DNA of 64,000 nt, from the NCBI RefSeq assembly GCF_020804225.1, contig NZ_WJBI01000004.1:69578-133577 (forward strand). The letters are read 5' to 3'. Origin of the DNA: Methanosarcina sp. DH2. Lineage in GTDB: Archaea; Halobacteriota; Methanosarcinia; Methanosarcinales; Methanosarcinaceae. Under the pieces are notes generated by a model. That model saw only the letters and a program-made list of their open reading frames with translations. It made no database searches and was not told the origin of the DNA. Numbering within the stretch: the stretch's first letter is position 1; each line of letters starts with the position of its first letter. Shown here piece by piece: positions 1 to 64,000 of the stretch. A program made the position numbers and the translations under genes.

Positions 1-303
1 GTTGAAACTTTAAATATTAAAGGAATGAAAAAGAACCACAAATTAGCACAGGCTATTAGTGATTCAGCATGGTATTCTTTCGTGCAAAAATTAACATACA
101 AAGCTGAATGGTCTGGTAAAACAGTTTTGAAGATAGGTCAATGGGAATCATCTTCAAAAACTTGTAACGTTTGTGGTTATAAGCATCCAAATTTGACAGA
201 AGATATTAGAGAGTGGCTTTGTCCTTCCTGTAATGTTTTGCATGATAGGGACATTAATGCAGCTATCAATATAAAGAAATTCGCCGTAGGGACTACGGTT
301 TGA
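1..303 (+). CDS. tnpB: TnpB (IS200/IS605-family OrfB) C-terminal part, cut by the window edge
   Basis: TnpB is the RNA-guided RuvC-type nuclease of IS200/IS605 elements. The reading frame is open from base 1, so the gene begins outside the window and an ATG at 25 is internal. The first codons read V-E-T-L-N-I-K-G-M, matching the RuvC-II segment that carries the catalytic Glu. A zinc ribbon follows with CNVCG and CPSC pairs, and then HDRDINAA, which holds the RuvC-III Asp. All late catalytic and zinc residues are present, so this end looks intact. The TGA at 301-303 ends the frame. No tnpA is visible; whether one lies upstream cannot be judged here. Confidence 0.9.
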   Translation, partial: VETLNIKGMKKNHKLAQAISDSAWYSFVQKLTYKAEWSGKTVLKIGQWESSSKTCNVCGYKHPNLTEDIREWLCPSCNVLHDRDINAAINIKKFAVGTTV

Positions 304-405
304 GCCTGTGGACCGGGAAAAAACGGCAACCGCCTAGTATGAAGCAGGAAGCACCTTCCTCAAAAATCTGAGTTTACGAAGATTTTAGGTAGGTGTAGTT
401 CACGC
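290..405 (+). ncRNA. Probable right end / omega-RNA scaffold of the tnpB element
   Basis: TnpB elements carry a guide RNA that overlaps the tnpB 3' end and runs to the element's right end. Directly after the stop lies a GC-richer stretch with a small perfect hairpin (AGGAAG at 346-351, CTTCCT at 355-360, 3-nt loop). It ends in a GGTAGGTGTAGTTCAC-like sequence near 390-405. Composition changes to host-like sequence after that. The exact right end is inferred from position only. Confidence 0.5.
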
Positions 406-413
406 TTACTCAT

Positions 414-2084
414 TTACTCACTTGCGAAAAGCTTGACAAATTCGAACTTTGTCACATCAAAAATGCCCCGATCTCCCAGTTTAAGTTCAGGAATTACCAG
501 AAGTGACATAAATGCAAGAGTCATAAAGGGCGATTTTAGCGTTGTTCCCAGTCTCCGGGCTTCTGCATTCAGCAGGTGGTACCGGGAAGCTACCTCTTCT
601 CCATTTCGTGTGCTCATAAGGCCTGCAACCTCGAGTGGAAGATCAAGCAAATGGTCTGCAGTCCCAACAACGATTCCTCCTCTGTTTTCCACAAGCCTGT
701 TGACAGCTTCAACTATATCCTTATCGGTAGCCCCGACTGCAATGATATTGTGACTGTCGTGGGCAATGCTGCTTGCAATAGCGCCTTTTTTCAGGCCTAT
801 ATTTTTTATGAAACCGATCTGGACAGGATCATTTGCATACCTGCTCAGGACAACCATTTTCAAAATATCCCTTGAGGGATCTGAGACTATATTACCGTTT
901 TCTACCTCTGGCATAGCCAGTTCCTGGCATGTAACCAGTTCTCCGTCCCTGGCAACTATTACCCTGATTTTTTTCATTTGCTCCCTGATTATTTGTTCCT
1001 TTGTTTCTCCTGCAGGAGGCACAGACAGTTTTACATCGTCAATTGAAATTTTGTTCCTATTAAAAACATTTTTAGCAGAAACTTTTTCCACAGGGAAAAG
1101 AACCTTCCCATTATTATAAACACAGTTTCCATTAATAAAAGTGCTCAGCACATTGAAGGATTTCAGGTCGTCTACAATGATGAAATCAGCAGCATCCCCC
1201 TCGCGCAGCAGCCCGACATTAAGCCCGTAATGCTCCACAGGATTGATCACAGCTGCCCTGATAAGGTTATAGATATCAATCCCTTTTTCCTGTCCGCGCC
1301 GGATTAGCTTATCGATATGCCCTTCGTGTATCAGGGTATCCGGATGGGAGTCATCTGTGCACAGCATAACCGATTCGGGATATTCATCTATCAGGCTGTA
1401 CAGAGTTTCAAAATTTCTGGCTGAACTCCCCTCCCGGATCAGGACCTTCATCCCTAGCTTTATTTTTTCAACTGCTTCTTCATAAGTAAAACACTCGTGA
1501 TCTGTGGAAATCCCTGCTCCGATATATTTTTGCAGATCGTCTCCTCTCAAGCCAGGCGCGTGCCCGTCAATGACTTTGCCGTACTTTTTAGCTGATTCCA
1601 GTTTTGTCATTACCTCAGGGAACTCTGAGATCACACCCGGGAAATTCATCATCTCGGAAAGGTAGTACAGGTCTTTCCTTGCCAGCAGCCTGTCTACAGC
1701 TTCGGCATCAAGGACTGCCCCCGCTGATTCGAAGGGTGTAGCCGGCACACACGAGGGCACCCCAAAAAAGACCTTCAGCGGGGCTTTTTTTGAATCCTCA
1801 AGCATGTAGACAATGCCCTCTTCCCCCATAACGTTTGCAATCTCATGAGGGTCACTGACAACTGCAACCGTGCCTTTTGCAACAGCCATCCGGGCAAAAA
1901 CCGAAGGCACGGTCATAGAACTTTCTATATGCACATGGGCGTCTACGAGTCCTGGCAGGATGTACTGCTCATTATCGTGCTTTTTCTCTTTTATGCTAAT
2001 GATCTTTCCGTTTTCAACGGTAATCTCACCTTTGAACTGCCGCCTGGAAACGGCATCAACAATGATCCCCAGGTATTCTTTCAT
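414..2084 (-). CDS. ade: Adenine deaminase
   Basis: Hydrolyses adenine to hypoxanthine and ammonia in purine salvage; cytoplasmic. The 556-residue length is normal for the AdeC group of the amidohydrolase superfamily. Visible motifs are the metal-binding HxH in DAHVHIESS (His50, His52), the DPHEIANV segment after the first barrel strands, GHAPGL, TDHE, and the CTDDSHPDTL segment with an active-site Asp. The C-terminal half carries the domain typical of AdeC, with AVGATDKDI and GTADHLLDLPLEVAGLMS. The gene is divergent from serC and shares a 312-bp upstream region with it. No damage is visible. Confidence 0.93.
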   Translation of the reverse strand: MKEYLGIIVDAVSRRQFKGEITVENGKIISIKEKKHDNEQYILPGLVDAHVHIESSMTVPSVFARMAVAKGTVAVVSDPHEIANVMGEEGIVYMLEDSKKAPLKVFFGVPSCVPATPFESAGAVLDAEAVDRLLARKDLYYLSEMMNFPGVISEFPEVMTKLESAKKYGKVIDGHAPGLRGDDLQKYIGAGISTDHECFTYEEAVEKIKLGMKVLIREGSSARNFETLYSLIDEYPESVMLCTDDSHPDTLIHEGHIDKLIRRGQEKGIDIYNLIRAAVINPVEHYGLNVGLLREGDAADFIIVDDLKSFNVLSTFINGNCVYNNGKVLFPVEKVSAKNVFNRNKISIDDVKLSVPPAGETKEQIIREQMKKIRVIVARDGELVTCQELAMPEVENGNIVSDPSRDILKMVVLSRYANDPVQIGFIKNIGLKKGAIASSIAHDSHNIIAVGATDKDIVEAVNRLVENRGGIVVGTADHLLDLPLEVAGLMSTRNGEEVASRYHLLNAEARRLGTTLKSPFMTLAFMSLLVIPELKLGDRGIFDVTKFEFVKLFASE

Positions 2085-2396
2085 GGAGACTTATTTCACC
2101 CCAACAATGGATAAATTTTTCCAAAAAACTAGTATAGGAACTTGGAGAAAAAGAATAAAAAAAGGGAGATACAGGTTAATTGGTCGATTACCTTTCATCA
2201 AATGCAAAAAAACTATAATATAGGCACTTTTTTGTGCTATGAACATCGGTTTTGACCATGTAAAAGTAGCACGAAAAGATAAATAAAAGGTATATTGTTA
2301 AGTCTTCCGGGATGGCTATAATTACATGTTCGCCTGTAACTGGAAAATTTCTTATTCCCTTAAGACATAACAGTACCAAAAAAGGAAAAGACAAAA
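2085..2396. promoter_or_regulatory. Divergent intergenic region between ade and serC
   Basis: This AT-rich, gene-free stretch sits between two diverging genes. TATA-like stretches occur around 2280-2300 (AAATAAAAGGTATATTG) for the serC side. An AAGGA-type ribosome site lies about 9 nt before the serC ATG. No riboswitch-like structure was recognised. Confidence 0.4.
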
Positions 2397-3509
2397 ATGA
2401 AACCAACACGAGTTCCTAAAAATCCTTGTTTTTCTTCTGGACCTTGTGCCAAACATCCAGGGTATTCTGTTGAAGAGCTGAAGGATACACCTTTTGGCCG
2501 GTCACACCGGAGCAAACCTGGCAAGGAAAAATTAGCTGAAGCAATTAAAAGAACAAGAGATATGCTTGGACTTCCTGATGATTATCTGGTAGGTATTGTA
2601 CCGGCTTCCGATACAGGCGCTTTTGAAATGTGCATGTGGTCTATGCTGGGGTGCCGCGGGGTTGATGTTCTGGTTTGGGAATCTTTCAGTAAAGAATGGG
2701 CAACCGACATCACTAAACAGTTAAAATTAAAAGATACCCGAGTTTTTGAGGCAGAATACGGGAAATTACCAGATTTAAAGAAGGTCGATTTCAAGAATGA
2801 TGTAGTCTTTGTCTGGAATGGGACTACTAGCGGAGTCAAAGTGCCCAACGGCGACTGGATTCCTGATAACCGCGAAGGGCTCACGCTTTGCGATGCCACC
2901 TCTGCTTTATTTGCTATGGATATACCCTACCATAAACTGGATGTCATTACCTTCTCATGGCAGAAAGTTTTAGGTGGGGAAGGTGCACACGGGATGCTGA
3001 TTTTATCTCCGCGGGCTATTCAGCGCTTAGAAAGCTATACTCCTGCCTGGCCATTGCCCAAAATTTTCCGGCTGACCAAAGGTGGTAAACTGAATAAGGA
3101 GATTTTTGAAGGCTCTACTATTAACACCCCATCCATGCTGGCTAATGAAGATTGGCTGGCAACATTAAAATGGGCAGAGTCTATAGGAGGGCTTAAGCAA
3201 CTTATCCAGCGGACAAATGATAATCTGGCGGTCTTTGAGGCATTTGTTGCTAAAAACAACTGGATCCATTTTTTAGCGGAAACAAAAGATATAAGGTCCA
3301 GTACCAGTGTCTGCTTTAAAGTTGATTTATCTGACGAAAAGCTTAAAGAACTGATTAAAACGCTTGAGAAAGAAAAAGTTGCTTATGACATCGGTTCTTA
3401 CCGTGATGCCCCGTCAGGCTTGCGCATCTGGTGCGGTGCTACCGTAGAGAAAGAGGATTTAGAATGCCTCTGTGAATGGATCGAATGGGCTTACAATTTG
3501 GTTAAATAA
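2397..3509 (+). CDS. serC: Phosphoserine aminotransferase
   Basis: PLP-dependent aminotransferase that converts 3-phosphohydroxypyruvate and glutamate to phosphoserine, the second step of serine biosynthesis. The 370-residue protein starts with the family-typical [16 protein letters not shown]. It has [10 protein letters not shown] in the substrate-binding region, the cofactor Asp in [11 protein letters not shown], and the Schiff-base Lys190 in [13 protein letters not shown]. The ATG follows an AAGGA site. Members of this compact form are common in methanogens and alphaproteobacteria. A long inverted repeat follows the stop codon. Confidence 0.92.
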
Positions 3510-3513
3510 TAAA

Positions 3514-3585
3514 ATCCTTTTTGTTATCAGCAAAGAAGGGTTCGTGAGAGACCGTTAATATCTTTTTTGCTGATAGCAAAAGGAT
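3514..3585 (+). terminator. Long stem hairpin after serC
   Basis: Two near-perfect 20-21 nt arms (3514-3534 and 3566-3585, one mismatch or bulge) surround a 31-nt loop. The structure begins 5 nt after the serC stop. T-rich sequence flanks both sides, so it could end transcription or stabilise the mRNA 3' end. A small mobile repeat is the alternative. Confidence 0.55.
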
Positions 3586-3859
3586 GTTTTATCCCTAAAT
3601 TTGTCTCAACGCGGACAGATTTTAAATATCCCTTCAAAATCCTTTTTTCACATCTGATTTATCAGAGAAATTTTCAATTCTCTTATTTTTTCATCACACT
3701 ATAACTCCAAAAGCTTTTTCTTTTTATTTGAGTCTCTGTATAAGGATGCCATTCTCTCAAAGTGATTTTGAAAAAAGGATCTGTTACTTTCTGAATATCG
3801 GGCTAAAACCTCGAAACTCCCGATTAATAATTAATACCACCTCTACAATTATTCCTTTC

Positions 3860-6800
3860 ATGTCCCCCAAATCCCGATGGCAGTTCTGGATAGACCGCGG
3901 AGGCACGTTTACTGATATCGTAGCGCGCAGCCCTGATGGAAAACTGATCACACATAAGCTCCTTTCCGAAGACCCATCTCATTATGAAGACGCAGCCATG
4001 CACGGGATACGCCAGATCCTCGGGCTGCCTGAGAATGCCCCTTTTCCTGCGGAAGATGTGGAAGCCATAAAAATGGGCACGACTGTGGGTACGAATGCCC
4101 TCCTTGAAAGGAAAGGGGAGCGCACTGTTCTTGTTATAACCCGGGGGTTTGGAGATGCTCTCAGGATAGGGTATCAGAACCGTCCGGACATTTTTGCACA
4201 GAAAATTGAACTTCCTGACCAGCTTTATGAGAGGGTTATCGAAGTTTCCGGCAGGTACGGGGCAGATGGGGAAGAGCTTATGCCTCTGGACCTTGAAAGC
4301 GCTAAAAAAGAGCTTGAAGAGGCTTTCAAAGCCGGAATCCGCTCGGCTGCAGTTGTGCTTATGCATGCGTACAGGTATTCCGAGCATGAACTGAAGCTCG
4401 GCAGGCTGGCGCAAGAAATGGGTTTTACTCAGGTTTCCCTGTCCCATCAGGCAAGCCCGCTCATAAAATTCGTGAGCAGAGGGGAAACAGCGGTTGTGGA
4501 TGCTTATCTCTCTCCGGTGCTGCGCAGGTATGTTGATATGGTTGAAAAGAGCCTGCAAGAAAGTGAAGGAAACAAAGAAGAAAACCTGGAAGGAGACAGA
4601 GAAGAGGAAAAAGAAGAAAGTCCGGAAAAAGAAAGTCCTGGAGAGGAAAACAGGGGAGATAATATTCCAAGGCTCATGTTCATGCAGTCCAGCGGCGGGC
4701 TTATAGATTCGAAGGCTTTTCATGGCAAGGATTGCATCCTTTCAGGGCCTGCCGGAGGAATCGTTGGGGCAGTTGCAACTTCAGAGATGGCAGGGGCAAA
4801 AAAAATAATCACTTTTGACATGGGAGGGACATCCACGGATGTAGCCCAGTACAGCGGAGAATATGAACGCAGCCTCGAAACAGAGATTGCAGGTGTGCGA
4901 CTGCGTTCTTCCATGATGCGCATCCATACTGTTGCAGCAGGCGGGGGTTCGATTCTCCATTATGAAGGGGGCAGGTTCAGGGTGGGACCTGATTCCGCAG
5001 GCTCGAATCCCGGACCCGCATGTTACCGGAAAGGTGGGCCTCTTACGGTTACGGATTGCAACCTTATGCTCGGAAAACTACATCCCGAATTCTTTCCGAA
5101 GATCTTTGGATCTGGAGCAGACCAGCCGCTGGATTTCGAAATTGTACACAGGAAATTTGCAGAACTTGCTAAAAAGGCTTCTGCAAGTAGTAATATATTT
5201 ACACCCGAGCAGGTAGCAGAAGGTTTTCTTTCCGTAGCAGTTGAGAATATGGCAAACGCGATCAAGAAAATCTCTGTCCAGCGTGGGTATAACATAAAAG
5301 AATACACACTCTGCTGCTTTGGAGGAGCAGGAGCCCAGCATGCATGCAGAGTGGCAGATGCTCTCGGAATCGAAAGCATTCTCATCCATCCGTATGCCGG
5401 AGTCCTTTCTGCATACGGCATGGGGCTTGCAGACCAGAGGCTGATAAAAGAGCAGTACATCGGAGCTGAACTCTCAGAAGGGCTGGTAAAGGAGTTAAAA
5501 TCTACTTTTGCAGAGCTTAAGGCTGAAGGGCTTTTTTCTATGTTTGAGCAGGGAGTCCGGGAAGACTGCATCAACGTGCTTTATAGGGTGCACATGCGCT
5601 ATGCAGGTTCGGATACGCAGCTGGCTGTGGATTTCGTGGATAATGATGTGTTCCTCAGGGCTGGCTTTGAGAAAGTCCATAAAAAACGCTTCGGATTTGT
5701 AATGGAAGGGAAATCCATTTTTGCGGAAGCCATCTCTGTAGAGGTCGTGGGGGTTACCGAGAGAGTTTCTGATCCCCTTCTTGAGCTTGAAGAGAACCCT
5801 GATTTCTCTCCGATTTCCAGGGTCCAGATGTACAGTTATGGGGAATTCCGCGAAACCTCTGTCTTCAATACAGAAGAGCTGATGCCTGGAGCCTGCATAA
5901 GTGGGCCTGCAATCCTTATTGAAAAGAACACTACAATTATAATCGAACCTGGCTGGCAGGGAGAAATTACTGTACGCAATCACCTTCTCCTTACCCGCAG
6001 AGCTCCCCTTCCTGCCAGAACAGCTATAGGGACAGAGGCCGACCCTGTAATGATTGAAATTTTCAATAACAGATTCATGTCCGTTGCCGAGCAGATGGGC
6101 TACACCTTACAGAACACCGCCCATTCCGTAAACATAAAGGAGAGGCTTGACTTTTCCTGTGCGATCTTTGACCGATACGGAAACCTGATAGCAAACGCCC
6201 CTCATATCCCTGTGCACCTGGGTTCCATGGGAGAATGCGTGAAATCCCTTATCCAGGCGCAGTTAGGGGATATGCATGCAGGAGATGTATACCTGATTAA
6301 CTCCCCCTATCACGGAGGTACCCACCTTCCTGACATCACTGTTGTCACTCCCATGTCAGGCAGTTCGGGAGAGATTCTTTTTTACCTTGCTTCCAGAGGT
6401 CACCATGCTGATGTCGGAGGGATTACTCCAGGTTCTATGCCTCCGGAAAGCCGAAATATCGAAGAAGAGGGTGTACTTAGCGAGGGGATGAAAATAGTTG
6501 AACAGGGCAGGTTTTTGGAAGAAAGACTGAAGGCATGGTTCGGTTCAGGCAAATATCCTGCAAGGAACCCTGACCAGAACGTGGCTGATACAAGGGCACA
6601 GGTAGCAGCAAATGAAAAAGGGCTTCAGGAACTGCACAGGATGGTTGAGGAGTTTTCTCTTGAAACTGTCGAAGCCTATATGGGTCATGTGCAGGATAAC
6701 GCGGAGGAAGCCGTCAGAAGAGTTATTGACAGGCTTGATGATGGGAAGTTTGCATACATCCTTGACGATGGGAACGCAATTGAAGTGAAGGTTACAATCG

Positions 6801-7579
6801 ACCGCAAGAACCGGAGTGCAAGGATTGATTTTACAGGCACCTCTCCGCAGCTTTCAAGCAATTTCAATGCTCCGGCTTCGGTTTGCCTGGCTGCTGTCCT
6901 CTATACGTTCAGGACTCTTGTGAAAAGTGACATCCCGCTGAATGCAGGTTGTTTAAGGCCGCTTGAGATCATAATTCCTGAGGGCTCCATGCTCAGGCCC
7001 GAGCCTCCTGCAGCCGTTGTTGCAGGTAATGTTGAGACCTCGCAGTATATAGTTGATGCCCTTTTCGGAGCTCTCGGAAGCCTTGCAGCCTCCCAGGGCA
7101 CGATGAACAATTTCACGTTCGGGAATGCTGATTATCAGTACTATGAGACTATCTGCGGAGGTGCCGGTGCAGGTCCGGGTTTTTCAGGCACTGATGCTGT
7201 GCATACCCATATGACCAATTCCAGAATTACAGACCCTGAAGTCCTTGAGACAAGGTTCCCGGTAATCGTTGAAGAGTTTTCCATCCGGCGTGGGAGCGGC
7301 GGAGAAGGCAGATTCAGGGGTGGAAATGGGACTGTCAGGAGAGTCAGGTTCCTGACAGAGATGGATGCAGCTCTCCTTTCAAGCCACAGGAAATTCCCGC
7401 CATTCGGGCTTAAAGGCGGCACACCCGGAAAATGCGGAAAAAATATGCTTGTCCGCAGGGATGGCGGGGTTATTGATCTCGGAGGAAAGGCTGAAGTCAG
7501 GGTACAGAAAGGAGATTTACTCGTAATTGAAACGCCTGGAGGCGGTGGGTATGGAGAAGAAGATGAAGAGAAAAGATGA
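3860..7579 (+). CDS. Fused 5-oxoprolinase / hydantoinase (HyuA-HyuB type)
   Basis: ATP-dependent amide-ring hydrolase family (5-oxoprolinase, N-methylhydantoinase). The frame is open from 3728, but the ATG at 3860 is chosen because [19 protein letters not shown], the usual N-terminus of HyuA, follows at once. From there the protein has 1239 residues. The HyuA half (to about residue 720) contains the nucleotide-binding DRGGTFTD and [10 protein letters not shown] motifs. The HyuB half (from about 728) contains [20 protein letters not shown] and the Gly-rich end GGGGYG. An acidic, repetitive insertion (about residues 235-270, rich in Glu and Lys) lies in HyuA. Bacterial versions are often two genes; this is a single-chain form, as in eukaryotic OPLAH. 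The substrate is not determined by sequence. Confidence 0.88.
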
Positions 7580-7666
7580 AGAGAAAAGATGAAGAGAAAA
7601 GATGAAGAGAAAAGATGAAGAGAAAAGATGAAGAGAAAAGATGAAGAGAAAAGATGAAGAGAAAAG
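7563..7666. repeat. 13-bp tandem repeat, 8 copies
   Basis: The unit ATGAAGAGAAAAG is repeated eight times without interruption. The array starts inside the last codons of the oxoprolinase gene and contains its TGA stop. A 13-bp unit shifts frame each copy and each copy carries a TGA in one frame, so growth of the array would move the C-terminus only slightly. Degenerate A-rich derivatives continue to about 7750. Confidence 0.9.
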
Positions 7667-7824
7667 ATGAAAAAATAGGGTGAAAGAAAACCGGTAAAGA
7701 GAAAAAATGAACGAAAAAGGATGAAGAAAAGAAACTGAATGAAAAAAGAATAGATTGAGAAAACGGCGCCGTTTTTCAGAAAGCAGAGAAAGATTTGCCA
7801 GAATAATTTGCCTGGTGTTCTGCT

Positions 7825-8337
7825 TCACCTTACAACTCTGTAAGTGTATACAAAGTCTCCACCCGGCTTTCCATTTTTATTGCCGTCCAGAGCGATTCCC
7901 CTCTCATCCATTATAAATCCGGATCCGGTCTCGCTTCCAAGAAGAGTTATTGTTATCTCGGCACCGGACTCATCCATCGGATATTCGTTATAGGGACGGA
8001 ACATAAGCATTCTGGACCCGACGTCCAGAAGTCCGTCTACAGGTTCTGCTGATGCAGAACTTTTGACTATCACGGTATCTTTCGTTATTGTTGCATTATT
8101 CATAGGCATGTCGAACTCAATCCAGATAGGAGAGTCACACCTGTAGGCAAAAGTCTGCCTGTCAGGATAAATGGCTTTTACTCTGGGAGGAGTGGGACCG
8201 TGTTTGAAAGGTACTGGAAGAGATTTTAACGCCACAGGAAGAGACCTGTCGTGCATGTATTTTTTGATGATGTATAGAAGTGCAATTCCTGCAAAAGCAC
8301 CCAGTAATAATTTAGACCAGCTTCTTGTTCTGTGCAT
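7825..8337 (-). CDS. Membrane-anchored protein with a bacterial Ig-like (Big_5/SbsA-like) domain
   Basis: 170 residues. The N-terminus has one hydrophobic segment (about residues 10-25, LLLGAFAGIALLYIIKKY). A single beta-rich domain follows that begins PPRVKAIYPDR and contains SPIWIEFDMPMNNATI, TVIVKSS, RMLMFRP and a calcium-like DGNKNGKPGGDF near the end. This pattern is typical of Ig-like 'SbsA' domains on surface proteins. The gene lies 19 nt downstream of the YGK-repeat gene and likely shares its transcript. Its LLLGAFAGIALLYIIKKY segment resembles the C-terminal membrane segment of that neighbour, suggesting shared ancestry or partnership. Function unknown. Confidence 0.75.
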   Translation of the reverse strand: MHRTRSWSKLLLGAFAGIALLYIIKKYMHDRSLPVALKSLPVPFKHGPTPPRVKAIYPDRQTFAYRCDSPIWIEFDMPMNNATITKDTVIVKSSASAEPVDGLLDVGSRMLMFRPYNEYPMDESGAEITITLLGSETGSGFIMDERGIALDGNKNGKPGGDFVYTYRVVR

Positions 8338-8356
8338 TTTTGAACCTTCTCTGGGC

Positions 8357-8938
8357 TTATTCGACTTCTATTTTGTACCCACAGTGTTTAGCTCTATATT
8401 TTTTAATTGCGTATACAGCAGTAACTCCGGCAAGTGCACCTACCATTATTGTATTGAACTTAAACATGGATGATCCCTTATCTTCCTCGTATGTCTCGGT
8501 CTCAACTACTTCTGTTATCTCAGCTTCCGGTCCTCTGTGGTGAAACCTTCTCATTAGGTATGCGCCCAGTAACCATTTTCCGTATTTCATCGCCATGTGC
8601 GGTAAGAATGAACCATGCCTAGTAGGCGGTTCCACGTATTCTTGAGGTTGTTCCATCTCTTTATGAGATTTTCTTGATCGCAACCTTTTCATAGCATAGG
8701 TAGTAAGCATTAACTTCCCGTACCTGTGCAATAGTCCTTCTGTGCTCTCTTCGTGTTCTGCGGTCCCGTGACGCTTCCCTGCCCTGAACCTCTTCACCAA
8801 ATATGCGCCCAGTATCAATTTGCCGTATTTGCCCAACATTCCACTACTTCTATGCTCTGAAACTTCGTGGGAATTACTTGAATGAAGCCTCCTCAGGATA
8901 TACGCGCCCAGCAACAGCTTACCATATTTGCTTAACAA
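8357..8938 (-). CDS. Repeat protein with four 'KYGKLLLGAYLxRR' segments and a C-terminal membrane helix
   Basis: 193 residues; I do not recognise the family. Four copies of an 18-residue hydrophobic/basic segment are visible at about residues 1-18, 34-52, 69-87 and 113-131. The consensus is L-x-KYGKL-hydrophobic-LGAY-hydrophobic-x-RR. Copies are separated by charged His/Arg/Glu linkers of 15-28 residues. An acidic segment (ETETYEEDKG) follows, and then a transmembrane-like GALAGVTAVYAIKKY. The start codon is TTG at 8938 with a GGGGGT site upstream. The repeats could be short amphipathic or re-entrant helices. It forms a probable operon with the Ig-like protein downstream. Confidence 0.7.
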   Translation of the reverse strand: MLSKYGKLLLGAYILRRLHSSNSHEVSEHRSSGMLGKYGKLILGAYLVKRFRAGKRHGTAEHEESTEGLLHRYGKLMLTTYAMKRLRSRKSHKEMEQPQEYVEPPTRHGSFLPHMAMKYGKWLLGAYLMRRFHHRGPEAEITEVVETETYEEDKGSSMFKFNTIMVGALAGVTAVYAIKKYRAKHCGYKIEVE

Positions 8939-9405
8939 TTTTTATACCCCCAGACGTTTCCTAACCGGAAAATCCCCTTTTTAACATCATCCGGAAAGGA
9001 GAACATTAAATTAGTACTCCTGTATTTATCCTATATCTCACATAATATATAACGACAACTATCTGAGATATCTAATAATTTGCAACTGATAACCGCCTTT
9101 AAGAGATATCGGGTGTCCAGTAAATAATCCTGAGATTAATTGAAAACGGCACAAAAATCCTTATTAAAAAATCACTGGAGAACTCTACAGAGAACAAACA
9201 ATTGAAAAAGCCAAATAAAGACCGATTACTGATTGATTTATCCGCAGGTATAAGTATTAAGTATTAAATATTTACTTCTCCTTTAGGAAATTTCAGGAGA
9301 AATTTCAGGAGAATAAAGAAGGGAAATAAAGATAAGGGCAGTAATAAAGATTCGGAACAATAGATCACGAAAGCATTTTGTATTATCGAAAAGAAGGTTC
9401 TAACC
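8939..9405. other. Gene-free divergent intergenic region
   Basis: No convincing gene is present. It serves the diverging YGK-repeat gene and flavin reductase gene. A short duplicated segment (GGAGAAATTTCA twice near 9294-9313) is the only repeat noted. Confidence 0.4.
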
Positions 9406-9972
9406 ATGAAGCAATCAATCGGAGCAAAACCACTTGCATTTCCGACCCCTGCATGGGTTGTCGGCACCTATGACATGAACGGGAAGCCAAATGCAATGAC
9501 TGTGGCCTGGGCAGGGATCTGCTGTTCGAACCCTCCATGTATCAGCGTATCCTTAAGAAAAGCGACTTACAGCTATGCAGGTATCATGGAAAATAAGGCG
9601 TTTACTATAAACATCCCTTCTGAAGCTTATGTAAAGGAAACCGACTATTTCGGCATTGCGAGCGGAAAGGATGAAGATAAGTTTGAGGCAGCCTGTCTTA
9701 CTCCGGTGAGGAGTGAGCTCGTACCCGCCCCTTATATAGGAGAATTTCCGGTTGTCATGGAGTGCAAACTTCTTCACAGCCTTGAGATAGGGCTCCATAC
9801 CCTGTTCGTAGGAGAGATAATAGACATCAAGGCAGAAGAATCCGTGCTTGATGAAAATAAAAGCCTGGATATAGAGAAAATAAGGCCTCTGATATACGGG
9901 ACAGGAAATAGAAGTTATTATAGTATCGGATGTAACCTTGGAAAAGCGTTTTCGATAGGGAAAAAAGCCTGA
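9406..9972 (+). CDS. Flavin reductase family protein (flavoredoxin-like)
   Basis: 188 residues; FMN-binding split-barrel fold. The N-terminal pattern [41 protein letters not shown] is characteristic: a beta strand, then A-M-T-V-A-W contacting FMN, then a Cys-Cys-Ser-Asn-Pro-Pro turn. Further hallmarks are [21 protein letters not shown] and the closing barrel strand LFVGEIIDI. The family transfers electrons between flavin and Fe-S or NAD(P)H partners. Starts at an ATG with an AAGGTT site. It stands alone, so the partner is unknown. Confidence 0.87.
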
Positions 9973-10000
9973 AACTGTAATGGCAAATAAAGTAGAATAG

Positions 10001-10130
10001 GACAGAAAAGAGCAGAATAGGACAGAAAAGAGCAGAATAGAGCAGAATAGAGCAGAATAGAGCAGAATAGAGCAGAATAGGGTGAGCTAGAGCAGGATAA
10101 AGAGGGATACAGCAGAATAGGACAGAATAA
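10001..10130. repeat. 10-bp tandem repeat (AGCAGAATAG family)
   Basis: At least nine near-perfect decamers (AGCAGAATAG, with GACAGAAAAG variants) run in tandem between the flavin reductase and the convergent histidine kinase. Degraded copies continue to about 10160. No coding frame is present. Confidence 0.85.
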
Positions 10131-10174
10131 AAACAGTCATAAAAACTGAATAGGGCAGAAAATATGTTCTTTGA

Positions 10175-12268
10175 TTAATTATTAGAGTTGAGGGGTATTG
10201 TAAAAATGAATTTACTTCCTTTCCCAAACTCGCTTTCAACCCATATTCTGCCTGCATGCATTTCTACAAATTTCTTGACAAGAGAAAGTCCAAGCCCTGT
10301 TCCTTCCTGATTTCCTAATTCAGAGTTCTCAAGCTGTGTAAATGGCTGAAATACCTTTTTGGCTTCTTTTTCAGATATTCCAACGCCCGTATCTTTGATG
10401 GTAATTTTTGCTCCATCTTCCCCAACCCTGGCATCAACAGTAACATTTCCGCCTTCGGGAGTGAACTTGATAGCATTATCCATCAGATTGTACAATATCT
10501 GCTTGAACTTCGTTCTGTCAGCCTTTATGTCTGTTAGCTCTTGGTCAACCGTGCTCAGGATCTGTATGCTTTTCTTTGATGCCAGAGGTGTCAATAACGT
10601 CTTAACTTCAGAGACCGAACCGGATATGGAAAACTTCTCTACGTTAAGTTCCATCTTCCCGGCTTCAACCTTTGAGAGGTCCAGTACATCGTTGATCAGC
10701 TTCAGGAGATGACCTCCGCTCACTGAAATATTACTTACATATCTGAGCTGTCTTTCGTTAAGCGGGCCGAAGTTTTGAGTAAGCAGCATGTCAGAAAAAC
10801 CTATGATCGAATTCAGAGGTGTCCGCAGTTCATGGCTCATGCTGGCCAGGAACTCACTTTTTGCCCTATTGGCAACTTCAGCCTCCATTTTTGCTCTAAC
10901 AAGCTCATTTTGCATATTCTTAGTCTCGGTTATATCCGAAATTATCACGTACAGGAATATTTTCCCGTTCATCAAAATAGGATAGCTGTAATTTTCAACA
11001 TCACGTAATTCTCCGCTGGACAAGCGGTGAGTGAAATAGAAGTGATTGAGATCCCTTGACCTCGCCTGCTCCAGTTCTTGTAATATTTGCTCTTTTGGAA
11101 GTATATTGATGTCAGCAATATTCAGGCTCAGCATTTTCTCTCTGATATATCCGTAGTAAGAACAGGCAGCCGAATTTACATCAAAAATATTTCCCGTATC
11201 CGGGTCGATCAGCATTATTACAGCGCCGTTATTCTGAAATACAGAGCGATATCTGCTTTCACTTTCCTTGATCAGTTTCTCTGCTTTTTTGCGCTCAGTA
11301 ATGTCTTCTATAATGTATATGGTCTGAATGTGGTTTCCATTTTCATCCTTTAAGCCCGAGGAATTAACATTGACATCTACAGGCTTCCCACCTTTTCGGA
11401 CCATCCTGTATTCTTTATTGAAGGAAAAACTCCTGTTCTCTATCTCTTCTGAGGATTCATGAAACTTTTTCAAGTAATCTGGATATATGACGTTGTTTAT
11501 GGGCTGCTCTATAAGCTCTTCCTGCCCGTATCCAAGGAGCTCTTCTACACGGGAATTGCAGTCAACAATAATCCCTTTTTTGTCCGCCAGAATAATCAGA
11601 TTGGCAGCATTCTTAAACATGGATCTATAGATTTCTTCCCCTGCGTGTATTGCTTTTTTAGCATTCTTGCGCTGTATCCCCATACCTATCAGGTTTACAG
11701 CTATTCTGAGTACTGATATATAGTCGTTTTTCCAGTTCCCACTCTTTCTCACATTGTCCATTCCCATGAAACCTGCAAGCTTTCCATCTACATACAGGGG
11801 TAAAACAATAAGGGATTTTATTCCCTGTTTTTCAAGCACCTCTTTTTCTGCTGCTGCTTCTGATGGCAGAGCTGAAACATCGGCTATATGGACTATTTCA
11901 TCTTTGCGAAGTTTCTTCATCCACCAGGGACATGTATTGGGAGAAGCGTTTTGCAGGTTGTTTTTCTGAGGCTCCACCCCTTTAGCACACCATTCATGGG
12001 TGTTGTCTATAGTAATTCCGTTTTCACGGATCAGAAAGATATAGCTCCTGCTAGCCCCACAGAGAGCCCCAATTTTTTCGAGTGCAAAATTGATATCCCT
12101 TTCAAGATTTGCAGGAGCGGTGAACATGTTGGAGATTTCAAGTAATACTTCCTCTATCTCCAGTTTGCGCCTGATTAATTCCCTTGATTTGATTGATTCC
12201 GTTGATTTGATTGATTCCTTTGACTTTATTCTGTCAGTATTATTGAAGACCGCATCGGAATAGCTCAT
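10175..12268 (-). CDS. Sensor histidine kinase with GAF and two PAS domains
   Basis: 697 residues, no transmembrane segment, so probably a soluble sensor. Order: a repetitive basic N-terminus (IKSKESIKSTESIKSRE, residues 14-30), GAF (about 50-195), PAS 1 (about 210-330), PAS 2 (about 340-450), HisKA with the phospho-acceptor His479 in SMSHELRTPLN, then HATPase with the N box NLMDNAIKF (about 594-602), G1 DTGVGIS (626-632) and G2 GTGLGLS (656-662). All catalytic motifs are intact. No response regulator is adjacent, as is usual in Methanosarcina. The signal is unknown. Confidence 0.93.
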   Translation of the reverse strand: MSYSDAVFNNTDRIKSKESIKSTESIKSRELIRRKLEIEEVLLEISNMFTAPANLERDINFALEKIGALCGASRSYIFLIRENGITIDNTHEWCAKGVEPQKNNLQNASPNTCPWWMKKLRKDEIVHIADVSALPSEAAAEKEVLEKQGIKSLIVLPLYVDGKLAGFMGMDNVRKSGNWKNDYISVLRIAVNLIGMGIQRKNAKKAIHAGEEIYRSMFKNAANLIILADKKGIIVDCNSRVEELLGYGQEELIEQPINNVIYPDYLKKFHESSEEIENRSFSFNKEYRMVRKGGKPVDVNVNSSGLKDENGNHIQTIYIIEDITERKKAEKLIKESESRYRSVFQNNGAVIMLIDPDTGNIFDVNSAACSYYGYIREKMLSLNIADINILPKEQILQELEQARSRDLNHFYFTHRLSSGELRDVENYSYPILMNGKIFLYVIISDITETKNMQNELVRAKMEAEVANRAKSEFLASMSHELRTPLNSIIGFSDMLLTQNFGPLNERQLRYVSNISVSGGHLLKLINDVLDLSKVEAGKMELNVEKFSISGSVSEVKTLLTPLASKKSIQILSTVDQELTDIKADRTKFKQILYNLMDNAIKFTPEGGNVTVDARVGEDGAKITIKDTGVGISEKEAKKVFQPFTQLENSELGNQEGTGLGLSLVKKFVEMHAGRIWVESEFGKGSKFIFTIPLNSNN

Positions 12269-12793
12269 TGTAATTCCATCCCTTCAGGCAGTATCAGAAT
12301 TCTCTTGTTGGTCCAGCGGATGTTTTTTGCATCCTGTACTTAAAAGTACGGCTTATCTCCTTTTTTAAAAAAAGACAAAAACCTCTGCATATTCTTTCCA
12401 AATCTTCTTAATACAAATTTATTTTGCGAACTTCTCCACTTTTCAGATATACATATAAGAAATTAGATGTACTATATAAGAAATCAAGAGGATAAAATTT
12501 TATCTATATTGTAAACTTCTGGCTCTTTTTACTTATCATTCGATAAAACTATAGTATATAATTATATCTGAGGCTGTTGACGCAAAACTGAATTTATCTC
12601 GATAAAACTTACAATAACCCGGCAGTCAGGCAGGCCTGGACAAAAATAAGCTCTTTTGAATCTGGAAGAGATGCAGACTGAACTGAGTAGCTTTGACTTT
12701 ATATTAGTTCCATAGCCAGTTGTAAAAAACCGATTCGATTAATTCAGGTTAGGGTCGTAAGGTTAGAAAGATCAGGGTCGCAGCATCCGACCT
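12269..12793. other. Gene-free region upstream of the histidine kinase
   Basis: AT-rich sequence with several TATA-like tracts (for example near 12465-12480 and 12555-12570). No gene, tRNA or clear repeat was found. Confidence 0.4.
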
Positions 12794-13993
12794 TTACTCT
12801 TTCCCAAAAGCCTTTTTCGCTACTACTCTCCATCCCTTGAAGTCTTTTCCCTCAAACTCGTCTTCAACGGCTGCAAGCAGGGACGGTATATCCAGATGCT
12901 GGGGACATCTTTCAACACACTGTCCGCACTGTCCGCATTGAGAAGCATAGCCTGGAACGTCGCCTCTAATTATTCCTCCGGGTTTTGCCGCATACATAAG
13001 TTTTGCTTCTTTTTCATTTCCTGAGATGTAAAAGTTATCGTAAATTTCAAAACAGCTCGGTATGTCCACTCCTGAAGGGCAGGGTGTACAGTACCTGCAG
13101 CCTGTGCAGCCGGTTTTCATGAGTTTCCGGTACTTCTGCTCTACTTTTTTTACGAGTTGAAGTTCATTTTCTGAGAGGGAATCGGGATAAGCCACACCGG
13201 CTATTTTCAGGTTCTCTTCGATATGAGATTCTTCGTTCATGCCTGAAAGTACTACTGTAGCCTCAGGATGGTTCCAGATCCAGCGAAGAGCCCATTCTGC
13301 TGGAGTGCGTTTTACCTCAGCTTCGTTCCATATATCCTGTACTGCAGGAGGTATGGGGTTTGTCAGCTTACCTCCGCGCAGGGGTTCCATAACAATGACC
13401 CCCAGTCCCTTTGAAACGGCATATTCCAGCCCTTCAGTTCCAGCCTGGTTTTTTTCATCCAGGAAATTGTACTGGATCTGGCAGAAAGTCCAGGGATACG
13501 CATCCACAATGCGCTTAAAATCCTCGATTGACCCGTGGAAGGAAAAACCTGCATTTATAATTCGCCCGTCAGCCTTTGCTTTATCAAGAAAATCGTCCAC
13601 ACGGAGAGCTTCCATTTTATCCCATAGTGTCCCTACGAGACCATGCACAAGATAATAATCTATATGATCTGTCCTGAGCCTCTCAAGCTGGGCATTAAGG
13701 ATCCTGTCCATATCTTCCCTGTTTTTCACGGTCCAGGACGGAAGTTTTGTAGCAAGTTTGACCTTTTCGCGATATCCGTCAGCAAGAGCTCTCCCAACGA
13801 AAGGCTCACTTTCTCCCATGTGATACGGCCATGCTGTGTCTACGTAGTTTACCCCATGATCTATTGCATAGCGCACCTGCTGTCTGGCTCTCTCTTCGTC
13901 TATTTTTCCTTCTTTGAGAGGAAGACGCATGCATCCGAAGCCGAGTATCGAAAGTTCGTCTCCATTTCCTGGCATTTTTCTGTACAGCATTTC
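12794..13993 (-). CDS. Aldo/keto reductase with C-terminal 4Fe-4S domain (copy 1)
   Basis: An aldo/keto-reductase barrel joined to a bacterial-type ferredoxin end. The barrel shows GFGCMRLP, DTAWPYHMGESE (catalytic Asp and Tyr), KLATKLPSW (Lys), DYYLVHGL (His) and VLSGMNEESHIEEN. The C-terminal third has a CTGCRYCTPCPSGVDIP motif and a CGQCGQCVERCPQHLDIP motif, enough for Fe-S clusters. The frame opens at 13999, but the ATG at 13993 (MLYRKMPGNG) is preferred because an AAGGTG site precedes it. It is closely similar to the next gene, a tandem duplication. Probable redox enzyme using ferredoxin or NAD(P)H; substrate unknown. Confidence 0.9.
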   Translation of the reverse strand, partial: EMLYRKMPGNGDELSILGFGCMRLPLKEGKIDEERARQQVRYAIDHGVNYVDTAWPYHMGESEPFVGRALADGYREKVKLATKLPSWTVKNREDMDRILNAQLERLRTDHIDYYLVHGLVGTLWDKMEALRVDDFLDKAKADGRIINAGFSFHGSIEDFKRIVDAYPWTFCQIQYNFLDEKNQAGTEGLEYAVSKGLGVIVMEPLRGGKLTNPIPPAVQDIWNEAEVKRTPAEWALRWIWNHPEATVVLSGMNEESHIEENLKIAGVAYPDSLSENELQLVKKVEQKYRKLMKTGCTGCRYCTPCPSGVDIPSCFEIYDNFYISGNEKEAKLMYAAKPGGIIRGDVPGYASQCGQCGQCVERCPQHLDIPSLLAAVEDEFEGKDFKGWRVVAKKAFGKE

Positions 13994-14039
13994 CATCACC
14001 TTACCGTTTTAAGTTGCTTCCGTGATTTTTAAGGGTTTC

Positions 14040-14195
14040 TACATTTTAAATGACTTTCGATATTTGGTCTTTCCTTACCCTTTAGCCCTCCCTTACCCTA
14101 TAACCCTCCCCCTTTAGCCCTTCCTTAACCTTTAGCCCTTCCTTAACCTTTAGCCCTTCCTTAACTTTAGCCTTCAATTAACCTTTAATCCTTTT
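14040..14195. repeat. 18-bp tandem repeat between the two aldo/keto reductases
   Basis: Repeats of a CCTTTAGCCCTTCCTTAA-like unit, with several decayed copies (CCCTTTAGCCCTCCCTTA and similar). They fill the space between the two paralogous genes. Confidence 0.8.
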
Positions 14196-14201
14196 TAGCC
14201 T

Positions 14202-15380
14202 TCAGTCTACCCTGAACGTCTGTCTTGCAGCGGCTTTCCATGTTTCCAGATCAGTCCCCTCGAATTTCTCTGCAATGATTTTAAGCAGAGAAGGTATATC
14301 CAGATGCTGCGGGCATTTTTCAAGGCACTCCTTGCACTGCATGCACCGCGAAGCATATCCAGGGACATCTCCTTTTATTATTCCACCTGCTTTTGCTGCG
14401 TACATCATCTTTCCTTCATTTTCGTTCCCTGAAAGGTACAGGTTGTCATATACTTCAAAACAGGTAGGGATATCCACTCCCGAAGGGCAGGGCATACAGT
14501 ACCTGCAGCCTGTACATCCGGTATACATAAGCGTGCGGTATTTCTGCTCCACTCTATTCACAAGCTGCAGTTCGCCTTCATTCAGGGAGTTCGGATAGGC
14601 TTCATCTGCTATTTTCAGGTTTTCTTCGATATGAGATTCTTCATTCATGCCTGAAAGTACTACTGTAATCTCAGGATGGTTCCATACCCAACGGAATGCC
14701 CATTCTGCAGGTGTATGTTTTACCTCTGCTTCGTCCCAAATCTCTTTTATTTCAGGAGGTACCAGACTGGTGAGCTTGCCTCCGCGCAAAGGCTCCATAA
14801 CGATTACCCCCAACCCCTTTGAAGCGGCATATTCGAGTCCTTCAGTCCCTGCCTGGTTTTTTTCATCCAGGAAATTGTACTGGATCTGGCAGAAAGTCCA
14901 GGGATACGCATCGACAATGAGCTTAAAGTCCTCTATTGACCCGTGGAAGGAAAAACCGGCATTAATTATACGTCCATCAGTCCTTGCTTTATCAAGAAAG
15001 TCCAGCACATCAAGCTCTTTCATTTTATCCCATAGAGCTCCTGCCAGATTGTGCAGTAGATAGTAATCTATATGGTCAGTCCTGAGCCTCTCAAGCTGGG
15101 CATTAAGGATCCTGTTCATATCTTCCCTGCTTTTCACTATCCAGGAAGGCAATTTTGTTGCTAGCTTGACCTTTTCACGGTATCCATTAGCAAGGACACT
15201 ACCCAGGAAAGGCTCATTTTCTCCCAGATGGTATGTCCAGGCTGTATCAATATAATTTACTCCGTGATCGATTAAATAACGTACCTGGCTCTTTGCTCTC
15301 TCCTCGTCAATCTTTCCGTCTTTGACAGGAAGTCTCATGCACCCCAGGCCCAGTATTGAAAGCTCATCTCCAGTCGACAT
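14202..15380 (-). CDS. Aldo/keto reductase with C-terminal 4Fe-4S domain (copy 2)
   Basis: A 392-residue paralogue of the preceding enzyme with the same catalytic residues (DTAWTYHLGENE, KLATKLPSW, DYYLLHNL) and the same Cys motifs (CTGCRYCMPCPSGVD, CMQCKECLEKCPQHLD). The first in-frame ATG is at 15380 and gives MSTGDELSILG. Copy 1 begins four to five residues earlier with MLYRKM. In copy 2 the aligned codon is ATA at 15393-15395, directly after a GGGGGGAGATGA ribosome site, and the codons between are CTT TAT AGA AAG (L-Y-R-K). The true start may therefore be an AUA codon, or the original ATG has mutated and initiation now occurs at 15380 with poor spacing. Confidence 0.9.
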   Translation of the reverse strand: MSTGDELSILGLGCMRLPVKDGKIDEERAKSQVRYLIDHGVNYIDTAWTYHLGENEPFLGSVLANGYREKVKLATKLPSWIVKSREDMNRILNAQLERLRTDHIDYYLLHNLAGALWDKMKELDVLDFLDKARTDGRIINAGFSFHGSIEDFKLIVDAYPWTFCQIQYNFLDEKNQAGTEGLEYAASKGLGVIVMEPLRGGKLTSLVPPEIKEIWDEAEVKHTPAEWAFRWVWNHPEITVVLSGMNEESHIEENLKIADEAYPNSLNEGELQLVNRVEQKYRTLMYTGCTGCRYCMPCPSGVDIPTCFEVYDNLYLSGNENEGKMMYAAKAGGIIKGDVPGYASRCMQCKECLEKCPQHLDIPSLLKIIAEKFEGTDLETWKAAARQTFRVD

Positions 15381-16288
15381 CTTTCTATAAAGTATTCATC
15401 TCCCCCCTTATTTTCCCGATCTCCATTTTTTTCTTTATCTTTAAAAATGAGTCCCAAATGAAGCGTAAAATCCCAGGACCTTTAGCCCTGAGAAGCGAAG
15501 TGTTGACTTAACCCCTTATTCCGTATGCATTCCTGCCTCTTTACAAACAATTCCGGGAAAGAAGGAAAACAAATTCCATTGCATAGCGTTATTTCTCCTG
15601 TGTAATATCTCCCTGCTATCTTTTCGTCCCCCGGAGTTCGTAAGTAATGACCGATTTTAGTTCTCAGGCAGTAAAAGCACCTAATTTCAGATTCTTTTTG
15701 ACTGAAAAATGAATGCGGCTTTGCCCACTTCAGCAGTCATCATTTCTCAAAATAATATCTTAAAATTAGATTCCTATCTCAATAATCTAATTTTGAGAAT
15801 ATTTAGGGTAACGGTTTTTAGTTCAGAATCAATGCTCTCAGCTATTATTTTTAATCTGTGCATAAAAATAACGTGATATATTAACGAAAATCTGGTACTA
15901 TCTTTCGTCTTTTTCGTTCCAGGGTCTACAACAGGATGACACGCATTAACCTTCCTGCAGACGGCAAAAATATGAAAAAATATGCAAGAATAAGAGTAAT
16001 TCAAAAGTTAGGATTATTAAAGAGCTGATCCCAAAACTCAAATTGCTTTTCTAAATCCCTTATTCCAAATAATTAATCGAGTTTCTGATCATGGAAAATG
16101 CTTCTAAAGGCTTCTAAAGATTTCTGACTAGAGAATCAAATTGGTTTTGAAATGAGCTCTCCATATAAAGTAAAAATAACATTCTTAGACTATGCAGAAA
16201 GTGAGTGAACGAGTAATGCATAACAATTTTATATACACTAATGATTACGTAGAAACCACGCATAACCACTGCAGCCATAGCTCGGGAT
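15381..16288. other. Long gene-free region
   Basis: About 900 bp with no convincing gene. Short open frames exist but lack ribosome sites and coding character. Start of a 7-kb AT-rich accessory stretch. Confidence 0.45.
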
Positions 16289-16537
16289 TTACAACAACTC
16301 AGAAATTTTGTCTGCATCCCGAAGCCCTAATAGTACCGCGCCCACGCCACGTTCTGACAGGCGTATGTACGCAAATCTCTTTGAAACGCTTTTGTCCACG
16401 AGTTTAGCGCGATACAATTCATTGACTGCATTTTTATCTAGTTTTGATTGCTTTTCCCAACCTTCGTTTATACCAAGCATCCCAATTTCATATAGATGCT
16501 TAAGTATTTCGTTTTCCATAGCTTCTAACATATACAT
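16289..16537 (-). CDS. Small winged-helix-like hypothetical protein
   Basis: 82 residues. It begins MYMLEAMENEILKHLYEIGMLG, then AVNELYRAKLVDKS and FAYIRLSERGVGAVL. The arrangement helix, helix, helix, wing (KRFAYIRLSERG) resembles a minimal winged helix-turn-helix DNA-binding domain, such as those of small archaeal regulators. A GAGGAG site lies 9-10 nt before the ATG, supporting real translation. No partner gene is adjacent. The fold is inferred from pattern only. Confidence 0.6.
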   Translation of the reverse strand: MYMLEAMENEILKHLYEIGMLGINEGWEKQSKLDKNAVNELYRAKLVDKSVSKRFAYIRLSERGVGAVLLGLRDADKISELL

Positions 16538-17215
16538 ATCTATTAACTCCTCACTTCAAATTTGCCCTGTATATGGCAATTTTAATCTGAGCAAATTTAG
16601 GAAACTTTTTAATATCTTCCGGGATTATCAAAATTTACCATTAATTCCGTTAGCTCTTGACTACAGTCAATTTAAAACCCCAAAAATAATAAAAAGACTT
16701 TAATTTATCTTTCCGTCTTTACTTGTTACATTCTTTCCAAATTTTTATTTATCATCAAATCACTTCTAACTATTTAAATTTTTTGAAACACTGTGGCTTT
16801 TAATTCGTTTATTCGTTTTTATATTTGAGGTTTTACCAAAAACTACAAAAATGTTTTAAAGTCTAAAAACAAATAAAAAATATTGAGGAAAGCCCGAAAG
16901 AGTTATGTTCCTTTCCAGTATCCCCCGGTACATAGGAATCAACATCTTCCAGACAATTCTTATTCACATACCTTACCGATTATTCCTATTGGTTATTTCT
17001 CACTCTTTTGACCTATTAACTCCCTTACCTTACAATACCCAATTATCCATTTTGTTATTTTAAATTAATTCTACAAAAAATAATTTCTTAACAAAAGTTA
17101 CTGCCACATAAAAAATTATAAAATCGAACAACAAATTAATATTAATGACGTTTTTTATTACTTTCTGGAATCTTCAAAATTTAGTCGTGTCCTTGAGTTA
17201 GTGATCAATTCCAAA
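16538..17215. other. AT-rich gene-free region
   Basis: Very AT-rich sequence without a credible gene. Near 17226-17241 the sequence GAGCCTATCCGAAAAG resembles the terminal repeat of some IS elements, but no matching partner end or transposase was found. Confidence 0.4.
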
Positions 17216-17270
17216 AAAGCGAGTAAGAGCCTATCCGAAAAGTGTTGTGACCCACCACTTATATGGGATA

Positions 17271-18037
17271 GAGGCAGGCTTAGCCTGGAAACACTGTAAT
17301 GAGTTTTCGAAGGCTGTTCCAAAGGAATATGATTTCTGTTCCAGGATAGACCAGTACAGAAGATCTGCAGGATCTGGGGATATGGTAAACACCATGCTGA
17401 ATTATGGCTATTCTCTGCTTTGAATCTGAGTGCCTGAGAGCCATTGTGGAGCTGAATCTGAATGTATGAGAGCCATTAACTTTGTGGAGCTTGATATTCA
17501 TGTAGGGTTTTTGCAAAGATGACCCCAAGCAAAAACAGCTTAGCCTATGGCTTTCAGGAGCCTTTCAGGTTCCCTGTGGATCTGGCAGTTATCAGCCTGA
17601 TTGAAAGTGGAACTATGGAAAGTAAAGACTTCATAAGGACAGAAAATTACAATCTCAGGCTAAAACCTGCAGGATCCAGGAAGATTGTTAATGAGTTCTC
17701 CAATATACTGAATAAAAAGGTAAGTTACCAGGGTAAAGAAAGTACCTGGAGTTATGTTATCTTTTTGAAGGTAAGAGAATTAGCCCATTATCTTACAAGC
17801 AAAAAGGAAAAACTGGATTTTGTTAAGCCTGAATATGAGATTGAGAGAATTGATTCTTACGATATAAGGCAAAAGATTCTGAGTATTTCTTATGTTGACT
17901 GGAAGAGATTAGGTTTTTCCAAAGGCACTTTGCATTATATGAAGCAGAATGCAAAATCAGATAAACCGTTTACCCTTAATGCTCATGTACTGGATAGAGT
18001 AAATAAGTGGGAAGCATTGGTTTCAGGTCAAAAGTAA
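17271..18037 (+). pseudogene. cas1: Decayed cas1 (CRISPR/solo Cas1 integrase family)
   Basis: The fragments read in order as the C-terminal two thirds of a Cas1. Part 1 (17271-17420): EAGLAWKHCNEFSKAVPKEY followed by GDMVNTMLNYGYSLL, the conserved Cas1 helix. Part 2 (17421-17518) carries frameshifts and a short tandem duplication (17422-17453 and 17454-17491), then ELDIHVGFL, the catalytic-His region with the His-Glu turn changed. Part 3 (17519-18037, open frame of 172 codons): SLAYGFQEPFRFPVDLAVI, RPAG-like LRLKPAGSRK, and a C-terminal helix-turn-helix-like KRLGFSKGTLHYMKQ. No N-terminal domain, cas2, effector genes or CRISPR array are visible. It may be a CRISPR relic or a solo Cas1. Confidence 0.85.
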
Positions 18038-18165
18038 AATGTAAAATTTACTGTAAAATGTAAAAATGTAAATTTACAGTAAAATAGTAAAATGGCATCA
18101 AGAAAAATTGTAAATTTACTGTAAAATAGTAAAACAGCTTAAGAAGAGGCAGTAAAATGGTTGTA
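18038..18165. repeat. Short GTAAATTTACTGTAAAAT repeats
   Basis: Just after the cas1 remnant, variants of GTAAA(A/T)TTTACTGTAAAAT occur several times in both orientations; GTAAATTTAC itself is palindromic. The spacing is irregular and there are no unique spacers of constant length, so it is not a CRISPR array. Confidence 0.6.
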
Positions 18166-18288
18166 AAAAGGAATAAATTTTGCAGAAAAGCTGGCACACG
18201 TTCGTGTACTGCTGAATGGTATTGGGCGAAAATGGGAGTTTCATACTTATAGGATTTATACTGTCAAACCGAGTTTCTATGTAACTAA

Positions 18289-20034
18289 TTATATTGAATC
18301 ACGCCTCTCTTCTATTACTTGGATTACATCCTTCATTTCTGGTAATATCTCTTCTTTTTTCATTTCTTTTGCTATTTTTGTACTATTTAATGATACGTGA
18401 TACTCCGCTTGACTCCAAGCAGATAATCTACTTAATACTTCTTTTCCTGAAACTAGAGTTAATTTTCCGTCTATTGACTTCCAATATTCGTCCACTATCG
18501 CTTTAGCTTTTATATTTGCTTTTTCGCGTTCACTTGGATTCTCATTTGAGATTTGAATAGATATTCTATTAAATGTATCAAAATAAAAATCATTGCATAT
18601 TTTTTCTAATTGCTCAGTTATTTTTGACTCATCAGCACGTATGCCCAGATTTGTTTCCCGATTAATAATTCTGCTGATGGTTTCAGGAACTATTAAATAA
18701 TTCTCGATTTCTTTTCGTTCCCAAATATGGAGCTTCACACCGCTTCTCTCTGCATCTTTTAATCTTTTCTCAATTTGATATTTGGTATAATAGTCACTAT
18801 CTAATATACAATATACATATATTGCTTCACCTGCATTATTTTTTAAAAACATTGATGATTTAGTTGCTAAATCCCATCCACTCCAACCTCTTAAAGACAT
18901 GTTAGGTATAATATCGATTGGAATTTCGGCTTTTGGAAATAGAGTTTTATGTAAAGGTTTTAGAATAATTAAGTCATCACCTTCTACAAAAATACATTTT
19001 TTACACTTCCAAAGCCTCATGAGTTGTATATTGTGAACCGCACCAATATTATCTATTATTTTTTGTACAGCGGGAATAGTGTTTGTAAATCTCGATATTT
19101 GCTTTGTTTTATCAACTACCAATATATTTTCTGGCTCTACTTCGGAAATAATTTCAATTGAATGTGTTGCAACAATTAATTGATGGTATTGTTCTCCCAA
19201 TAGCAACCTAATTATTTTTCTCTGCAAATCAGCGTGCATGTAAGTATCTGGTTCATCTATGATAACAATGTTGTCTTTTTCAGTAAAAGACAAAAACCAC
19301 ATAATTTGAAGCCATATCTGTAGCCCATGTCCCATCCAACCAATTTCTGCAGAAAAATCAGTATCTCTTACAATTAATGATATTTTTTCTTCGCCTGGGC
19401 TACCATCTGTATTAATGCTCTTTATTTGACACCCATCCCAACTAGTTTCCACAAGTTCTCTAAATTTTTTGCATCTCTCTGGGTAAATTAATATTTGATT
19501 TCTAAAATGGCGGGAGGATAGTCGTGAGAAAAGGTTTTGTTTAACATAGTCTTTACTAAGCCTTTTTTCTTCTAAAAATAAGGGCGAAATTTCTGGCAAA
19601 ATCAAGACTGCGGGAAGATTTGTGGCTGATGCTTCACTTCTTGTTTTAATTGCATTGTTATTTTTATCTTTTATAACAGCAAATATTTTTTCTTCTCCTC
19701 CAATATATACTTCAATTGACTCCCCTGTCGTAAAACTAGCTTTAATTTGAGCTGTCAGCTTATTATAACGATAACTTACACTCCCAAAATGAAAATCATA
19801 GTCTTTTAGTGAAGGTGCAACTCCTTTGTGCCCAATAGGAATATCTAACCAATCTGGAGGTTTATTGTAATTTACACTTTTGTATTTCGCTGCTATTATT
19901 GAAATGATTCTAAGAGCTTCAATAATAGTTGATTTCCCAGTATTATTTTCTCCAACAATTATTGTATTTTGTTTAAAAGGGACTCTATGTTTTCGATAAC
20001 ACCTAAAGTTAATAAGCTGCAACTCTTCGATCAT
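18289..20034 (-). CDS. OLD/PARIS-like AAA-family ATPase with C-terminal TOPRIM-type nuclease domain
   Basis: 581 residues from the ATG at 20034 (MIEELQLINFRCYRKH); a TTG four codons upstream is the alternative start. The N-terminal half is an SMC/ABC-like ATPase of the OLD (AAA_15/AAA_21) type, with Walker A GENNTGKST (residues 28-36), signature-like GHGLQIWLQI, Walker B IVIIDEPDTYMH and the His-switch VATHS. The C-terminal half has TOPRIM-like marks: FVEGDD, then the acidic CILDSDYY, then WERKEIENYLI. The EGxD / DxD / IENYL series is also seen in the DUF4435 nuclease of PARIS systems, so this may be a fused AriA-AriB-like protein. No UvrD-type GajB gene is adjacent, arguing against Gabija. 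A role in phage defence is inferred. Confidence 0.8.
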   Translation of the reverse strand: MIEELQLINFRCYRKHRVPFKQNTIIVGENNTGKSTIIEALRIISIIAAKYKSVNYNKPPDWLDIPIGHKGVAPSLKDYDFHFGSVSYRYNKLTAQIKASFTTGESIEVYIGGEEKIFAVIKDKNNNAIKTRSEASATNLPAVLILPEISPLFLEEKRLSKDYVKQNLFSRLSSRHFRNQILIYPERCKKFRELVETSWDGCQIKSINTDGSPGEEKISLIVRDTDFSAEIGWMGHGLQIWLQIMWFLSFTEKDNIVIIDEPDTYMHADLQRKIIRLLLGEQYHQLIVATHSIEIISEVEPENILVVDKTKQISRFTNTIPAVQKIIDNIGAVHNIQLMRLWKCKKCIFVEGDDLIILKPLHKTLFPKAEIPIDIIPNMSLRGWSGWDLATKSSMFLKNNAGEAIYVYCILDSDYYTKYQIEKRLKDAERSGVKLHIWERKEIENYLIVPETISRIINRETNLGIRADESKITEQLEKICNDFYFDTFNRISIQISNENPSEREKANIKAKAIVDEYWKSIDGKLTLVSGKEVLSRLSAWSQAEYHVSLNSTKIAKEMKKEEILPEMKDVIQVIEERRDSI

Positions 20035-20509
20035 TTTTGCACCCAAGTTCGTTCTTCAAAATCGTTGGACTGATCTCAAAAGATAGAATTAATGGCTAGA
20101 AAGATAACGGAACCTTACATATAAGGCATCTTTTTACATTTTTCTGTTAGGCATTTAAGATTATTGAAGAGTACTTAAGTTATTCGAATCATGTCAGATA
20201 TTGTTACTAAAGATTTATCTTACATTTGCCAATAGTCTAAAAATGCACAAAGACACATACAAAAAAAATGATATTATTTATAAGCAAATACTATAAATCA
20301 TTTTTTAATTCTGCTTAGTTCAACTTTTGAAAATCAGAACTTGGGTATTACTTTTATAAAAGAGTACAAAAAATTTAACTTATTCATTAAATTTACTTCA
20401 TAAAAACCAAGTGATTTTTGACCAGGGCAACTTTTGAAAAATATGGTTGTGCATAACTCATACAAAAGCGTACACTTTTTTTGAAGATCCCTATATCCCT
20501 ATCTTTTAG
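20035..20509. other. AT-rich upstream region of the OLD-like gene
   Basis: No gene found. TATA-like tracts occur near 20270-20300. Bounded on the right by the tRNA-like fragment. Confidence 0.4.
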
Positions 20510-20553
20510 TGCGAGGGATGGGATTCGAACTCAAGAACTCCTCATATAACAGA
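20510..20553 (-). repeat. Degenerate tRNA 3' end (T arm plus acceptor strand), likely attachment-site relic
   Basis: On the minus strand the sequence contains GAGGAGTTC, GAGTTCGAATCCCATC and CCCTCGCA. These match the end of a long-variable-arm tRNA (Leu or Ser type), the TTCGAAT T-loop, and the 3' acceptor strand with discriminator A. The T stem no longer pairs (TTGAG against CCCAT). No D arm, anticodon arm or 5' acceptor strand lies further along. Such fragments typically mark where an integrated element joined a tRNA gene. No integrase is present in the window. Confidence 0.65.
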
Positions 20554-20754
20554 TCTTAAATTTGGTATTTTTGCTCTGGCTTCTTGTTTTGTAGGAAATC
20601 TATTCTATAGATACCCACAGCTTCTAGCAGGCACTGTGTAAAAACAGGCTTATTTTTCAGACCCTTCTAGACACAAACACCTTGACCAAATGTTTGGAAA
20701 GGCTTTAAAGGGCTTAAAATGGCCTGAGATTTTCGATCTGTAATTCTCCTGCAG
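20554..20754. other. Gap between tRNA relic and membrane protein gene
   Basis: No gene visible; ordinary AT-rich sequence. Confidence 0.3.
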
Positions 20755-21330
20755 TCATGCTCTTTGTAGGCGGTCATATGTGGCGAATGCAAATATTATC
20801 CCTGCGTATCCATAGGCAAGAGAGAGGATTATGTCCTTTATGTTTATAGGCTTTGCAAAATTCTCAAACAGATATGAAAAACCATAGTCAGTTACATTTA
20901 ATAAAAAAACAAATATTGCAAACCCAAAAATGAATGAAGTCGCTCTGTAACTACTTTCATGCAGGAGAAAGTCGAATAGCGCTGCAATCATTATTACTAT
21001 TGCAACCTTTGGAATGTATATCCAGTCTCCAACCATTATGTGGCTTAGAATTCCAATACTCCCATATATTATGAAAATCATGGTGACGGATTTGAATTTC
21101 CTGATGACTAAGCTTACTAACGAAATAACATAGATTGTGGTAATGCCTGCGGCTGACCCACCTGGCATCTTTGAGAGGAAAATACTCAAGAAGACATTGT
21201 TCACAATGAACAAGACCAGTGCAGAACCAACAATAAGCCAGTCTTCCTTTGAAAGCAGTTCATTTTTCTCAATGATAGTTGTGCTTTGCTTGTTGTCTCT
21301 TTGATCCAATTTTTTTAGTTTATCTATCAC
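20755..21330 (-). CDS. Multi-pass membrane protein of unknown function
   Basis: 191 residues. A charged N-terminus of about 28 residues precedes six hydrophobic segments (around residues 30-55, 62-80, 82-98, 103-120, 127-145 and 165-185). The first residues of the membrane part are WLIVGSALVLFIVNNVFL. I recognise no family. The start is a GTG at 21330 preceded by an AGAGGT site. The neighbours are defence-like remnants, but nothing in the protein itself points to defence. Confidence 0.65.
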   Translation of the reverse strand: MIDKLKKLDQRDNKQSTTIIEKNELLSKEDWLIVGSALVLFIVNNVFLSIFLSKMPGGSAAGITTIYVISLVSLVIRKFKSVTMIFIIYGSIGILSHIMVGDWIYIPKVAIVIMIAALFDFLLHESSYRATSFIFGFAIFVFLLNVTDYGFSYLFENFAKPINIKDIILSLAYGYAGIIFAFATYDRLQRA

Positions 21331-21404
21331 AATATGACCTCTGGATTACTGTATAGATACAATTTCTTTTGGTAAAAAACATTTTTATCATTATTCAAAT
21401 GACG

Positions 21405-21584
21405 ATCTATACAGAGCCAAAAGTATCGTGTCCCTTACTTTGCTCCAGCGACTTCCCTTATCAATATCTTCCAATGAGACATAAGGTTCGGTTCAGTAAA
21501 TTGGAGAACATTTGGAATCAATTCTTTTAATGCAATAGCAATCTTTTTACTTAAATCTCCAGACCAACCGATAAATATTTTCAC
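21405..21584 (-). pseudogene. Truncated, frameshifted TIR-domain gene
   Basis: From a GTG at 21584 the minus strand reads KIFIGWSGDLSKKIAIALKE and LIPNVLQFTEP, which match the first strand and helix of prokaryotic TIR (TIR_2/TIR-like nucleotide-binding) proteins. After EP the frame shifts within about 5 nt, and the second frame continues YVSLEDIDKGSRWSKVRDTILLA, the next conserved segment. The rest of the domain, including the catalytic Glu region, is missing. It is a dead remnant. TIR proteins are common defence effectors (NADases). Confidence 0.75.
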
Positions 21585-21891
21585 GTTATCACTAACGGTC
21601 AAATAGTGATTTCTCTATAAAAATACTTTTAAATAGTAATATTTTTGTTCAGGCTCTTTAATAGTATGTTTAAAATGAATTAGAAAGATCACTACACTTA
21701 CACTTCGAATAACAACTTTTTAACTTATTTGATATTTCTTTGTGACAATTCCAAGGCATCCTGCATGACATAATAAAATAAATTCACTTACAAGTAAAAT
21801 AAAAATTATTTGTGGAAAGTAGATGAGTTATAATAGGGAAAATGGTAAACAGGTAAAGTTACTTTAAGATATCTCTAAGGAGGCAGAGGTT
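21585..21891. other. Gene-free region
   Basis: AT-rich, no gene. Probably holds the promoter of the small membrane protein at 21892; a strong AAGGAGG site is at 21877-21883. Confidence 0.35.
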
Positions 21892-22287
21892 TTGGAAGAT
21901 TGGAGGATAAAGATTTCAGTGCTCTGGCTCTTTGCATCAATTGCCTTTTTAGCTCATCAGATACTGGTGCTTATGGAACCAGGTATTATAGCACAATTAA
22001 TGGCAGGAGAAGCAGAAGGTCAGAAAATAAGCCCTGGTATGATACTATTCTTTGCAATCTTAATGTTGGTTCCAATGATAATTGTTTTCTTATCCCTGAC
22101 CTTGAAAGAGTCGCTGAATCGCTGGTTAAATATCATCGTGGGTGGGGTCTTTGCTGTCCTATGGTTCATTAGCGTAATTGAAGCTACACAGTCTGCATAC
22201 TGGGGCGGAGCACTATTGACGCTTTCGGCAGTCGTGGCTTCGGCACTAATCGTATGGTATGCATGGAAGCACCGCCTAGCATCATGA
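21892..22287 (+). CDS. Small four-helix membrane protein (DUF6326-like)
   Basis: 131 residues with four hydrophobic helices (around residues 8-27, 47-70, 76-97 and 103-125). Short segments include GMILFFAILMLVPMI, LNRWLNIIVGGVF and AYWGGALLTLSAVV. The start is TTG at 21892, selected because a perfect AAGGAGG ribosome site lies 8 nt upstream. The overall pattern resembles small DUF6326-type proteins. Function unknown. Confidence 0.7.
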   Translation: MEDWRIKISVLWLFASIAFLAHQILVLMEPGIIAQLMAGEAEGQKISPGMILFFAILMLVPMIIVFLSLTLKESLNRWLNIIVGGVFAVLWFISVIEATQSAYWGGALLTLSAVVASALIVWYAWKHRLAS

Positions 22288-22631
22288 CCAATAAAGTATC
22301 AGTTATTATACTAATGAGCTGGTTTTAAAATTCCGACTACTCATATTAAGGCGAGGCAAAATCATATTGAGTAAAAAACAGATTAAGTATTAAAAGGCGA
22401 CAGTTGAGTAAAAAAGGCAGATAACTAGAAAGTACTGATAACAGGACAACGGATTAAACAGCAGAAGTGAGTCTTTGTGGGAAGATAGGGTACCTGATTT
22501 TTGGGATTGAGTTTAGGTGGATATGAGTTTGGGATATTTATTGAGAAAAATAGTTTTCTCAGGTGCCCTATTCCCAATGTTATTTAGTCCTCCATCACAT
22601 ATAAAAATAGTGAAATTATCTTTTTTACCTT
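22288..22631. other. Gene-free convergent region
   Basis: Nothing recognised beyond AT-rich spacer with short direct repeats (GGCAG, AAAAG tracts). Confidence 0.3.
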
Positions 22632-22931
22632 TTATAGGACATCATTCAGGGCTCTCGCAGCCGTGTAAACACTTCCAACTCCAAAAATATACTGAGCTAT
22701 CCTTATTGCTTCCATAACCTCTTCTTTTGTAGCTCCGGCTTCCATTGCCTGAATTGCAAGGACTTTTACCCCGTCGACTGCACCGTTAGCTGCATCAAGT
22801 GCCATTGCAATAAGGAATTTGTATTTCATTGGCATTCCGCCTTCTGAAAATGCGAGTCCGCGCGTACTTTCGAGAAGCTTGAAAAATTCGGGATCTTTAT
22901 CCATTATAACCTGCAAAGGGTTTTCTGACAA
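22632..22931 (-). CDS. Carboxymuconolactone decarboxylase-family protein (AhpD-like fold, no CxxC)
   Basis: 99 residues, the standard length of one CMD domain. The helix pattern KYKFLIAMALDAANGAVDGVK, then AIQAMEAGATKEEVMEAI, then AQYIFGVGSVYTAARAL is typical. The CxxC pair found in AhpD peroxidase-reducing members is absent; Ala-Asn-Gly occupies the usual position. Peroxiredoxin-reducing activity is therefore unlikely and the substrate is open. The start is a TTG with a GGAGG site 8 nt upstream. Confidence 0.82.
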   Translation of the reverse strand: MSENPLQVIMDKDPEFFKLLESTRGLAFSEGGMPMKYKFLIAMALDAANGAVDGVKVLAIQAMEAGATKEEVMEAIRIAQYIFGVGSVYTAARALNDVL

Positions 22932-23570
22932 TTTATCGCCTCCATATCAATATTTCTTTCGAAATTTCGGTTACATCTATTGGCATATTTCCTTTCATTT
23001 CTATTCCCTTTCGTTTCTATTCCCTTTCGTTTCTATTTTCTTTCGTTTCTATTTTCTTTCTTTTCTATTAGTATTATTCTATTTACTTATCACTCTGTTT
23101 ACCTATCACTCTGTTTACTTATCGAGCTCATCCCAAAAGCCGTTTTTTATTTCCAATCATTAAGAATTTTCAGGGCTGTTTTCACTCTCATAAACCAGGT
23201 TGACTATCCCAGATATGTTTATCAATTAGCCGTCACTTGCTGCTTAATGGTTAATTGTCCTATCTTTCAGCCCTATTGAAAACTGTGCTTTAATTTAAAT
23301 AGTGCTTTAATTTAAAACTGTACTCCAATTTAAAACTATACTTTAATTTAATTGACGGTGATCGGCTTCATTCGTGCCGGAGTGCAGGAAAAGACAGCTA
23401 AAGTCTGCCATGCAGCAATGTAAAAAAAGGTACTGAAAGTGAGTAGTATATTAGGAAGTGTAAAAAAGTGCGGAATAGCGTAAAAAAATGATGTAAAAAA
23501 ATAATGTAAAAAAATGATGTAAAAAAATAATATAAAAAAATAACGTAAAAAGATATACTTTATGAAGGGG
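22932..23570. repeat. Low-complexity tandem repeats
   Basis: Three unrelated repeat tracts fill this gene-free stretch. CCCTTTCGTTTCTATT-type units lie at 22985-23065, TTTAATTTAAAACTGTACT-type units at 23285-23350, and TGTAAAAAAATGA-type units at 23480-23550. No coding potential is seen. Confidence 0.75.
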
Positions 23571-23574
23571 GTAG

Positions 23575-23648
23575 GGGCATCTGTTTTTCGGTGAGGTAGG
23601 AATTGGGGGGATAGGAATGTGGGGTTTTAAAAGAGTTTTCAGATGCCC
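23575..23648. repeat. MITE-like element, copy 1 (GGGCATCTG ends)
   Basis: 9-bp inverted ends GGGCATCTG (23575-23583) and CAGATGCCC (23640-23648) enclose a G-rich core of about 56 bp (GAGGTAGG, GGGGGGATAGG, TGTGGGG). A related copy lies at 24456-24535. Both are followed by similar AT-rich sequence with ATATAAAAT. Confidence 0.65.
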
Positions 23649-23832
23649 AGTATGTATATAATACTTATAAATATATAAAATATGGTTTATACTGCTATAT
23701 TTCAGCCTTTTCTGGAAGTACTCTAATTATTTCAATAACTTAATTGTCCTGAAGGACTGTATCTCTAGTCTCAGAATGTTCAGGAGAATAAGTGGTATTG
23801 AAGCAGCCTTATAAAAGGATTATAAAGCTGGA

Positions 23833-24372
23833 TCAGAAACTTTTATTTTCTCTTTGAAGCTCATAAGTTATTGTTCCTTCTTCTGGGCCATTTCCTACAA
23901 AAAGAAAACCATTCTTTTCCAGTACACGAATCGAAGCTTTCAGACGCGGATACGTATGGGCTATGATGCAATCTTTTTTGAGGCTGGAAAAAGCCCACTC
24001 CAGCATTGACCGGACAGCTTCTGTTGCATATCCTTTGTTCTGGTAGTCGGCAAGCATGGAGTATCCTATCTCAAGAGTTCCGTCTTCGTGAACAAGGAAT
24101 CCTCCGTTTCCTATCAGGACAGGCAGTTTCAGCTCCTTCTGATTCAGGAGCCAGTAAAAGGTCCAGATTTTTCTGTCTCTTGCCTGCATCCTCCCTATGA
24201 ACTCTTCAATCACTTCAGGAGTGATCTGATCAGGCGGCCATTCCTGCGGAACATGTGCATTGAGCGTAGAAGCAAATGACGTGCGGTCATGCAGTTCCAG
24301 AAGATATAGCTTCACAGTTGCAGGAACCAGAGACATCCTTTCGGTGTTAATAGGAAAAAGAATCAGGGGCAT
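23833..24372 (-). CDS. GNAT-family N-acetyltransferase (RimJ/RimL type)
   Basis: 179 residues. The N-terminal TERMSLVPATVKLYLLEL is typical of RimJ/RimL-like acetyltransferases. The acetyl-CoA part is present: GNGGFL, then TLEIGYSMLADYQNKGYATEAVRSMLEWAF with the Q/R-x-x-G-x-G/A motif (QNKGYA), and the late KASIRVLEKNGF. The acceptor could be a protein N-terminus, amino acid or drug and cannot be told. No strong ribosome site precedes the ATG. It is bracketed by two copies of a small inverted-repeat element. Confidence 0.87.
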   Translation of the reverse strand: MPLILFPINTERMSLVPATVKLYLLELHDRTSFASTLNAHVPQEWPPDQITPEVIEEFIGRMQARDRKIWTFYWLLNQKELKLPVLIGNGGFLVHEDGTLEIGYSMLADYQNKGYATEAVRSMLEWAFSSLKKDCIIAHTYPRLKASIRVLEKNGFLFVGNGPEEGTITYELQRENKSF

Positions 24373-24455
24373 GCAATGGATTTGTGTCTTTTTAGAGATA
24401 ATCTTTTTGGTAAGTTACCTCTAAGGTCTGGAAATGAGATCAAAATGAGGGGGAT

Positions 24456-24535
24456 GGGCATCTGAGAGTTTGGAGTGGTTTGGGAGTGGGGGTGTAAAAG
24501 TTGTTGGGGGTTTGAAAAGAGTGTTTCAGATGCCC
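24456..24535. repeat. MITE-like element, copy 2 (GGGCATCTG ends)
   Basis: Ends GGGCATCTG (24456-24464) and CAGATGCCC (24527-24535) with a G-rich core (GAGTGG, GGGAGTGGGGGTG, TTGGGGG). It matches copy 1 in ends, core composition and right-hand flank. It lies just upstream of the GNAT gene. Confidence 0.65.
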
Positions 24536-24823
24536 AGTGATATAATAATGGCTGATATTATATAAAATTATGGATATAATATATTTTGATCAGATTTTTG
24601 ATCAAATTCATCCGAAAACCGTGTTAGATCAAGATAGAAGTATTATCTATCTGGAAAGAATGCAGTTTGAAAAGACGTAGTTCCAGGCTTATCTGGAAAA
24701 GATTAAATTTGATGCTTAAATTTACCAGGAAACATAAAATAATATAAAAGATAATCTCATGTAAAAAATTCTGCCAGAGCTGGCATATCGATCTAATTTT
24801 TAGAAAGGAATAGAGGACTTCTT

Positions 24824-25144
24824 ATGTTTTGTAAGAGCGATTCAAAAGAATATAAAGACCTTCTTCCCGGAATCCGGATGAAAACAGTAGTTTATGGGGA
24901 AAAGACCCTGATGACCGAGTTCCTTTTAAAAAGTGGAAGTAACCTTCCTTCTCATGACCACATCCACGAACAAACCGGCTATCTGGTATCAGGAAAAATT
25001 CTCCTGACTTTTGATGGAGAAACATTTGAAGTGAGCCCGGGTGATTCATGGAATATTCCCGGTGGTGTAATTCACAGTGCCGAAGCTCTGGAAGATTCCG
25101 TAGCTATTGAGGTTTTTTCTCCAAAAAGGGATGAATACTTATAA
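24824..25144 (+). CDS. Cupin-domain protein
   Basis: 106 residues, single small beta-barrel. Motif 1 is SHDHIHEQTGYLVSGKILLTFDG, with two His and a Glu as metal ligands, and motif 2 is GDSWNIPGGVIHSAEAL, with the late His. Both metal-binding motifs are complete. Enzyme or sensor role unknown; many stand-alone cupins of this size are isomerases or regulators. An AGAGGA site is found upstream of the ATG. Confidence 0.88.
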   Translation: MFCKSDSKEYKDLLPGIRMKTVVYGEKTLMTEFLLKSGSNLPSHDHIHEQTGYLVSGKILLTFDGETFEVSPGDSWNIPGGVIHSAEALEDSVAIEVFSPKRDEYL

Positions 25145-25399
25145 TAAAAACAAATTTTTAAAAAGGGTTTCCCTAGTCAACTGATTTATATACAGAAACT
25201 CTTAAAAGGGATAATTCCGCTTTCTATCCGTGCTTTGCAGAGCTGTAACCAGCCTGCCAGATGCCATGGAGAACACCCTTCCTGGGGCCCGTCAAAAAAA
25301 GAAAAAAACACAAAAAGGAGACTTAAAAAAAGAATACTTATGAATATTTTCAGACTGTCTCTAATTTTGCTTTATTTCTTCTTTTCCTCTTTTTGAGAA

Positions 25400-25628
25400 A
25401 AGCCGCTCTCCTTTGTTAAGCGTGCCAAAACCGGCTTAACATAGCAAATAAGGCTGCACTGATTAGAAATATTTGCAATTCAGTCCTTCTGAGCAAAGCT
25501 CACTCCTATACCTCATAAATTAGTCCTCTTGAGCGGAGCAAAGCGTAGCGAAAAGGACCTCGTGCTCCCGAAGCGAAACTCGGGAGGCGAAACTCGGGAG
25601 GCGAAACTCGGGAGGCGAAACTCGGGAT
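25400..25628. repeat. Dispersed repeat element, copy A
   Basis: About 230 bp starting AGCCGCTCTCC and ending in four tandem copies of GGAGGCGAAACTCG-type sequence. The same sequence occurs inverted at 50155-50515, with most of about 170 bp identical (for example CTCACTCCTATACCTCATAAATTAGTCC split across both copies). It is GC-richer than its surroundings, has no coding frame, and contains REP-like palindromes such as CTCGTGCTCCCGAAGCG. Confidence 0.85.
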
Positions 25629-25705
25629 CCATACATGTGCTCATAATTACATAAGAATAGTATTTTATGTGATTTTTTATAATTTATTTTATGGGGAGTA
25701 AAAAG

Positions 25706-26995
25706 ATGGGAAAGGAAAACATTCCACCGGGTTTTAAAGACACGCTTGATTTCAGACTCACGGATGCACTTTTCGGAAGAAGGGCACGCCGTTTTTTTAT
25801 GGGGGCTTCGATTCCGGACGGTTATTTTAAGTATACATCAAAACATGATCCGTTGCCTCTTACGGAATGGGAGCAGATGGCAGTCCTATCTGCAGCAGCA
25901 GGCAACACGGGCTGGCACAACCTGATAATGCGCGGGGAAAGGTATGCACCTGCCCTTTCAAATTATGCATGCAGTGCTGGTGGTCGCACCTTTCCATCTG
26001 CAGCAGGCTTTCATACGAGTGAGCTCTTTTTTACCGATGATACTGGAGTCTACTTTTTCGAGACCCGTGACGCTCCGGAACTGGCAACACGCTCGGAAAG
26101 CGGGACTTTTGATGCAGAGGAACTGGTTAAAGCCCACAGGGCAAGAGTCCGTAAGATTTCCGAGGGCAGGCTGAAAATCCCTCCAGAGACACCTTATGTT
26201 GAAGCCCATAATACCTGGGTAGTCAACCATCCAGGAACAACCCTGATCATTCCAGTTGCAGACCTTGCCCAGCATGTGCTTGCCGGAATTTGCTATTATA
26301 CACAGAACGGTGCCTGCTTTTATGACGACATCCACGGAGAAAAGATAGAAGGACTTGAGAAGTTTAGCGGGCTTGTTGACATAGAAAATCCTTTGCCTTT
26401 AAGTTTTCTTGAGCTGTGGTCTTTTTCCGAAGCGACCGCAGAGCTTTCGATTGCATGTTATGCAGGTATGCTCATGCTGCAGGCTATGGGCCTTGGGGGC
26501 TGGATGTTCAATGGCATGGACCCGTTTTCAATTCTGGGGGCAAGTGGAAATCCTGACGTTCCAGGACTTGGTTTCAGGTATGATACAGATGAACGCTGGA
26601 CTCTTCCAAATCCGACAGGGCTTCCGGGAGTTTTTGAAGGCTATACTCCTCCCCATTACAGAGATATGCGTCAGGCAGTTGATGCACTTACCGAAAGGAA
26701 GTTCGGAAAAGGCGGGCCTTTCAATCCTGATACCCCGGGATACTACAGGGATGCAGTGGCAGTCCGGAGCAGCGCTGTACCTCATAATAAAGAGTTCAGA
26801 GAATGTGTTGCCCTGCAGGCACAGTATATCTACGATAGTTTCGGAAAGTTCCCGGGCACAGTCCCGAGCATCTTTGTTATGCCCTATCTTCAGGCTCATC
26901 ACCTGGACCTCGAGTTCTATGACCACTTCTATGAAAAAGGAGCCTATCTTGAAACTCATGCAAAGCATATGGAGCGCTGGCATCCCGATAAATGA
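25706..26995 (+). CDS. Nitroreductase-like hypothetical protein
   Basis: 429 residues from the ATG at 25706, preceded by a GGGGAG site; an upstream ATG at 25691 overlaps that site and is unlikely. The N-terminal RRARRFFMGASI followed by PLPLTEWEQMAVLSAAAGNTGWH resembles the FMN-binding start of nitroreductase-fold enzymes (R-x-S-R-R, then a Leu-rich helix). A central ELSIACYAGMLMLQAMGLGGW fits the fold's second FMN segment. The C-terminal part (YDHFYEKGAYLETHAKHMERWHP) is not assigned. Exact activity unknown. Confidence 0.6.
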   Translation: MGKENIPPGFKDTLDFRLTDALFGRRARRFFMGASIPDGYFKYTSKHDPLPLTEWEQMAVLSAAAGNTGWHNLIMRGERYAPALSNYACSAGGRTFPSAAGFHTSELFFTDDTGVYFFETRDAPELATRSESGTFDAEELVKAHRARVRKISEGRLKIPPETPYVEAHNTWVVNHPGTTLIIPVADLAQHVLAGICYYTQNGACFYDDIHGEKIEGLEKFSGLVDIENPLPLSFLELWSFSEATAELSIACYAGMLMLQAMGLGGWMFNGMDPFSILGASGNPDVPGLGFRYDTDERWTLPNPTGLPGVFEGYTPPHYRDMRQAVDALTERKFGKGGPFNPDTPGYYRDAVAVRSSAVPHNKEFRECVALQAQYIYDSFGKFPGTVPSIFVMPYLQAHHLDLEFYDHFYEKGAYLETHAKHMERWHPDK

Positions 26996-27124
26996 AAAAA
27001 AGGAACTTAACCGGGCTAAATGAGGGTATTTGCACTTGAGACTATAGTTTTTGAGAACTGGACCCTCTTACTCGTAGAGCTGAGTATACAGCTAATTGAG
27101 TACAGAGAAACGAGTAATCCAGCT

Positions 27125-27312
27125 GGCAATTACTTTATCATGGATACGCATCCACGGCTCTTATAAAGCCACTTGTGGGAAACATTGTCATGCCGATGAT
27201 TACGCCTTTTGTTCCCGGCGTGATCTGGAGGAATGCGACAGTCGAGCTGGGGGAAGTCTGCACACTGGAGGAACTGGAGATTGTTCCCGGAAGCTTCTCC
27301 AATTATTGAGGA
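27125..27312 (+). pseudogene. Remnant of an MscL-like channel gene
   Basis: An open stretch reads ASTALIKPLVGNIVMPMITP then FVPGVIWRNATVELG. It resembles the first membrane segment and loop of archaeal MscL-family proteins (A-LV-x-x-I-I-M-P-I-I-TPF-P-G). A TGA follows SFSNY, and no proper start or second helix is present. It lies between two intact genes. The assignment rests on about 40 residues. Confidence 0.45.
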
Positions 27313-27473
27313 AAATTTCGAGAAACAAGTCCTATGGAAGAGAGGTCTTAATGGATCAAAAAAGAAAAGGTCAAAAGAAAAGATCAAAAAAGAAAAAAAA
27401 TAATGAATGCATGAAGAATTTCATCATTTTCTCTGTTATTACCTCCTTAACACGTTAACTTCAATTCTCACCC

Positions 27474-29807
27474 TTAATTCGCCTCTATCTGGTCGATAAT
27501 TTTCTTTGCCTCCCTGACCATGTAATCCGCTTCATCAGCCGAAATCTGCTTGCATACCTTCATTTTTTCAGCGAGATGAATGAAGGACTTAAGCATGGAA
27601 ATGGCTTTTGCACCCTCACCCTTTTCATAATGATGCATCGAAGCATCAAGGAGATTGGTCAGGCCAGTTTTTGTCTTTGCATGGCACTTGTATGTACTTT
27701 CTACATATTCCTTGAGAGCCTGTGTACTATTCAAAGGCGTTAATTCAGAAGAACCGTTGTTCGGAACCTCAGCCGAAGCAAGGGTAAACATGTAGATGTC
27801 GGGATTTCCATTGCGAGAATCATACCACACTATTCTGTTTCCGTAGATAACAGGTCTCCCCTCTCTCATTCCCCATATCTCATCAGATTCTATTTCTACC
27901 CAGACTGATCCGCTGTTAGTAATCTGGGTTTCCCTGGAAGTGGAAAGATTATACATGTAAATATCGGGCCTGCCACTGCGATCATCCACCCACACAATCC
28001 TGTCTCCATAGATCGAAGGGAACCCTTGATTAAATTCATTGGTGGTTATTTGAGTCTCCGTGGATGTGGAAAGATTGTACATGTAGATATCCCAGTTTTC
28101 ATTTCGATTGTCCTCCCATACTATCCTATCCTCATAGATATCAGGGAGTCTTTGAATTGAATTATTTGTGGTTATCTGGGTTTCTGTAGAAGTTGAAAAG
28201 TCGTACATGTGGATATCCAGGTTTCCCTTTCGGGCATCCGTCCATACAATCGTATCTTCGTAGATTGCGGGATAGTCCTGATACGATGCATTGGTGCTTA
28301 TCTGGATTTCCGTGGAAGTGGAGAGGTTGTACATGTAGATGTTATTAATTGCCCATACTATCCTATCCTTGTAGATAACGAGATGATTTGATACGCCATC
28401 GGCTATTTTGGTTTTATTAGAAGTAGTGATATTATAAGTGTAGACCTCGGGGTTTCCATTTCGCCACTCATCCCACACTATCCTGTCCTCGTAGATAGCA
28501 GGAGATCCTTTGTCTGAGCTATCATTGGTGATCTGAATTTCGTTGTGGGTGGAGAGATCATGCATGTAAATGTCCCAGCTTCCAGTGGGATATCCAGATT
28601 GACCAATGCCTTTTCCATTGCGAGAATCCTGCCACACTATCCGATCTCCATAGATAGCAGGATTGCTCTGATATGATCCATTTGTGGTAATCTGCGTTTC
28701 AGTTCCAGCCTCCTTATTGCTGTTATCCACAGGCGACCCGGCGGAAGCAAGGGTAAACATGTAAATACCGTTATGTACCCATACTATCCTGTCCCCGTAG
28801 ATAGCAGGGGAACTACCGTAAGCCGGTTCATGTACCCCCTCTGCAGTCAACTCGGTTTGAGTGGAAGTGGAAATATTATACATGAAAACATGACTTCTAA
28901 AATCCCATAAATCTTGAGTCCACACTATTCTATCCTCGTAGATATCAGGATCACCAGTTCTTTCAATGGCTATCATATTTGATGTGGAAGTAGATAGGTT
29001 ATACATTACAACCATAGCGTTGTTTCCTGTACTATCTTCCTGCTCCCATACGATCCTGTCCTTATAGATTGAAGGATTCCATATTCTTATTCCAGGGTAA
29101 AGCCGGGTTTCCGTGGAAGTGGAAAGATCGTACACGCAGATCACGTGGTTTATAGAAAAGTACGGGTCTACGACAATTTCCGGATCGTCTATCTGCACTT
29201 CATCCACCCACACTATTTTGTCCCCGTAAATCGCAGGCTCACTCTGATTTGATTCGTTGGTGGTTATCCGGGTTTCTGTGGAAGTCGAGAGATCGAACAT
29301 GTAGATATCCAGGTTTCCATTTCGATCATCCTGCCATACTATTTTTTCCCCATAGATAGCAGGACCACTCTGATTTGATTCATTGGCAGTTATCCGTGTT
29401 TCTGTGGAGGTGGAGAGATCGTACATGTATATATTCCAGTTTCCATTCCGTTTGTCCTCCCACACTATCCTGTCCTCATGGATAGCAGGACTGAACTGCG
29501 TTGAGCTATTGGCGGTTATTTGAGTTTCCGTGGACGTGGAAAAATTATACATGTAGATGTCCCAGTTTCCATCAGAGCTCCAGCTTCCAAGGGAGGGTCT
29601 CCAATAGTGTGCCTGACCTTCTCCATTCCGATCATCTGCCCATATAATCCTGTCTCCCTGGATGTCCAGACACTTTTGATTTGCTCCATTGCTGATGATC
29701 CGGGTTCTCATGCCCTCTGCCTGGACTGCAGTTGCATGCCCTATGGTCATTAGAAATAAAACAAAAAATATCCCAAAACAAATTGCTGTCCTTTCGTTAA
29801 TTTTCAT
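27474..29807 (-). CDS. Secreted surface protein with TolB-like beta-propeller repeats
   Basis: 777 residues. The frame is open to 29924, but MKINERTAICFGIFFVLFLM at 29807 is a clear signal peptide preceded by an AGGGGT site. About 14 repeats follow of the form ITTN-S-Q-PAIY-DRIVW-D-RNG-DIYMYDLSTSTET, typical of WD40/TolB-like propellers on methanosarcinal cell-surface proteins. A C-terminal helical domain (from about residue 665, ALKEYVESTYKCHAKTK then MLKSFIHLAEKMK and EADYMVREAKKIIDQI) is shared with the 1062-residue protein at 30335-33523. No anchor is evident, so it is secreted or held by partners. Confidence 0.85.
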   Translation of the reverse strand: MKINERTAICFGIFFVLFLMTIGHATAVQAEGMRTRIISNGANQKCLDIQGDRIIWADDRNGEGQAHYWRPSLGSWSSDGNWDIYMYNFSTSTETQITANSSTQFSPAIHEDRIVWEDKRNGNWNIYMYDLSTSTETRITANESNQSGPAIYGEKIVWQDDRNGNLDIYMFDLSTSTETRITTNESNQSEPAIYGDKIVWVDEVQIDDPEIVVDPYFSINHVICVYDLSTSTETRLYPGIRIWNPSIYKDRIVWEQEDSTGNNAMVVMYNLSTSTSNMIAIERTGDPDIYEDRIVWTQDLWDFRSHVFMYNISTSTQTELTAEGVHEPAYGSSPAIYGDRIVWVHNGIYMFTLASAGSPVDNSNKEAGTETQITTNGSYQSNPAIYGDRIVWQDSRNGKGIGQSGYPTGSWDIYMHDLSTHNEIQITNDSSDKGSPAIYEDRIVWDEWRNGNPEVYTYNITTSNKTKIADGVSNHLVIYKDRIVWAINNIYMYNLSTSTEIQISTNASYQDYPAIYEDTIVWTDARKGNLDIHMYDFSTSTETQITTNNSIQRLPDIYEDRIVWEDNRNENWDIYMYNLSTSTETQITTNEFNQGFPSIYGDRIVWVDDRSGRPDIYMYNLSTSRETQITNSGSVWVEIESDEIWGMREGRPVIYGNRIVWYDSRNGNPDIYMFTLASAEVPNNGSSELTPLNSTQALKEYVESTYKCHAKTKTGLTNLLDASMHHYEKGEGAKAISMLKSFIHLAEKMKVCKQISADEADYMVREAKKIIDQIEAN

Positions 29808-30334
29808 ATATTTACCCCTTGACTCAATATAGAATTCTTTTACCCCTGGTTGGAATTTGCTCCAAAATCCAGTTATTCCTGCATTCGCATACCGAAATAA
29901 AATTGCAGAAAGAAATTCTTTCACAGTTACCCAGTAAATAAGAATATATATGTTCCGATTTTAAACAAAATAGAATAGTTTATTACCTATAATAATAAAC
30001 AATTATCAAAAATATGAATTTATATCATTTTTTACAGAAATTATCATCATTATGGATAAGCTGTGCATTAATTATAAAATATTTCAGAAATTTGATTTTT
30101 AAATTCAGATCAGGGAGAGATTAGTGTACCTGCATTCCTTAACTGTTTTCAAAAGAATAGCTGAAATAACTAAGAAATGAAAAATGCTACAGATACAATT
30201 CAACTCTGGAATCCTGAAAAGAAGGAAATTGCTAAACATTTTAATAAGATCAAAAAAGAGAAAAATGAATGTATAAAGAGTGTCACTGGTTTTTGCTTAT
30301 CACCTCCTGAAGTTCACAACTTCAATCCTTATCC
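29808..30334. other. Spacer between surface-protein genes
   Basis: AT-rich. The 3' flank (30240-30334) is similar to that downstream of the 777-residue gene (27360-27473), with shared AAAAAAGA(A)AAA tracts and CACCTCCT-like sequence. This suggests that duplication of the genes included their 3' flanks. Confidence 0.5.
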
Positions 30335-33300
30335 TTAATTTGCCTCTATCTGGTCGATAGTATCTTCACTTAATTTTTCAGTATTCAGGCTTACTTCTTC
30401 TTTCTTTACAGGTTCAGAAACTGCTTTTTCAGTATTCGAGCTCACTTCTCCAATATAATTACAGACTGGTTTGGTTTCTTCGCAGATTGGCTTACAAACG
30501 GGTTTGGTTACTTCACAGACGGGTTCACAAACTGGTATAGTTTCTTCGCAGACTGGTTTAGTTTCTTGGCATACTTCGTCAGTTACACAGCCTGATACAT
30601 TATCGGAGCCATTGTTTGGAACCTTATTGCCATTGTCTGTTCTATCTCCTTCATCCATCTGATCGATAATTTTCTTTGCTTCCTTTACCATGTAATCCGC
30701 TTCATCAACTGAAATTTGCTTGCATTCTTTCATTCTTTCAACGAGGTGAATAAAGGATTTAAGCATGGAAATGGCTTTTTCGTCCTCACCATTTTCGTAG
30801 AAACACATCGACTTATCAAGGAGAGAAGCCTGCCCGATTTTTGTCTTTGCATGGCACTTGTATGTACTTTCTACATATTCCTTGAGAGCCTGTATATTAT
30901 CAAGAGGCGTTAATTCAGAACAATTGTCAGGAACCTGAGTATCATCATCCGTCTCATTGCCTTCATCCGTATCATTATCATCCAGAGGCGGCACCTCATC
31001 CGAAGCAAGGGTAAACATGTAGATATCCATATTTCCGTTGCGCTCATCACACCACACTACCCTGTCTCCGTAGATACTGGGAGTGGACCATGCTACTGAT
31101 TTACTGGTGGTAATCTGAGTTTCCGTGGAAGTAGATAGATCGTACATATAGAGGTCTAATTCAGATCCAGAATCAGGAGGATAGTCACTATTGCGATGAT
31201 CTGGCCACACTATCCTGTTTCCGGAGATATCGGGACCTCCGTAAGCTGAAAAGTCGGAAGTTATTTTAGTTTCCGTGGCAGTGGAGAGATCGTACATGTT
31301 GACAATTCCTTCCCGCCCTTCCCGATTATTTGTTCCTACTATTCTGTTACCCGAGAAAGCAATATTGTATAATTGTAAGGCTGAACTTACATTTTCTTGC
31401 CTGCTAGTCGAGAGATCATATACAGAAATGTTAGAGCCATCCATGTCAGGGCCCCACACTATCTTATTGTCGTAAATATCTACAAAAACATTCAAATCGG
31501 GATTATCTGGTATTGTGCTTTTGGTTATTCGAGTTTCCTTCTTAGTGGACAAATCGTACATGTAGACGTCAAATCCTCCGAAACCATCATCAGGAGCACT
31601 CCCGGAATTGCGCTTATCCATCCAGACTATCCGATCTCCGTAGATTTCAGACCCGTAATACACGGATCCGCTTGTGGTTATCCGGGTTTCTTTGGAAGTG
31701 GAAACATTGAACATGTAGAGATCCGATTTTCCATTTCGACTGTCCTGCCAGACTATTCTGTCCCCATAGATATCGGGGTTAAGCTGGTCTGCTTCATCGT
31801 TGGTGATCTGAGTTTCAGTGGAAATGAAGAGGTCATACATGTAGATATCTGCGTTTCCATTGCGCCAATCGATCCAAACTATCCTATCTTCGTAGATATC
31901 GGGATTTGATTGTCTTGAGTTATTGGTAGTGATCTGAGTTTCCGTACCCTCGTCCGTATCATTGTCACCCGGAACAGTTTTTTCTGAAATATTTATTGTG
32001 GCAAGCTTTGAATCTGTACCATTTTCATTGGTTACTGTCAGGTTAACTATATAGATTCCTGCTGTAGAGTAAGTATGAATTGGGTTTTTCTCTGTTGAAT
32101 ATGTTACATCTCCACAATTCCAGTTGAAAGAAACTGCATTTTCAGACAAATCTGTAAATTGAACTGAGAGAGGAGCAGAACCCTCACTGACGTTACTAGT
32201 GAAGTTTGCTACAGGAAGTTTGATCTCAGGCACGAACTCCTTCTCTGTTATCGCAGTCTGATTAATCCATATTTCATTTATATTTCCGTTAATGTCCACA
32301 GTGCGAGTACCGATGGTGTAGCTTGTTTCGGGTTCAAGGCCTGTGGCGTTGAAATGCTCTGCAGAGGTCTCAGTCTGGTAGGCTCCGTTCAAATAGATTT
32401 CAGTGTGGTTGAAATCAGCGTCTTTGGGGTTCTGCCATGTCCAGTGGATCCAGGTAGTACCTTTAGTAGATTGGAGGTTGGTAATTGAGGAAGGAGGTAA
32501 ATTATCGGGCGTTAGAGCGGTATATGAAGTAGAATTATCCAGGGCAACGTTGCCTGCTTCATCCACAGCAGATACATTTACAGAATGAATACCTTCAAGT
32601 GCAACAATATTTCCTTTCCAGACATTCCCACCTGTATTTACAAGAGCAACTCCAGAGGCTACAACTGAACTAACTCCGACGTTGTCAGTTACATCTACAG
32701 TCACAACAATAGAAGCACCGGCATCAGGTGTACCGCTGCTTAACGTGACTGAGCTAATTATAGGGGCTTGAGTGTCAGATGTTGTTGTGGTTGCGGTGTA
32801 GGTTGCAGACTCATCGACCGCCGTATTTCCTGCAGCGTCGGAAGCAGTAACTGAAACGGTATGAGTTCCTTCAATAGCAGTTATGTCACCTTTCCAGACA
32901 TTACCGCCTGTATTGACAAGTGAAACTCCAGATGCTATAACCGAACTAACTCCAACATTGTCAGTTACGTCCACAGTAACAGTGATAGAATTGCCAGTAT
33001 GAGGCGAACTGTTGCTGAGGCTGACTGAGCTGATAACAGGGGCTTCGTTATCTAATACGTGTATATTACCTGTGATTATAGTTGGACTTATTAAGCTGCC
33101 ACCATCAGCACTTATCTTTGTTGTCGGTATGCCCAGATCCGTAGTACCCGCCTTTTTTCCGGTTACAGTAATGGTTCCCAGTAAAACGTTGGTGTCCCCA
33201 GGGCCAACTTGACTACCAAGGTCAGAAACTTTTATCCAGACCGAACTCGAAGGAAGTGTAGAATTCCTTGGCAACTGTCCCCAATCAGGGAATGAAACCG

Positions 33301-33523
33301 CAGTGATTTCCGCAATTTCCGGATTTAAAATGAAAATTGTGATATTGAAACCTGAAATCCCTTCAGGAACTTCATCCATTACAATCCGGACATCCTGAGA
33401 AGAACCCGGATACACTTCGACTGTCTGAGGGTCAAATGAAACGACATTTGCTGCCGATGCACATGATATCCCGAGTCCAAAAAAGGTCACGAGAAGAATT
33501 AAAACTCTATACAAATTACTCAT
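30335..33523 (-). CDS. Multidomain surface protein with cohesin-like, Ig-like, PKD and propeller domains
   Basis: 1062 residues; signal peptide MSNLYRVLILLVTFFGLGISC. Order: a cohesin-like domain (about 25-155; FDPQTVEVYPGSSQDVRI, GFNITIFIL, LLGTITVTGKKAGTTDLGI), two Ig-like repeats (about 160-245, 250-340; ISSVSLS and AGNTAVD), FN3-like (about 345-430; WTWQNPKDADFNHTEIYL), PKD (about 438-515; PLSVQFTDLSE), TolB-like propeller (about 525-855), a helical domain (about 880-965) and a Cys-rich tail with repeated CEETKPVC/CEPVCE. ATG with an AAGGGGTAAGG site. It may bind the dockerin domain of the adjacent gene. Confidence 0.85.
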   Translation of the reverse strand: MSNLYRVLILLVTFFGLGISCASAANVVSFDPQTVEVYPGSSQDVRIVMDEVPEGISGFNITIFILNPEIAEITAVSFPDWGQLPRNSTLPSSSVWIKVSDLGSQVGPGDTNVLLGTITVTGKKAGTTDLGIPTTKISADGGSLISPTIITGNIHVLDNEAPVISSVSLSNSSPHTGNSITVTVDVTDNVGVSSVIASGVSLVNTGGNVWKGDITAIEGTHTVSVTASDAAGNTAVDESATYTATTTTSDTQAPIISSVTLSSGTPDAGASIVVTVDVTDNVGVSSVVASGVALVNTGGNVWKGNIVALEGIHSVNVSAVDEAGNVALDNSTSYTALTPDNLPPSSITNLQSTKGTTWIHWTWQNPKDADFNHTEIYLNGAYQTETSAEHFNATGLEPETSYTIGTRTVDINGNINEIWINQTAITEKEFVPEIKLPVANFTSNVSEGSAPLSVQFTDLSENAVSFNWNCGDVTYSTEKNPIHTYSTAGIYIVNLTVTNENGTDSKLATINISEKTVPGDNDTDEGTETQITTNNSRQSNPDIYEDRIVWIDWRNGNADIYMYDLFISTETQITNDEADQLNPDIYGDRIVWQDSRNGKSDLYMFNVSTSKETRITTSGSVYYGSEIYGDRIVWMDKRNSGSAPDDGFGGFDVYMYDLSTKKETRITKSTIPDNPDLNVFVDIYDNKIVWGPDMDGSNISVYDLSTSRQENVSSALQLYNIAFSGNRIVGTNNREGREGIVNMYDLSTATETKITSDFSAYGGPDISGNRIVWPDHRNSDYPPDSGSELDLYMYDLSTSTETQITTSKSVAWSTPSIYGDRVVWCDERNGNMDIYMFTLASDEVPPLDDNDTDEGNETDDDTQVPDNCSELTPLDNIQALKEYVESTYKCHAKTKIGQASLLDKSMCFYENGEDEKAISMLKSFIHLVERMKECKQISVDEADYMVKEAKKIIDQMDEGDRTDNGNKVPNNGSDNVSGCVTDEVCQETKPVCEETIPVCEPVCEVTKPVCKPICEETKPVCNYIGEVSSNTEKAVSEPVKKEEVSLNTEKLSEDTIDQIEAN

Positions 33524-33536
33524 ATTTCCTTACCCC

Positions 33537-33570
33537 TTAAAGCATATCATAAAGTATTACAACATCATTG
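33537..33570 (-). pseudogene. Remnant of a dockerin-gene 3' end
   Basis: Upstream of the cohesin gene, the minus strand reads VILYDML followed by a stop and then AAGGGGTAAGG. This matches the last codons of the dockerin-bearing gene at 34081 (VKLYDML). It is a leftover of a duplicated gene junction. Confidence 0.65.
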
Positions 33571-33956
33571 TTTGCCCGTTAAGCCGTGATATTCTATGAA
33601 ACAAATTTCCTTTCCGACCTAACCTTTGTATCTCACCACTTTTGCGAATCATAACAACAGTATATATAAAAAATTATGTATATTTCTAATAAAATATTTG
33701 TTACAGTTGAGTTGTAATAACAATAGATAAATCTTTCGATTTTTTATTAAAATATTATAAAAAATCGAAATTTAATAAAAAATAGGGGACATAGTAGTTA
33801 TGATTTCAAAGCGCAGATGTAGTAATGGAACAATTTGGGAATTATCATCAAATATGAAAGTGATTAAACTGCATCTAATATCAGAAAATAAAAACCTAGA
33901 CCTAAAGACACAAAAATCAATCTACAGGCACCTCCAGAAGAAAATGTCCTTCCTAA

Positions 33957-34070
33957 AAATAGAAATTGTGATGTTGAAACCTGAAATTTCGTTAGGGACT
34001 TCATCCATCACAATCTGGAGATCCTTAGAAGAACCCGGATACATCTCAACTATTTGGGGATCAAACTTTT
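33957..34070 (-). pseudogene. Remnant of a cohesin-like gene 5' end
   Basis: The minus strand reads KFDPQIVEMYPGSS, then KDLQIVMDEVP, then NEISGFNITIS. It is a diverged copy of the first domain of the intact cohesin-like protein (FDPQTVEVYPGSS..., GFNITIF). The signal peptide is missing and the frame ends soon after. It abuts the dockerin gene's stop codon directly. Confidence 0.75.
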
Positions 34071-34080
34071 CTATATCCCC

Positions 34081-35580
34081 TTAAAGCATATCATAAAGCT
34101 TTACAACATCATCAAAATCAATTAAACCGTTGTTATTATAATCAAAGAACTCAAGCGGAGCATTTTCTTCTATCCATTCCATGTTGTCATAGTATGTCAC
34201 AACATCATCGAAATCCAGTATTCCATTTCCATTGACATCCTCATAGAGACCATTCTGGTCCAGATCTGTCGGTGGATTAGTGTAACCGGGGAAGGCAGGA
34301 AGAAGTACTGGCTGTGCTAAAACAGTTATTGTAGCAAGTTTTGAATCTGTACCGTTTGCATTGCTCACTGTCAGGTTAACGGTATAGTTCCCTGCGAAGA
34401 GATAAGTGTGCATCGGGTTCTGCTGAGTTGAAGTAGCTCCATCCCCAAAGTTCCAGGACCAGCCAGTTGCATTTTCAGAACCGTCATTAAACTGAACAGA
34501 AAGGGGAGCATACCCGCTTGTAATATTGGCGCTGAAGTCTGCAACAGGCGATGTCGGATAACTAAGAGTAGCCATGTAAATATCATTGCCATCAACCCAA
34601 ACTATCCTATCCCCGTAGATACGAGGATTAGATGCTGATCCGCTGGTGGTAATTTGAGTTTCTGTGTTAGTAGAGAGATCAAACATATAGAGTTCAATAT
34701 GATCCCATCCATTACGCCAATCCCTCCACACGATCCTGTTATCATAAATAGAAGGACCTGTTGCTGATCCGCTGGCTGTGATCTTAGTTTCCTTCTGAGT
34801 GGAGATATGGTACATGTAGACATATTCTCCAGACTCTCCAGACTCTCCGTATCCCACTGTTGAATATACTATCTCATCGTTATAGATATCAGGGAAACTA
34901 AAGCCTTCATTTCCACTATACGCTATCCAAGTTTCGTTTTTAGTGGAGATGTCATATAAGTAAATAGTGTAACCATTAAATATATCATCGTAATCGTTTC
35001 CATTGTACACTATCCAGTTTTCGTAAATAACAGGATTACTATTATAACGCCCGGAACTAGCAAATTCGTCATCATTAGACCAATCTTCAGCTATCGTCGT
35101 TACATTCTCAGTAGATATATCGTAGAGATAGATTCCGCCCCCATCCCACACTATCTTATTACCGTAGATGTCAGGGTTAAATGCCCTTCCGCTGGTAGTT
35201 ATTTGAGCTTCCTGTTGAGTGGAGATATCGTACATATAAATATCAGAACTAATATTCCAAGGCTCATCCGGATAGGGCATTCCATGTTTTTCGTACACTA
35301 TCAGGTTTCCATAGATAGCAGGATTAGATGCCGATCCACTTGTGGTAATACGGATTTCTTTCTCAGTGAAAGTATCGTACATATAGATATCATTTCCACT
35401 GTTGCGACTATCCTGCCACACTATCTTATCCTCGTAGATAGCAGTATTAGATGCTGATCCGCTGGTGGTGATCTGGGTTTCAGTAATCATCAGCGGAGCT
35501 GCAGCTGCATTCCCTACGGTCATCAGAAATAAAACAATAAATATCCCAAAACAAATTGGCGTTCTTTTGTTTATTTTCAT
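34081..35580 (-). CDS. Secreted propeller protein with PKD and C-terminal dockerin-like domain
   Basis: 499 residues. Signal peptide MKINKRTPICFGIFIVLFLM, near identical to that of the 777-residue protein. A TolB-like propeller follows (about residues 30-345; ITTSGSASNPAIYG units). PKD (about 348-425, FGDGATSTQQNPMHTY) comes next. The C-terminus (about 440-499) carries two EF-hand-like segments, DLDQNGLYEDVNGNGILDFDD and DYNNNGLIDFDD, which are dockerin-like calcium loops. Start preceded by AGGGGTGA. Dockerin-like domains of this type pair with cohesin-like domains; the adjacent gene encodes one. Confidence 0.88.
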   Translation of the reverse strand: MKINKRTPICFGIFIVLFLMTVGNAAAAPLMITETQITTSGSASNTAIYEDKIVWQDSRNSGNDIYMYDTFTEKEIRITTSGSASNPAIYGNLIVYEKHGMPYPDEPWNISSDIYMYDISTQQEAQITTSGRAFNPDIYGNKIVWDGGGIYLYDISTENVTTIAEDWSNDDEFASSGRYNSNPVIYENWIVYNGNDYDDIFNGYTIYLYDISTKNETWIAYSGNEGFSFPDIYNDEIVYSTVGYGESGESGEYVYMYHISTQKETKITASGSATGPSIYDNRIVWRDWRNGWDHIELYMFDLSTNTETQITTSGSASNPRIYGDRIVWVDGNDIYMATLSYPTSPVADFSANITSGYAPLSVQFNDGSENATGWSWNFGDGATSTQQNPMHTYLFAGNYTVNLTVSNANGTDSKLATITVLAQPVLLPAFPGYTNPPTDLDQNGLYEDVNGNGILDFDDVVTYYDNMEWIEENAPLEFFDYNNNGLIDFDDVVKLYDML

Positions 35581-36692
35581 TCTATTTCACCCCTAATTAA
35601 AAATAGAATTCTTTAACCATGATTTGATTTGTTCCAGAATCCGCTTATTTCTGCGTTCGTACACCAAACTCCAAACTTACAGAAATAATTGAGATTAAAT
35701 CACTTCATATTAAGAGATTATATATATTCCGATTTGAAACGAGATGGCAGTGTCGCGAATTTGCTGTAAATTTAGAGTAAAGTTATTGTGTACTGTGGGG
35801 AAAATGGATCTTTTGATATGGAATTTTTGACTCGAAAACTTATTGAAATTTGTGATTTTACAGAAAAATCGGCACATTGCCAATGAGATCTAATAATATA
35901 TTATTTATTATGACTATTAATTAGCTAAAATATGAATTTATAACATTAATTTCTATTACTATAGTCAAAATGGACAAATAATGTATTAATTATAGAATCT
36001 ATCAAGTATTAGTTATAAAATCTATCAAAAAGTATATTTTTTTAATTTGTGAATTTAAAGCTTTGCAGCCCGAATTGCGCCTCGAGAGTACGCAGTCTGT
36101 TTCAGCAGTTGCGGACCCGCAGTGTGCGGTCCTTTCCGCTTCGCTTAGGCGGACAATTTAGCATGAAAGTACTGCAACTTGAAAAGTATTTTCATTCATT
36201 TGAGCCTGTTATTCAATGAATTTTATGTGCTTTTACGGGCAAGTAACGTTACAAAAGAGAAAAAAGAAGACAAGAAGGACGAGAATAGATGCAAAATGAA
36301 AACGGCAGAAAAATCTGTAGTGATATAAACAATCAGGGCCAAAAAAGCAGATAATACAAACTGAAATTTTTTCCCACCTATTTTCTAAACATTTGCTTAA
36401 AAAATAATATTTTTTTATGCTCTTTTTCGCTTTTTTGCAGGGCCACCAGCCAGGCTGACAGAGGCGCCCTGTACAGTTTAAATTAAAAAAGGGTCTCTTC
36501 GGTTAAGAGAGTGTTATCTCACGGGGGATTTTTCACATATTATTTAATCTCTTATAATCACAATCAATATTTTTTTTAGTTTTTACCTGGCTGACATGCC
36601 GGCTTCAGCCCCGTGCGGCACGGTAAGAGAAAACTGATAGATTTCCTTTCTGGATCCTGAATAAATCAACCAATTTTACAGGAGCAGGCGTG
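35581..36692. other. Gene-free region with one REP-like block
   Basis: About 1.1 kb without a gene. A GC-richer block at 36060-36180 (CGCCTCGAGAGTACGCAG, TTTCCGCTTCGCTTAGGCGGA) resembles part of the dispersed repeat at 25400/50155. The rest is AT-rich. Confidence 0.5.
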
Positions 36693-37523
36693 TTATGATT
36701 CAGAATAGACTTTTGTGAACTCCACACCAATTGTGATCATAATTGAAGAATAATAAATCAGGAGAAATAAACCGATTATCGATCCGATTGCCCCATAGAC
36801 GCTTGCAGGATTGCTGTATGCGAAAAAAAGACCGATGGCATACTTGCCTATGTTTATGAGAATTACTGTTACCAGCGACCCTACAAAAACCGGCTTCATG
36901 CCAAGCTTTGAATCGGGCAATACCCTGTACACGAGCATGAAAAACAGCACAAGGATCAGGAAACTAACTATAGAGCCTGTATACTGGGCAATGGAAGATG
37001 AAAAAGGGAAAAATCCCCGGAACAGATTTGAAGCTGCATAAAGGACTCCTTCAACAATTATGCTGAGAACAAGGAGCCCTCCAAAACCTATGACTATAAA
37101 AAAGGAGACGATTGCATCCGTTATAAAATCCTTTATAGTATTGGGCTCAACAGGTTCGATATTCCAGGCTTTTTCAAGGAAATTCTTCAATTGCCTGAAA
37201 ACATTGCTTGCACTCCAGAGGAGAAGCAAAAAGCCGATTAATGCGCCTGTTGAGAGGGAATTAACTTCCGGAATACGTTCGAAAAGCGCGCTTACCATAT
37301 CTATTACGCTCTGGTCAACGGACCCCTGCAGGTAATTGATTATAGTATCCTGAAGCTGTCTTGACTTTAAAAAAATACTTCCTATGGATACCGAAAATAA
37401 CAGAAGAGCAGGAAGACTTAACACAAAATAAAATGCCAGTGCAGCACTATAAGTCTGTGCATCGTCTTTTGTCCACTTCTTTATAGTTCCGGTGATCAGA
37501 CTTTTTATATATCCCGAACTCAT
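36693..37523 (-). CDS. YihY/BrkB-family inner membrane protein
   Basis: 276 residues, six hydrophobic segments. The family's marks are KKWTKDDAQTYSAALAFYFVLSLPALLLF at the start, then LFERIPEVNSLSTGALIG, LWSASNVFRQLKNFLEKAWNIE and YAIGLFFAYSNPASVYGAIG near the end. Members were once called ribonuclease BN; that role is not supported for this family, and the function is unclear (transport or membrane remodelling suggested). Start ATG with GGGG upstream. Confidence 0.9.
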   Translation of the reverse strand: MSSGYIKSLITGTIKKWTKDDAQTYSAALAFYFVLSLPALLLFSVSIGSIFLKSRQLQDTIINYLQGSVDQSVIDMVSALFERIPEVNSLSTGALIGFLLLLWSASNVFRQLKNFLEKAWNIEPVEPNTIKDFITDAIVSFFIVIGFGGLLVLSIIVEGVLYAASNLFRGFFPFSSSIAQYTGSIVSFLILVLFFMLVYRVLPDSKLGMKPVFVGSLVTVILINIGKYAIGLFFAYSNPASVYGAIGSIIGLFLLIYYSSIMITIGVEFTKVYSES

Positions 37524-37828
37524 GTTTTCCCCTAATTCATAATATACCCTCTTTTATTAAATATCTCTTATCAAAGTTCTATAAAATCTATTTCTTCAGC
37601 CGGGAAACAAAAGTGACAAAGATAAACAGAGGTAAACTAACTAAAAGCCAGCTCAGGTAGATCCAGTCATTTAGAGCCAGTCACTTATTTACTTATCCAA
37701 AAGAATCAACATATAAAGGTAGGCAACTTAACTAGCTGGATTTTTTAAAAACAGAGAAATGAATAAACACCGTGAAGGTCCTTTTTACCTTTTTAGCCTT
37801 CAAAGCACTTATTCGGGCTTTCAATTAG

Positions 37829-38119
37829 TTAGTACGTGATTTCGATGGAGTTTCCCTCCCTGTCAGTAACTCTTATCCTTATTAGGGATGGTAAATAAAA
37901 TGCTATAGTTTTATGCACTACAGTACCATAATTTCCTTTGCAATGAGTTTCCGCTTCAAATGTCTTTTTTTCAGTGAAGATAGATTCTTTACCTTTTAAA
38001 GCTGGTTTGCTGTGGATCAGTTTTGAAAAAGAGCATATTCTTGACACAGGCGTTGACCTGCTAAAGGCATCGCGTTTAATATTTATTATTCTGGTTCCAG
38101 AAAGGTTAATTCTTGTCAT
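37829..38119 (-). CDS. Small hypothetical protein, uncertain
   Basis: 96 residues from the ATG at 38119 (MTRINLSGTRIINIKR), preceded by GTGGGG; a start at 38164 is possible. The C-terminus reads LIRIRVTDREGNSIEITY. Basic, no membrane segment, no known motif. Coding character is weak, and it may be spurious. Confidence 0.3.
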   Translation of the reverse strand: MTRINLSGTRIINIKRDAFSRSTPVSRICSFSKLIHSKPALKGKESIFTEKKTFEAETHCKGNYGTVVHKTIAFYLPSLIRIRVTDREGNSIEITY

Positions 38120-38589
38120 GAGTCCCCACTCTTTACCTACTCTTTTATTTTTGTCCCCAAACATTGCGTAAAATATTTGCTATCGATGTATACTCCTTCA
38201 CTACATATAAAATTTTTGATTTATGGACAGGTTCGTCTACAGAAAACACTGTTTAATTATTTATTCCCTATTTTTACCCTGCACTTGACAGGTATTTTGC
38301 ATCTTCTGAATAATTCCTTATGATACGACTTTTTGCCGTATTTTGAAATAATATTCGATATTTGTAATTCCGAATTCTGCAAATATGAAATGAAAGAGAA
38401 GAATGAAAATTCAATACACTACTGGGAGTTAACTTTAGCTGATAAAAATGGTGAAGATAGAGATAAAACAGAGACGTAAAATAAAAGAGTAAAACATAGG
38501 AATTAAAAAAATGGATAAAGAAAATCCGTTTAACAAAATATATTCAACATAATGTAGTTTATATCCTGCGCATATAGAGTTTTTTATTC
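38120..38589. other. Gene-free region
   Basis: AT-rich with no gene recognised. Confidence 0.3.
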
Positions 38590-39372
38590 TTAGACTATGC
38601 CTCTTTTTGCAGGGATCACCTTTTCATCAACGGTTTTTCCGTAGGGGCAGGCAAGGTTGCATATTGTGCATTCCATAAAACCTCTTTCCGTAATTCTCCG
38701 AATTTTTTTCTCCCATTTCGGATCTATATTCTTCTCAAGTTCATGGGAGACCACACACTTATCATAATTTACTTTTTCACCCGGAGGCACACCCTGGGAA
38801 GGGCCAGGTATGATAGCATTGTAGGGACATGCCTTTACACACACAGATTCTTTCTGGCAGAGAGGCTGCTCTGCACAAAGGTTCCTTGTGAAAGGTTTGT
38901 CAGGCTCAATCTCGGCTGTAGTGAGCATCGCGACCCAGCGCACTCTCGGGCCATATTCAGGGGTTATAACCTGAGTGTTGTGCCCTATAAAGCCGAGTCC
39001 TGCAAAATATGCGGCCACTTTTACATGCAGGGAGTGTGTGGGAATAGCTTTTATTCCTTTGTCTTCCCAGAGCCACTGGGCAAGTCTCCAGGCTCTTGTC
39101 TCAACAGTCTCATAATAGAGATTGTAATACTCAGCCTCGCCCCCGCTAAAATCTCCTGTTCCGGGCGTACTTATAGCAGCATTCATACCTTCATCCCAGA
39201 TCACCATGCCCATGATTATCAGTGATTTAGCTTCAGGCATTATCTCAGACGGAAGGGAAAGCCCCCTACCTTGAGGAAACTCAACTTCTTCCAGCTTAGT
39301 AATATCAGAAACTCCAAAAAGCTGGAATCCTCCGGTAAGAGCCTTAGTTTTAATTTCATCTTTCAAAGCCAT
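38590..39372 (-). CDS. Double-cluster 4Fe-4S protein related to epoxyqueuosine reductase (QueG-like)
   Basis: 260 residues. The N-terminus has the QueG-like region FGVSDITKLEEVEFP and AKSLIIMGM, plus HVKVAAYFAGLGFIGHNTQV. The C-terminus carries Cys clusters CAEQPLC, CVKACPYNAIIPGP and MECTICNLACPYGK, which can hold two 4Fe-4S clusters. It is shorter than true QueG (about 350-380 residues), and no cobalamin-binding motif is obvious, so a related reductive enzyme is more likely than tRNA queuosine maturation. The first codons are repeated in triplicate upstream. Confidence 0.8.
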   Translation of the reverse strand: MALKDEIKTKALTGGFQLFGVSDITKLEEVEFPQGRGLSLPSEIMPEAKSLIIMGMVIWDEGMNAAISTPGTGDFSGGEAEYYNLYYETVETRAWRLAQWLWEDKGIKAIPTHSLHVKVAAYFAGLGFIGHNTQVITPEYGPRVRWVAMLTTAEIEPDKPFTRNLCAEQPLCQKESVCVKACPYNAIIPGPSQGVPPGEKVNYDKCVVSHELEKNIDPKWEKKIRRITERGFMECTICNLACPYGKTVDEKVIPAKRGIV

Positions 39373-39864
39373 TTTTTATCTCTCCAAAAGCCATTTCTAT
39401 CTCTCCAAAAGCCATTTCTATCTCTCCAAAAGCCATTTTTACCTCTCTATAAACATCACTGGCTACAAATAGATAAAAAAAAGACCATAAAGTGAAAACT
39501 ATTTGCAGCAAAGTCAGATTAATATAAAAATTAAGTTTTAACCTATTTCTAGTTTCGTAAGAGAGGGGTTTTAATATTCAACAGCATGCTCAAAACTTTA
39601 AATGCTAACTTCTCAAAATAGCCCTCAAAGAAGTGTAAGCTGGTTTTTCCAGGCTCTTCCTAACATATTGAAATTTGAATAATCTACAAATGTACCTTTA
39701 TATACCATTATGTACAGTCATGTACCATTGTATCGCTTTTTACATGATATATTTGCTGAAATAAAAATAAATTTAAAAATTAAACAGAGTAAACGATTTG
39801 CTGAGACTTCTTAAAAATAGAAGCTAACTTCATGGACTTCGTACTCCATGAAGTTCTAATACCC
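39373..39864. repeat. Triplicated start region (39378-39440) plus gene-free spacer
   Basis: Upstream of the QueG-like gene, three tandem 21-bp units each contain ATGGCTTTTGGAGAGATAG on the minus strand, a start codon followed by a ribosome site. The real start ATG follows the last unit, out of phase by one base. The rest up to 39864 is AT-rich and empty. Confidence 0.8.
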
Positions 39865-41451
39865 TTACCTCCTATAACAGGCCTCAAGATGTTCTTTTGA
39901 TGGGGGGCTGGTTACAAAGCTTACAACAACAGCTGCAAGAATTGCAAGCGGGGTTGCAACAAGTATGGGGTCGATAACAGTCCATGTCCCTGTCAGGAGG
40001 GTAGCTTTTCCGAAAAGAGCCTGGCTAACGCCGAGGGGAGCAGCTTCTTTTGCGTGCACGAAAATAAGCCAGAAAAGGCTGCTAAATGTCCCTACTATAA
40101 GGCTTGCAATAGCTCCTTCTTTTGTCATGCGCTTCCAGAAAAGGGCGCCTGTATACATTGGAAGGAAGGCTGCTGCACACAGCCCAAAGAAAATTGCTGT
40201 GGCGCTCGCAATAATACTTATCGGAAGGAAATATGCAAGAATTACACTTGCAAGGATTGTTACTGCAATACCCAGTTTTGTTACGGTAACGGTTTTGCCG
40301 GACTTCCCTTTCATAAGGTACTCGCGGTAAAAGTCGTGCCCTATTGCCGTACCCATTGTGTGGAACTGCGAGCTCAATGTAGACATTGCGGCAGCAAGCA
40401 GGGTAAGCATAAAAAGGATCACAAAGAGATCAGGCATGGAGCTGTTAATGTATTCAGGAATTATGAGATCTGTGTTTCCTTTAGCGACGGCGATTGATAT
40501 CATGTTCTGCGTCTTATAAAAGTACGCATTTGATAGCGCACCCACGGTAAACGCAACTCCTGTCATCATAAAAATGAAAGGCCCGCCTACCAGGACTGCC
40601 CTGTTAAGGGCTCTGTCATCCTTAACCGTCATGAACCTTACTGCAAGCTGTGGCTGCGCAAGAACTCCTATTCCGACTCCCAGGACAAGAGTCGAGATTA
40701 AGGTCCACCATATTGTTGAGCCGAATGCAGGCATTGCAGTCCACCCGAGATGCCCTCCCTGTACAAGGGTTTCCGGAACTAGTGGAGCCATGTCGGTGAG
40801 CATTCTGTGTGCTTCCGTAATGCCGCCAAGTTTTGAGTAGGTCAGGACCATTAAAACTCCCATGCCCAGAAACATGAGAGCTCCCTGAAGCGCGTCTGTA
40901 TACATGACTGCGATCAAGCCGCCTGTTATCACATAGGCTGCAATTATGATTGTAAATATCAAAACAGCTACATCATAGTTTATTCCAAGCGTAGTCTCAA
41001 GGAACCTTGCCGCACCTATCAGGACTATTCCCGAATAAAGCGGCATGAATAAACCTACAAGAATCCCTGAAAAACCCTGTATAAACCTTGATTCAAATCG
41101 TTTTCCCATCAACTCCGGAAAGGTTACAGCCTTAAGGTTCAAACCTATACGCCTGGTTTTTGACCCGAATAAAACAAATGCGATAAAAATTCCTACAAAA
41201 ACGTTCATGAATGTAAGCCATAAAAGCCCCATTCCAAGGACCCCGGCTGAACCACCGAACCCAACTATCGCAGATGTGCTGATGAAGGTTGCCCCGTATG
41301 ACAGGGCAAGTACGTATGAGTTTATTTTCCTTCCTGCAACCATGTAGTCATCTATGTCTTTCGTTTTTTTGTATCCCATCCATCCCAGGTAGAAAATTAC
41401 CATTAAATAGACCAGAACCGCCAATCCGAGAACCGGAGTACTTACGACCAT
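39865..41451 (-). CDS. Sodium:solute symporter (SSS family)
   Basis: 528 residues from the ATG at 41451 (MVVSTPVLGLAVLVYLMVIFYLGW). The start is chosen because the small upstream gene stops 4 nt before it and a GGAGG site overlaps. About 13 hydrophobic segments are visible. The family marks GYKKTKDIDDYMVAGRKINSYVLALSYGATFISTSAIVGFGG and LAAAMSTLSSQFHTMGTA (sodium site region) are present. Substrate may be a monocarboxylate, amino acid or similar; sequence does not decide. It is paired with a 39-residue membrane miniprotein. Confidence 0.92.
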   Translation of the reverse strand: MVVSTPVLGLAVLVYLMVIFYLGWMGYKKTKDIDDYMVAGRKINSYVLALSYGATFISTSAIVGFGGSAGVLGMGLLWLTFMNVFVGIFIAFVLFGSKTRRIGLNLKAVTFPELMGKRFESRFIQGFSGILVGLFMPLYSGIVLIGAARFLETTLGINYDVAVLIFTIIIAAYVITGGLIAVMYTDALQGALMFLGMGVLMVLTYSKLGGITEAHRMLTDMAPLVPETLVQGGHLGWTAMPAFGSTIWWTLISTLVLGVGIGVLAQPQLAVRFMTVKDDRALNRAVLVGGPFIFMMTGVAFTVGALSNAYFYKTQNMISIAVAKGNTDLIIPEYINSSMPDLFVILFMLTLLAAAMSTLSSQFHTMGTAIGHDFYREYLMKGKSGKTVTVTKLGIAVTILASVILAYFLPISIIASATAIFFGLCAAAFLPMYTGALFWKRMTKEGAIASLIVGTFSSLFWLIFVHAKEAAPLGVSQALFGKATLLTGTWTVIDPILVATPLAILAAVVVSFVTSPPSKEHLEACYRR

Positions 41452-41455
41452 TATC

Positions 41456-41575
41456 TCAGACCTCCTCTTCGGCACCGATATTCCATTTCAAAATGCCATA
41501 AGCAATGCATCCGAAAGCGCTAACAAAACACAGGATATATGCAATCCAGATCTGGGGATCATTAATTCCTAGCAT
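41456..41575 (-). CDS. 39-residue membrane miniprotein, symporter small accessory subunit
   Basis: Starting at ATG 41575, it reads MLGINDPQIWIAYILCFVSA then FGCIAYGILKW and ends GAEEEV. One transmembrane helix and an acidic end are seen. The stop precedes the symporter ATG by 4 nt and the GGAGG site for the symporter lies inside its last codons, so translation is likely coupled. Short partner proteins of this kind are known for several SSS transporters. Too short for routine ORF calling. Confidence 0.85.
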   Translation of the reverse strand: MLGINDPQIWIAYILCFVSAFGCIAYGILKWNIGAEEEV

Positions 41576-41884
41576 TTTTTTATCTCCAGTCGAATCAACG
41601 AATCAACTTGTAATCCATGATAATATGTAGTATGTTAACAAATAACACAGATTAAGCTTTCGTGATAAGAAAAGTTGATGAGTTTTAATAAAGTATCGGC
41701 TGGTAACTAGCGGCTGGTAAAGCTTGAATATCTGGATTGCGCCTGAACAAATCAGCCTTTTGATTTAAGAACTAATTAAAAAATAGAGTTCCGGCATCTC
41801 TCAAAGAGAGATATTGCCGGGCCTGTTTCGTACCAGCTAGGTATGTTGCAGGCACAAACAAGCTATGATGCGAGTGCAGACAGG
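41576..41884 (-). terminator. Hairpin terminator after the flippase gene, plus spacer
   Basis: At 41791-41820, CCGGCATCTCTC and GAGAGATATTGCCGG can pair with a short bulge. On the minus strand the hairpin is followed by a T-rich run (AACTCTATTTTTTAATT), placing a likely transcription stop about 65 nt after the flippase stop codon. No gene lies in the remaining spacer. Confidence 0.55.
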
Positions 41885-43426
41885 TTATGATGTAAGTGTC
41901 TTAATCTTCTCAGGGATATGAGTACTTACATTGTGCCTGATGGTTTTCCGTATCTCGCTTATCATGCTTACTTCAGTTTTGTCCAGTATCTTTGCATAAT
42001 GAACGATTGCAAAGTACACAATGATGAAGATTGCATATTCCCAGGCTGCTCCGGAAAGAGGAATTACTTCCTTGGCAGCGAGCATGGCTGCAGTCATGAC
42101 GGCACAAACCAGGGTCAGCTTTCTGTACATCGAAGTGAATGGATGCATTTTCTGCTTTCTCCATGCTCTTAAGGTCATTGAGACTTCTATCGATGCATAA
42201 GATACGGCAGTTCCTATAGCTGCACCTATCATACCGTACTCAGGTATAAGCGTGAAGTTAATAACGGCGTTAATTCCCGCACTTGCAACCGAACACTTCA
42301 TCAGGAAGTCAGAATCTCCGGATGCCAGTAAAGTGTGATAGTTGAATCCGAAATATGAGTTTGCTATGAATCCCATGGCAAGGATGCGCAGGGCCGTTGT
42401 ACCGCCTACATATTCCGCTCCGTAGAGTTTCGTAATAAGAAACTCAGGATACACGAATATCAGTGCAAAGATAGGGAATGTAAGCAGGAAGGACCATTTG
42501 GTCATTACCGCATATATCGAACCAACCGGTTGAGTATCGTTCAGACCCCATAGCTTTGATGCTACAGGGACATACACATAGCCCATGGAAGCTATTACCA
42601 GGGACAGGAACCCTACTATAGGATACACTGCATTGTAAACTCCCACAACTTCGGCTGGCTTGAAATAACCGAGCATTATGGTATCTATCCAGCTCATGAG
42701 GTTCAGCAGAGTCGCAGTTATCAGGAGCGGGAATGAGTACCTTATCAGCTGCTTGGTGGGTTCGCTGAATTTAAGCTTTAATTCCGGTTTAACCGGTGGC
42801 TTCTTTATAAAGTACACCGACATTATACCGAAAGTGAAGACCATTGAAATCAGGTCCGCAAATACTACTCCTTTCAGGGAAGCGCCGAAGAATACGGCGG
42901 CTGAAGCAAATCCAAGCAGAGATAACGGCCTTATGATGTTATAGAAGTACATGTTAACACTTGTACGGTCGAATCCTCTGTAGATCGCTACTGTCAGGTT
43001 CAGGAGTATGGTGAACGGAATGGCAAAGACAAGGATCTTGATCACGGACAGGATTTTGCCCTGTGCATCAAATCCTTCTCCGGCCAGACTTTCGAACAGC
43101 GAAGGCGAAACCAGGATAGCGAACAAGCCTGCAAGCAGGCCCATAAGTATGGCTGATATTATTAATTCATGTACCTTTTGTTCCTCCTGCCTGCCCCTGA
43201 AGAACGCAATATATCTTGGCACTCCTTCGTTGAGTCCGAGAGTTGCGACAGCGCCTGAAATTGATATTACCGTAAGTGCGAGGGAATATGTGCCGAAGTC
43301 GGCTGGCGAGAGGTGTGATGTCATTACTTTTTTAATAAGGATGTCGAAAAGCATCCCAAGGAAGGTTCCTGCAAGTATTACACCGGAACCTCCCACTATC
43401 CGGTTAACGGATTCGTTAACTGACAT
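41885..43426 (-). CDS. Polysaccharide flippase (MATE-like, Wzx/RfbX family)
   Basis: 513 residues and about 14 hydrophobic segments, as expected for oligosaccharide flippases. The N-terminus has GSGVILAGTFLGMLFDILIKKVMTSHLSPADFGTYSLALTVIS, a typical start for the polysaccharide synthesis/MVF family. It has a late VPVASKLWGL loop and a short cytosolic tail. It probably moves a lipid-linked sugar across the membrane. No glycosyltransferases are nearby. Confidence 0.9.
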   Translation of the reverse strand: MSVNESVNRIVGGSGVILAGTFLGMLFDILIKKVMTSHLSPADFGTYSLALTVISISGAVATLGLNEGVPRYIAFFRGRQEEQKVHELIISAILMGLLAGLFAILVSPSLFESLAGEGFDAQGKILSVIKILVFAIPFTILLNLTVAIYRGFDRTSVNMYFYNIIRPLSLLGFASAAVFFGASLKGVVFADLISMVFTFGIMSVYFIKKPPVKPELKLKFSEPTKQLIRYSFPLLITATLLNLMSWIDTIMLGYFKPAEVVGVYNAVYPIVGFLSLVIASMGYVYVPVASKLWGLNDTQPVGSIYAVMTKWSFLLTFPIFALIFVYPEFLITKLYGAEYVGGTTALRILAMGFIANSYFGFNYHTLLASGDSDFLMKCSVASAGINAVINFTLIPEYGMIGAAIGTAVSYASIEVSMTLRAWRKQKMHPFTSMYRKLTLVCAVMTAAMLAAKEVIPLSGAAWEYAIFIIVYFAIVHYAKILDKTEVSMISEIRKTIRHNVSTHIPEKIKTLTS

Positions 43427-45035
43427 GAAACTCCCCGCCTTAGTTACTGTTTTCCGGGGCTTCCGGGCAAGAACGGAGTTCTGTTGCTCTGCCAGTTACG
43501 ACTGAATAACTCTCGGTTAGCTGGTTAAAGTTCAGGTAGCCTGTTTCTGCAGTCTGCAGGAGATTCAAGCCTGATTCTTTAACATTGCATATCTTGCCAG
43601 ATAGGGTGCTGGCATTTGATGAAATGAAACAAGTACCTGGTTGGATAGGGAAATTCATTTTAGGGTTCAGGGTTTCAAAGTTTACTGTTTTAAACTCCTT
43701 AAAACAGCTGTAATTCTTAAGTGCGTCGTTGTGTCTGTCTTTTTGCTCGATTTCTTGTCCGGATGCTCCAGGGTGAGTTAAGACAAGGTCTAACTGGGGT
43801 TTCTCTTTAACAATCGACATGGTTCGATTACGACCTTTAGGGTTGGGTTGGGTTGAAGGTAGGTTTTCGATTGTATCCAGGGCTGGAGTCCATGCAGGAT
43901 ATAATAGAATCCCGGGCTGGGTTTCCCGCTGGATTCTGTAGATTGAGTGTCTGAACACCCAATAGTAGCTGGACTTCCTGGCAGTACCCGACGAATTTTG
44001 GGTTGGTGGATATTCTCAGGTATTGCCCCATGGGTTGGATCGCGGTAGGGTCCCGATTGATTGGAGTAAACCGGGATTGGGTTCGAATCGGACTGGATTC
44101 GAAGCCGGATCCTGGCAGGACCCTGTCAGGTTTCTGCAGGATCTTGAATTGGGTTTAGGGTTGGATTTTAGGTTTTTTCCGGTAGCCCAGGGTGTGGCTC
44201 ACCGGCATTTTAAACGGGCGATTTATCCTTCAATTTTTAATGGATCCAGTAAACCCGTTTTCTGAAAATTGCTGCCTTTTTTTGCACAATGGCTGCTCAA
44301 GGGAATTCGTAGAGCCATTAACTCAATGCATCAGCAATCGGTTTAGATGCCTGATAGCTGATGAAAGGCAGCGAGTACGTTTTTGTAAGCTTGATCTGTT
44401 TTACTTAAAACCGGGGAAGCGCCAAACTTATTGAATTTTATTGAAAGTTCCCCCAAATTTTATTAGGAGTACCTGCTCGACTAAACATATAAACGTTTCG
44501 GAACTAATGTCCGATTATCATTATCGGGTCATACTGGTACCGGAGAGAAAAGTCATTTACAATGTACTTTTCTGAAGGTCCGGTTGAAAGCTGGTTCTCA
44601 GGGTTTAATCCGGGGTTCAGGGATAGATTTTGGAGTCATATTCCGGCTCGATTTCTGGAAATAGGTCCTAAAAATGCGATATCGAAACCAAAAAGCCTGA
44701 TTTGCCTTTTCCGGACATTCCTAAATTAATTCTTCATGTCAGGGGATTTCAGGCTCAAGAGAAGTCTTTTATTATTCTGTTTTTAAATGGAAAAGATAAT
44801 AAAAGACACCTCTTCTGAAAAGCAAATTGACACAATGAAACCACAAGAACATCATGATTTATCATTATGATTATTCTTCTGATCTTAAACGAAAATTTCC
44901 CAAACAGTGCTCCCCCGGGAGACTATTATAATAGTATTCTTATATTAATACTTATTGTCAGACTTAGGGACGCTAAAAAAGAGGATAGACTTAAAAGAAA
45001 AATAAAGGAAAAAGAATAAAAACAGGGAGAAAAGA
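43427..45035. other. Long gene-free region with GGGTT-rich low complexity and an inverted repeat
   Basis: No convincing gene. Sequence at 43830-44180 is rich in GGGTTGGG/GGATTCGAA-type words. At 44764-44775 and 44796-44807, GTCTTTTATTAT and ATAATAAAAGAC form a perfect 12-bp stem, a possible terminator or element. Confidence 0.5.
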
Positions 45036-47135
45036 TCAAACTTTCGCCCAGGCTCTCATATGCTCAATCCATTCTGAAAGCAAGCCAGTTATTCCAGAGA
45101 ATATTTCAAATCCCTGACTCATACTTTTTTCCTGCTCGGACATCTCAGCTGTCAGCCCTGTACTTTCCGCATCCTTCAGGTCAACCGAGCGAGTCTCCGG
45201 TTCAGAACCTGATTCAGTTACATTTTCTGAAGAGGTATTTACGTTACCGGTTATTGCAAAGGAAGAGAAACCTGTTGATTCGGCTGTAAAATACGTAAAT
45301 TCGTCATCTTCTTTCAATATGGTGACCGGCAGTTGTTCCCACTTTTCATCGTCATATCAGTTCAGGGCGATGGCAGAGCTCTCTATTCTATTTTCCTGCA
45401 TCCATGCTTTTTCAACCTTGAAGTAGATAACAGAATTTTCTATGTTCTCAGAGCTTGCAAACCCGCTGTTTCCTACCCACACATTAAAAGACTCATAGAC
45501 TTCATCCGAAGGCAGTTCGGAAACAAGTGCGGATTTTCCTTTAAGCACTTCAACAATTGTTATTGTTTTGCCAGCGGTCTTTTTTGCATCAAAGCCCACA
45601 GACACTACGCAGGTTGCATTCTTAATGAAATCAAATTTTACTTCCTTCCCTTTTTCAATGAAGACCTGGGAGATTTCTTTAGCCTCAACATTTTTTGCAG
45701 GTTCGGGGGAACCACCAGCACCGCCGCTGCTGCTACTACTGCTGCGGCTGCTCCCTCCGCTGATACTTTCGCTATCATCGGAGCCGGCACCTTCTTCAGA
45801 TACGCTGTCACTTGCTTCATTATTCCCTGGTCCATCATCTATGACTTCACCGTCTTCGGGCCCAGTGTCTACAACTTCACTTTCTCCAGTTCCATCACTT
45901 CCGATTCCAGCGCCCACAGTTTCGTTGCCTACGATTTCATTGCTCCCAGTTCCACTATCTCCGAAATTGTTTTCATTCTTTTCCGTAACAGTGATCGTAG
46001 CAGTTTTTAAATCCGTGCCGTTGTCATTGCTTACTGTGAGCTTGGAAGTGTAGGTGCCTGGGGTTGCATATATGTAAACTGTGCTTTTATCAATAGAGTC
46101 AGTCTTTTCATCATTATCAAAGTCCCATTCCCTTTCTACAGCGTTCTCAGAAAGGTCGGTAAACCGGACTGAAAGAGGAGCAGGACCGTTTGTAAGATTG
46201 GCTTCTAAGTTTGCAACCGGTAATACAGGTGAGGGTTCTTCTATGGTTTTTCCAGTAATAGATACTAGAGGGAGAGAATCTGCATAGATACTGTTTTCGA
46301 AACTATATGCGATATCGGCAATGCCGTCTCCATCTGCATCAGGAGCGGTTTCTGAAAAGCCTGATCCATCAGGTTTTCCCCAGAAATTGCCTCCCAGATA
46401 GGGTTCACCTATAATGTTTTCGCCTGCAGTTTTTTCTGTGCTGTATGAATTTCCTGTTCCGTTCTTTATTTCTGCGTTAACAATGTTAACCAGATAGTTA
46501 TTAAAAACGAGGTTGTTATCACTTCTTGGGCAGACATAAAGCCCACTGATGCCGTTTGAGGCAATAGTGTTGCCTGAGAGTGTGTTGCCATCAGAAGTGC
46601 CCAGATGAACGCCACGACCATTATTGTTAGAAGCCGTGTTTCCTGAGAGTGTGCTGCTGGTAGAACTTGCGAGCACAATCCCGTAATCTCCATTATTTGT
46701 TACAATATTGTTTGAAACGGTGCTCCTTCTGGAACTCAGAAGGTAAATCCCGTACCCGTTGTTCGAAAGTTTGTTGTTCTCAATGATGCAGTTATTGCAT
46801 CCGGATAGCTGGATCCCTGCATAGCTGGTTTTTGTTCCAGTAATCTTAAATCCGCTAATCCTTACGTTATCTGCTTGCACGGAGAGAGCATGGGCGCCTG
46901 AACTCCTGGCTTTGATTATTGTGTTTTCAGGATCTCCGGATTCTGACCTGACTACCAGACTGTCAGTGTTAATTACAACATTCTCGGTATAGGTTCCAGG
47001 TTTTACGATAATTTCATCGCCTGAGGTTGCGTTGTTTACTGCTATCTGTATCGAACCACCCGGCTGGACTGAAATCTCAGCTGCAGTTACAATACCAGAG
47101 CCTGATATTAAGATAAGAAAAACTGCCAGTAACAT
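45036..47135 (-). pseudogene. NosD-like beta-helix surface protein with PKD and PGF-pre-PGF-type domain, interrupted by one in-frame UGA
   Basis: From 47135 to 45357 the frame codes a signal-like start (MLLAVFLILISGSG), a right-handed beta-helix (about residues 25-215; repeated N-N-x-S-N-N-GIYL turns, as in NosD/PbH1), a PKD domain (about 270-355), an acidic linker and part of a PGF-pre-PGF-type domain (KNVEAKEISQVFIEKGKEV). At 45357-45359 a TGA stops it after SAIALN. The same frame continues YDDEKWEQLPVTI, STGFSSFAITGN and on to 45036, the rest of that domain. CGA (Arg) is the likely ancestral codon. A GGAGG site lies 7 nt before an ATA (47151-47153) that gives INRLIMLLAVFLI, a better signal peptide than the listed ATG. 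Confidence 0.8.
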
Positions 47136-47827
47136 TATTAACCTGTTTATTCAGATTCCTCCGTACATTCAGGAAAGTATGGATTAATACTTCTGTTAAT
47201 TAAATGGGGATTCATAATAAACAATATAAATATATTGGTATAAATAAATATTAGAAGAAAGATATATTAAAAAACAATACAATGTCTACAATATCTACCG
47301 ATTATTCTACTTTGAATTTAACTGAAAAATAGAACAATTTTCATTCAGGATTAATCATATAGTTACTTTTTATTCAAGGTTATCAGATTTGCTTTTTTTG
47401 TTAAAAACATAGTAGATTTATTTAGACAATATTTTATGTTAATAACAGTTTATTTCCTTTTACTTTTTTTTAAATGGAAATCAGATAATTCAAATATTTA
47501 AGAAGTTTAATCCCTTCCCAGGAGGTTAATCTTCAGTTCTCATTTATAAATATCGAAAAAGTGTTTGCTTACGACATAGAAATACTACAGGCCCAGCTAT
47601 TCGTGATCAAATGGTACATTTATTCAAAAATAAATAATACGTTTAAAAATAATAATAGATTTAAAAAAATAACATAATGTAATATTGCTATATCAGGTCA
47701 GCAATGAAAATAAAAAATTGCTGTCATCTCCTTCAGTTTTCTTACGTCAAGGTGAAAAAAGAACATGGACACAAACTGGTTTATGCCCATTACCACCTTT
47801 ATAACACTGCTTTAGTATGGGATACCG
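47136..47827. other. AT-rich gene-free region
   Basis: No gene or clear repeat seen apart from the unusual start region of the beta-helix gene at its left edge. Confidence 0.35.
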
Positions 47828-47983
47828 TCATAATAATAGCGAAAGTATTGCAAGTATAACGAAGATTATAACAAGCCACTTTGCGATAGTCATAGAGAAT
47901 CCGGCAATCCCCCGTGCACCCAATATATATGCAATCAATGCTAAGATTAAAAATACCACTGCTAAACCAATCAGATCTGGCAT
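47828..47983 (-). CDS. DUF1328-family small membrane protein
   Basis: 51 residues: [20 protein letters not shown] then [16 protein letters not shown] and a second hydrophobic run [14 protein letters not shown]. The two-helix pattern with GARGIAGFS is the mark of DUF1328 (YtjA) proteins. A GGGAG site precedes the ATG. It was missed because it is short; the overlapping longer frames on both strands are shadows. Role unknown, often linked to envelope stress. Confidence 0.85.
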
Positions 47984-48536
47984 ATTTTACTCCCCTAATG
48001 TTCATTTAATTAATAAATTAATTATTAGATTAAAGGTATTTATAATTTGGCTGTCAAAGTAACTCGCTTTTGCATATAAGGATGTTTTCTATCCCGAATT
48101 CGACAGACTGGTATTTTAATTCAGGTATTTTTGTTATTATGCTGTCTTAATTTGATTACTTACTCCCATTTCTTATTACATTTACGGTTTTATAGTTAAG
48201 TAAAATATATTCATCATATTTTACAAAAGTGGTCAAAGAAAGCTCTTATAAATCCATTTAAACAAAAAACAGAAAGCATCCATTGGATTTCATCAATGGT
48301 AAAACTCATAACCTGCTGCTTTTTATCTGACAGACTCTCAAATAAAAGCCTTATTAATTATTAAAATTGTATTATGTGTGGTATGCCAATCCGGATTCAT
48401 TTTATTTTAAAAATCAGGCAATATCAAAGAAGTAACATCAAAGAACTTCCTGAGCCTCTCTTCTAAAGGAGATCTGCCAAAGAAATGGAAAAAGGGGTTA
48501 AACCCAAATAAACCCTGACCCCTTACTTATATTATT
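47984..48536. other. Gene-free region
   Basis: AT-rich, no gene recognised. Confidence 0.3.
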
Positions 48537-49217
48537 TTAATTCAGCTTTGTTCCGCATTCTCCGCAGAACCTGGTACCAATGGATACCTTATTACCACAG
48601 CTTGGGCATTTCGTGAGTGAAACAGATGCTCCGCAGTTATTGCAGAACTTTCCTTCACCTGAGGGTTTGCCGCATTCTGGGCATAAAGTCTGCCTTCTCT
48701 CAATATCACCTTTAAATACACTTGTGTTCACAGCTTTCTCCCTCATTTCATCTACCATGCGTTCTGCTCTTATTGCAGTTAGCTCAACGTTTTCCCGTGG
48801 AGCACATTCCACACAGAGATTATCCTGCTCGTTCCAGTCGGCTTCACAAACATAGTGTTTGCATCTCGGGCACCTGCAGAAGTGTTCCTTTGCCTCGTTC
48901 TGGGCTGTTTCAAAGGCATCTTCCCATTCTTTGCGCCATTCGGGAGACATACCCTGCTTGCGGTCGTTGAGTATATCCACGCCTCTTTCGATTGCATTTC
49001 CAACACGGTACTGGCCTACAAGGTCAGAACCTGCAGAGAGGGCTTTTCCAAACATACCAAACAGGCCTGTCTTCTTATATGTCCTGGATTCAATGAATCT
49101 TGTTTTGTAGCCGTCCTGACAGATATCACAGTAGAAAGTAAACTGGAAACCTGACTCTGAACTGTTGTCTTCGTAATTCCTCGTAAAAGGCTGGAGTTGT
49201 GATTTCTGGAATCCCAT
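48537..49217 (-). CDS. Zinc-ribbon protein (C-terminal double zinc ribbon)
   Basis: 226 residues. An N-terminal region has YCDICQDGYKTRF and AGSDLVGQYRVGNAIERG. A first zinc site is formed by CRCPRCKHYVCEADWNEQDNLCVEC (about residues 112-137). The C-terminus has two further ribbons: CPECGKPSGEGKFCNNCG and CPSCGNKVSIGTRFCGECG. These bind zinc and likely mediate protein or nucleic-acid contacts. The ATG lies 4 nt after the stop of the next zinc-ribbon gene, with an AAGGTGAT site overlapping that stop, so the two are cotranslated. Confidence 0.85.
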   Translation of the reverse strand: MGFQKSQLQPFTRNYEDNSSESGFQFTFYCDICQDGYKTRFIESRTYKKTGLFGMFGKALSAGSDLVGQYRVGNAIERGVDILNDRKQGMSPEWRKEWEDAFETAQNEAKEHFCRCPRCKHYVCEADWNEQDNLCVECAPRENVELTAIRAERMVDEMREKAVNTSVFKGDIERRQTLCPECGKPSGEGKFCNNCGASVSLTKCPSCGNKVSIGTRFCGECGTKLN

Positions 49218-49221
49218 TTTA

Positions 49222-49551
49222 TCACCTTAATGGTTTACCGCATTTGATACACTTTTTGCCTGTAGGGGGCTGCTCGGTCCTGCACCTGGGGTTGGGGCAG
49301 ACAATGACGATCGGAACGCCGCAGTTGCTGCATTTATCTCCGAGAAATGTCTCTTTTCCACAGCTTTTACACATGCTCCATAGCAAAATGCCGCAGTGGC
49401 CGCAGATTTTTGCCCCGTCCTCAAGAGGGTACCTGCATATCGGGCATCTCATGGGCCCAAGAGGGTTTTCCTGCGTGCAGAACGGACAGAAATTAGAATC
49501 GCGAGCGATTAATTTCCCGCAGTATTTACACGGATGTTTATAGCTGGCCAT
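49222..49551 (-). CDS. Small zinc-ribbon protein
   Basis: 109 residues with about eight CxxC pairs: CKYCGKL, CPFCTQENPLGPMRCPICRYPLEDGAKICGHCGI, CKSCGKETFLGDKCSNCG and CPNPRC...KCIKCGKPL. This allows four zinc-ribbon modules with little else. First gene of a two-gene unit with the 226-residue zinc-ribbon protein. Partner proteins are unknown. Confidence 0.85.
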   Translation of the reverse strand: MASYKHPCKYCGKLIARDSNFCPFCTQENPLGPMRCPICRYPLEDGAKICGHCGILLWSMCKSCGKETFLGDKCSNCGVPIVIVCPNPRCRTEQPPTGKKCIKCGKPLR

Positions 49552-50154
49552 CTTTCTTCCCCTTCTTAATTTTACATTTGCCTGGAAGATGCCCGGACAA
49601 ATATACTATCAGTAATTATTGTATTGTAGTTTTTGAAATTTCCGGTACTGAACTGCAAAACCCGAGGCATCAAAAAAATTGGCACTTAATTTGATTAAAG
49701 GCTGTACATCCAGGGAAATTTTCATTATATAAACTGCCTTCATGACAGGTAAACTGCATAGAACCATTTTAGAAAGCCTAAATAACCGGAAAGCGCTATT
49801 TATTTCTTTGATATGGAAAAAGCTTATTTTCCGACTTTTAATGCAAAATTAATTTTCTTGAAGAGCCTATTTTATCTTTAATATTTATTTTCAGGAACTC
49901 AACCGTATAGGCTAAATTAATAGGCATTTTAAAATCAAAAAATTTTGATTAAAACTATTCAAATTAAATGCAGTATCTCTTACTCAGTGCCTGAAAGATT
50001 TTTATCTGCCGGATTTTACCTGTCAGCGAATTCAGAGGTAAAGAGATACCATAACTGACTACAATTTCATTCAACCGGATGATATTGATTCCTGATCAAT
50101 TCATAGAATTACTGAATAAAACAGGTTATCTCCGTTATATGGTTTACATCCCGA
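49552..50154. other. Gene-free region
   Basis: AT-rich upstream region of the zinc-ribbon pair. No gene recognised. Confidence 0.3.
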
Positions 50155-50515
50155 GTTCCGCCTCCCGAGTTCCGCCTCCCGAGTTTCGCCTCCCGAGTTT
50201 CGCTTCGGGAGCACGAGGTCTGTTTCACTCGCTTCGCTCGCTCAAGCAGACTAATTTATAAAATCACAGATTTTACTTCCCGAATTTCGCTTCGGGATCA
50301 CAGGAAATCAGAGATTTCCTGGGAGTTGCACTGCAAGTACAACAGCACGAGGTCCTTTTCGCTACGCTTTGCTTCGCTCAGGAGGACTAATTTATGAGGT
50401 ATAGGAGTGAGCCTTGCTCTCAGAAGGACTAAATTACAAATATTTCTTATCAGTGCAGCCTTATTCGCTATGTTAAGCCGGTTTTGTCATGTTTGACAAA
50501 GGAGAGCGGTTTTTC
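50155..50515. repeat. Dispersed repeat element, copy B (inverted relative to copy A)
   Basis: Reverse complement of most of the 25400-25628 element, running from AACCGCTCTCC-side (right) to CCGAGTTTCGCTTCGGGAGCACGAGG (left). It carries an extra insertion of about 120 bp (50222-50345) with its own palindromic words. The tandem CCTCCCGAGTTTCG units at 50150-50190 match the tandem end of copy A. Confidence 0.85.
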
Positions 50516-50958
50516 CCAAAATGAACGAAAAAAAAGGAGAACGAAGTGAAAAAAGATTTAAAAGGGGAAATATGGGAGGAAAAGAGGTTTAAAGAGTAAA
50601 GCGATAAGAACCCGATAAGGGGCGAAAAAGAAATCAACATTTTGATTCTTTTTCCTTCTTTGAAGGGATGCCAGAAAGGCCGGGAAGCAGTATATTATTA
50701 TCTGTGCATTTAAATGCGGCTTATGGGATTGAAGAAAGTATTAGCTCAGGTCAGGGGACTTCTTCACCAGGTTATCTCTTAGTTGAGGATTGTTTTTCTG
50801 GCTGTTATTTTTAACCCGACAGATAGTCCCCGGTTCTTGCAGCGCAGGGTGTAGAAAAGTGAAAGGTTTCAGCTCTGGATTGCCGGAATAGATTAAATAA
50901 TTAATAAGGGGCTCCAAAAGATTACTAAAGGAAATAACTAAAAAGGTGATTGGAAGAA
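50516..50958. other. Gene-free region downstream of DUF1015 gene
   Basis: Purine-rich, no gene recognised. Confidence 0.3.
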
Positions 50959-52248
50959 TTACTGCATAATTCTTCTAGCTTCAATATAGTATCTCTTTTC
51001 GTTTTCTTTTCCAAGGGAAAAGGATTTTCTTGGGAGAATTCCCTTCTTTTTTATAAGAGCAAAGAATTCGCTCCTTTTTAAAGAAGGAAGGAAGAAACCG
51101 ATACTTTCAGGCTCTTTTCCGAGTTTCTCTACTACTTCAGGGTCATGTTCGTATTCAACCGAATAATTGTCAATAACCTCGTCAAGGGTCTCAACCTCAA
51201 GATCATGAGCAGGGTTATCAAATATCAGGAAGCCCCGCCTGTCTTTTGTAACAAATCCAATTGAGTGCCCGGGAACCATATTATCTGCTGTGGGATTGTC
51301 AGCAACTGGATTATCAAAAAGTGTATTGTCGGAAACTGGATTGTCGATAACCGAACTACTGGTAATTGAATTACCAGTAACTGAATAATCAACAGCCGAA
51401 TTGCCGTATGGAGATTCTATAATTCTTGCATTGAATCTTTTAAGCAATTCCTCAGGGTCAACCCCTCTTACAAGCCTGTGAATTGGCTCAAAGGTAAGCC
51501 CAGGGTCATGAATGTTTACAAGCTCTACAAGTGCGTATCTGGCTGGATGGTTGTCAGGGACCGTCCCTTTGATTTTCTCCCAGAAACTCTTTGCTGCGGC
51601 AAGACTGTGGTTTCCATCCCCAACAAGGAGAGTTCCAAGGGCCTGAATCCTTTCTGAAATCTCCTTAATTGTCTTTTCATCGCTGATTTTAAAACCTCTT
51701 ATATGACCGCCGTCTTCCATCAGGTCAAAATCATAAACAGGATTCCCTTCATAAACAGGACTATCCGTGTTCAGGGGAATAACAGAAAAGTCCGGGTCGT
51801 CATATAAAACAAGAACATGGGTAAGCTCCAGCTCTGCGTTTTCTCTTATTTTTACCCTTGCAGGAAGCCTTTCTTTGATTGTTTTTTCAGTTGGCCGGAT
51901 GAAGGATTCAGATCCATCATACTCATACGCTTCCAGATCAACTGCAACGACCAGGCCTATCCTTTCATTCCCTGAAACAGCACGTTTTACAAGAATGAAA
52001 CAGGGGCCATGGTCAACAAGGTTGGTTTTGTAATTGCGCATTGCTTTATGGATATTATTTACTCTATTTTCATCTAAAGGAAGATATATTTCAGGGTAAA
52101 TAAAATTAAGAGCAGAAGGAGTGTCTCCAACAAATTCTTCTACCCTTTTCCAGTACTCTCTGTCCTGAGTATGCTGGTCACAGGCAATTACTGCCCATTC
52201 TTTCCAGTTAGCCTCTGGAAGAAGAATGTGGGGAACGTGTAATATCAT
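50959..52248 (-). CDS. DUF1015-family protein
   Basis: 429 residues. Family marks: VIACDQHTQDREYWKRVEEFVGDTPSALNFIYPEIYL near the start, LLVGDGNHSLAAAKSFWEKI in the middle (residues about 215-235) and a long conserved C-terminal part with FGNxxxHDLEVETLDEVIDNYSVEYEHDPEVVEKLG. An in-frame insertion rich in Asp, Asn, Ser and Pro (about residues 290-345; repeated SVxDN/PVxDN units) separates the last two thirds. Function of DUF1015 is not settled; a kinase or hydrolase role linked to serine metabolism has been suggested for some members. No close neighbour genes. Confidence 0.85.
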   Translation of the reverse strand: MILHVPHILLPEANWKEWAVIACDQHTQDREYWKRVEEFVGDTPSALNFIYPEIYLPLDENRVNNIHKAMRNYKTNLVDHGPCFILVKRAVSGNERIGLVVAVDLEAYEYDGSESFIRPTEKTIKERLPARVKIRENAELELTHVLVLYDDPDFSVIPLNTDSPVYEGNPVYDFDLMEDGGHIRGFKISDEKTIKEISERIQALGTLLVGDGNHSLAAAKSFWEKIKGTVPDNHPARYALVELVNIHDPGLTFEPIHRLVRGVDPEELLKRFNARIIESPYGNSAVDYSVTGNSITSSSVIDNPVSDNTLFDNPVADNPTADNMVPGHSIGFVTKDRRGFLIFDNPAHDLEVETLDEVIDNYSVEYEHDPEVVEKLGKEPESIGFFLPSLKRSEFFALIKKKGILPRKSFSLGKENEKRYYIEARRIMQ

Positions 52249-52667
52249 GGTTAATAAAAAATAGAAAGGAGATATAAAGATTTCTAAACTCCAGGTCTGA
52301 AATAGCTAAAAGCAAAGAATAGAGACTTCCCTTTTGATCTATGTAAATTACGTAAATTGTGAGATTCTCTTTATATAATTAACCGGGAATCTATATTCCG
52401 GTGATCATTAAGACCTGGCTGGGTAATTTCCAAATCGAAAAATTAAAAATCATGTCACAGTCAGCCTACATTGTTAATATTCCAGATAAAAATCACGGAT
52501 TAAAATCCCTGACTAAAATCTTGGGGGCATACCTGATACTTTTTTATACAACATACAGGCGGGATCAAGCAGCGCGCGGAACTGCAGAGGGCTAAAATGG
52601 ATGCCCTATTCAAATTTCCCTGGAACAGGATAAACAGTCCTCATTTAACCGCAGGAAATTAAAAATA
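52249..52667. other. Gene-free region
   Basis: A short open frame at 52401-52595 has no ribosome site or coding character. Nothing else recognised. Confidence 0.35.
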
Positions 52668-52784
52668 TAGGACTTACGCGGTTGAACTGGAAATCAATAG
52701 CATTAAACCTTCAACTGTGTAAAATATGGATTTAGCTTCAACGTCTGTTGTACTTGATTTTATCGCTCAAGTGCGTAAGTCCTA
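52668..52784. mobile_element. MITE-like element with TAGGACTTACGC terminal inverted repeats
   Basis: Perfect 12-bp ends, TAGGACTTACGC (52668-52679) and GCGTAAGTCCTA (52773-52784), bracket a 93-bp non-coding core. Target-site duplications were not clearly identified. Similar end sequences (GTGCGTAAGT) appear near 57636-57645. No transposase remains, so it would be mobilised in trans. Confidence 0.7.
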
Positions 52785-52812
52785 AAATAAAAATAGGGGT
52801 TAAAACACTGTC

Positions 52813-54183
52813 TTACTTTACTACTTCATATCCGGCATTCTTCCATGCAGTCATGCTCCCAAGGACATTATACACATCACTATAGCCGTTTTTTTTCAGA
52901 ATCGAAGCCGCTATACTGGAACGCCGGGATGAGTCACAGTATACAACTATCGGGGAGTCCCTCGGAACTTTACCCAGATTCTCTTCCAGATGTCCAACAT
53001 ATATATGTTTTGCTCCTTCGATATGCCCTTCGTCCCATTCTTCATTCCCTCTAACGTCCAGCAATATCATTTCCTCGTTCCTTTTGATTTTATCTTTCAG
53101 ATCCTGGACAGATATAAGGTTTAAGCTGTCTACAGGTAAGGCTTTCATGTACCAGGCCGCAATTCCGCCATTCAGGAAACCTGCTATATTGTCATAACCA
53201 ATTCTGAACAGATACCTGATAGCAGCTTCCAGTTGCTCCTTTTCTTCGAGTACCAGAATTATGGGCTTATCATAGGGCAGTATCCAGCCGGCAAAAAAAG
53301 GCAGTCCTCTCAGCCAGATGCCGTATGAACCCTGTATGTGTGCTCCTCCAAAAGAATGGGACATGCGTGTATCTACAACCATAGCTCCTTTATCCATCTC
53401 TGCTTTGAACTCTTTTGGAGAAAGCAGTTCAGGCACTGGAAGTCCCTTTAGTAGAGGAGGGCCCTGCAGGTTATACTCCTCCATTTTCTCAAAGTAAGGC
53501 GGATATTCGAGCTTCTCTTCAAGCTTGAACTTTATAAACTCTTCTTTTTCAATTTTCTGGAGAGCAGGATTCTGGATACTTTCCAGTCCCAGAGTACTGT
53601 ATTCCCTTTTGGAGATAGCTCCTCCGCAAAGCGAACCCGCACCATGTGCAGGGCAGAGTATTACCCCATCTCCCAGTGGGAGAATTTTGTTAAAAATGCT
53701 GTCGTACAGGTTTGCTGCCAGCCTTGGAGCTTCTTCCGGTCCATAGAGATCAGTTCTTCCAACATCGCCTATGAACAGGGCATCTCCTGTGAAAACCATT
53801 AAAGGCTCTTTACCTGTATCGGGATCTGAGATCGTATAGGACATGCTTTCGTCGGTATGCCCTGGAGTCTGTAGAGCAGTCAGCTTCATAGAACCAAAAC
53901 CGAACTCCTTCCCTTCATAAAGAGGATTTCCGTATTTGAAATCCACTCCCTGGCCGTGGTAGATCTCAGCACCTGTGAGACTTTCCAGTTCAAGAGAGCC
54001 AATTACATAATCTTCGTTTCTGTGCGTTTCAAAGATATGTTTTATTTTCATTCCCTCTCTTCTGGCAAGATCAAAATAGATCTTACAATCCCTTCGAGGA
54101 TCGATAACAACGGCTTCATCTCCAGAACCGATGAAATAAGAAAGATGAGCCAGCCCTTCAGACTTAATGCGCTCGAATATCAT
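52813..54183 (-). CDS. Metallo-beta-lactamase-fold hydrolase with two rhodanese domains
   Basis: 456 residues from ATG 54183 (MIFERIKSEGLAHLSYFIGSG) with AGGGG upstream; the frame is open 12 codons further. The MBL domain (about 1-230) has ETHRNEDYVIGS, where the usual HxHxDH is altered (only the first His and the Asp remain), then TPGHTDES, FTGDALFIGDVGRTDL and CPAHGAGS. Rhodanese 1 (about 255-345) lacks the active Cys; rhodanese 2 (about 365-450) has it in YCDSSRRSS. The fusion resembles persulfide dioxygenase-sulfurtransferases of sulfur metabolism, but the altered metal motif makes the activity uncertain. Confidence 0.85.
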   Translation of the reverse strand: MIFERIKSEGLAHLSYFIGSGDEAVVIDPRRDCKIYFDLARREGMKIKHIFETHRNEDYVIGSLELESLTGAEIYHGQGVDFKYGNPLYEGKEFGFGSMKLTALQTPGHTDESMSYTISDPDTGKEPLMVFTGDALFIGDVGRTDLYGPEEAPRLAANLYDSIFNKILPLGDGVILCPAHGAGSLCGGAISKREYSTLGLESIQNPALQKIEKEEFIKFKLEEKLEYPPYFEKMEEYNLQGPPLLKGLPVPELLSPKEFKAEMDKGAMVVDTRMSHSFGGAHIQGSYGIWLRGLPFFAGWILPYDKPIILVLEEKEQLEAAIRYLFRIGYDNIAGFLNGGIAAWYMKALPVDSLNLISVQDLKDKIKRNEEMILLDVRGNEEWDEGHIEGAKHIYVGHLEENLGKVPRDSPIVVYCDSSRRSSIAASILKKNGYSDVYNVLGSMTAWKNAGYEVVK

Positions 54184-54265
54184 GCTAAACCCCTTCAGCA
54201 ATATTCTACGATTTTGCAATAAATTTTTGGGATAACTGTAGAAATTCAGATATAGTACGGAATTA

Positions 54266-54325
54266 TACCTCTATGGACGATACCTCTATGGACGATACCT
54301 CTATGGACGATACCTCTATGGATTA
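54266..54325. repeat. 15-bp tandem repeat, 4 copies
   Basis: Unit TACCTCTATGGACGA, three perfect copies plus one with the last bases changed (GGATTA). Lies upstream of the MBL/rhodanese gene. No function evident. Confidence 0.9.
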
Positions 54326-54740
54326 TACCCTCTATTATACCCTCTGTAGAATTATATTCTGTGTCTGTCAAGATTTATCCGGTATCGGCTGATTTAATTT
54401 CCCCTTACACTAAGTATACAACTGCATGCCTCATATGTTTTTTTGAAGCATTTTTTTAAGATAACTTTTTGAATGCAAATTTTATCTATTTTCCTTCTTC
54501 TGTTGCAGCCATGGAATCTTTTATCTAAATACCTGCTTTAATTTTACTTTCTCTGAATTTTTATTCATTTATCGGAGAAGAGAGCTGACTAAAAAAAACT
54601 GTTATCGCTTGTAATTCTCGCATGCAACCGGTCTTTCATCTGAGAAAAACATAATTTCTGGTTTTGAAATATTTTGAGTGGAAATATATTTCGCTAGCGG
54701 GCAATTTTTGGTATAATTAATTTAAAATAATTAAGAGTCA
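54326..54740. other. Gene-free region upstream of the RNA candidate
   Basis: AT-rich spacer without recognised features. Confidence 0.3.
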
Positions 54741-54921
54741 ATTATATATTTGTAACTTGGAGTGAACAGATAGAACGAGTAAGTAACGGGTATGAATAAG
54801 TAAATAAAAGAATTGCCCGAAAGCCATTGATCCTGTTCCTGACCAATACGCTTGGGGGAGCGTATCTCTGGAACAACTGTATCGGGGGCTACAGTGGGAA
54901 CATAGCGCTTTCGGGCTTTTT
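54741..54921 (+). ncRNA. Candidate small structured RNA with two GGGGG-loop hairpins
   Basis: A perfect 10-bp closing stem pairs 54815-54824 (GCCCGAAAGC) with 54907-54916 (GCTTTCGGGC), directly followed by TTTTT (54917-54921). Inside are two hairpins. P2 pairs 54834-54839 with 54870-54875 (TGTTCC/GGAACA) and then ATACGCT 54846-54852 with AGCGTAT 54859-54865, loop TGGGGG. P3 pairs ACTGTA 54876-54881 with TACAGT 54890-54895, loop TCGGGGGC. Together this is a three-way junction of about 102 nt. A TATA-like box ATTATATATT (54741-54750) sits at a suitable distance for a start near 54770. I recognise no known RNA family. Confidence 0.7.
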
Positions 54922-55299
54922 CTTACTCTATCTCTGCTATACTTTTCTTCCTAATCTTTTTTCCTGATTTTTCATTCCTGACTTATTTTCCTTATTTTTT
55001 CTTCCTGACTTATTTTCCTTATCTTTTCTTCCTGACCGTTCACTTTTCTCTCTCCTGGCCTCTTAAACTGATTTTTCCGTCCTTTTTCTCTGAATTTCTC
55101 ATTACCTTCCTGTCTGCTCATCTGTCCTGTTTTCACCAAATTTATCGTCCATCCTGATAAGGACAGTGAGAGTTCCACAATATCTAGAATGCTGACGAAT
55201 CTTGAGGGACTAAAACTATAATTCTATGAAGCGTAATTCTATGAAGCGTAATTCTATGAAGCATAGCTCCATAAGACGAACGAATATTGGCGGGATGAT
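54922..55299. repeat. Short tandem repeats
   Basis: Two tracts: TTCCTGACTTATTTTCCTTATTTTTTC-type units at 54946-55030, and AATTCTATGAAGCGT-type 15-bp units (three copies) at 55220-55265. No gene. Confidence 0.8.
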
Positions 55300-55932
55300 T
55301 TGAAAGCTTCAACGACTCGGGATGGTCGGCTGGAAGTGAAACGTTTTTGTAAATGGGTATGGGGGAGCCTGCTATTCCTTATTATCTGGATAGGCAGAAT
55401 AATAGCAAAAATTCTTGATATCTGCATTTTTCCTGAGGTTATGGACATTTTATGGAAGAACATGAAACCCAATAGCCGGAGTCTGACTCCTTTAGAGGAA
55501 CAGGAAGCTCGAAAAGTATTTGGGAACAGCATCAATTACCAGCAGGTGCGTATTGACGAACATTCGCTAATTGCCTGGATCGGGGCAAAGGTTAATAATT
55601 GCTGGGGTATGGGTATCACCACCTTTCATACAATCAATTTTAATAAAAAGATTAACACTGAGGCAGGCAATTCGAGCATGAAATGGCTTATTCACGAATT
55701 AGCCCATGTAGCACAGATGGAATATGTCGGCTCAAGGTACATGGTCGAAGCATTTTATGCACGAGCAACAGAAGGATACAGGTACATTCCCGGTGCAAAA
55801 CCTTATCTGTGTAACTATAACCGCGAACAGCAGGCTTCAATTGCTGCAGACTATTATAGTGCACTCGTTTCAGGCCGCTCAACAGCTGCTTATGATCCCT
55901 ATATTACAGAACTGCAAGCAGGAAAGTTATAG
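55300..55932 (+). CDS. Membrane-anchored HExxH metallopeptidase-like protein (DUF4157-like)
   Basis: 210 residues. A hydrophobic N-terminal segment (WVWGSLLFLIIWIGRIIAKIL, about residues 19-40) may anchor it. The core resembles DUF4157/eCIS-core peptidase-like domains: RKVFGNSINYQQVRI, then MKWLIHELAHVAQMEYVGSRY with the zinc motif HELAH (about residues 132-136), and a late EQQASIAADYY helix. The catalytic Glu and both His are present. Proteins of this group are peptidase-like toxins or housekeeping zincins; the target is unknown. The gene stands alone. Confidence 0.75.
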   Translation: MKASTTRDGRLEVKRFCKWVWGSLLFLIIWIGRIIAKILDICIFPEVMDILWKNMKPNSRSLTPLEEQEARKVFGNSINYQQVRIDEHSLIAWIGAKVNNCWGMGITTFHTINFNKKINTEAGNSSMKWLIHELAHVAQMEYVGSRYMVEAFYARATEGYRYIPGAKPYLCNYNREQQASIAADYYSALVSGRSTAAYDPYITELQAGKL

Positions 55933-56119
55933 ATACAGTTCTGTCCTGATTCTTCTCTTTCGATTCTCACAAAAACATCTTTTCCAATAGAGAACCGAAT
56001 CATACAATAAAAGGAAGAAAAACAAAAAAAATTATGGAGTAAGGGCAGAATCCGTATGAAAGAGGTCGGACCCTACTGTTTATTCCATAACCTTCCTGCT
56101 TTAGCCATAATTCCTGCTT

Positions 56120-57358
56120 TTATTCCGAATCCCCAACAGTTATTGAATATTCAAAATTTTCCGTATTTTTCGGGAGAATCGTAAGTTCCCAATCTCCGAT
56201 TGCTCCTGGTATCGTATACGATTCAGTATAATACCTGTCGTTATCTTGATAGATCGCGTCATTATTTGACCATACAGGGAAATTACTCCATCCGACATTT
56301 ACACTGCCTCTTTGCGTTATTTTTACAAGGCTCATATCAACAGGGCTGGAGTCGTATTTCAGGTTCAATTCAAACGATGGATCCTCATTTTTCGGTGGGT
56401 AACGCAGCCACGAATCCGAGCCGTATGCATAAGTAGAAATCTCAATTGTTATCGGGTCTGCAGTCCTGGTTTTGAAGGTTTTTGCATAAGGAACTGAAGG
56501 CTGCTGTCTAATTATGAAGTTCAGGTCTATTTGCGGGTCATATCCATAATTTTCTTTCCCGTCAACATTCATTTTGATGTACCCATTGTAAGATCCTGCA
56601 GCACTTTCCGGAACAGAGACCCGGATCACCATGTCAGCGATTTCACCTGGTGCTAAGACTGAAGGTGCAGAGATTTCGATTGCATCGTCGTCAATACCGG
56701 ATTCACCAAATGAATAATCATATCCGTTTACTTCCGGATCGATGGTAATATTTCTGGCTGCCACGTTTTTGATTTTCGTCGTGTACTCATATTCCTTTCC
56801 AGCCTCAACGGTATCATAGATGTAATATGTCTGAAGCTCAATTTTCTGATAAATCGGGACCATTACAGAAAGGTACATTACATTGACATACTGAGGGTAG
56901 TATTCTTCTGGATCTAATATTATATCGTCTGCAAAGGCAATATAAGTTTGATAGTTCTCTTCATCCGCATCTTCAGGAATACTAACTTCAATGGTAAATT
57001 CCTGTTCTGCGCCTGAATCTACCGTTACGTTCGCTGGGGATATGGTTATCCAGCTTTCGTCAAAATTATAATAACTCTCAGGCACGGCTACAAGTTTCGG
57101 TTCCACATAAAGCGCTTTCTTACCATTGTTTCTAAAGCTTACATCGAAACTGCTGCTCTCTCCCTGTTGCAGGTACAGGTCATAGTAACTTGGATTTATA
57201 TCGTGTATTATGGTTTTATTCGAAACCGAGGTATAAGCTGGTTCTGCTACTGATTCTCCAACATCCCCTGTTTGAGCAAATGCAGCCGGTACCGATCCCA
57301 GGCAAAGCAGTATCCCTAAAAATAGGGACGCTGCCCTCAATAATGTACTTTTACTCAT
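56120..57358 (-). CDS. Secreted cell-surface protein with Ig-like domains
   Basis: 412 residues from the ATG at 57358 (MSKSTLLRAASLFLGILLCLG), a signal peptide preceded by an AAGGAG site; 11 codons further upstream are in frame but unlikely. The mature part is beta-rich: a first domain around YDLYLQQGESSSFDVSFRNNG and SWITISPANVTVDSG, a second around YEYTTKIKNVAARNITI, then a C-terminal domain ending ILPKNTENFEYSITVGDS. The NPCBM/COG1470-like pattern (tension between 'normal' and 'negative' Ig-like folds) is common in archaeal surface proteins. No membrane anchor is visible. Function unknown. Confidence 0.75.
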   Translation of the reverse strand: MSKSTLLRAASLFLGILLCLGSVPAAFAQTGDVGESVAEPAYTSVSNKTIIHDINPSYYDLYLQQGESSSFDVSFRNNGKKALYVEPKLVAVPESYYNFDESWITISPANVTVDSGAEQEFTIEVSIPEDADEENYQTYIAFADDIILDPEEYYPQYVNVMYLSVMVPIYQKIELQTYYIYDTVEAGKEYEYTTKIKNVAARNITIDPEVNGYDYSFGESGIDDDAIEISAPSVLAPGEIADMVIRVSVPESAAGSYNGYIKMNVDGKENYGYDPQIDLNFIIRQQPSVPYAKTFKTRTADPITIEISTYAYGSDSWLRYPPKNEDPSFELNLKYDSSPVDMSLVKITQRGSVNVGWSNFPVWSNNDAIYQDNDRYYTESYTIPGAIGDWELTILPKNTENFEYSITVGDSE

Positions 57359-58080
57359 ATTTCTGACTCCTTCTTTGTGTGTTACATTCAAAAACTATTT
57401 ATTCCAGTCTGTTTTATTTTGCATTTCCACCATGGCTAAATTCCATAATCTCATGATTTCTGGACTTCATTCAGGAATACAGCCTATATAACCAACGCAC
57501 TCAAGATCCCCTTGCAATGCTTGCCTTATCACAGGAAGAATACGGTTGAGCTGAGAAACCAGCAGTGCAAAGCAATTTTACTCTCTGCAAATGGTCCTTG
57601 TAATCATATCTCAGACATAGGACAATTTTACAAAGTGCGTAAGTTCAATAAATGAAGCATGTCCCTGTATAAAATACTTCTTACTTTGACAAATCTTTGT
57701 GTTTCACATGAAAAGCTCAAAAAAGAAAGAATGTAAAAAGATTCATAACTGAATTGAATAATGCAAATAATACCTTTTAAGATGTGACTTTAAATCTCAA
57801 ACAACAGACAAATAATAGACTTTTGAACAGTGCTGAAGCTTCAAACCAAACCAATGTCAGTATATAGAATACCTACTCGTATACTACATATTAATGAAGT
57901 TTTATCAATAACGGTTTAACACGGTTTACAGTGATATTTTATTGATGACACTTCTGAGAGAATATATTTTTAATTCTGTGACAACATATTTTCGATTTTG
58001 TGAGAATATGTAGTTTCGGTTAAGAACATGTACTTCGGTTGTACGTTGCGGCGTTTTTATGCATAAAGATTATTCTAAGA
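57359..58080. other. Gene-free region with an IS-end-like motif
   Basis: GTGCGTAAGTTC at 57636-57647 resembles the inner end of the MITE at 52668-52784, without a matching partner end. Near 57960-58040 the words TTTTCGATTTTGTGAGAATATG and similar recur. No gene. Confidence 0.45.
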
Positions 58081-58494
58081 TTATTCGTCTATTCTTTTTT
58101 GAGGTGACTTTCGGGAAGAATTTCTTTTTATTTCTAAAAGTGCCCATAACTTCTCACATTCATCAGCTGTCAGCCCGATCTGTTTGACCAGATATTCTTC
58201 GGTTTTTTCATTTTTTATAGTTCCTTTTAGCAGGTTGCTTACCGTATCCCTGTGGTGCCCTGTTATCCTTTCAATGCTCCGTATCCCGTTTTTTTCGAGA
58301 AAAAGCCGATATATCAGCTTTATTTCAGTTCCGGGCAGATGTTTACGATAAACAGCCGTACCTATCGTCTCCATAAAAAATTTCCCGCAATGCTTGCAGT
58401 AGTATCTCTGATGTCCGGTCTTGTACTTTCCACGTTTTATTACTGCTCTTCCTTCCATCCGGAGATAATATTCGCACTCCGGATTCTGACACAC
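58081..58494 (-). CDS. IS1-like transposase N-terminal fragment (zinc finger plus HTH)
   Basis: 137 residues. The start has CQNPECEYYLRM and YKTGHQRYYCKHCGKFFMET, an InsA-type zinc finger, followed by a helix-turn-helix (NGIRSIERITGHHRDTVSNLL). The rest is short and charged, without the DDE catalytic part of a full IS1-family transposase. It may be an InsA-only gene or a truncated transposase. The start is GTG at 58494; the frame remains open further upstream. Flanking inverted repeats were not found. Confidence 0.65.
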   Translation of the reverse strand: MCQNPECEYYLRMEGRAVIKRGKYKTGHQRYYCKHCGKFFMETIGTAVYRKHLPGTEIKLIYRLFLEKNGIRSIERITGHHRDTVSNLLKGTIKNEKTEEYLVKQIGLTADECEKLWALLEIKRNSSRKSPQKRIDE

Positions 58495-59370
58495 TACCTC
58501 ATCTGTTTTTCTGGTTATACAATTCCCTCCCTGAGTCCCGATTTAACTATCTGGTCTATTCCATCATAAATATAATTCATAAATATAATTTCTCATAAAT
58601 GTCCAGAAATTACCTATATTAATATTCCATAACGGCTTTTCTTCCGGCTGTGAAGTAATATACACATGCTGGATCCGGACAAACAGTTTAGTGTAATTTA
58701 CTAACTGAATTAATTTAATTAGCAAGTTTTGGATTTATTCCTATATTTACTTTACTAATTTCAATGTCTACCAGAAATAGATTTCTATAAAATAAGTCAA
58801 TGATCACTTCAAAAAAAAGAAAAAATTTTAAAAAATATTTTCAATGATCCTTTATGGAAATCCATAAAACATTATTTTTCATATGGAAATCACATATAAG
58901 AAGGCTTTGCGCAGACATAAGAAGTTAAGGATGGAAAAGAGATTGAATGTCACAATCATTGACATGAGAATCTGATATTTCCCTGCAGGAAGGAAGAATA
59001 TAATTACCATCTCTGGTTGAGACGATCACAAATGCCGGCGAAAGAACATGTTTCTATATAATCCACTAACATGACCCTTAGTGTGCAGTGAATTTAGGTT
59101 GTTAATGTGTAATCAAATTGTTATCATTAATATACGGTATAGATTTCAGTACACAACTTAACCAGAGAAATGAGTTCATTTGTTGGTCAGGGCATAAATT
59201 ATGTTCACTCTTGAACATCCGACTGGTTGAATCAATGCATAATTAGTGAGACCGTCCTGAAATAATAGGATAAGCGGTATGAATGATACGGTCATAGTCT
59301 ATTTAATTTTTAAAAAAAACCAGTATTCATAATTAAATTTGATCAACCGACGACTTTACAGCCCGCTACT
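58495..59370. other. Long gene-free region
   Basis: About 880 bp, AT-rich, no gene, tRNA or clear repeat recognised. Confidence 0.35.
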
Positions 59371-60621
59371 TTACAGCCCGTTTGCTCCACATTTTATACT
59401 TATTTCAAATTCGGTACCTCTATCCCTTTTTAAATGAATCTCACTATCTAACTGATCTACCAGAATATTTACAAGCTGCAGGCCAAGTGTATCCGAATTT
59501 TCCGGGTCGACTCTTTCGGGAATACCAATTCCATCATCTGATACGATCAGTGTGTATCCGATACATGTTTCGGTAAATTCTTCTTCATTATTTCTCGGCC
59601 CATTTCTGGTTTTTTCTTCTCTAAGTAGCTTAATTTGGATTTCTCCTTTTTCCCTATTTGGAAATGCATACTTGAAGGAATTGGAAACAAGTTCGTTAAC
59701 AATCATCCCTAACGGAACCGCAATATCCATATCAAAGAAAACGTTTTCCTCAAGATCCAGATTTAAGCTGACATCAGCATTTCCAAGACTGTATGTTTGA
59801 AGAAGGTTCTCAACAAGTTTCTCAAGATATGCCGAGAATTTCAGTTTGTCGATTTCTCCGCCTTCATGCAGTTCCTCGTGGATAAGGGCAATAGACATTA
59901 CTCTATCCTGGCTTTCCTTGAAAGCTTCAAGAACTTCCCACTTCTCAATAGATTCCCTGTTGCTTAACTTTTCAGCCTCAAGATCCAGAAGGGAGGATAT
60001 TACTTGCAGGTTATTTTTGATTCTGTGATGAATTTCCTTTTTACGTGCAAGTTCGGCTTTTGCGAGGATCTCTTCATTCTTCTTCTGTTCTGTCAGGTCT
60101 GTGACCACTATGCACCAGGCGTTCGGAAGTCCCTCGGTCTGTAATGAGCTACTGGAAAGGTACACGGGCAAAGATATACCACCGCCAGTCAGGAGATTGA
60201 TCTCTCCTTTGCCTTTCTCGTGCTCAAGAAATGATTTAAAGATTACAGCGTTCTCAGGCGCTATGTATCGATAGACAGATGTGCCTACAATGGTCGGTAA
60301 AGGCATTCTCAGAAGTTCTGCAAAATGACGGTTACAGTAAAGGATGGTGCCATCACAGGCGAGGGTAGCAGTGCCTTCATTCATAGTTTCCACCAGAACA
60401 CGGTATGCGTGGTCGGCACTATCTACGGTAAAGATCATTTGCCCTTTGGATCCAGGTATCACCAGGGCATCCAGATCCCCTTCACTTATGGCTCTCTTGA
60501 GTTCTTCAGCCTCCCCCAGACGTGTCCTCAGGCTTTCGATCTCGTCCCGCAAGCCACGATTCTCATCTAACAGTGCTTGATACGATCTGGACTCCTGGTT
60601 TTTTGCCAATTTCGAACTCAT
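59371..60621 (-). CDS. PAS sensor histidine kinase of the HisKA_2 type, kaiB operon
   Basis: 416 residues from ATG 60621; a TTG 7 codons upstream is less likely. Order: coiled coil (about 10-45, LDENRGLRDEIESLRTRLGEAE), a PAS domain (about 70-185), HisKA_2 with HHRIKNNLQVISSLLDLEAEKL (phospho-acceptor His near residue 199), and HATPase with NELVSNSFKYAFPN, DDGIGIP and LGLQLVNILVDQL. Catalytic motifs are complete, no membrane segment. It follows two kaiB-like genes on the same strand, 42 nt after the second, so probably one operon. The PAS domain and KaiB proteins may set its input. Confidence 0.9.
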   Translation of the reverse strand: MSSKLAKNQESRSYQALLDENRGLRDEIESLRTRLGEAEELKRAISEGDLDALVIPGSKGQMIFTVDSADHAYRVLVETMNEGTATLACDGTILYCNRHFAELLRMPLPTIVGTSVYRYIAPENAVIFKSFLEHEKGKGEINLLTGGGISLPVYLSSSSLQTEGLPNAWCIVVTDLTEQKKNEEILAKAELARKKEIHHRIKNNLQVISSLLDLEAEKLSNRESIEKWEVLEAFKESQDRVMSIALIHEELHEGGEIDKLKFSAYLEKLVENLLQTYSLGNADVSLNLDLEENVFFDMDIAVPLGMIVNELVSNSFKYAFPNREKGEIQIKLLREEKTRNGPRNNEEEFTETCIGYTLIVSDDGIGIPERVDPENSDTLGLQLVNILVDQLDSEIHLKRDRGTEFEISIKCGANGL

Positions 60622-60663
60622 GTTTACAACGCCCTTCCCCAAAAATCGACTCCCAAACGTTGA

Positions 60664-61050
60664 TTATTTTCCATATTCTTTATATTCTTTATTAGTTTTG
60701 GATTTCAGATCCATCCCAACCAGGACCCTTTCGGTGTCCGCCATGCTGCCTATTAGCTTCCTTAAAGGTGGCGGAAGCTCTTTTATGAGAGTTGGAGCTG
60801 CCACTATCTGGCCATCTATGGCGAAAACCGGATTTTGATATATATCGATAACCTTTAACTGATGCCTGCCGGACAGATACTCTTCACATATGCGCTTGAT
60901 ATTATCTATTGCCTGCACCGATTTGGGTCCCATCCCCACAACATAGAGGCGTAAGACATATTTGACATCTCCGGTTCTGTACGGGGCTTCCTCAAAGGCT
61001 GCTGTGGAATCCTTGATATCCGATATAGCGATCTCTTCGTTATTGGACAT
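60664..61050 (-). CDS. kaiB: KaiB-like protein (second of pair)
   Basis: 128 residues. A short acidic N-terminus precedes the KaiB thioredoxin-like fold: [29 protein letters not shown], then [39 protein letters not shown] and [11 protein letters not shown]. The residue pattern RLYVxG and IxAxPTLIK(EL/RL)P marks the family. KaiB normally binds KaiC to regulate a phosphorylation cycle; outside cyanobacteria, KaiB proteins have other partners. ATG with GGAGAG upstream. The start overlaps the previous gene's stop by 10 nt, indicating coupled translation. Confidence 0.9.
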
Positions 61051-61396
61051 GAGATCTCTCCGCAGGGCGCAGATCCAGGCCTACAAGGACGCGCTCAGTA
61101 TTCGAGAGATCCCCTATGATTTTCTTTATAGGTTGAGGGAGCTTTCTAACCAGCGTTGGAATAGCTAAGATCTGATCTCCTTTAGCTAACTGTGGGTTTT
61201 CCAGGAGGTCTATGACTTCAATTCTGTACTTGTCGCACAGGTGCTCCTCACAGATCTTCTTTAAATTGGCGAAGGCTGTCAAACTCTTCTTGGTCTGGCC
61301 AGCTACATATAACCTCAAGATATACATTTCCTCTTCAGGCGCAGTATCGGACTCAATAGGATCGGGTCCTTCATAATTTTGTACTATATTTTTCAT
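61040..61396 (-). CDS. kaiB: KaiB-like protein (first of pair)
   Basis: 118 residues from the ATG at 61396. Same family marks: [73 protein letters not shown] and [13 protein letters not shown]. It is the first gene of a kaiB-kaiB-histidine kinase unit, with no kaiC in the window; an unlinked KaiC-like ATPase may be the partner. The 47-bp duplicated sequences upstream (61446-61538) may hold the operon's regulatory sites. Confidence 0.9.
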
Positions 61397-61399
61397 CAA

Positions 61400-62169
61400 A
61401 TATCCGTCACTTTAATTTAAAAAGCTGTCTTTGCTTGGGCCGGAACTTCACTTATAGCCTTGGGGCCATCAATTATAGTAATGTTGGCTGTACTTCACTT
61501 ATAGACTTGGAAACCATCATTATAGTAATGTTGGCTATGGTACAAATAATGCTCATTTGTTCAGCTTCTTGGATATCCACGTGCATAAATACTGCCGTGA
61601 AGAATGGTATTGTTTTTCGATCTTATTGTTTTTCGATCTCATGCTTTCAAGATACGGGTTTTTAACTTTCCTGCGAAGATTCTTCTTTATAGAGCGTTCT
61701 CGTTAAAAATATTCATCAAATTAGATGTGTTAAAGCCCGGAACCTCAAGAAGCTTCTCCGAATTTGATAGGTCCCTATGAGATTCCGGGGTAACTCTTTT
61801 CATGGATGGAAACGACTGCAAATTGACCTATTATGGCAAGTCTTCTTTTGTTTTAGTAGAAATGGCAAAAATATGTTCCCAGTACGCATCTCTAATAATA
61901 TTGGAATTAACCTTTCAGTTTTTCATTCAGTTAATATTTTTTTGCCTGACTATTAAATAATTTTAGAGTAAGAATGTTACAGGTAAGATTTAAAAAGACG
62001 TTTTATAATCTGTTGGGATCTTTAATTTCTTACTATAAATAAAATTTATTGTATATTAATATTCTTACTTCGGTACTGCTATAAATTCAACCAAAAAAAA
62101 CTATTTTGTAAAAAGCCAGCAACCAAAACTCACTGCATAAATAAGGCGAGAAGATATTATGTAATTTAT
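61400..62169. promoter_or_regulatory. Upstream region of the kaiB operon with 47-bp direct duplication
   Basis: Near-identical units lie at 61446-61492 and 61493-61538 (CTTCACTTATAG(C/A)CTTGG... ATTATAGTAATGTTGGCT). The rest (61540-62169) is AT-rich without a gene. The duplication lies 50-140 nt before the first kaiB start and could hold regulator sites. Confidence 0.55.
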
Positions 62170-62325
62170 CAATATAGAAATTTTTAACTAGTTTTCAATA
62201 TAGAAATTTTTAACTAGTTTTCAATATAGAAATTTTTAACTAGTTTTCAATATAGAAATTTTTAACTAGTTTTCAATATATAAATTTTTAACTAGTTTTC
62301 AATATAGAAATTTTTAACTAGTTTT
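62170..62325. repeat. 26-bp direct repeat array, six copies
   Basis: Unit CAATATAGAAATTTTTAACT followed by AGTTTT, repeated six times at exactly 26-bp spacing (62170, 62196, 62222, 62248, 62274, 62300). One copy carries a single change (TAT-AAATT). The core TAACTAGTT is palindromic. Such regular iteron-like arrays can bind a repeated protein. No rep or orc1 gene is near. Confidence 0.9.
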
Positions 62326-62579
62326 AATAACAAATCTGGACTTTTTCAGTAAAGTAAGTGGTCATCTTAATTGAAAACCAGTAAAAACTCAATCCAAAGA
62401 AACTTCAGGATTCCGTTTCTAGAATTGTATCTATTTTTTCCTCAATTTTCCTCGATTACGGAATAGTTTCTAAATAAAATTATGAAATTACGGAGACTGT
62501 TAATCTATTCTGTTAATCTATTTATATTACTTTTTAGGACTTGCAAGAATATATTAATCTAGCCTCATAATATCGTTTC

Positions 62580-63002
62580 ATGCCTGTAGAAACAAGAGAA
62601 ATTTCAGTCACTGGAAAAGAAGATTGCGGAATTGTTGATATCACTGAAACAATCTCAGAGGAAGTCAAAAATTCAAAAATAAGAGATGGAACAGTTACGG
62701 TTTTTTGCATCGGGTCAACAGGAGCAATAACCACAATGGAATTTGAGCCAAACCTCTCAAAAGATGTTTCAGAAACGTTTGATAAGCTGATTCCTCTGAA
62801 TATGGACTATCATCATCATCAGACATGGGGCGATTTCAACGGGGGTTCCCATTTAAGGGCACTACTTATTGGCCCGAGCCTTACAATCCCTTTTGTTGAA
62901 AAAAGCCTGACACTCGGAACATGGCAGCAGATTGTATGCATAAACTTTGATAGGATTAAGAAGGTGAGGAAAATTGTGCTACAGATTATCGGGGAATTTT
63001 AA
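62580..63002 (+). CDS. YjbQ-family protein (secondary thiamine-phosphate synthase / UPF0047)
   Basis: 140 residues, the typical length. Family marks: REISVTGKEDCGIVDITETI at the start, then VTVFCIGSTGAITTMEFEPN, and a His-rich MDYHHHQTWGDFNGGSHLRALLIGPS, with GTWQQIVCINFD near the end. The His and Glu motifs for metal binding are present. No ribosome site precedes the ATG at 62580; a TATA-like box (AATATATT, 62548-62555) sits about 28 nt upstream, fitting a leaderless transcript. Proposed to have thiamine-phosphate synthase-like or general phosphatase activity. Confidence 0.9.
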   Translation: MPVETREISVTGKEDCGIVDITETISEEVKNSKIRDGTVTVFCIGSTGAITTMEFEPNLSKDVSETFDKLIPLNMDYHHHQTWGDFNGGSHLRALLIGPSLTIPFVEKSLTLGTWQQIVCINFDRIKKVRKIVLQIIGEF

Positions 63003-63048
63003 AAGAGATTTTATTTTCTTTAAAGAACTTTGTTCCTTTAAAGGAATT

Positions 63049-63579
63049 TCATTTCTTTAAAAGAGCCTTATTTCTTTTATCTTTTATTTCATTGTCGTTA
63101 TCCTTCAGGCTGCGGATAATATCAGATGAAATTGCAATTCCCATGCAGGTATCCAGCGTCACCGAGGACATAAGCCCTATTACTTTCCCTGCCTGCATTA
63201 TAGGAGAACCGCTATCTCCGGGCTCCGGCATATTATAGCACTGGAAACCGAGAAAAAGTAGTGAAGCCCCGGCATTAACCACCCTGCATCTGATAGTATG
63301 AATATCATTGACAAGCACAGCCTGTTCCAGTTCAGCTGCCTTATCAAGCACGGTAATTTCAAACATGCAGGCAGGGGGAAGCTCTATCAGGGCTAAATCA
63401 AAATCTTTCAAAATGCTCGAAACAGCGAGTTCCATTCCGTCAACTGTTAAATGATCTCCTTTTCCACTACGAAATATATGAGAAACCGTGACCATGTAAG
63501 GCAATCCTTTGAGTAAGATAACAGCGCCGATTGTACAGCGTTTTCCCTTATAGAAAAAAGAACCGCCTGATTTTATCAT
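63049..63579 (-). CDS. Trypsin-fold serine protease-like protein, no signal peptide
   Basis: 176 residues. Chymotrypsin-like motifs are complete: MVTVSHIF carries the catalytic His, DFDLALIELP the Asp, and MPEPGDSGSPIMQAGKVIGLMS the Ser with its oxyanion loop. A compact protein without signal or membrane segment, so a cytosolic location is inferred unless secreted by another route. Target unknown. No partner gene nearby. Confidence 0.82.
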   Translation of the reverse strand: MIKSGGSFFYKGKRCTIGAVILLKGLPYMVTVSHIFRSGKGDHLTVDGMELAVSSILKDFDLALIELPPACMFEITVLDKAAELEQAVLVNDIHTIRCRVVNAGASLLFLGFQCYNMPEPGDSGSPIMQAGKVIGLMSSVTLDTCMGIAISSDIIRSLKDNDNEIKDKRNKALLKK

Positions 63580-64000
63580 GATCTTTCATCAACCTGCTGA
63601 TTTGTTACCTGCTGATTCACTTAGTCCTGGTTTATGGTATTTCAGGTGCTTAGATTAAATTATTTCTTAATTATATTTAGCATTATATATAGGCTGAAAA
63701 TTAGCTTGCAGTTTTACCAGAGAAACAAAAAAGTTGATTTCATTAGTCCTGAGTTTGGGGTTTTGAAGGTTAATTCTTAAGAAATCAGGCAAAAAGGTAT
63801 GGTTGATTGAATTACCTGGCAGGGCACCGGGGTCTTTAGTCTGTCCCAAAAGAAAAAGGACATTGCCGATGGAATCTCCGCTAAACTTCTTCAGTTCAAG
63901 CTCAAATCGATATGAAAAATCGATATGAAGATAAGTCGATACCCGTGAACTGGCAGTCCGGCCCTATAGTCCTCGAGACATCCATATACTGTCGCTCTGT
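63580..64000. other. Right-hand end, no gene recognised
   Basis: Short open frames such as 63667-63849 (minus) lack a ribosome site and coding character. Nothing else was identified to the window edge. Confidence 0.35.

Follow-up and report, generated by a model that had tools for sequence, protein, structure and literature searches.

A multi-copy family of structured G-loop small RNAs in Methanosarcina and its complementarity to a second, repeat-bearing small RNA

INTRODUCTION

Bacterial RNA sponges, such as SroC, 3′ETS and AgvB, sequester small RNAs (sRNAs) via short complementary seeds, and CsrB/RsmX-Y-Z, LhrC and Qrr exemplify regulators that form multi-copy sRNA families or repeat a G-rich hairpin-loop motif within each RNA. 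No archaeal RNA sponge was found in the literature covered here. In Methanosarcina mazei, 199 intergenic sRNAs have been counted (PMC5867862, Table 1). Among the described ones, sRNA154 is described from a single locus, has the NrpR operator GGTA-N6-TACC and carries a 20-aa leaderless ORF (PMC3177094, PMC5867862); the 191-nt sRNA162/sRNA171 contain three stem-loops and a 39-nt linker and are located next to ArsR regulators (PMC3510493); and sRNA41 masks ribosome-binding sites (PMC5867862).

Here we describe an RNA gene in a 64,000-nucleotide stretch of Methanosarcina sp. DH2 DNA, referred to as the window; it belongs to a family of small structured RNAs that had not been catalogued before. This multi-copy family, including the window copy, is designated G-RNA, and C-RNA designates a second RNA, in which a 10-bp GC stem closes an unpaired loop with about 3–9 CCCC(C)AA repeats. 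Membership of sRNA154 was rejected because its operator and leaderless ORF are absent: the NrpR operator GGTA-N6-TACC was not found from 53665 to 59413, even when 1 mismatch was allowed, the 20-aa leaderless ORF (nt 4–66) was not found at the window RNA, and the sole plus-strand ORF of at least 20 aa overlapping this RNA starts at 54827, inside the stem. Membership of sRNA162/sRNA171 was rejected as well, since neither three stem-loops with a 39-nt linker nor ArsR/MM2442 neighbours were found.

RESULTS

The window RNA folds into a three-way junction in a gene-free stretch

The features of the window copy and its surroundings are as follows.

54662–54709, plus strand: upstream promoter region, with the TTTTGAAATATTTTGAG element at 54662–54678 and an imperfect inverted repeat (consensus of 102 promoters)
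54712–54732, plus strand: core promoter TATAATTAATTTAAAATAATT, with the TATA box within 54720–54729 (common to 102 of 104 copies)
54750–54814, plus strand: predicted transcribed leader with a conserved GGAG-type segment (from the distance to the TATA box)
54815–54916, plus strand: structured core with P1, the inner helix and the three-way junction (fold, compensatory change)
54815–54824/54907–54916, plus strand: basal stem P1, GCCCGAAAGC/GCTTTCGGGC, perfect 10 bp
54831–54833/54897–54899, plus strand: inner helix, UCC/GGA
54835–54874, plus strand: hairpin 1, comprising P2, P3 and the loop (covariation; loop complementary to the C-RNA repeat)
54835–54839/54870–54874, plus strand: P2, GUUCC/GGAAC, below hairpin 1
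54846–54851/54860–54865, plus strand: P3, AUACGC/GCGUAU (covariation)
54852–54859, plus strand: loop 1, UUGGGGGA, 8 nt, exact complement of the C-RNA repeat UCCCCCAA
54876–54895, plus strand: hairpin 2, with P4 ACUGUA/UACAGU at 54876–54881/54890–54895 (covariation)
54882–54889, plus strand: loop 2, UCGGGGGC, 8 nt; UUGGGGGA at this place in most paralogues
54917–54921, plus strand: U-tract TTTTT, presumed terminator (from the sequence; a T-rich 3′ flank is common to the copies)
52813–54219, minus strand: metallo-hydrolase/rhodanese gene, divergent neighbour with its 5′ end at 54219 (reading frame)
55300–55932, plus strand: unclassified 210-aa frame with a HELAHVAQ motif (HExxH-type)
16881–17071, minus strand: second, degenerate G-RNA copy (cmsearch 48.8 bits, E 3.7e-8)

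A first-pass annotation of the sequence had described a 10-bp outer stem closed by a T-run and enclosing two hairpins with five-G loops, all of which were found, and the inner helix and P2, absent from its list, are added here. The segment 54807–54921 folds at −48.4 kcal/mol versus a mean of −31.1 for shuffled sequences (z −4.9), and 0 of 200 shuffles were as good. The gene-free setting that had been noted was confirmed as well: the copy is intergenic and lies alone between 54219 and 55300, where the nearest notable frames start, of which the 55300–55932 frame has no Pfam and no NCBIfam match. Short tandem repeats, whose units resemble ATACCTCTATGGACG and AATTCTATGAAGCGT, flank the RNA gene on both sides (54262–54340 and 55205–55260). 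An array copy at an unlinked locus on contig 25 (C25) shares 93 percent identity with the window copy. By alignment, the core of the degenerate copy (16881–16962) has lost hairpin 1 and kept the GGGGG of loop 2, and its promoter core GAATTAATTTAAAATA is located at 17056–17071 (G000:C28:86633–86648).

G-RNAs occur in all Methanosarcina genomes searched

A DNA search of 40 genomes yielded matches in 20 of the 24 other Methanosarcina genomes, often several per genome, and in 0 of 15 genomes from other genera of the order. With the covariance model R1, built from a folded alignment of 28 copies (A1), G-RNA was identified in 31/31 Methanosarcina genomes at 1–21 copies each, e.g. 15 in the window's own genome, 21 in G012 and 11 in G014, and each of the four sister-genus (g15) genomes had 4–6 copies. 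R1 detected no G-RNA in the other 77 genomes of Methanosarcinaceae, and when 15 of the 77 were searched again at higher sensitivity, a single chance-level match (E 0.78) came up. A pattern scan of named genomes retrieved 32 loci, almost all of which carry the label Methanosarcina or Methanosarcinaceae; a contig from Kiritimatiellia fitted the pattern and was not matched by R1. Thus the family is present in every Methanosarcina genome searched, yet has no Rfam model: Rfam 15 assigned 0 families to the whole window at the gathering threshold, and the best sub-threshold matches were at chance level. No earlier description of the family was found in the literature covered here, and the 199 intergenic sRNAs counted in M. 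mazei (PMC5867862) may already include some of its members. In several genomes of the two genera, arrays of 2–6 copies are located upstream of a URO-D/MtaA-like methyltransferase homologue, such as L074 (4 copies), L073 (3 copies) and L081 (6 copies), for which a local regulation of this homologue is possible.

Compensatory changes support the fold and assign the strand

In A1 (28 rows), 19 of the 38 pairs showed double-sided compensatory change versus 10.1 in shuffles, and pairing dropped from 93 percent to under 50 percent once the partners were slid. In A2 (108 distinct rows), which, unlike A1, had been fitted to the covariance model, compensatory change was determined in 29/33 pairs and 346 cells, versus 22 pairs and 110 cells in shuffles, none of which reached the observed count. 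Within P1, such changes affected 7 of 10 pairs in A1 and 9 of 10 in A2. Conserved pairing in Methanosarcina had been set beforehand as a test of the RNA, and it was borne out by these pairs together with the conserved G-loops. As G-U cells far outnumbered A-C cells (701 versus 51), the plus strand is the RNA strand. The stems vary, and the two 8-nt loops (UUGGGGGA for the first, UUGGGGGA or UCGGGGGC for the second) rank with the best-conserved parts of the RNA.

A dedicated promoter precedes the G-RNA copies

A TATAATTAATTTAAAATAATT-like TATA region was identified in 102 of 104 distinct copies, 70–115 nt ahead of the core except for one outlier at 210, and a conserved region with TTTTTGTTTGAAAACAATTTTT and TTTGAAATTTTTTACG lies upstream of it. 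Aligned on this TATA region, the 102 promoters gave the consensus TTTgAAAttTTTta.g...tattTTTtgtttgaaaacAAtTTTT, and at the window copy the imperfect inverted repeat ends in CAATTTTT (about 54687–54709), directly upstream of the TATA region. In the window's own genome, TAATTAATTTAAAATA occurs 13 times at no more than 1 mismatch, at least 10 of them at G-RNA copies, so that the promoter is almost private to the family. Because this promoter is common and dedicated, the copies probably constitute one regulon and are expressed together. In about 100 relatives the conserved box corresponds to TATAATTAATTTAAAATA (54712–54729) and not to the TATA-like box of the first-pass annotation, which probably referred to about 54741–54749. 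Judged from the distance to the conserved box, transcription is predicted to start near 54750–54756, about 25 nt past TTTAAAATA, and to yield an RNA of about 165–175 nt; the promoter and start proposed earlier were off by about 20–30 nt. The earlier view of an independent structured RNA rather than a plain terminator was supported, given its retention in 31/31 Methanosarcina genomes, its covariation and its own promoter.

The G-loops are complementary to repeats in a second conserved RNA

The complement of the loop UUGGGGGA used as a query led to C-RNA, the starting point being three sites within 33 bp on contig 26 of the own genome.

C26:134155–134279: C1, with repeats in an open hairpin loop and the stem GUGAGCGGGC/GCCCGCUCAC

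The C-RNA fold has a z of −5.9. A separate TATA box (CTATTTATA) immediately precedes C1, in which the CCCC(C)AA unit is usually repeated three to five times. The longest array, nine CCCCCAA units in the C1 of G015 (L119, G015:C1:21982–22071), represents a minisatellite-like change in the number of predicted binding sites. Two tandem WWCCCCCAA sites 0–12 nt apart were matched 33 times across the 31 Methanosarcina genomes (20/31 positive), versus 3 matches of the reversed control pattern. All but one of these loci are the same conserved RNA, the exception, L109 (G012:C134 near 11795), being itself a G-RNA variant; this G-RNA-like locus has four to five successive G4–G6 runs in hairpins (locus positions about 200–430, plus strand).

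With scores of at least 79 bits, the model R2 detected the C1 type in 26/31 Methanosarcina genomes, in all four g15 genomes and in g14. The C-type hairpins of other genera were all weaker, those listed scoring no higher than 47 bits, so the clade with the repeat-bearing C1 is nearly the same as that with G-RNA. Weaker paralogues (C2 near C1, and a C3 type bearing ACCCCCCACUCCCC) and hairpins of related form occur in many Methanosarcinaceae genera. The C3 type has the same GUGAGCGGG stem; it and its relatives are found in L162 (665–773), L163 (731–835), L164 (732–837), L168 (681–786), L165 (712–821) and L176 (675–766), and in four genomes C3 lies roughly 20–26 kb from the ACDS operon. No clear preference of the C-RNA loops for the ACDS operon start sites was seen. 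Rfam reported nothing besides tRNAs on the C-RNA loci, and C1 has no Rfam family.

For each loop, UUGGGGGA and a UCCCCCAA repeat were computed to form 8 bp worth about −14 kcal/mol, the bases flanking the G-run (UU..A) included, and the UCGGGGGC loop of the window copy to form only 5 bp with the repeat at about −11 kcal/mol. Two conserved putative sRNAs, the transcription of which we infer, thus show exact complementarity between loop and repeat. In line with the earlier suggestion that the RNA may act on C-rich sites, a conserved C-rich partner RNA was found. UCCCCCAA showed no overall enrichment in the own genome (116 sites versus 103 for the reversed sequence), and some 20 of these sites are the antisense strand of G-RNA itself, with about 95 others, so broad C-rich mRNA targets were rejected. 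TTGGGGGA, a candidate ribosome-binding site, was roughly 2-fold commoner upstream of ATG than its reversed control; we claim no target from it, as the genes behind it in G014 are incoherent and many sites start no real ORF.

G-loops decay in two genomes lacking C1 and C2

In G010 and G017, both without C1 and C2, a G4 run is missing from 10 of the 14 G-RNA copies while their stems persist; where C1 is present, it is missing from 1 of 87. This loop tally is biased by some loci having been retrieved via the GGGGG pattern, and the loss in the two genomes may be one evolutionary event. Conversely, C-RNA occurs without G-RNA in g14 and many other genera, and the C-RNAs are the older RNAs, part of an older Methanosarcinaceae family. 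Loop loss without C1/C2, together with C-RNA lacking G-RNA, suggests that G-RNA acts on C-RNA. The correspondence varies among genomes: G005 combines two C1 copies with only one G-RNA, which is degenerate; G001 and G018 have intact G-loops next to C1 runs of mostly 3–4 C; and no intact C1/C2 was detectable in G012 (21 copies with intact loops) or G024 (G-loops also kept), both fragmented assemblies, or in G011, an assembly of 60 percent completeness.

DISCUSSION

On balance, we lean toward G-RNAs being base-pairing sponges (or antagonists) of C-RNAs, and other readings of the same loci have to be weighed against it. If the copies were a dispersed repeat or mobile element of the MITE or REP kind with no RNA function, their dispersal, tandem arrays and near-identical unlinked members (window and C25, 93 percent) would follow readily; however, the compensatory changes with strand-specific G-U pairs, the promoter kept in 102/104 copies, and arrays retained ahead of the same URO-D gene in both genera speak of selection on structure and promoter, which largely refutes this reading and makes it exceedingly improbable. 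Hardly better placed is the view that the window RNA is nothing more than a terminator or the cis-regulatory leader of a neighbour gene. The U-tract end and the tandem copies upstream of the URO-D methyltransferase homologue in several genomes would fit it, but we rejected it, as each copy has its own promoter and its own end, the window copy stands alone in its gene-free stretch, and copies elsewhere have unrelated neighbours.

A more serious, though still unlikely, candidate is a protein sponge of the CsrB/RsmZ type, in which a protein would bind the GGGGG loops and be titrated by the many copies. Two loops of the same core in each RNA, many co-regulated copies, and near-invariant loops on variable stems are all in line with it, and against it stand the decay of loops in the two genomes missing C1/C2, the conserved UU..A flanks and the independently found complementary RNA, which protein binding alone would not lead one to expect; moreover, the annotation of neighbouring genes offered no candidate binding protein, and we know of no CsrA in the G-RNA setting. 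Somewhat more doubtful again is that G-RNAs regulate mRNAs with C-rich sites directly, or that C-RNA is a decoy titrating the G-RNAs. Some of the about 95 further UCCCCCAA sites could be mRNA targets, but the near-equal counts of UCCCCCAA and its control, with about 20 sites being G-RNA antisense, the essential confinement of tandem sites to C-RNA, and the occurrence of the older C-RNAs without G-RNAs all weigh against it.

For the sponge reading, in which G-RNA pairs with C-RNA, we propose that the window gene, itself among about 15 paralogues, would produce a structured non-coding RNA of roughly 170 nt, and that each intact G-RNA would present two 8-nt GGGGG-core hairpin loops (UUGGGGGA) on a three-way junction. 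These loops could form kissing contacts with the UUCCCCCAA repeats left unpaired in the C-RNA loop (C1 and its neighbour C2), and the kissing complexes would block and titrate C-RNA, thereby releasing its targets, possibly G-rich ribosome-binding sites. Changes in repeat and copy number, such as the nine sites of G015 and the 21 copies of G012, might set the titration level. Whether these steps add up to an archaeal RNA-sponge network, with co-regulated G-loop RNAs in all Methanosarcina titrating repeat-bearing C-loop RNAs, we regard as evenly poised. If the pairing with C-RNA is true, it would be an RNA–RNA antagonist network in Archaea, and as C-type hairpins occur across many Methanosarcinaceae genera, a more general methanogen control mechanism may lie behind them. 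Since Methanosarcina has working genetics, loop swaps and deletions are directly feasible.

Compared with known systems, G-RNA is similar to sRNA154 in being a Methanosarcina intergenic sRNA of about 130–170 nt with two loops contacting partners (predicted for G-RNA), whereas sRNA154 is described from one locus and the G-RNA family is multi-copy and without the NrpR operator. It shares with sRNA162/sRNA171 the genus and paralogues with common promoters, and differs from them by the three-way junction with G-loops and by neighbours other than ArsR/MM2442. C-RNA might pair with ribosome-binding sites as sRNA41 does, a likeness drawn from the description of sRNA41 and not from its sequence. G-RNA has the paralogues, conserved structure and common promoter of a multi-copy regulatory sRNA family; as in CsrB/RsmX-Y-Z, LhrC and Qrr, there are several co-regulated paralogues or a repeated G-rich loop motif, and unlike them G-RNA has no Rfam match and has an RNA partner carrying the exact complement. 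Like SroC, 3′ETS and AgvB, it would base-pair with and titrate another sRNA, as predicted from the loops, and in contrast to these it is archaeal, encoded by multi-copy stand-alone genes, and displays two similar loops facing a repeat-bearing partner.
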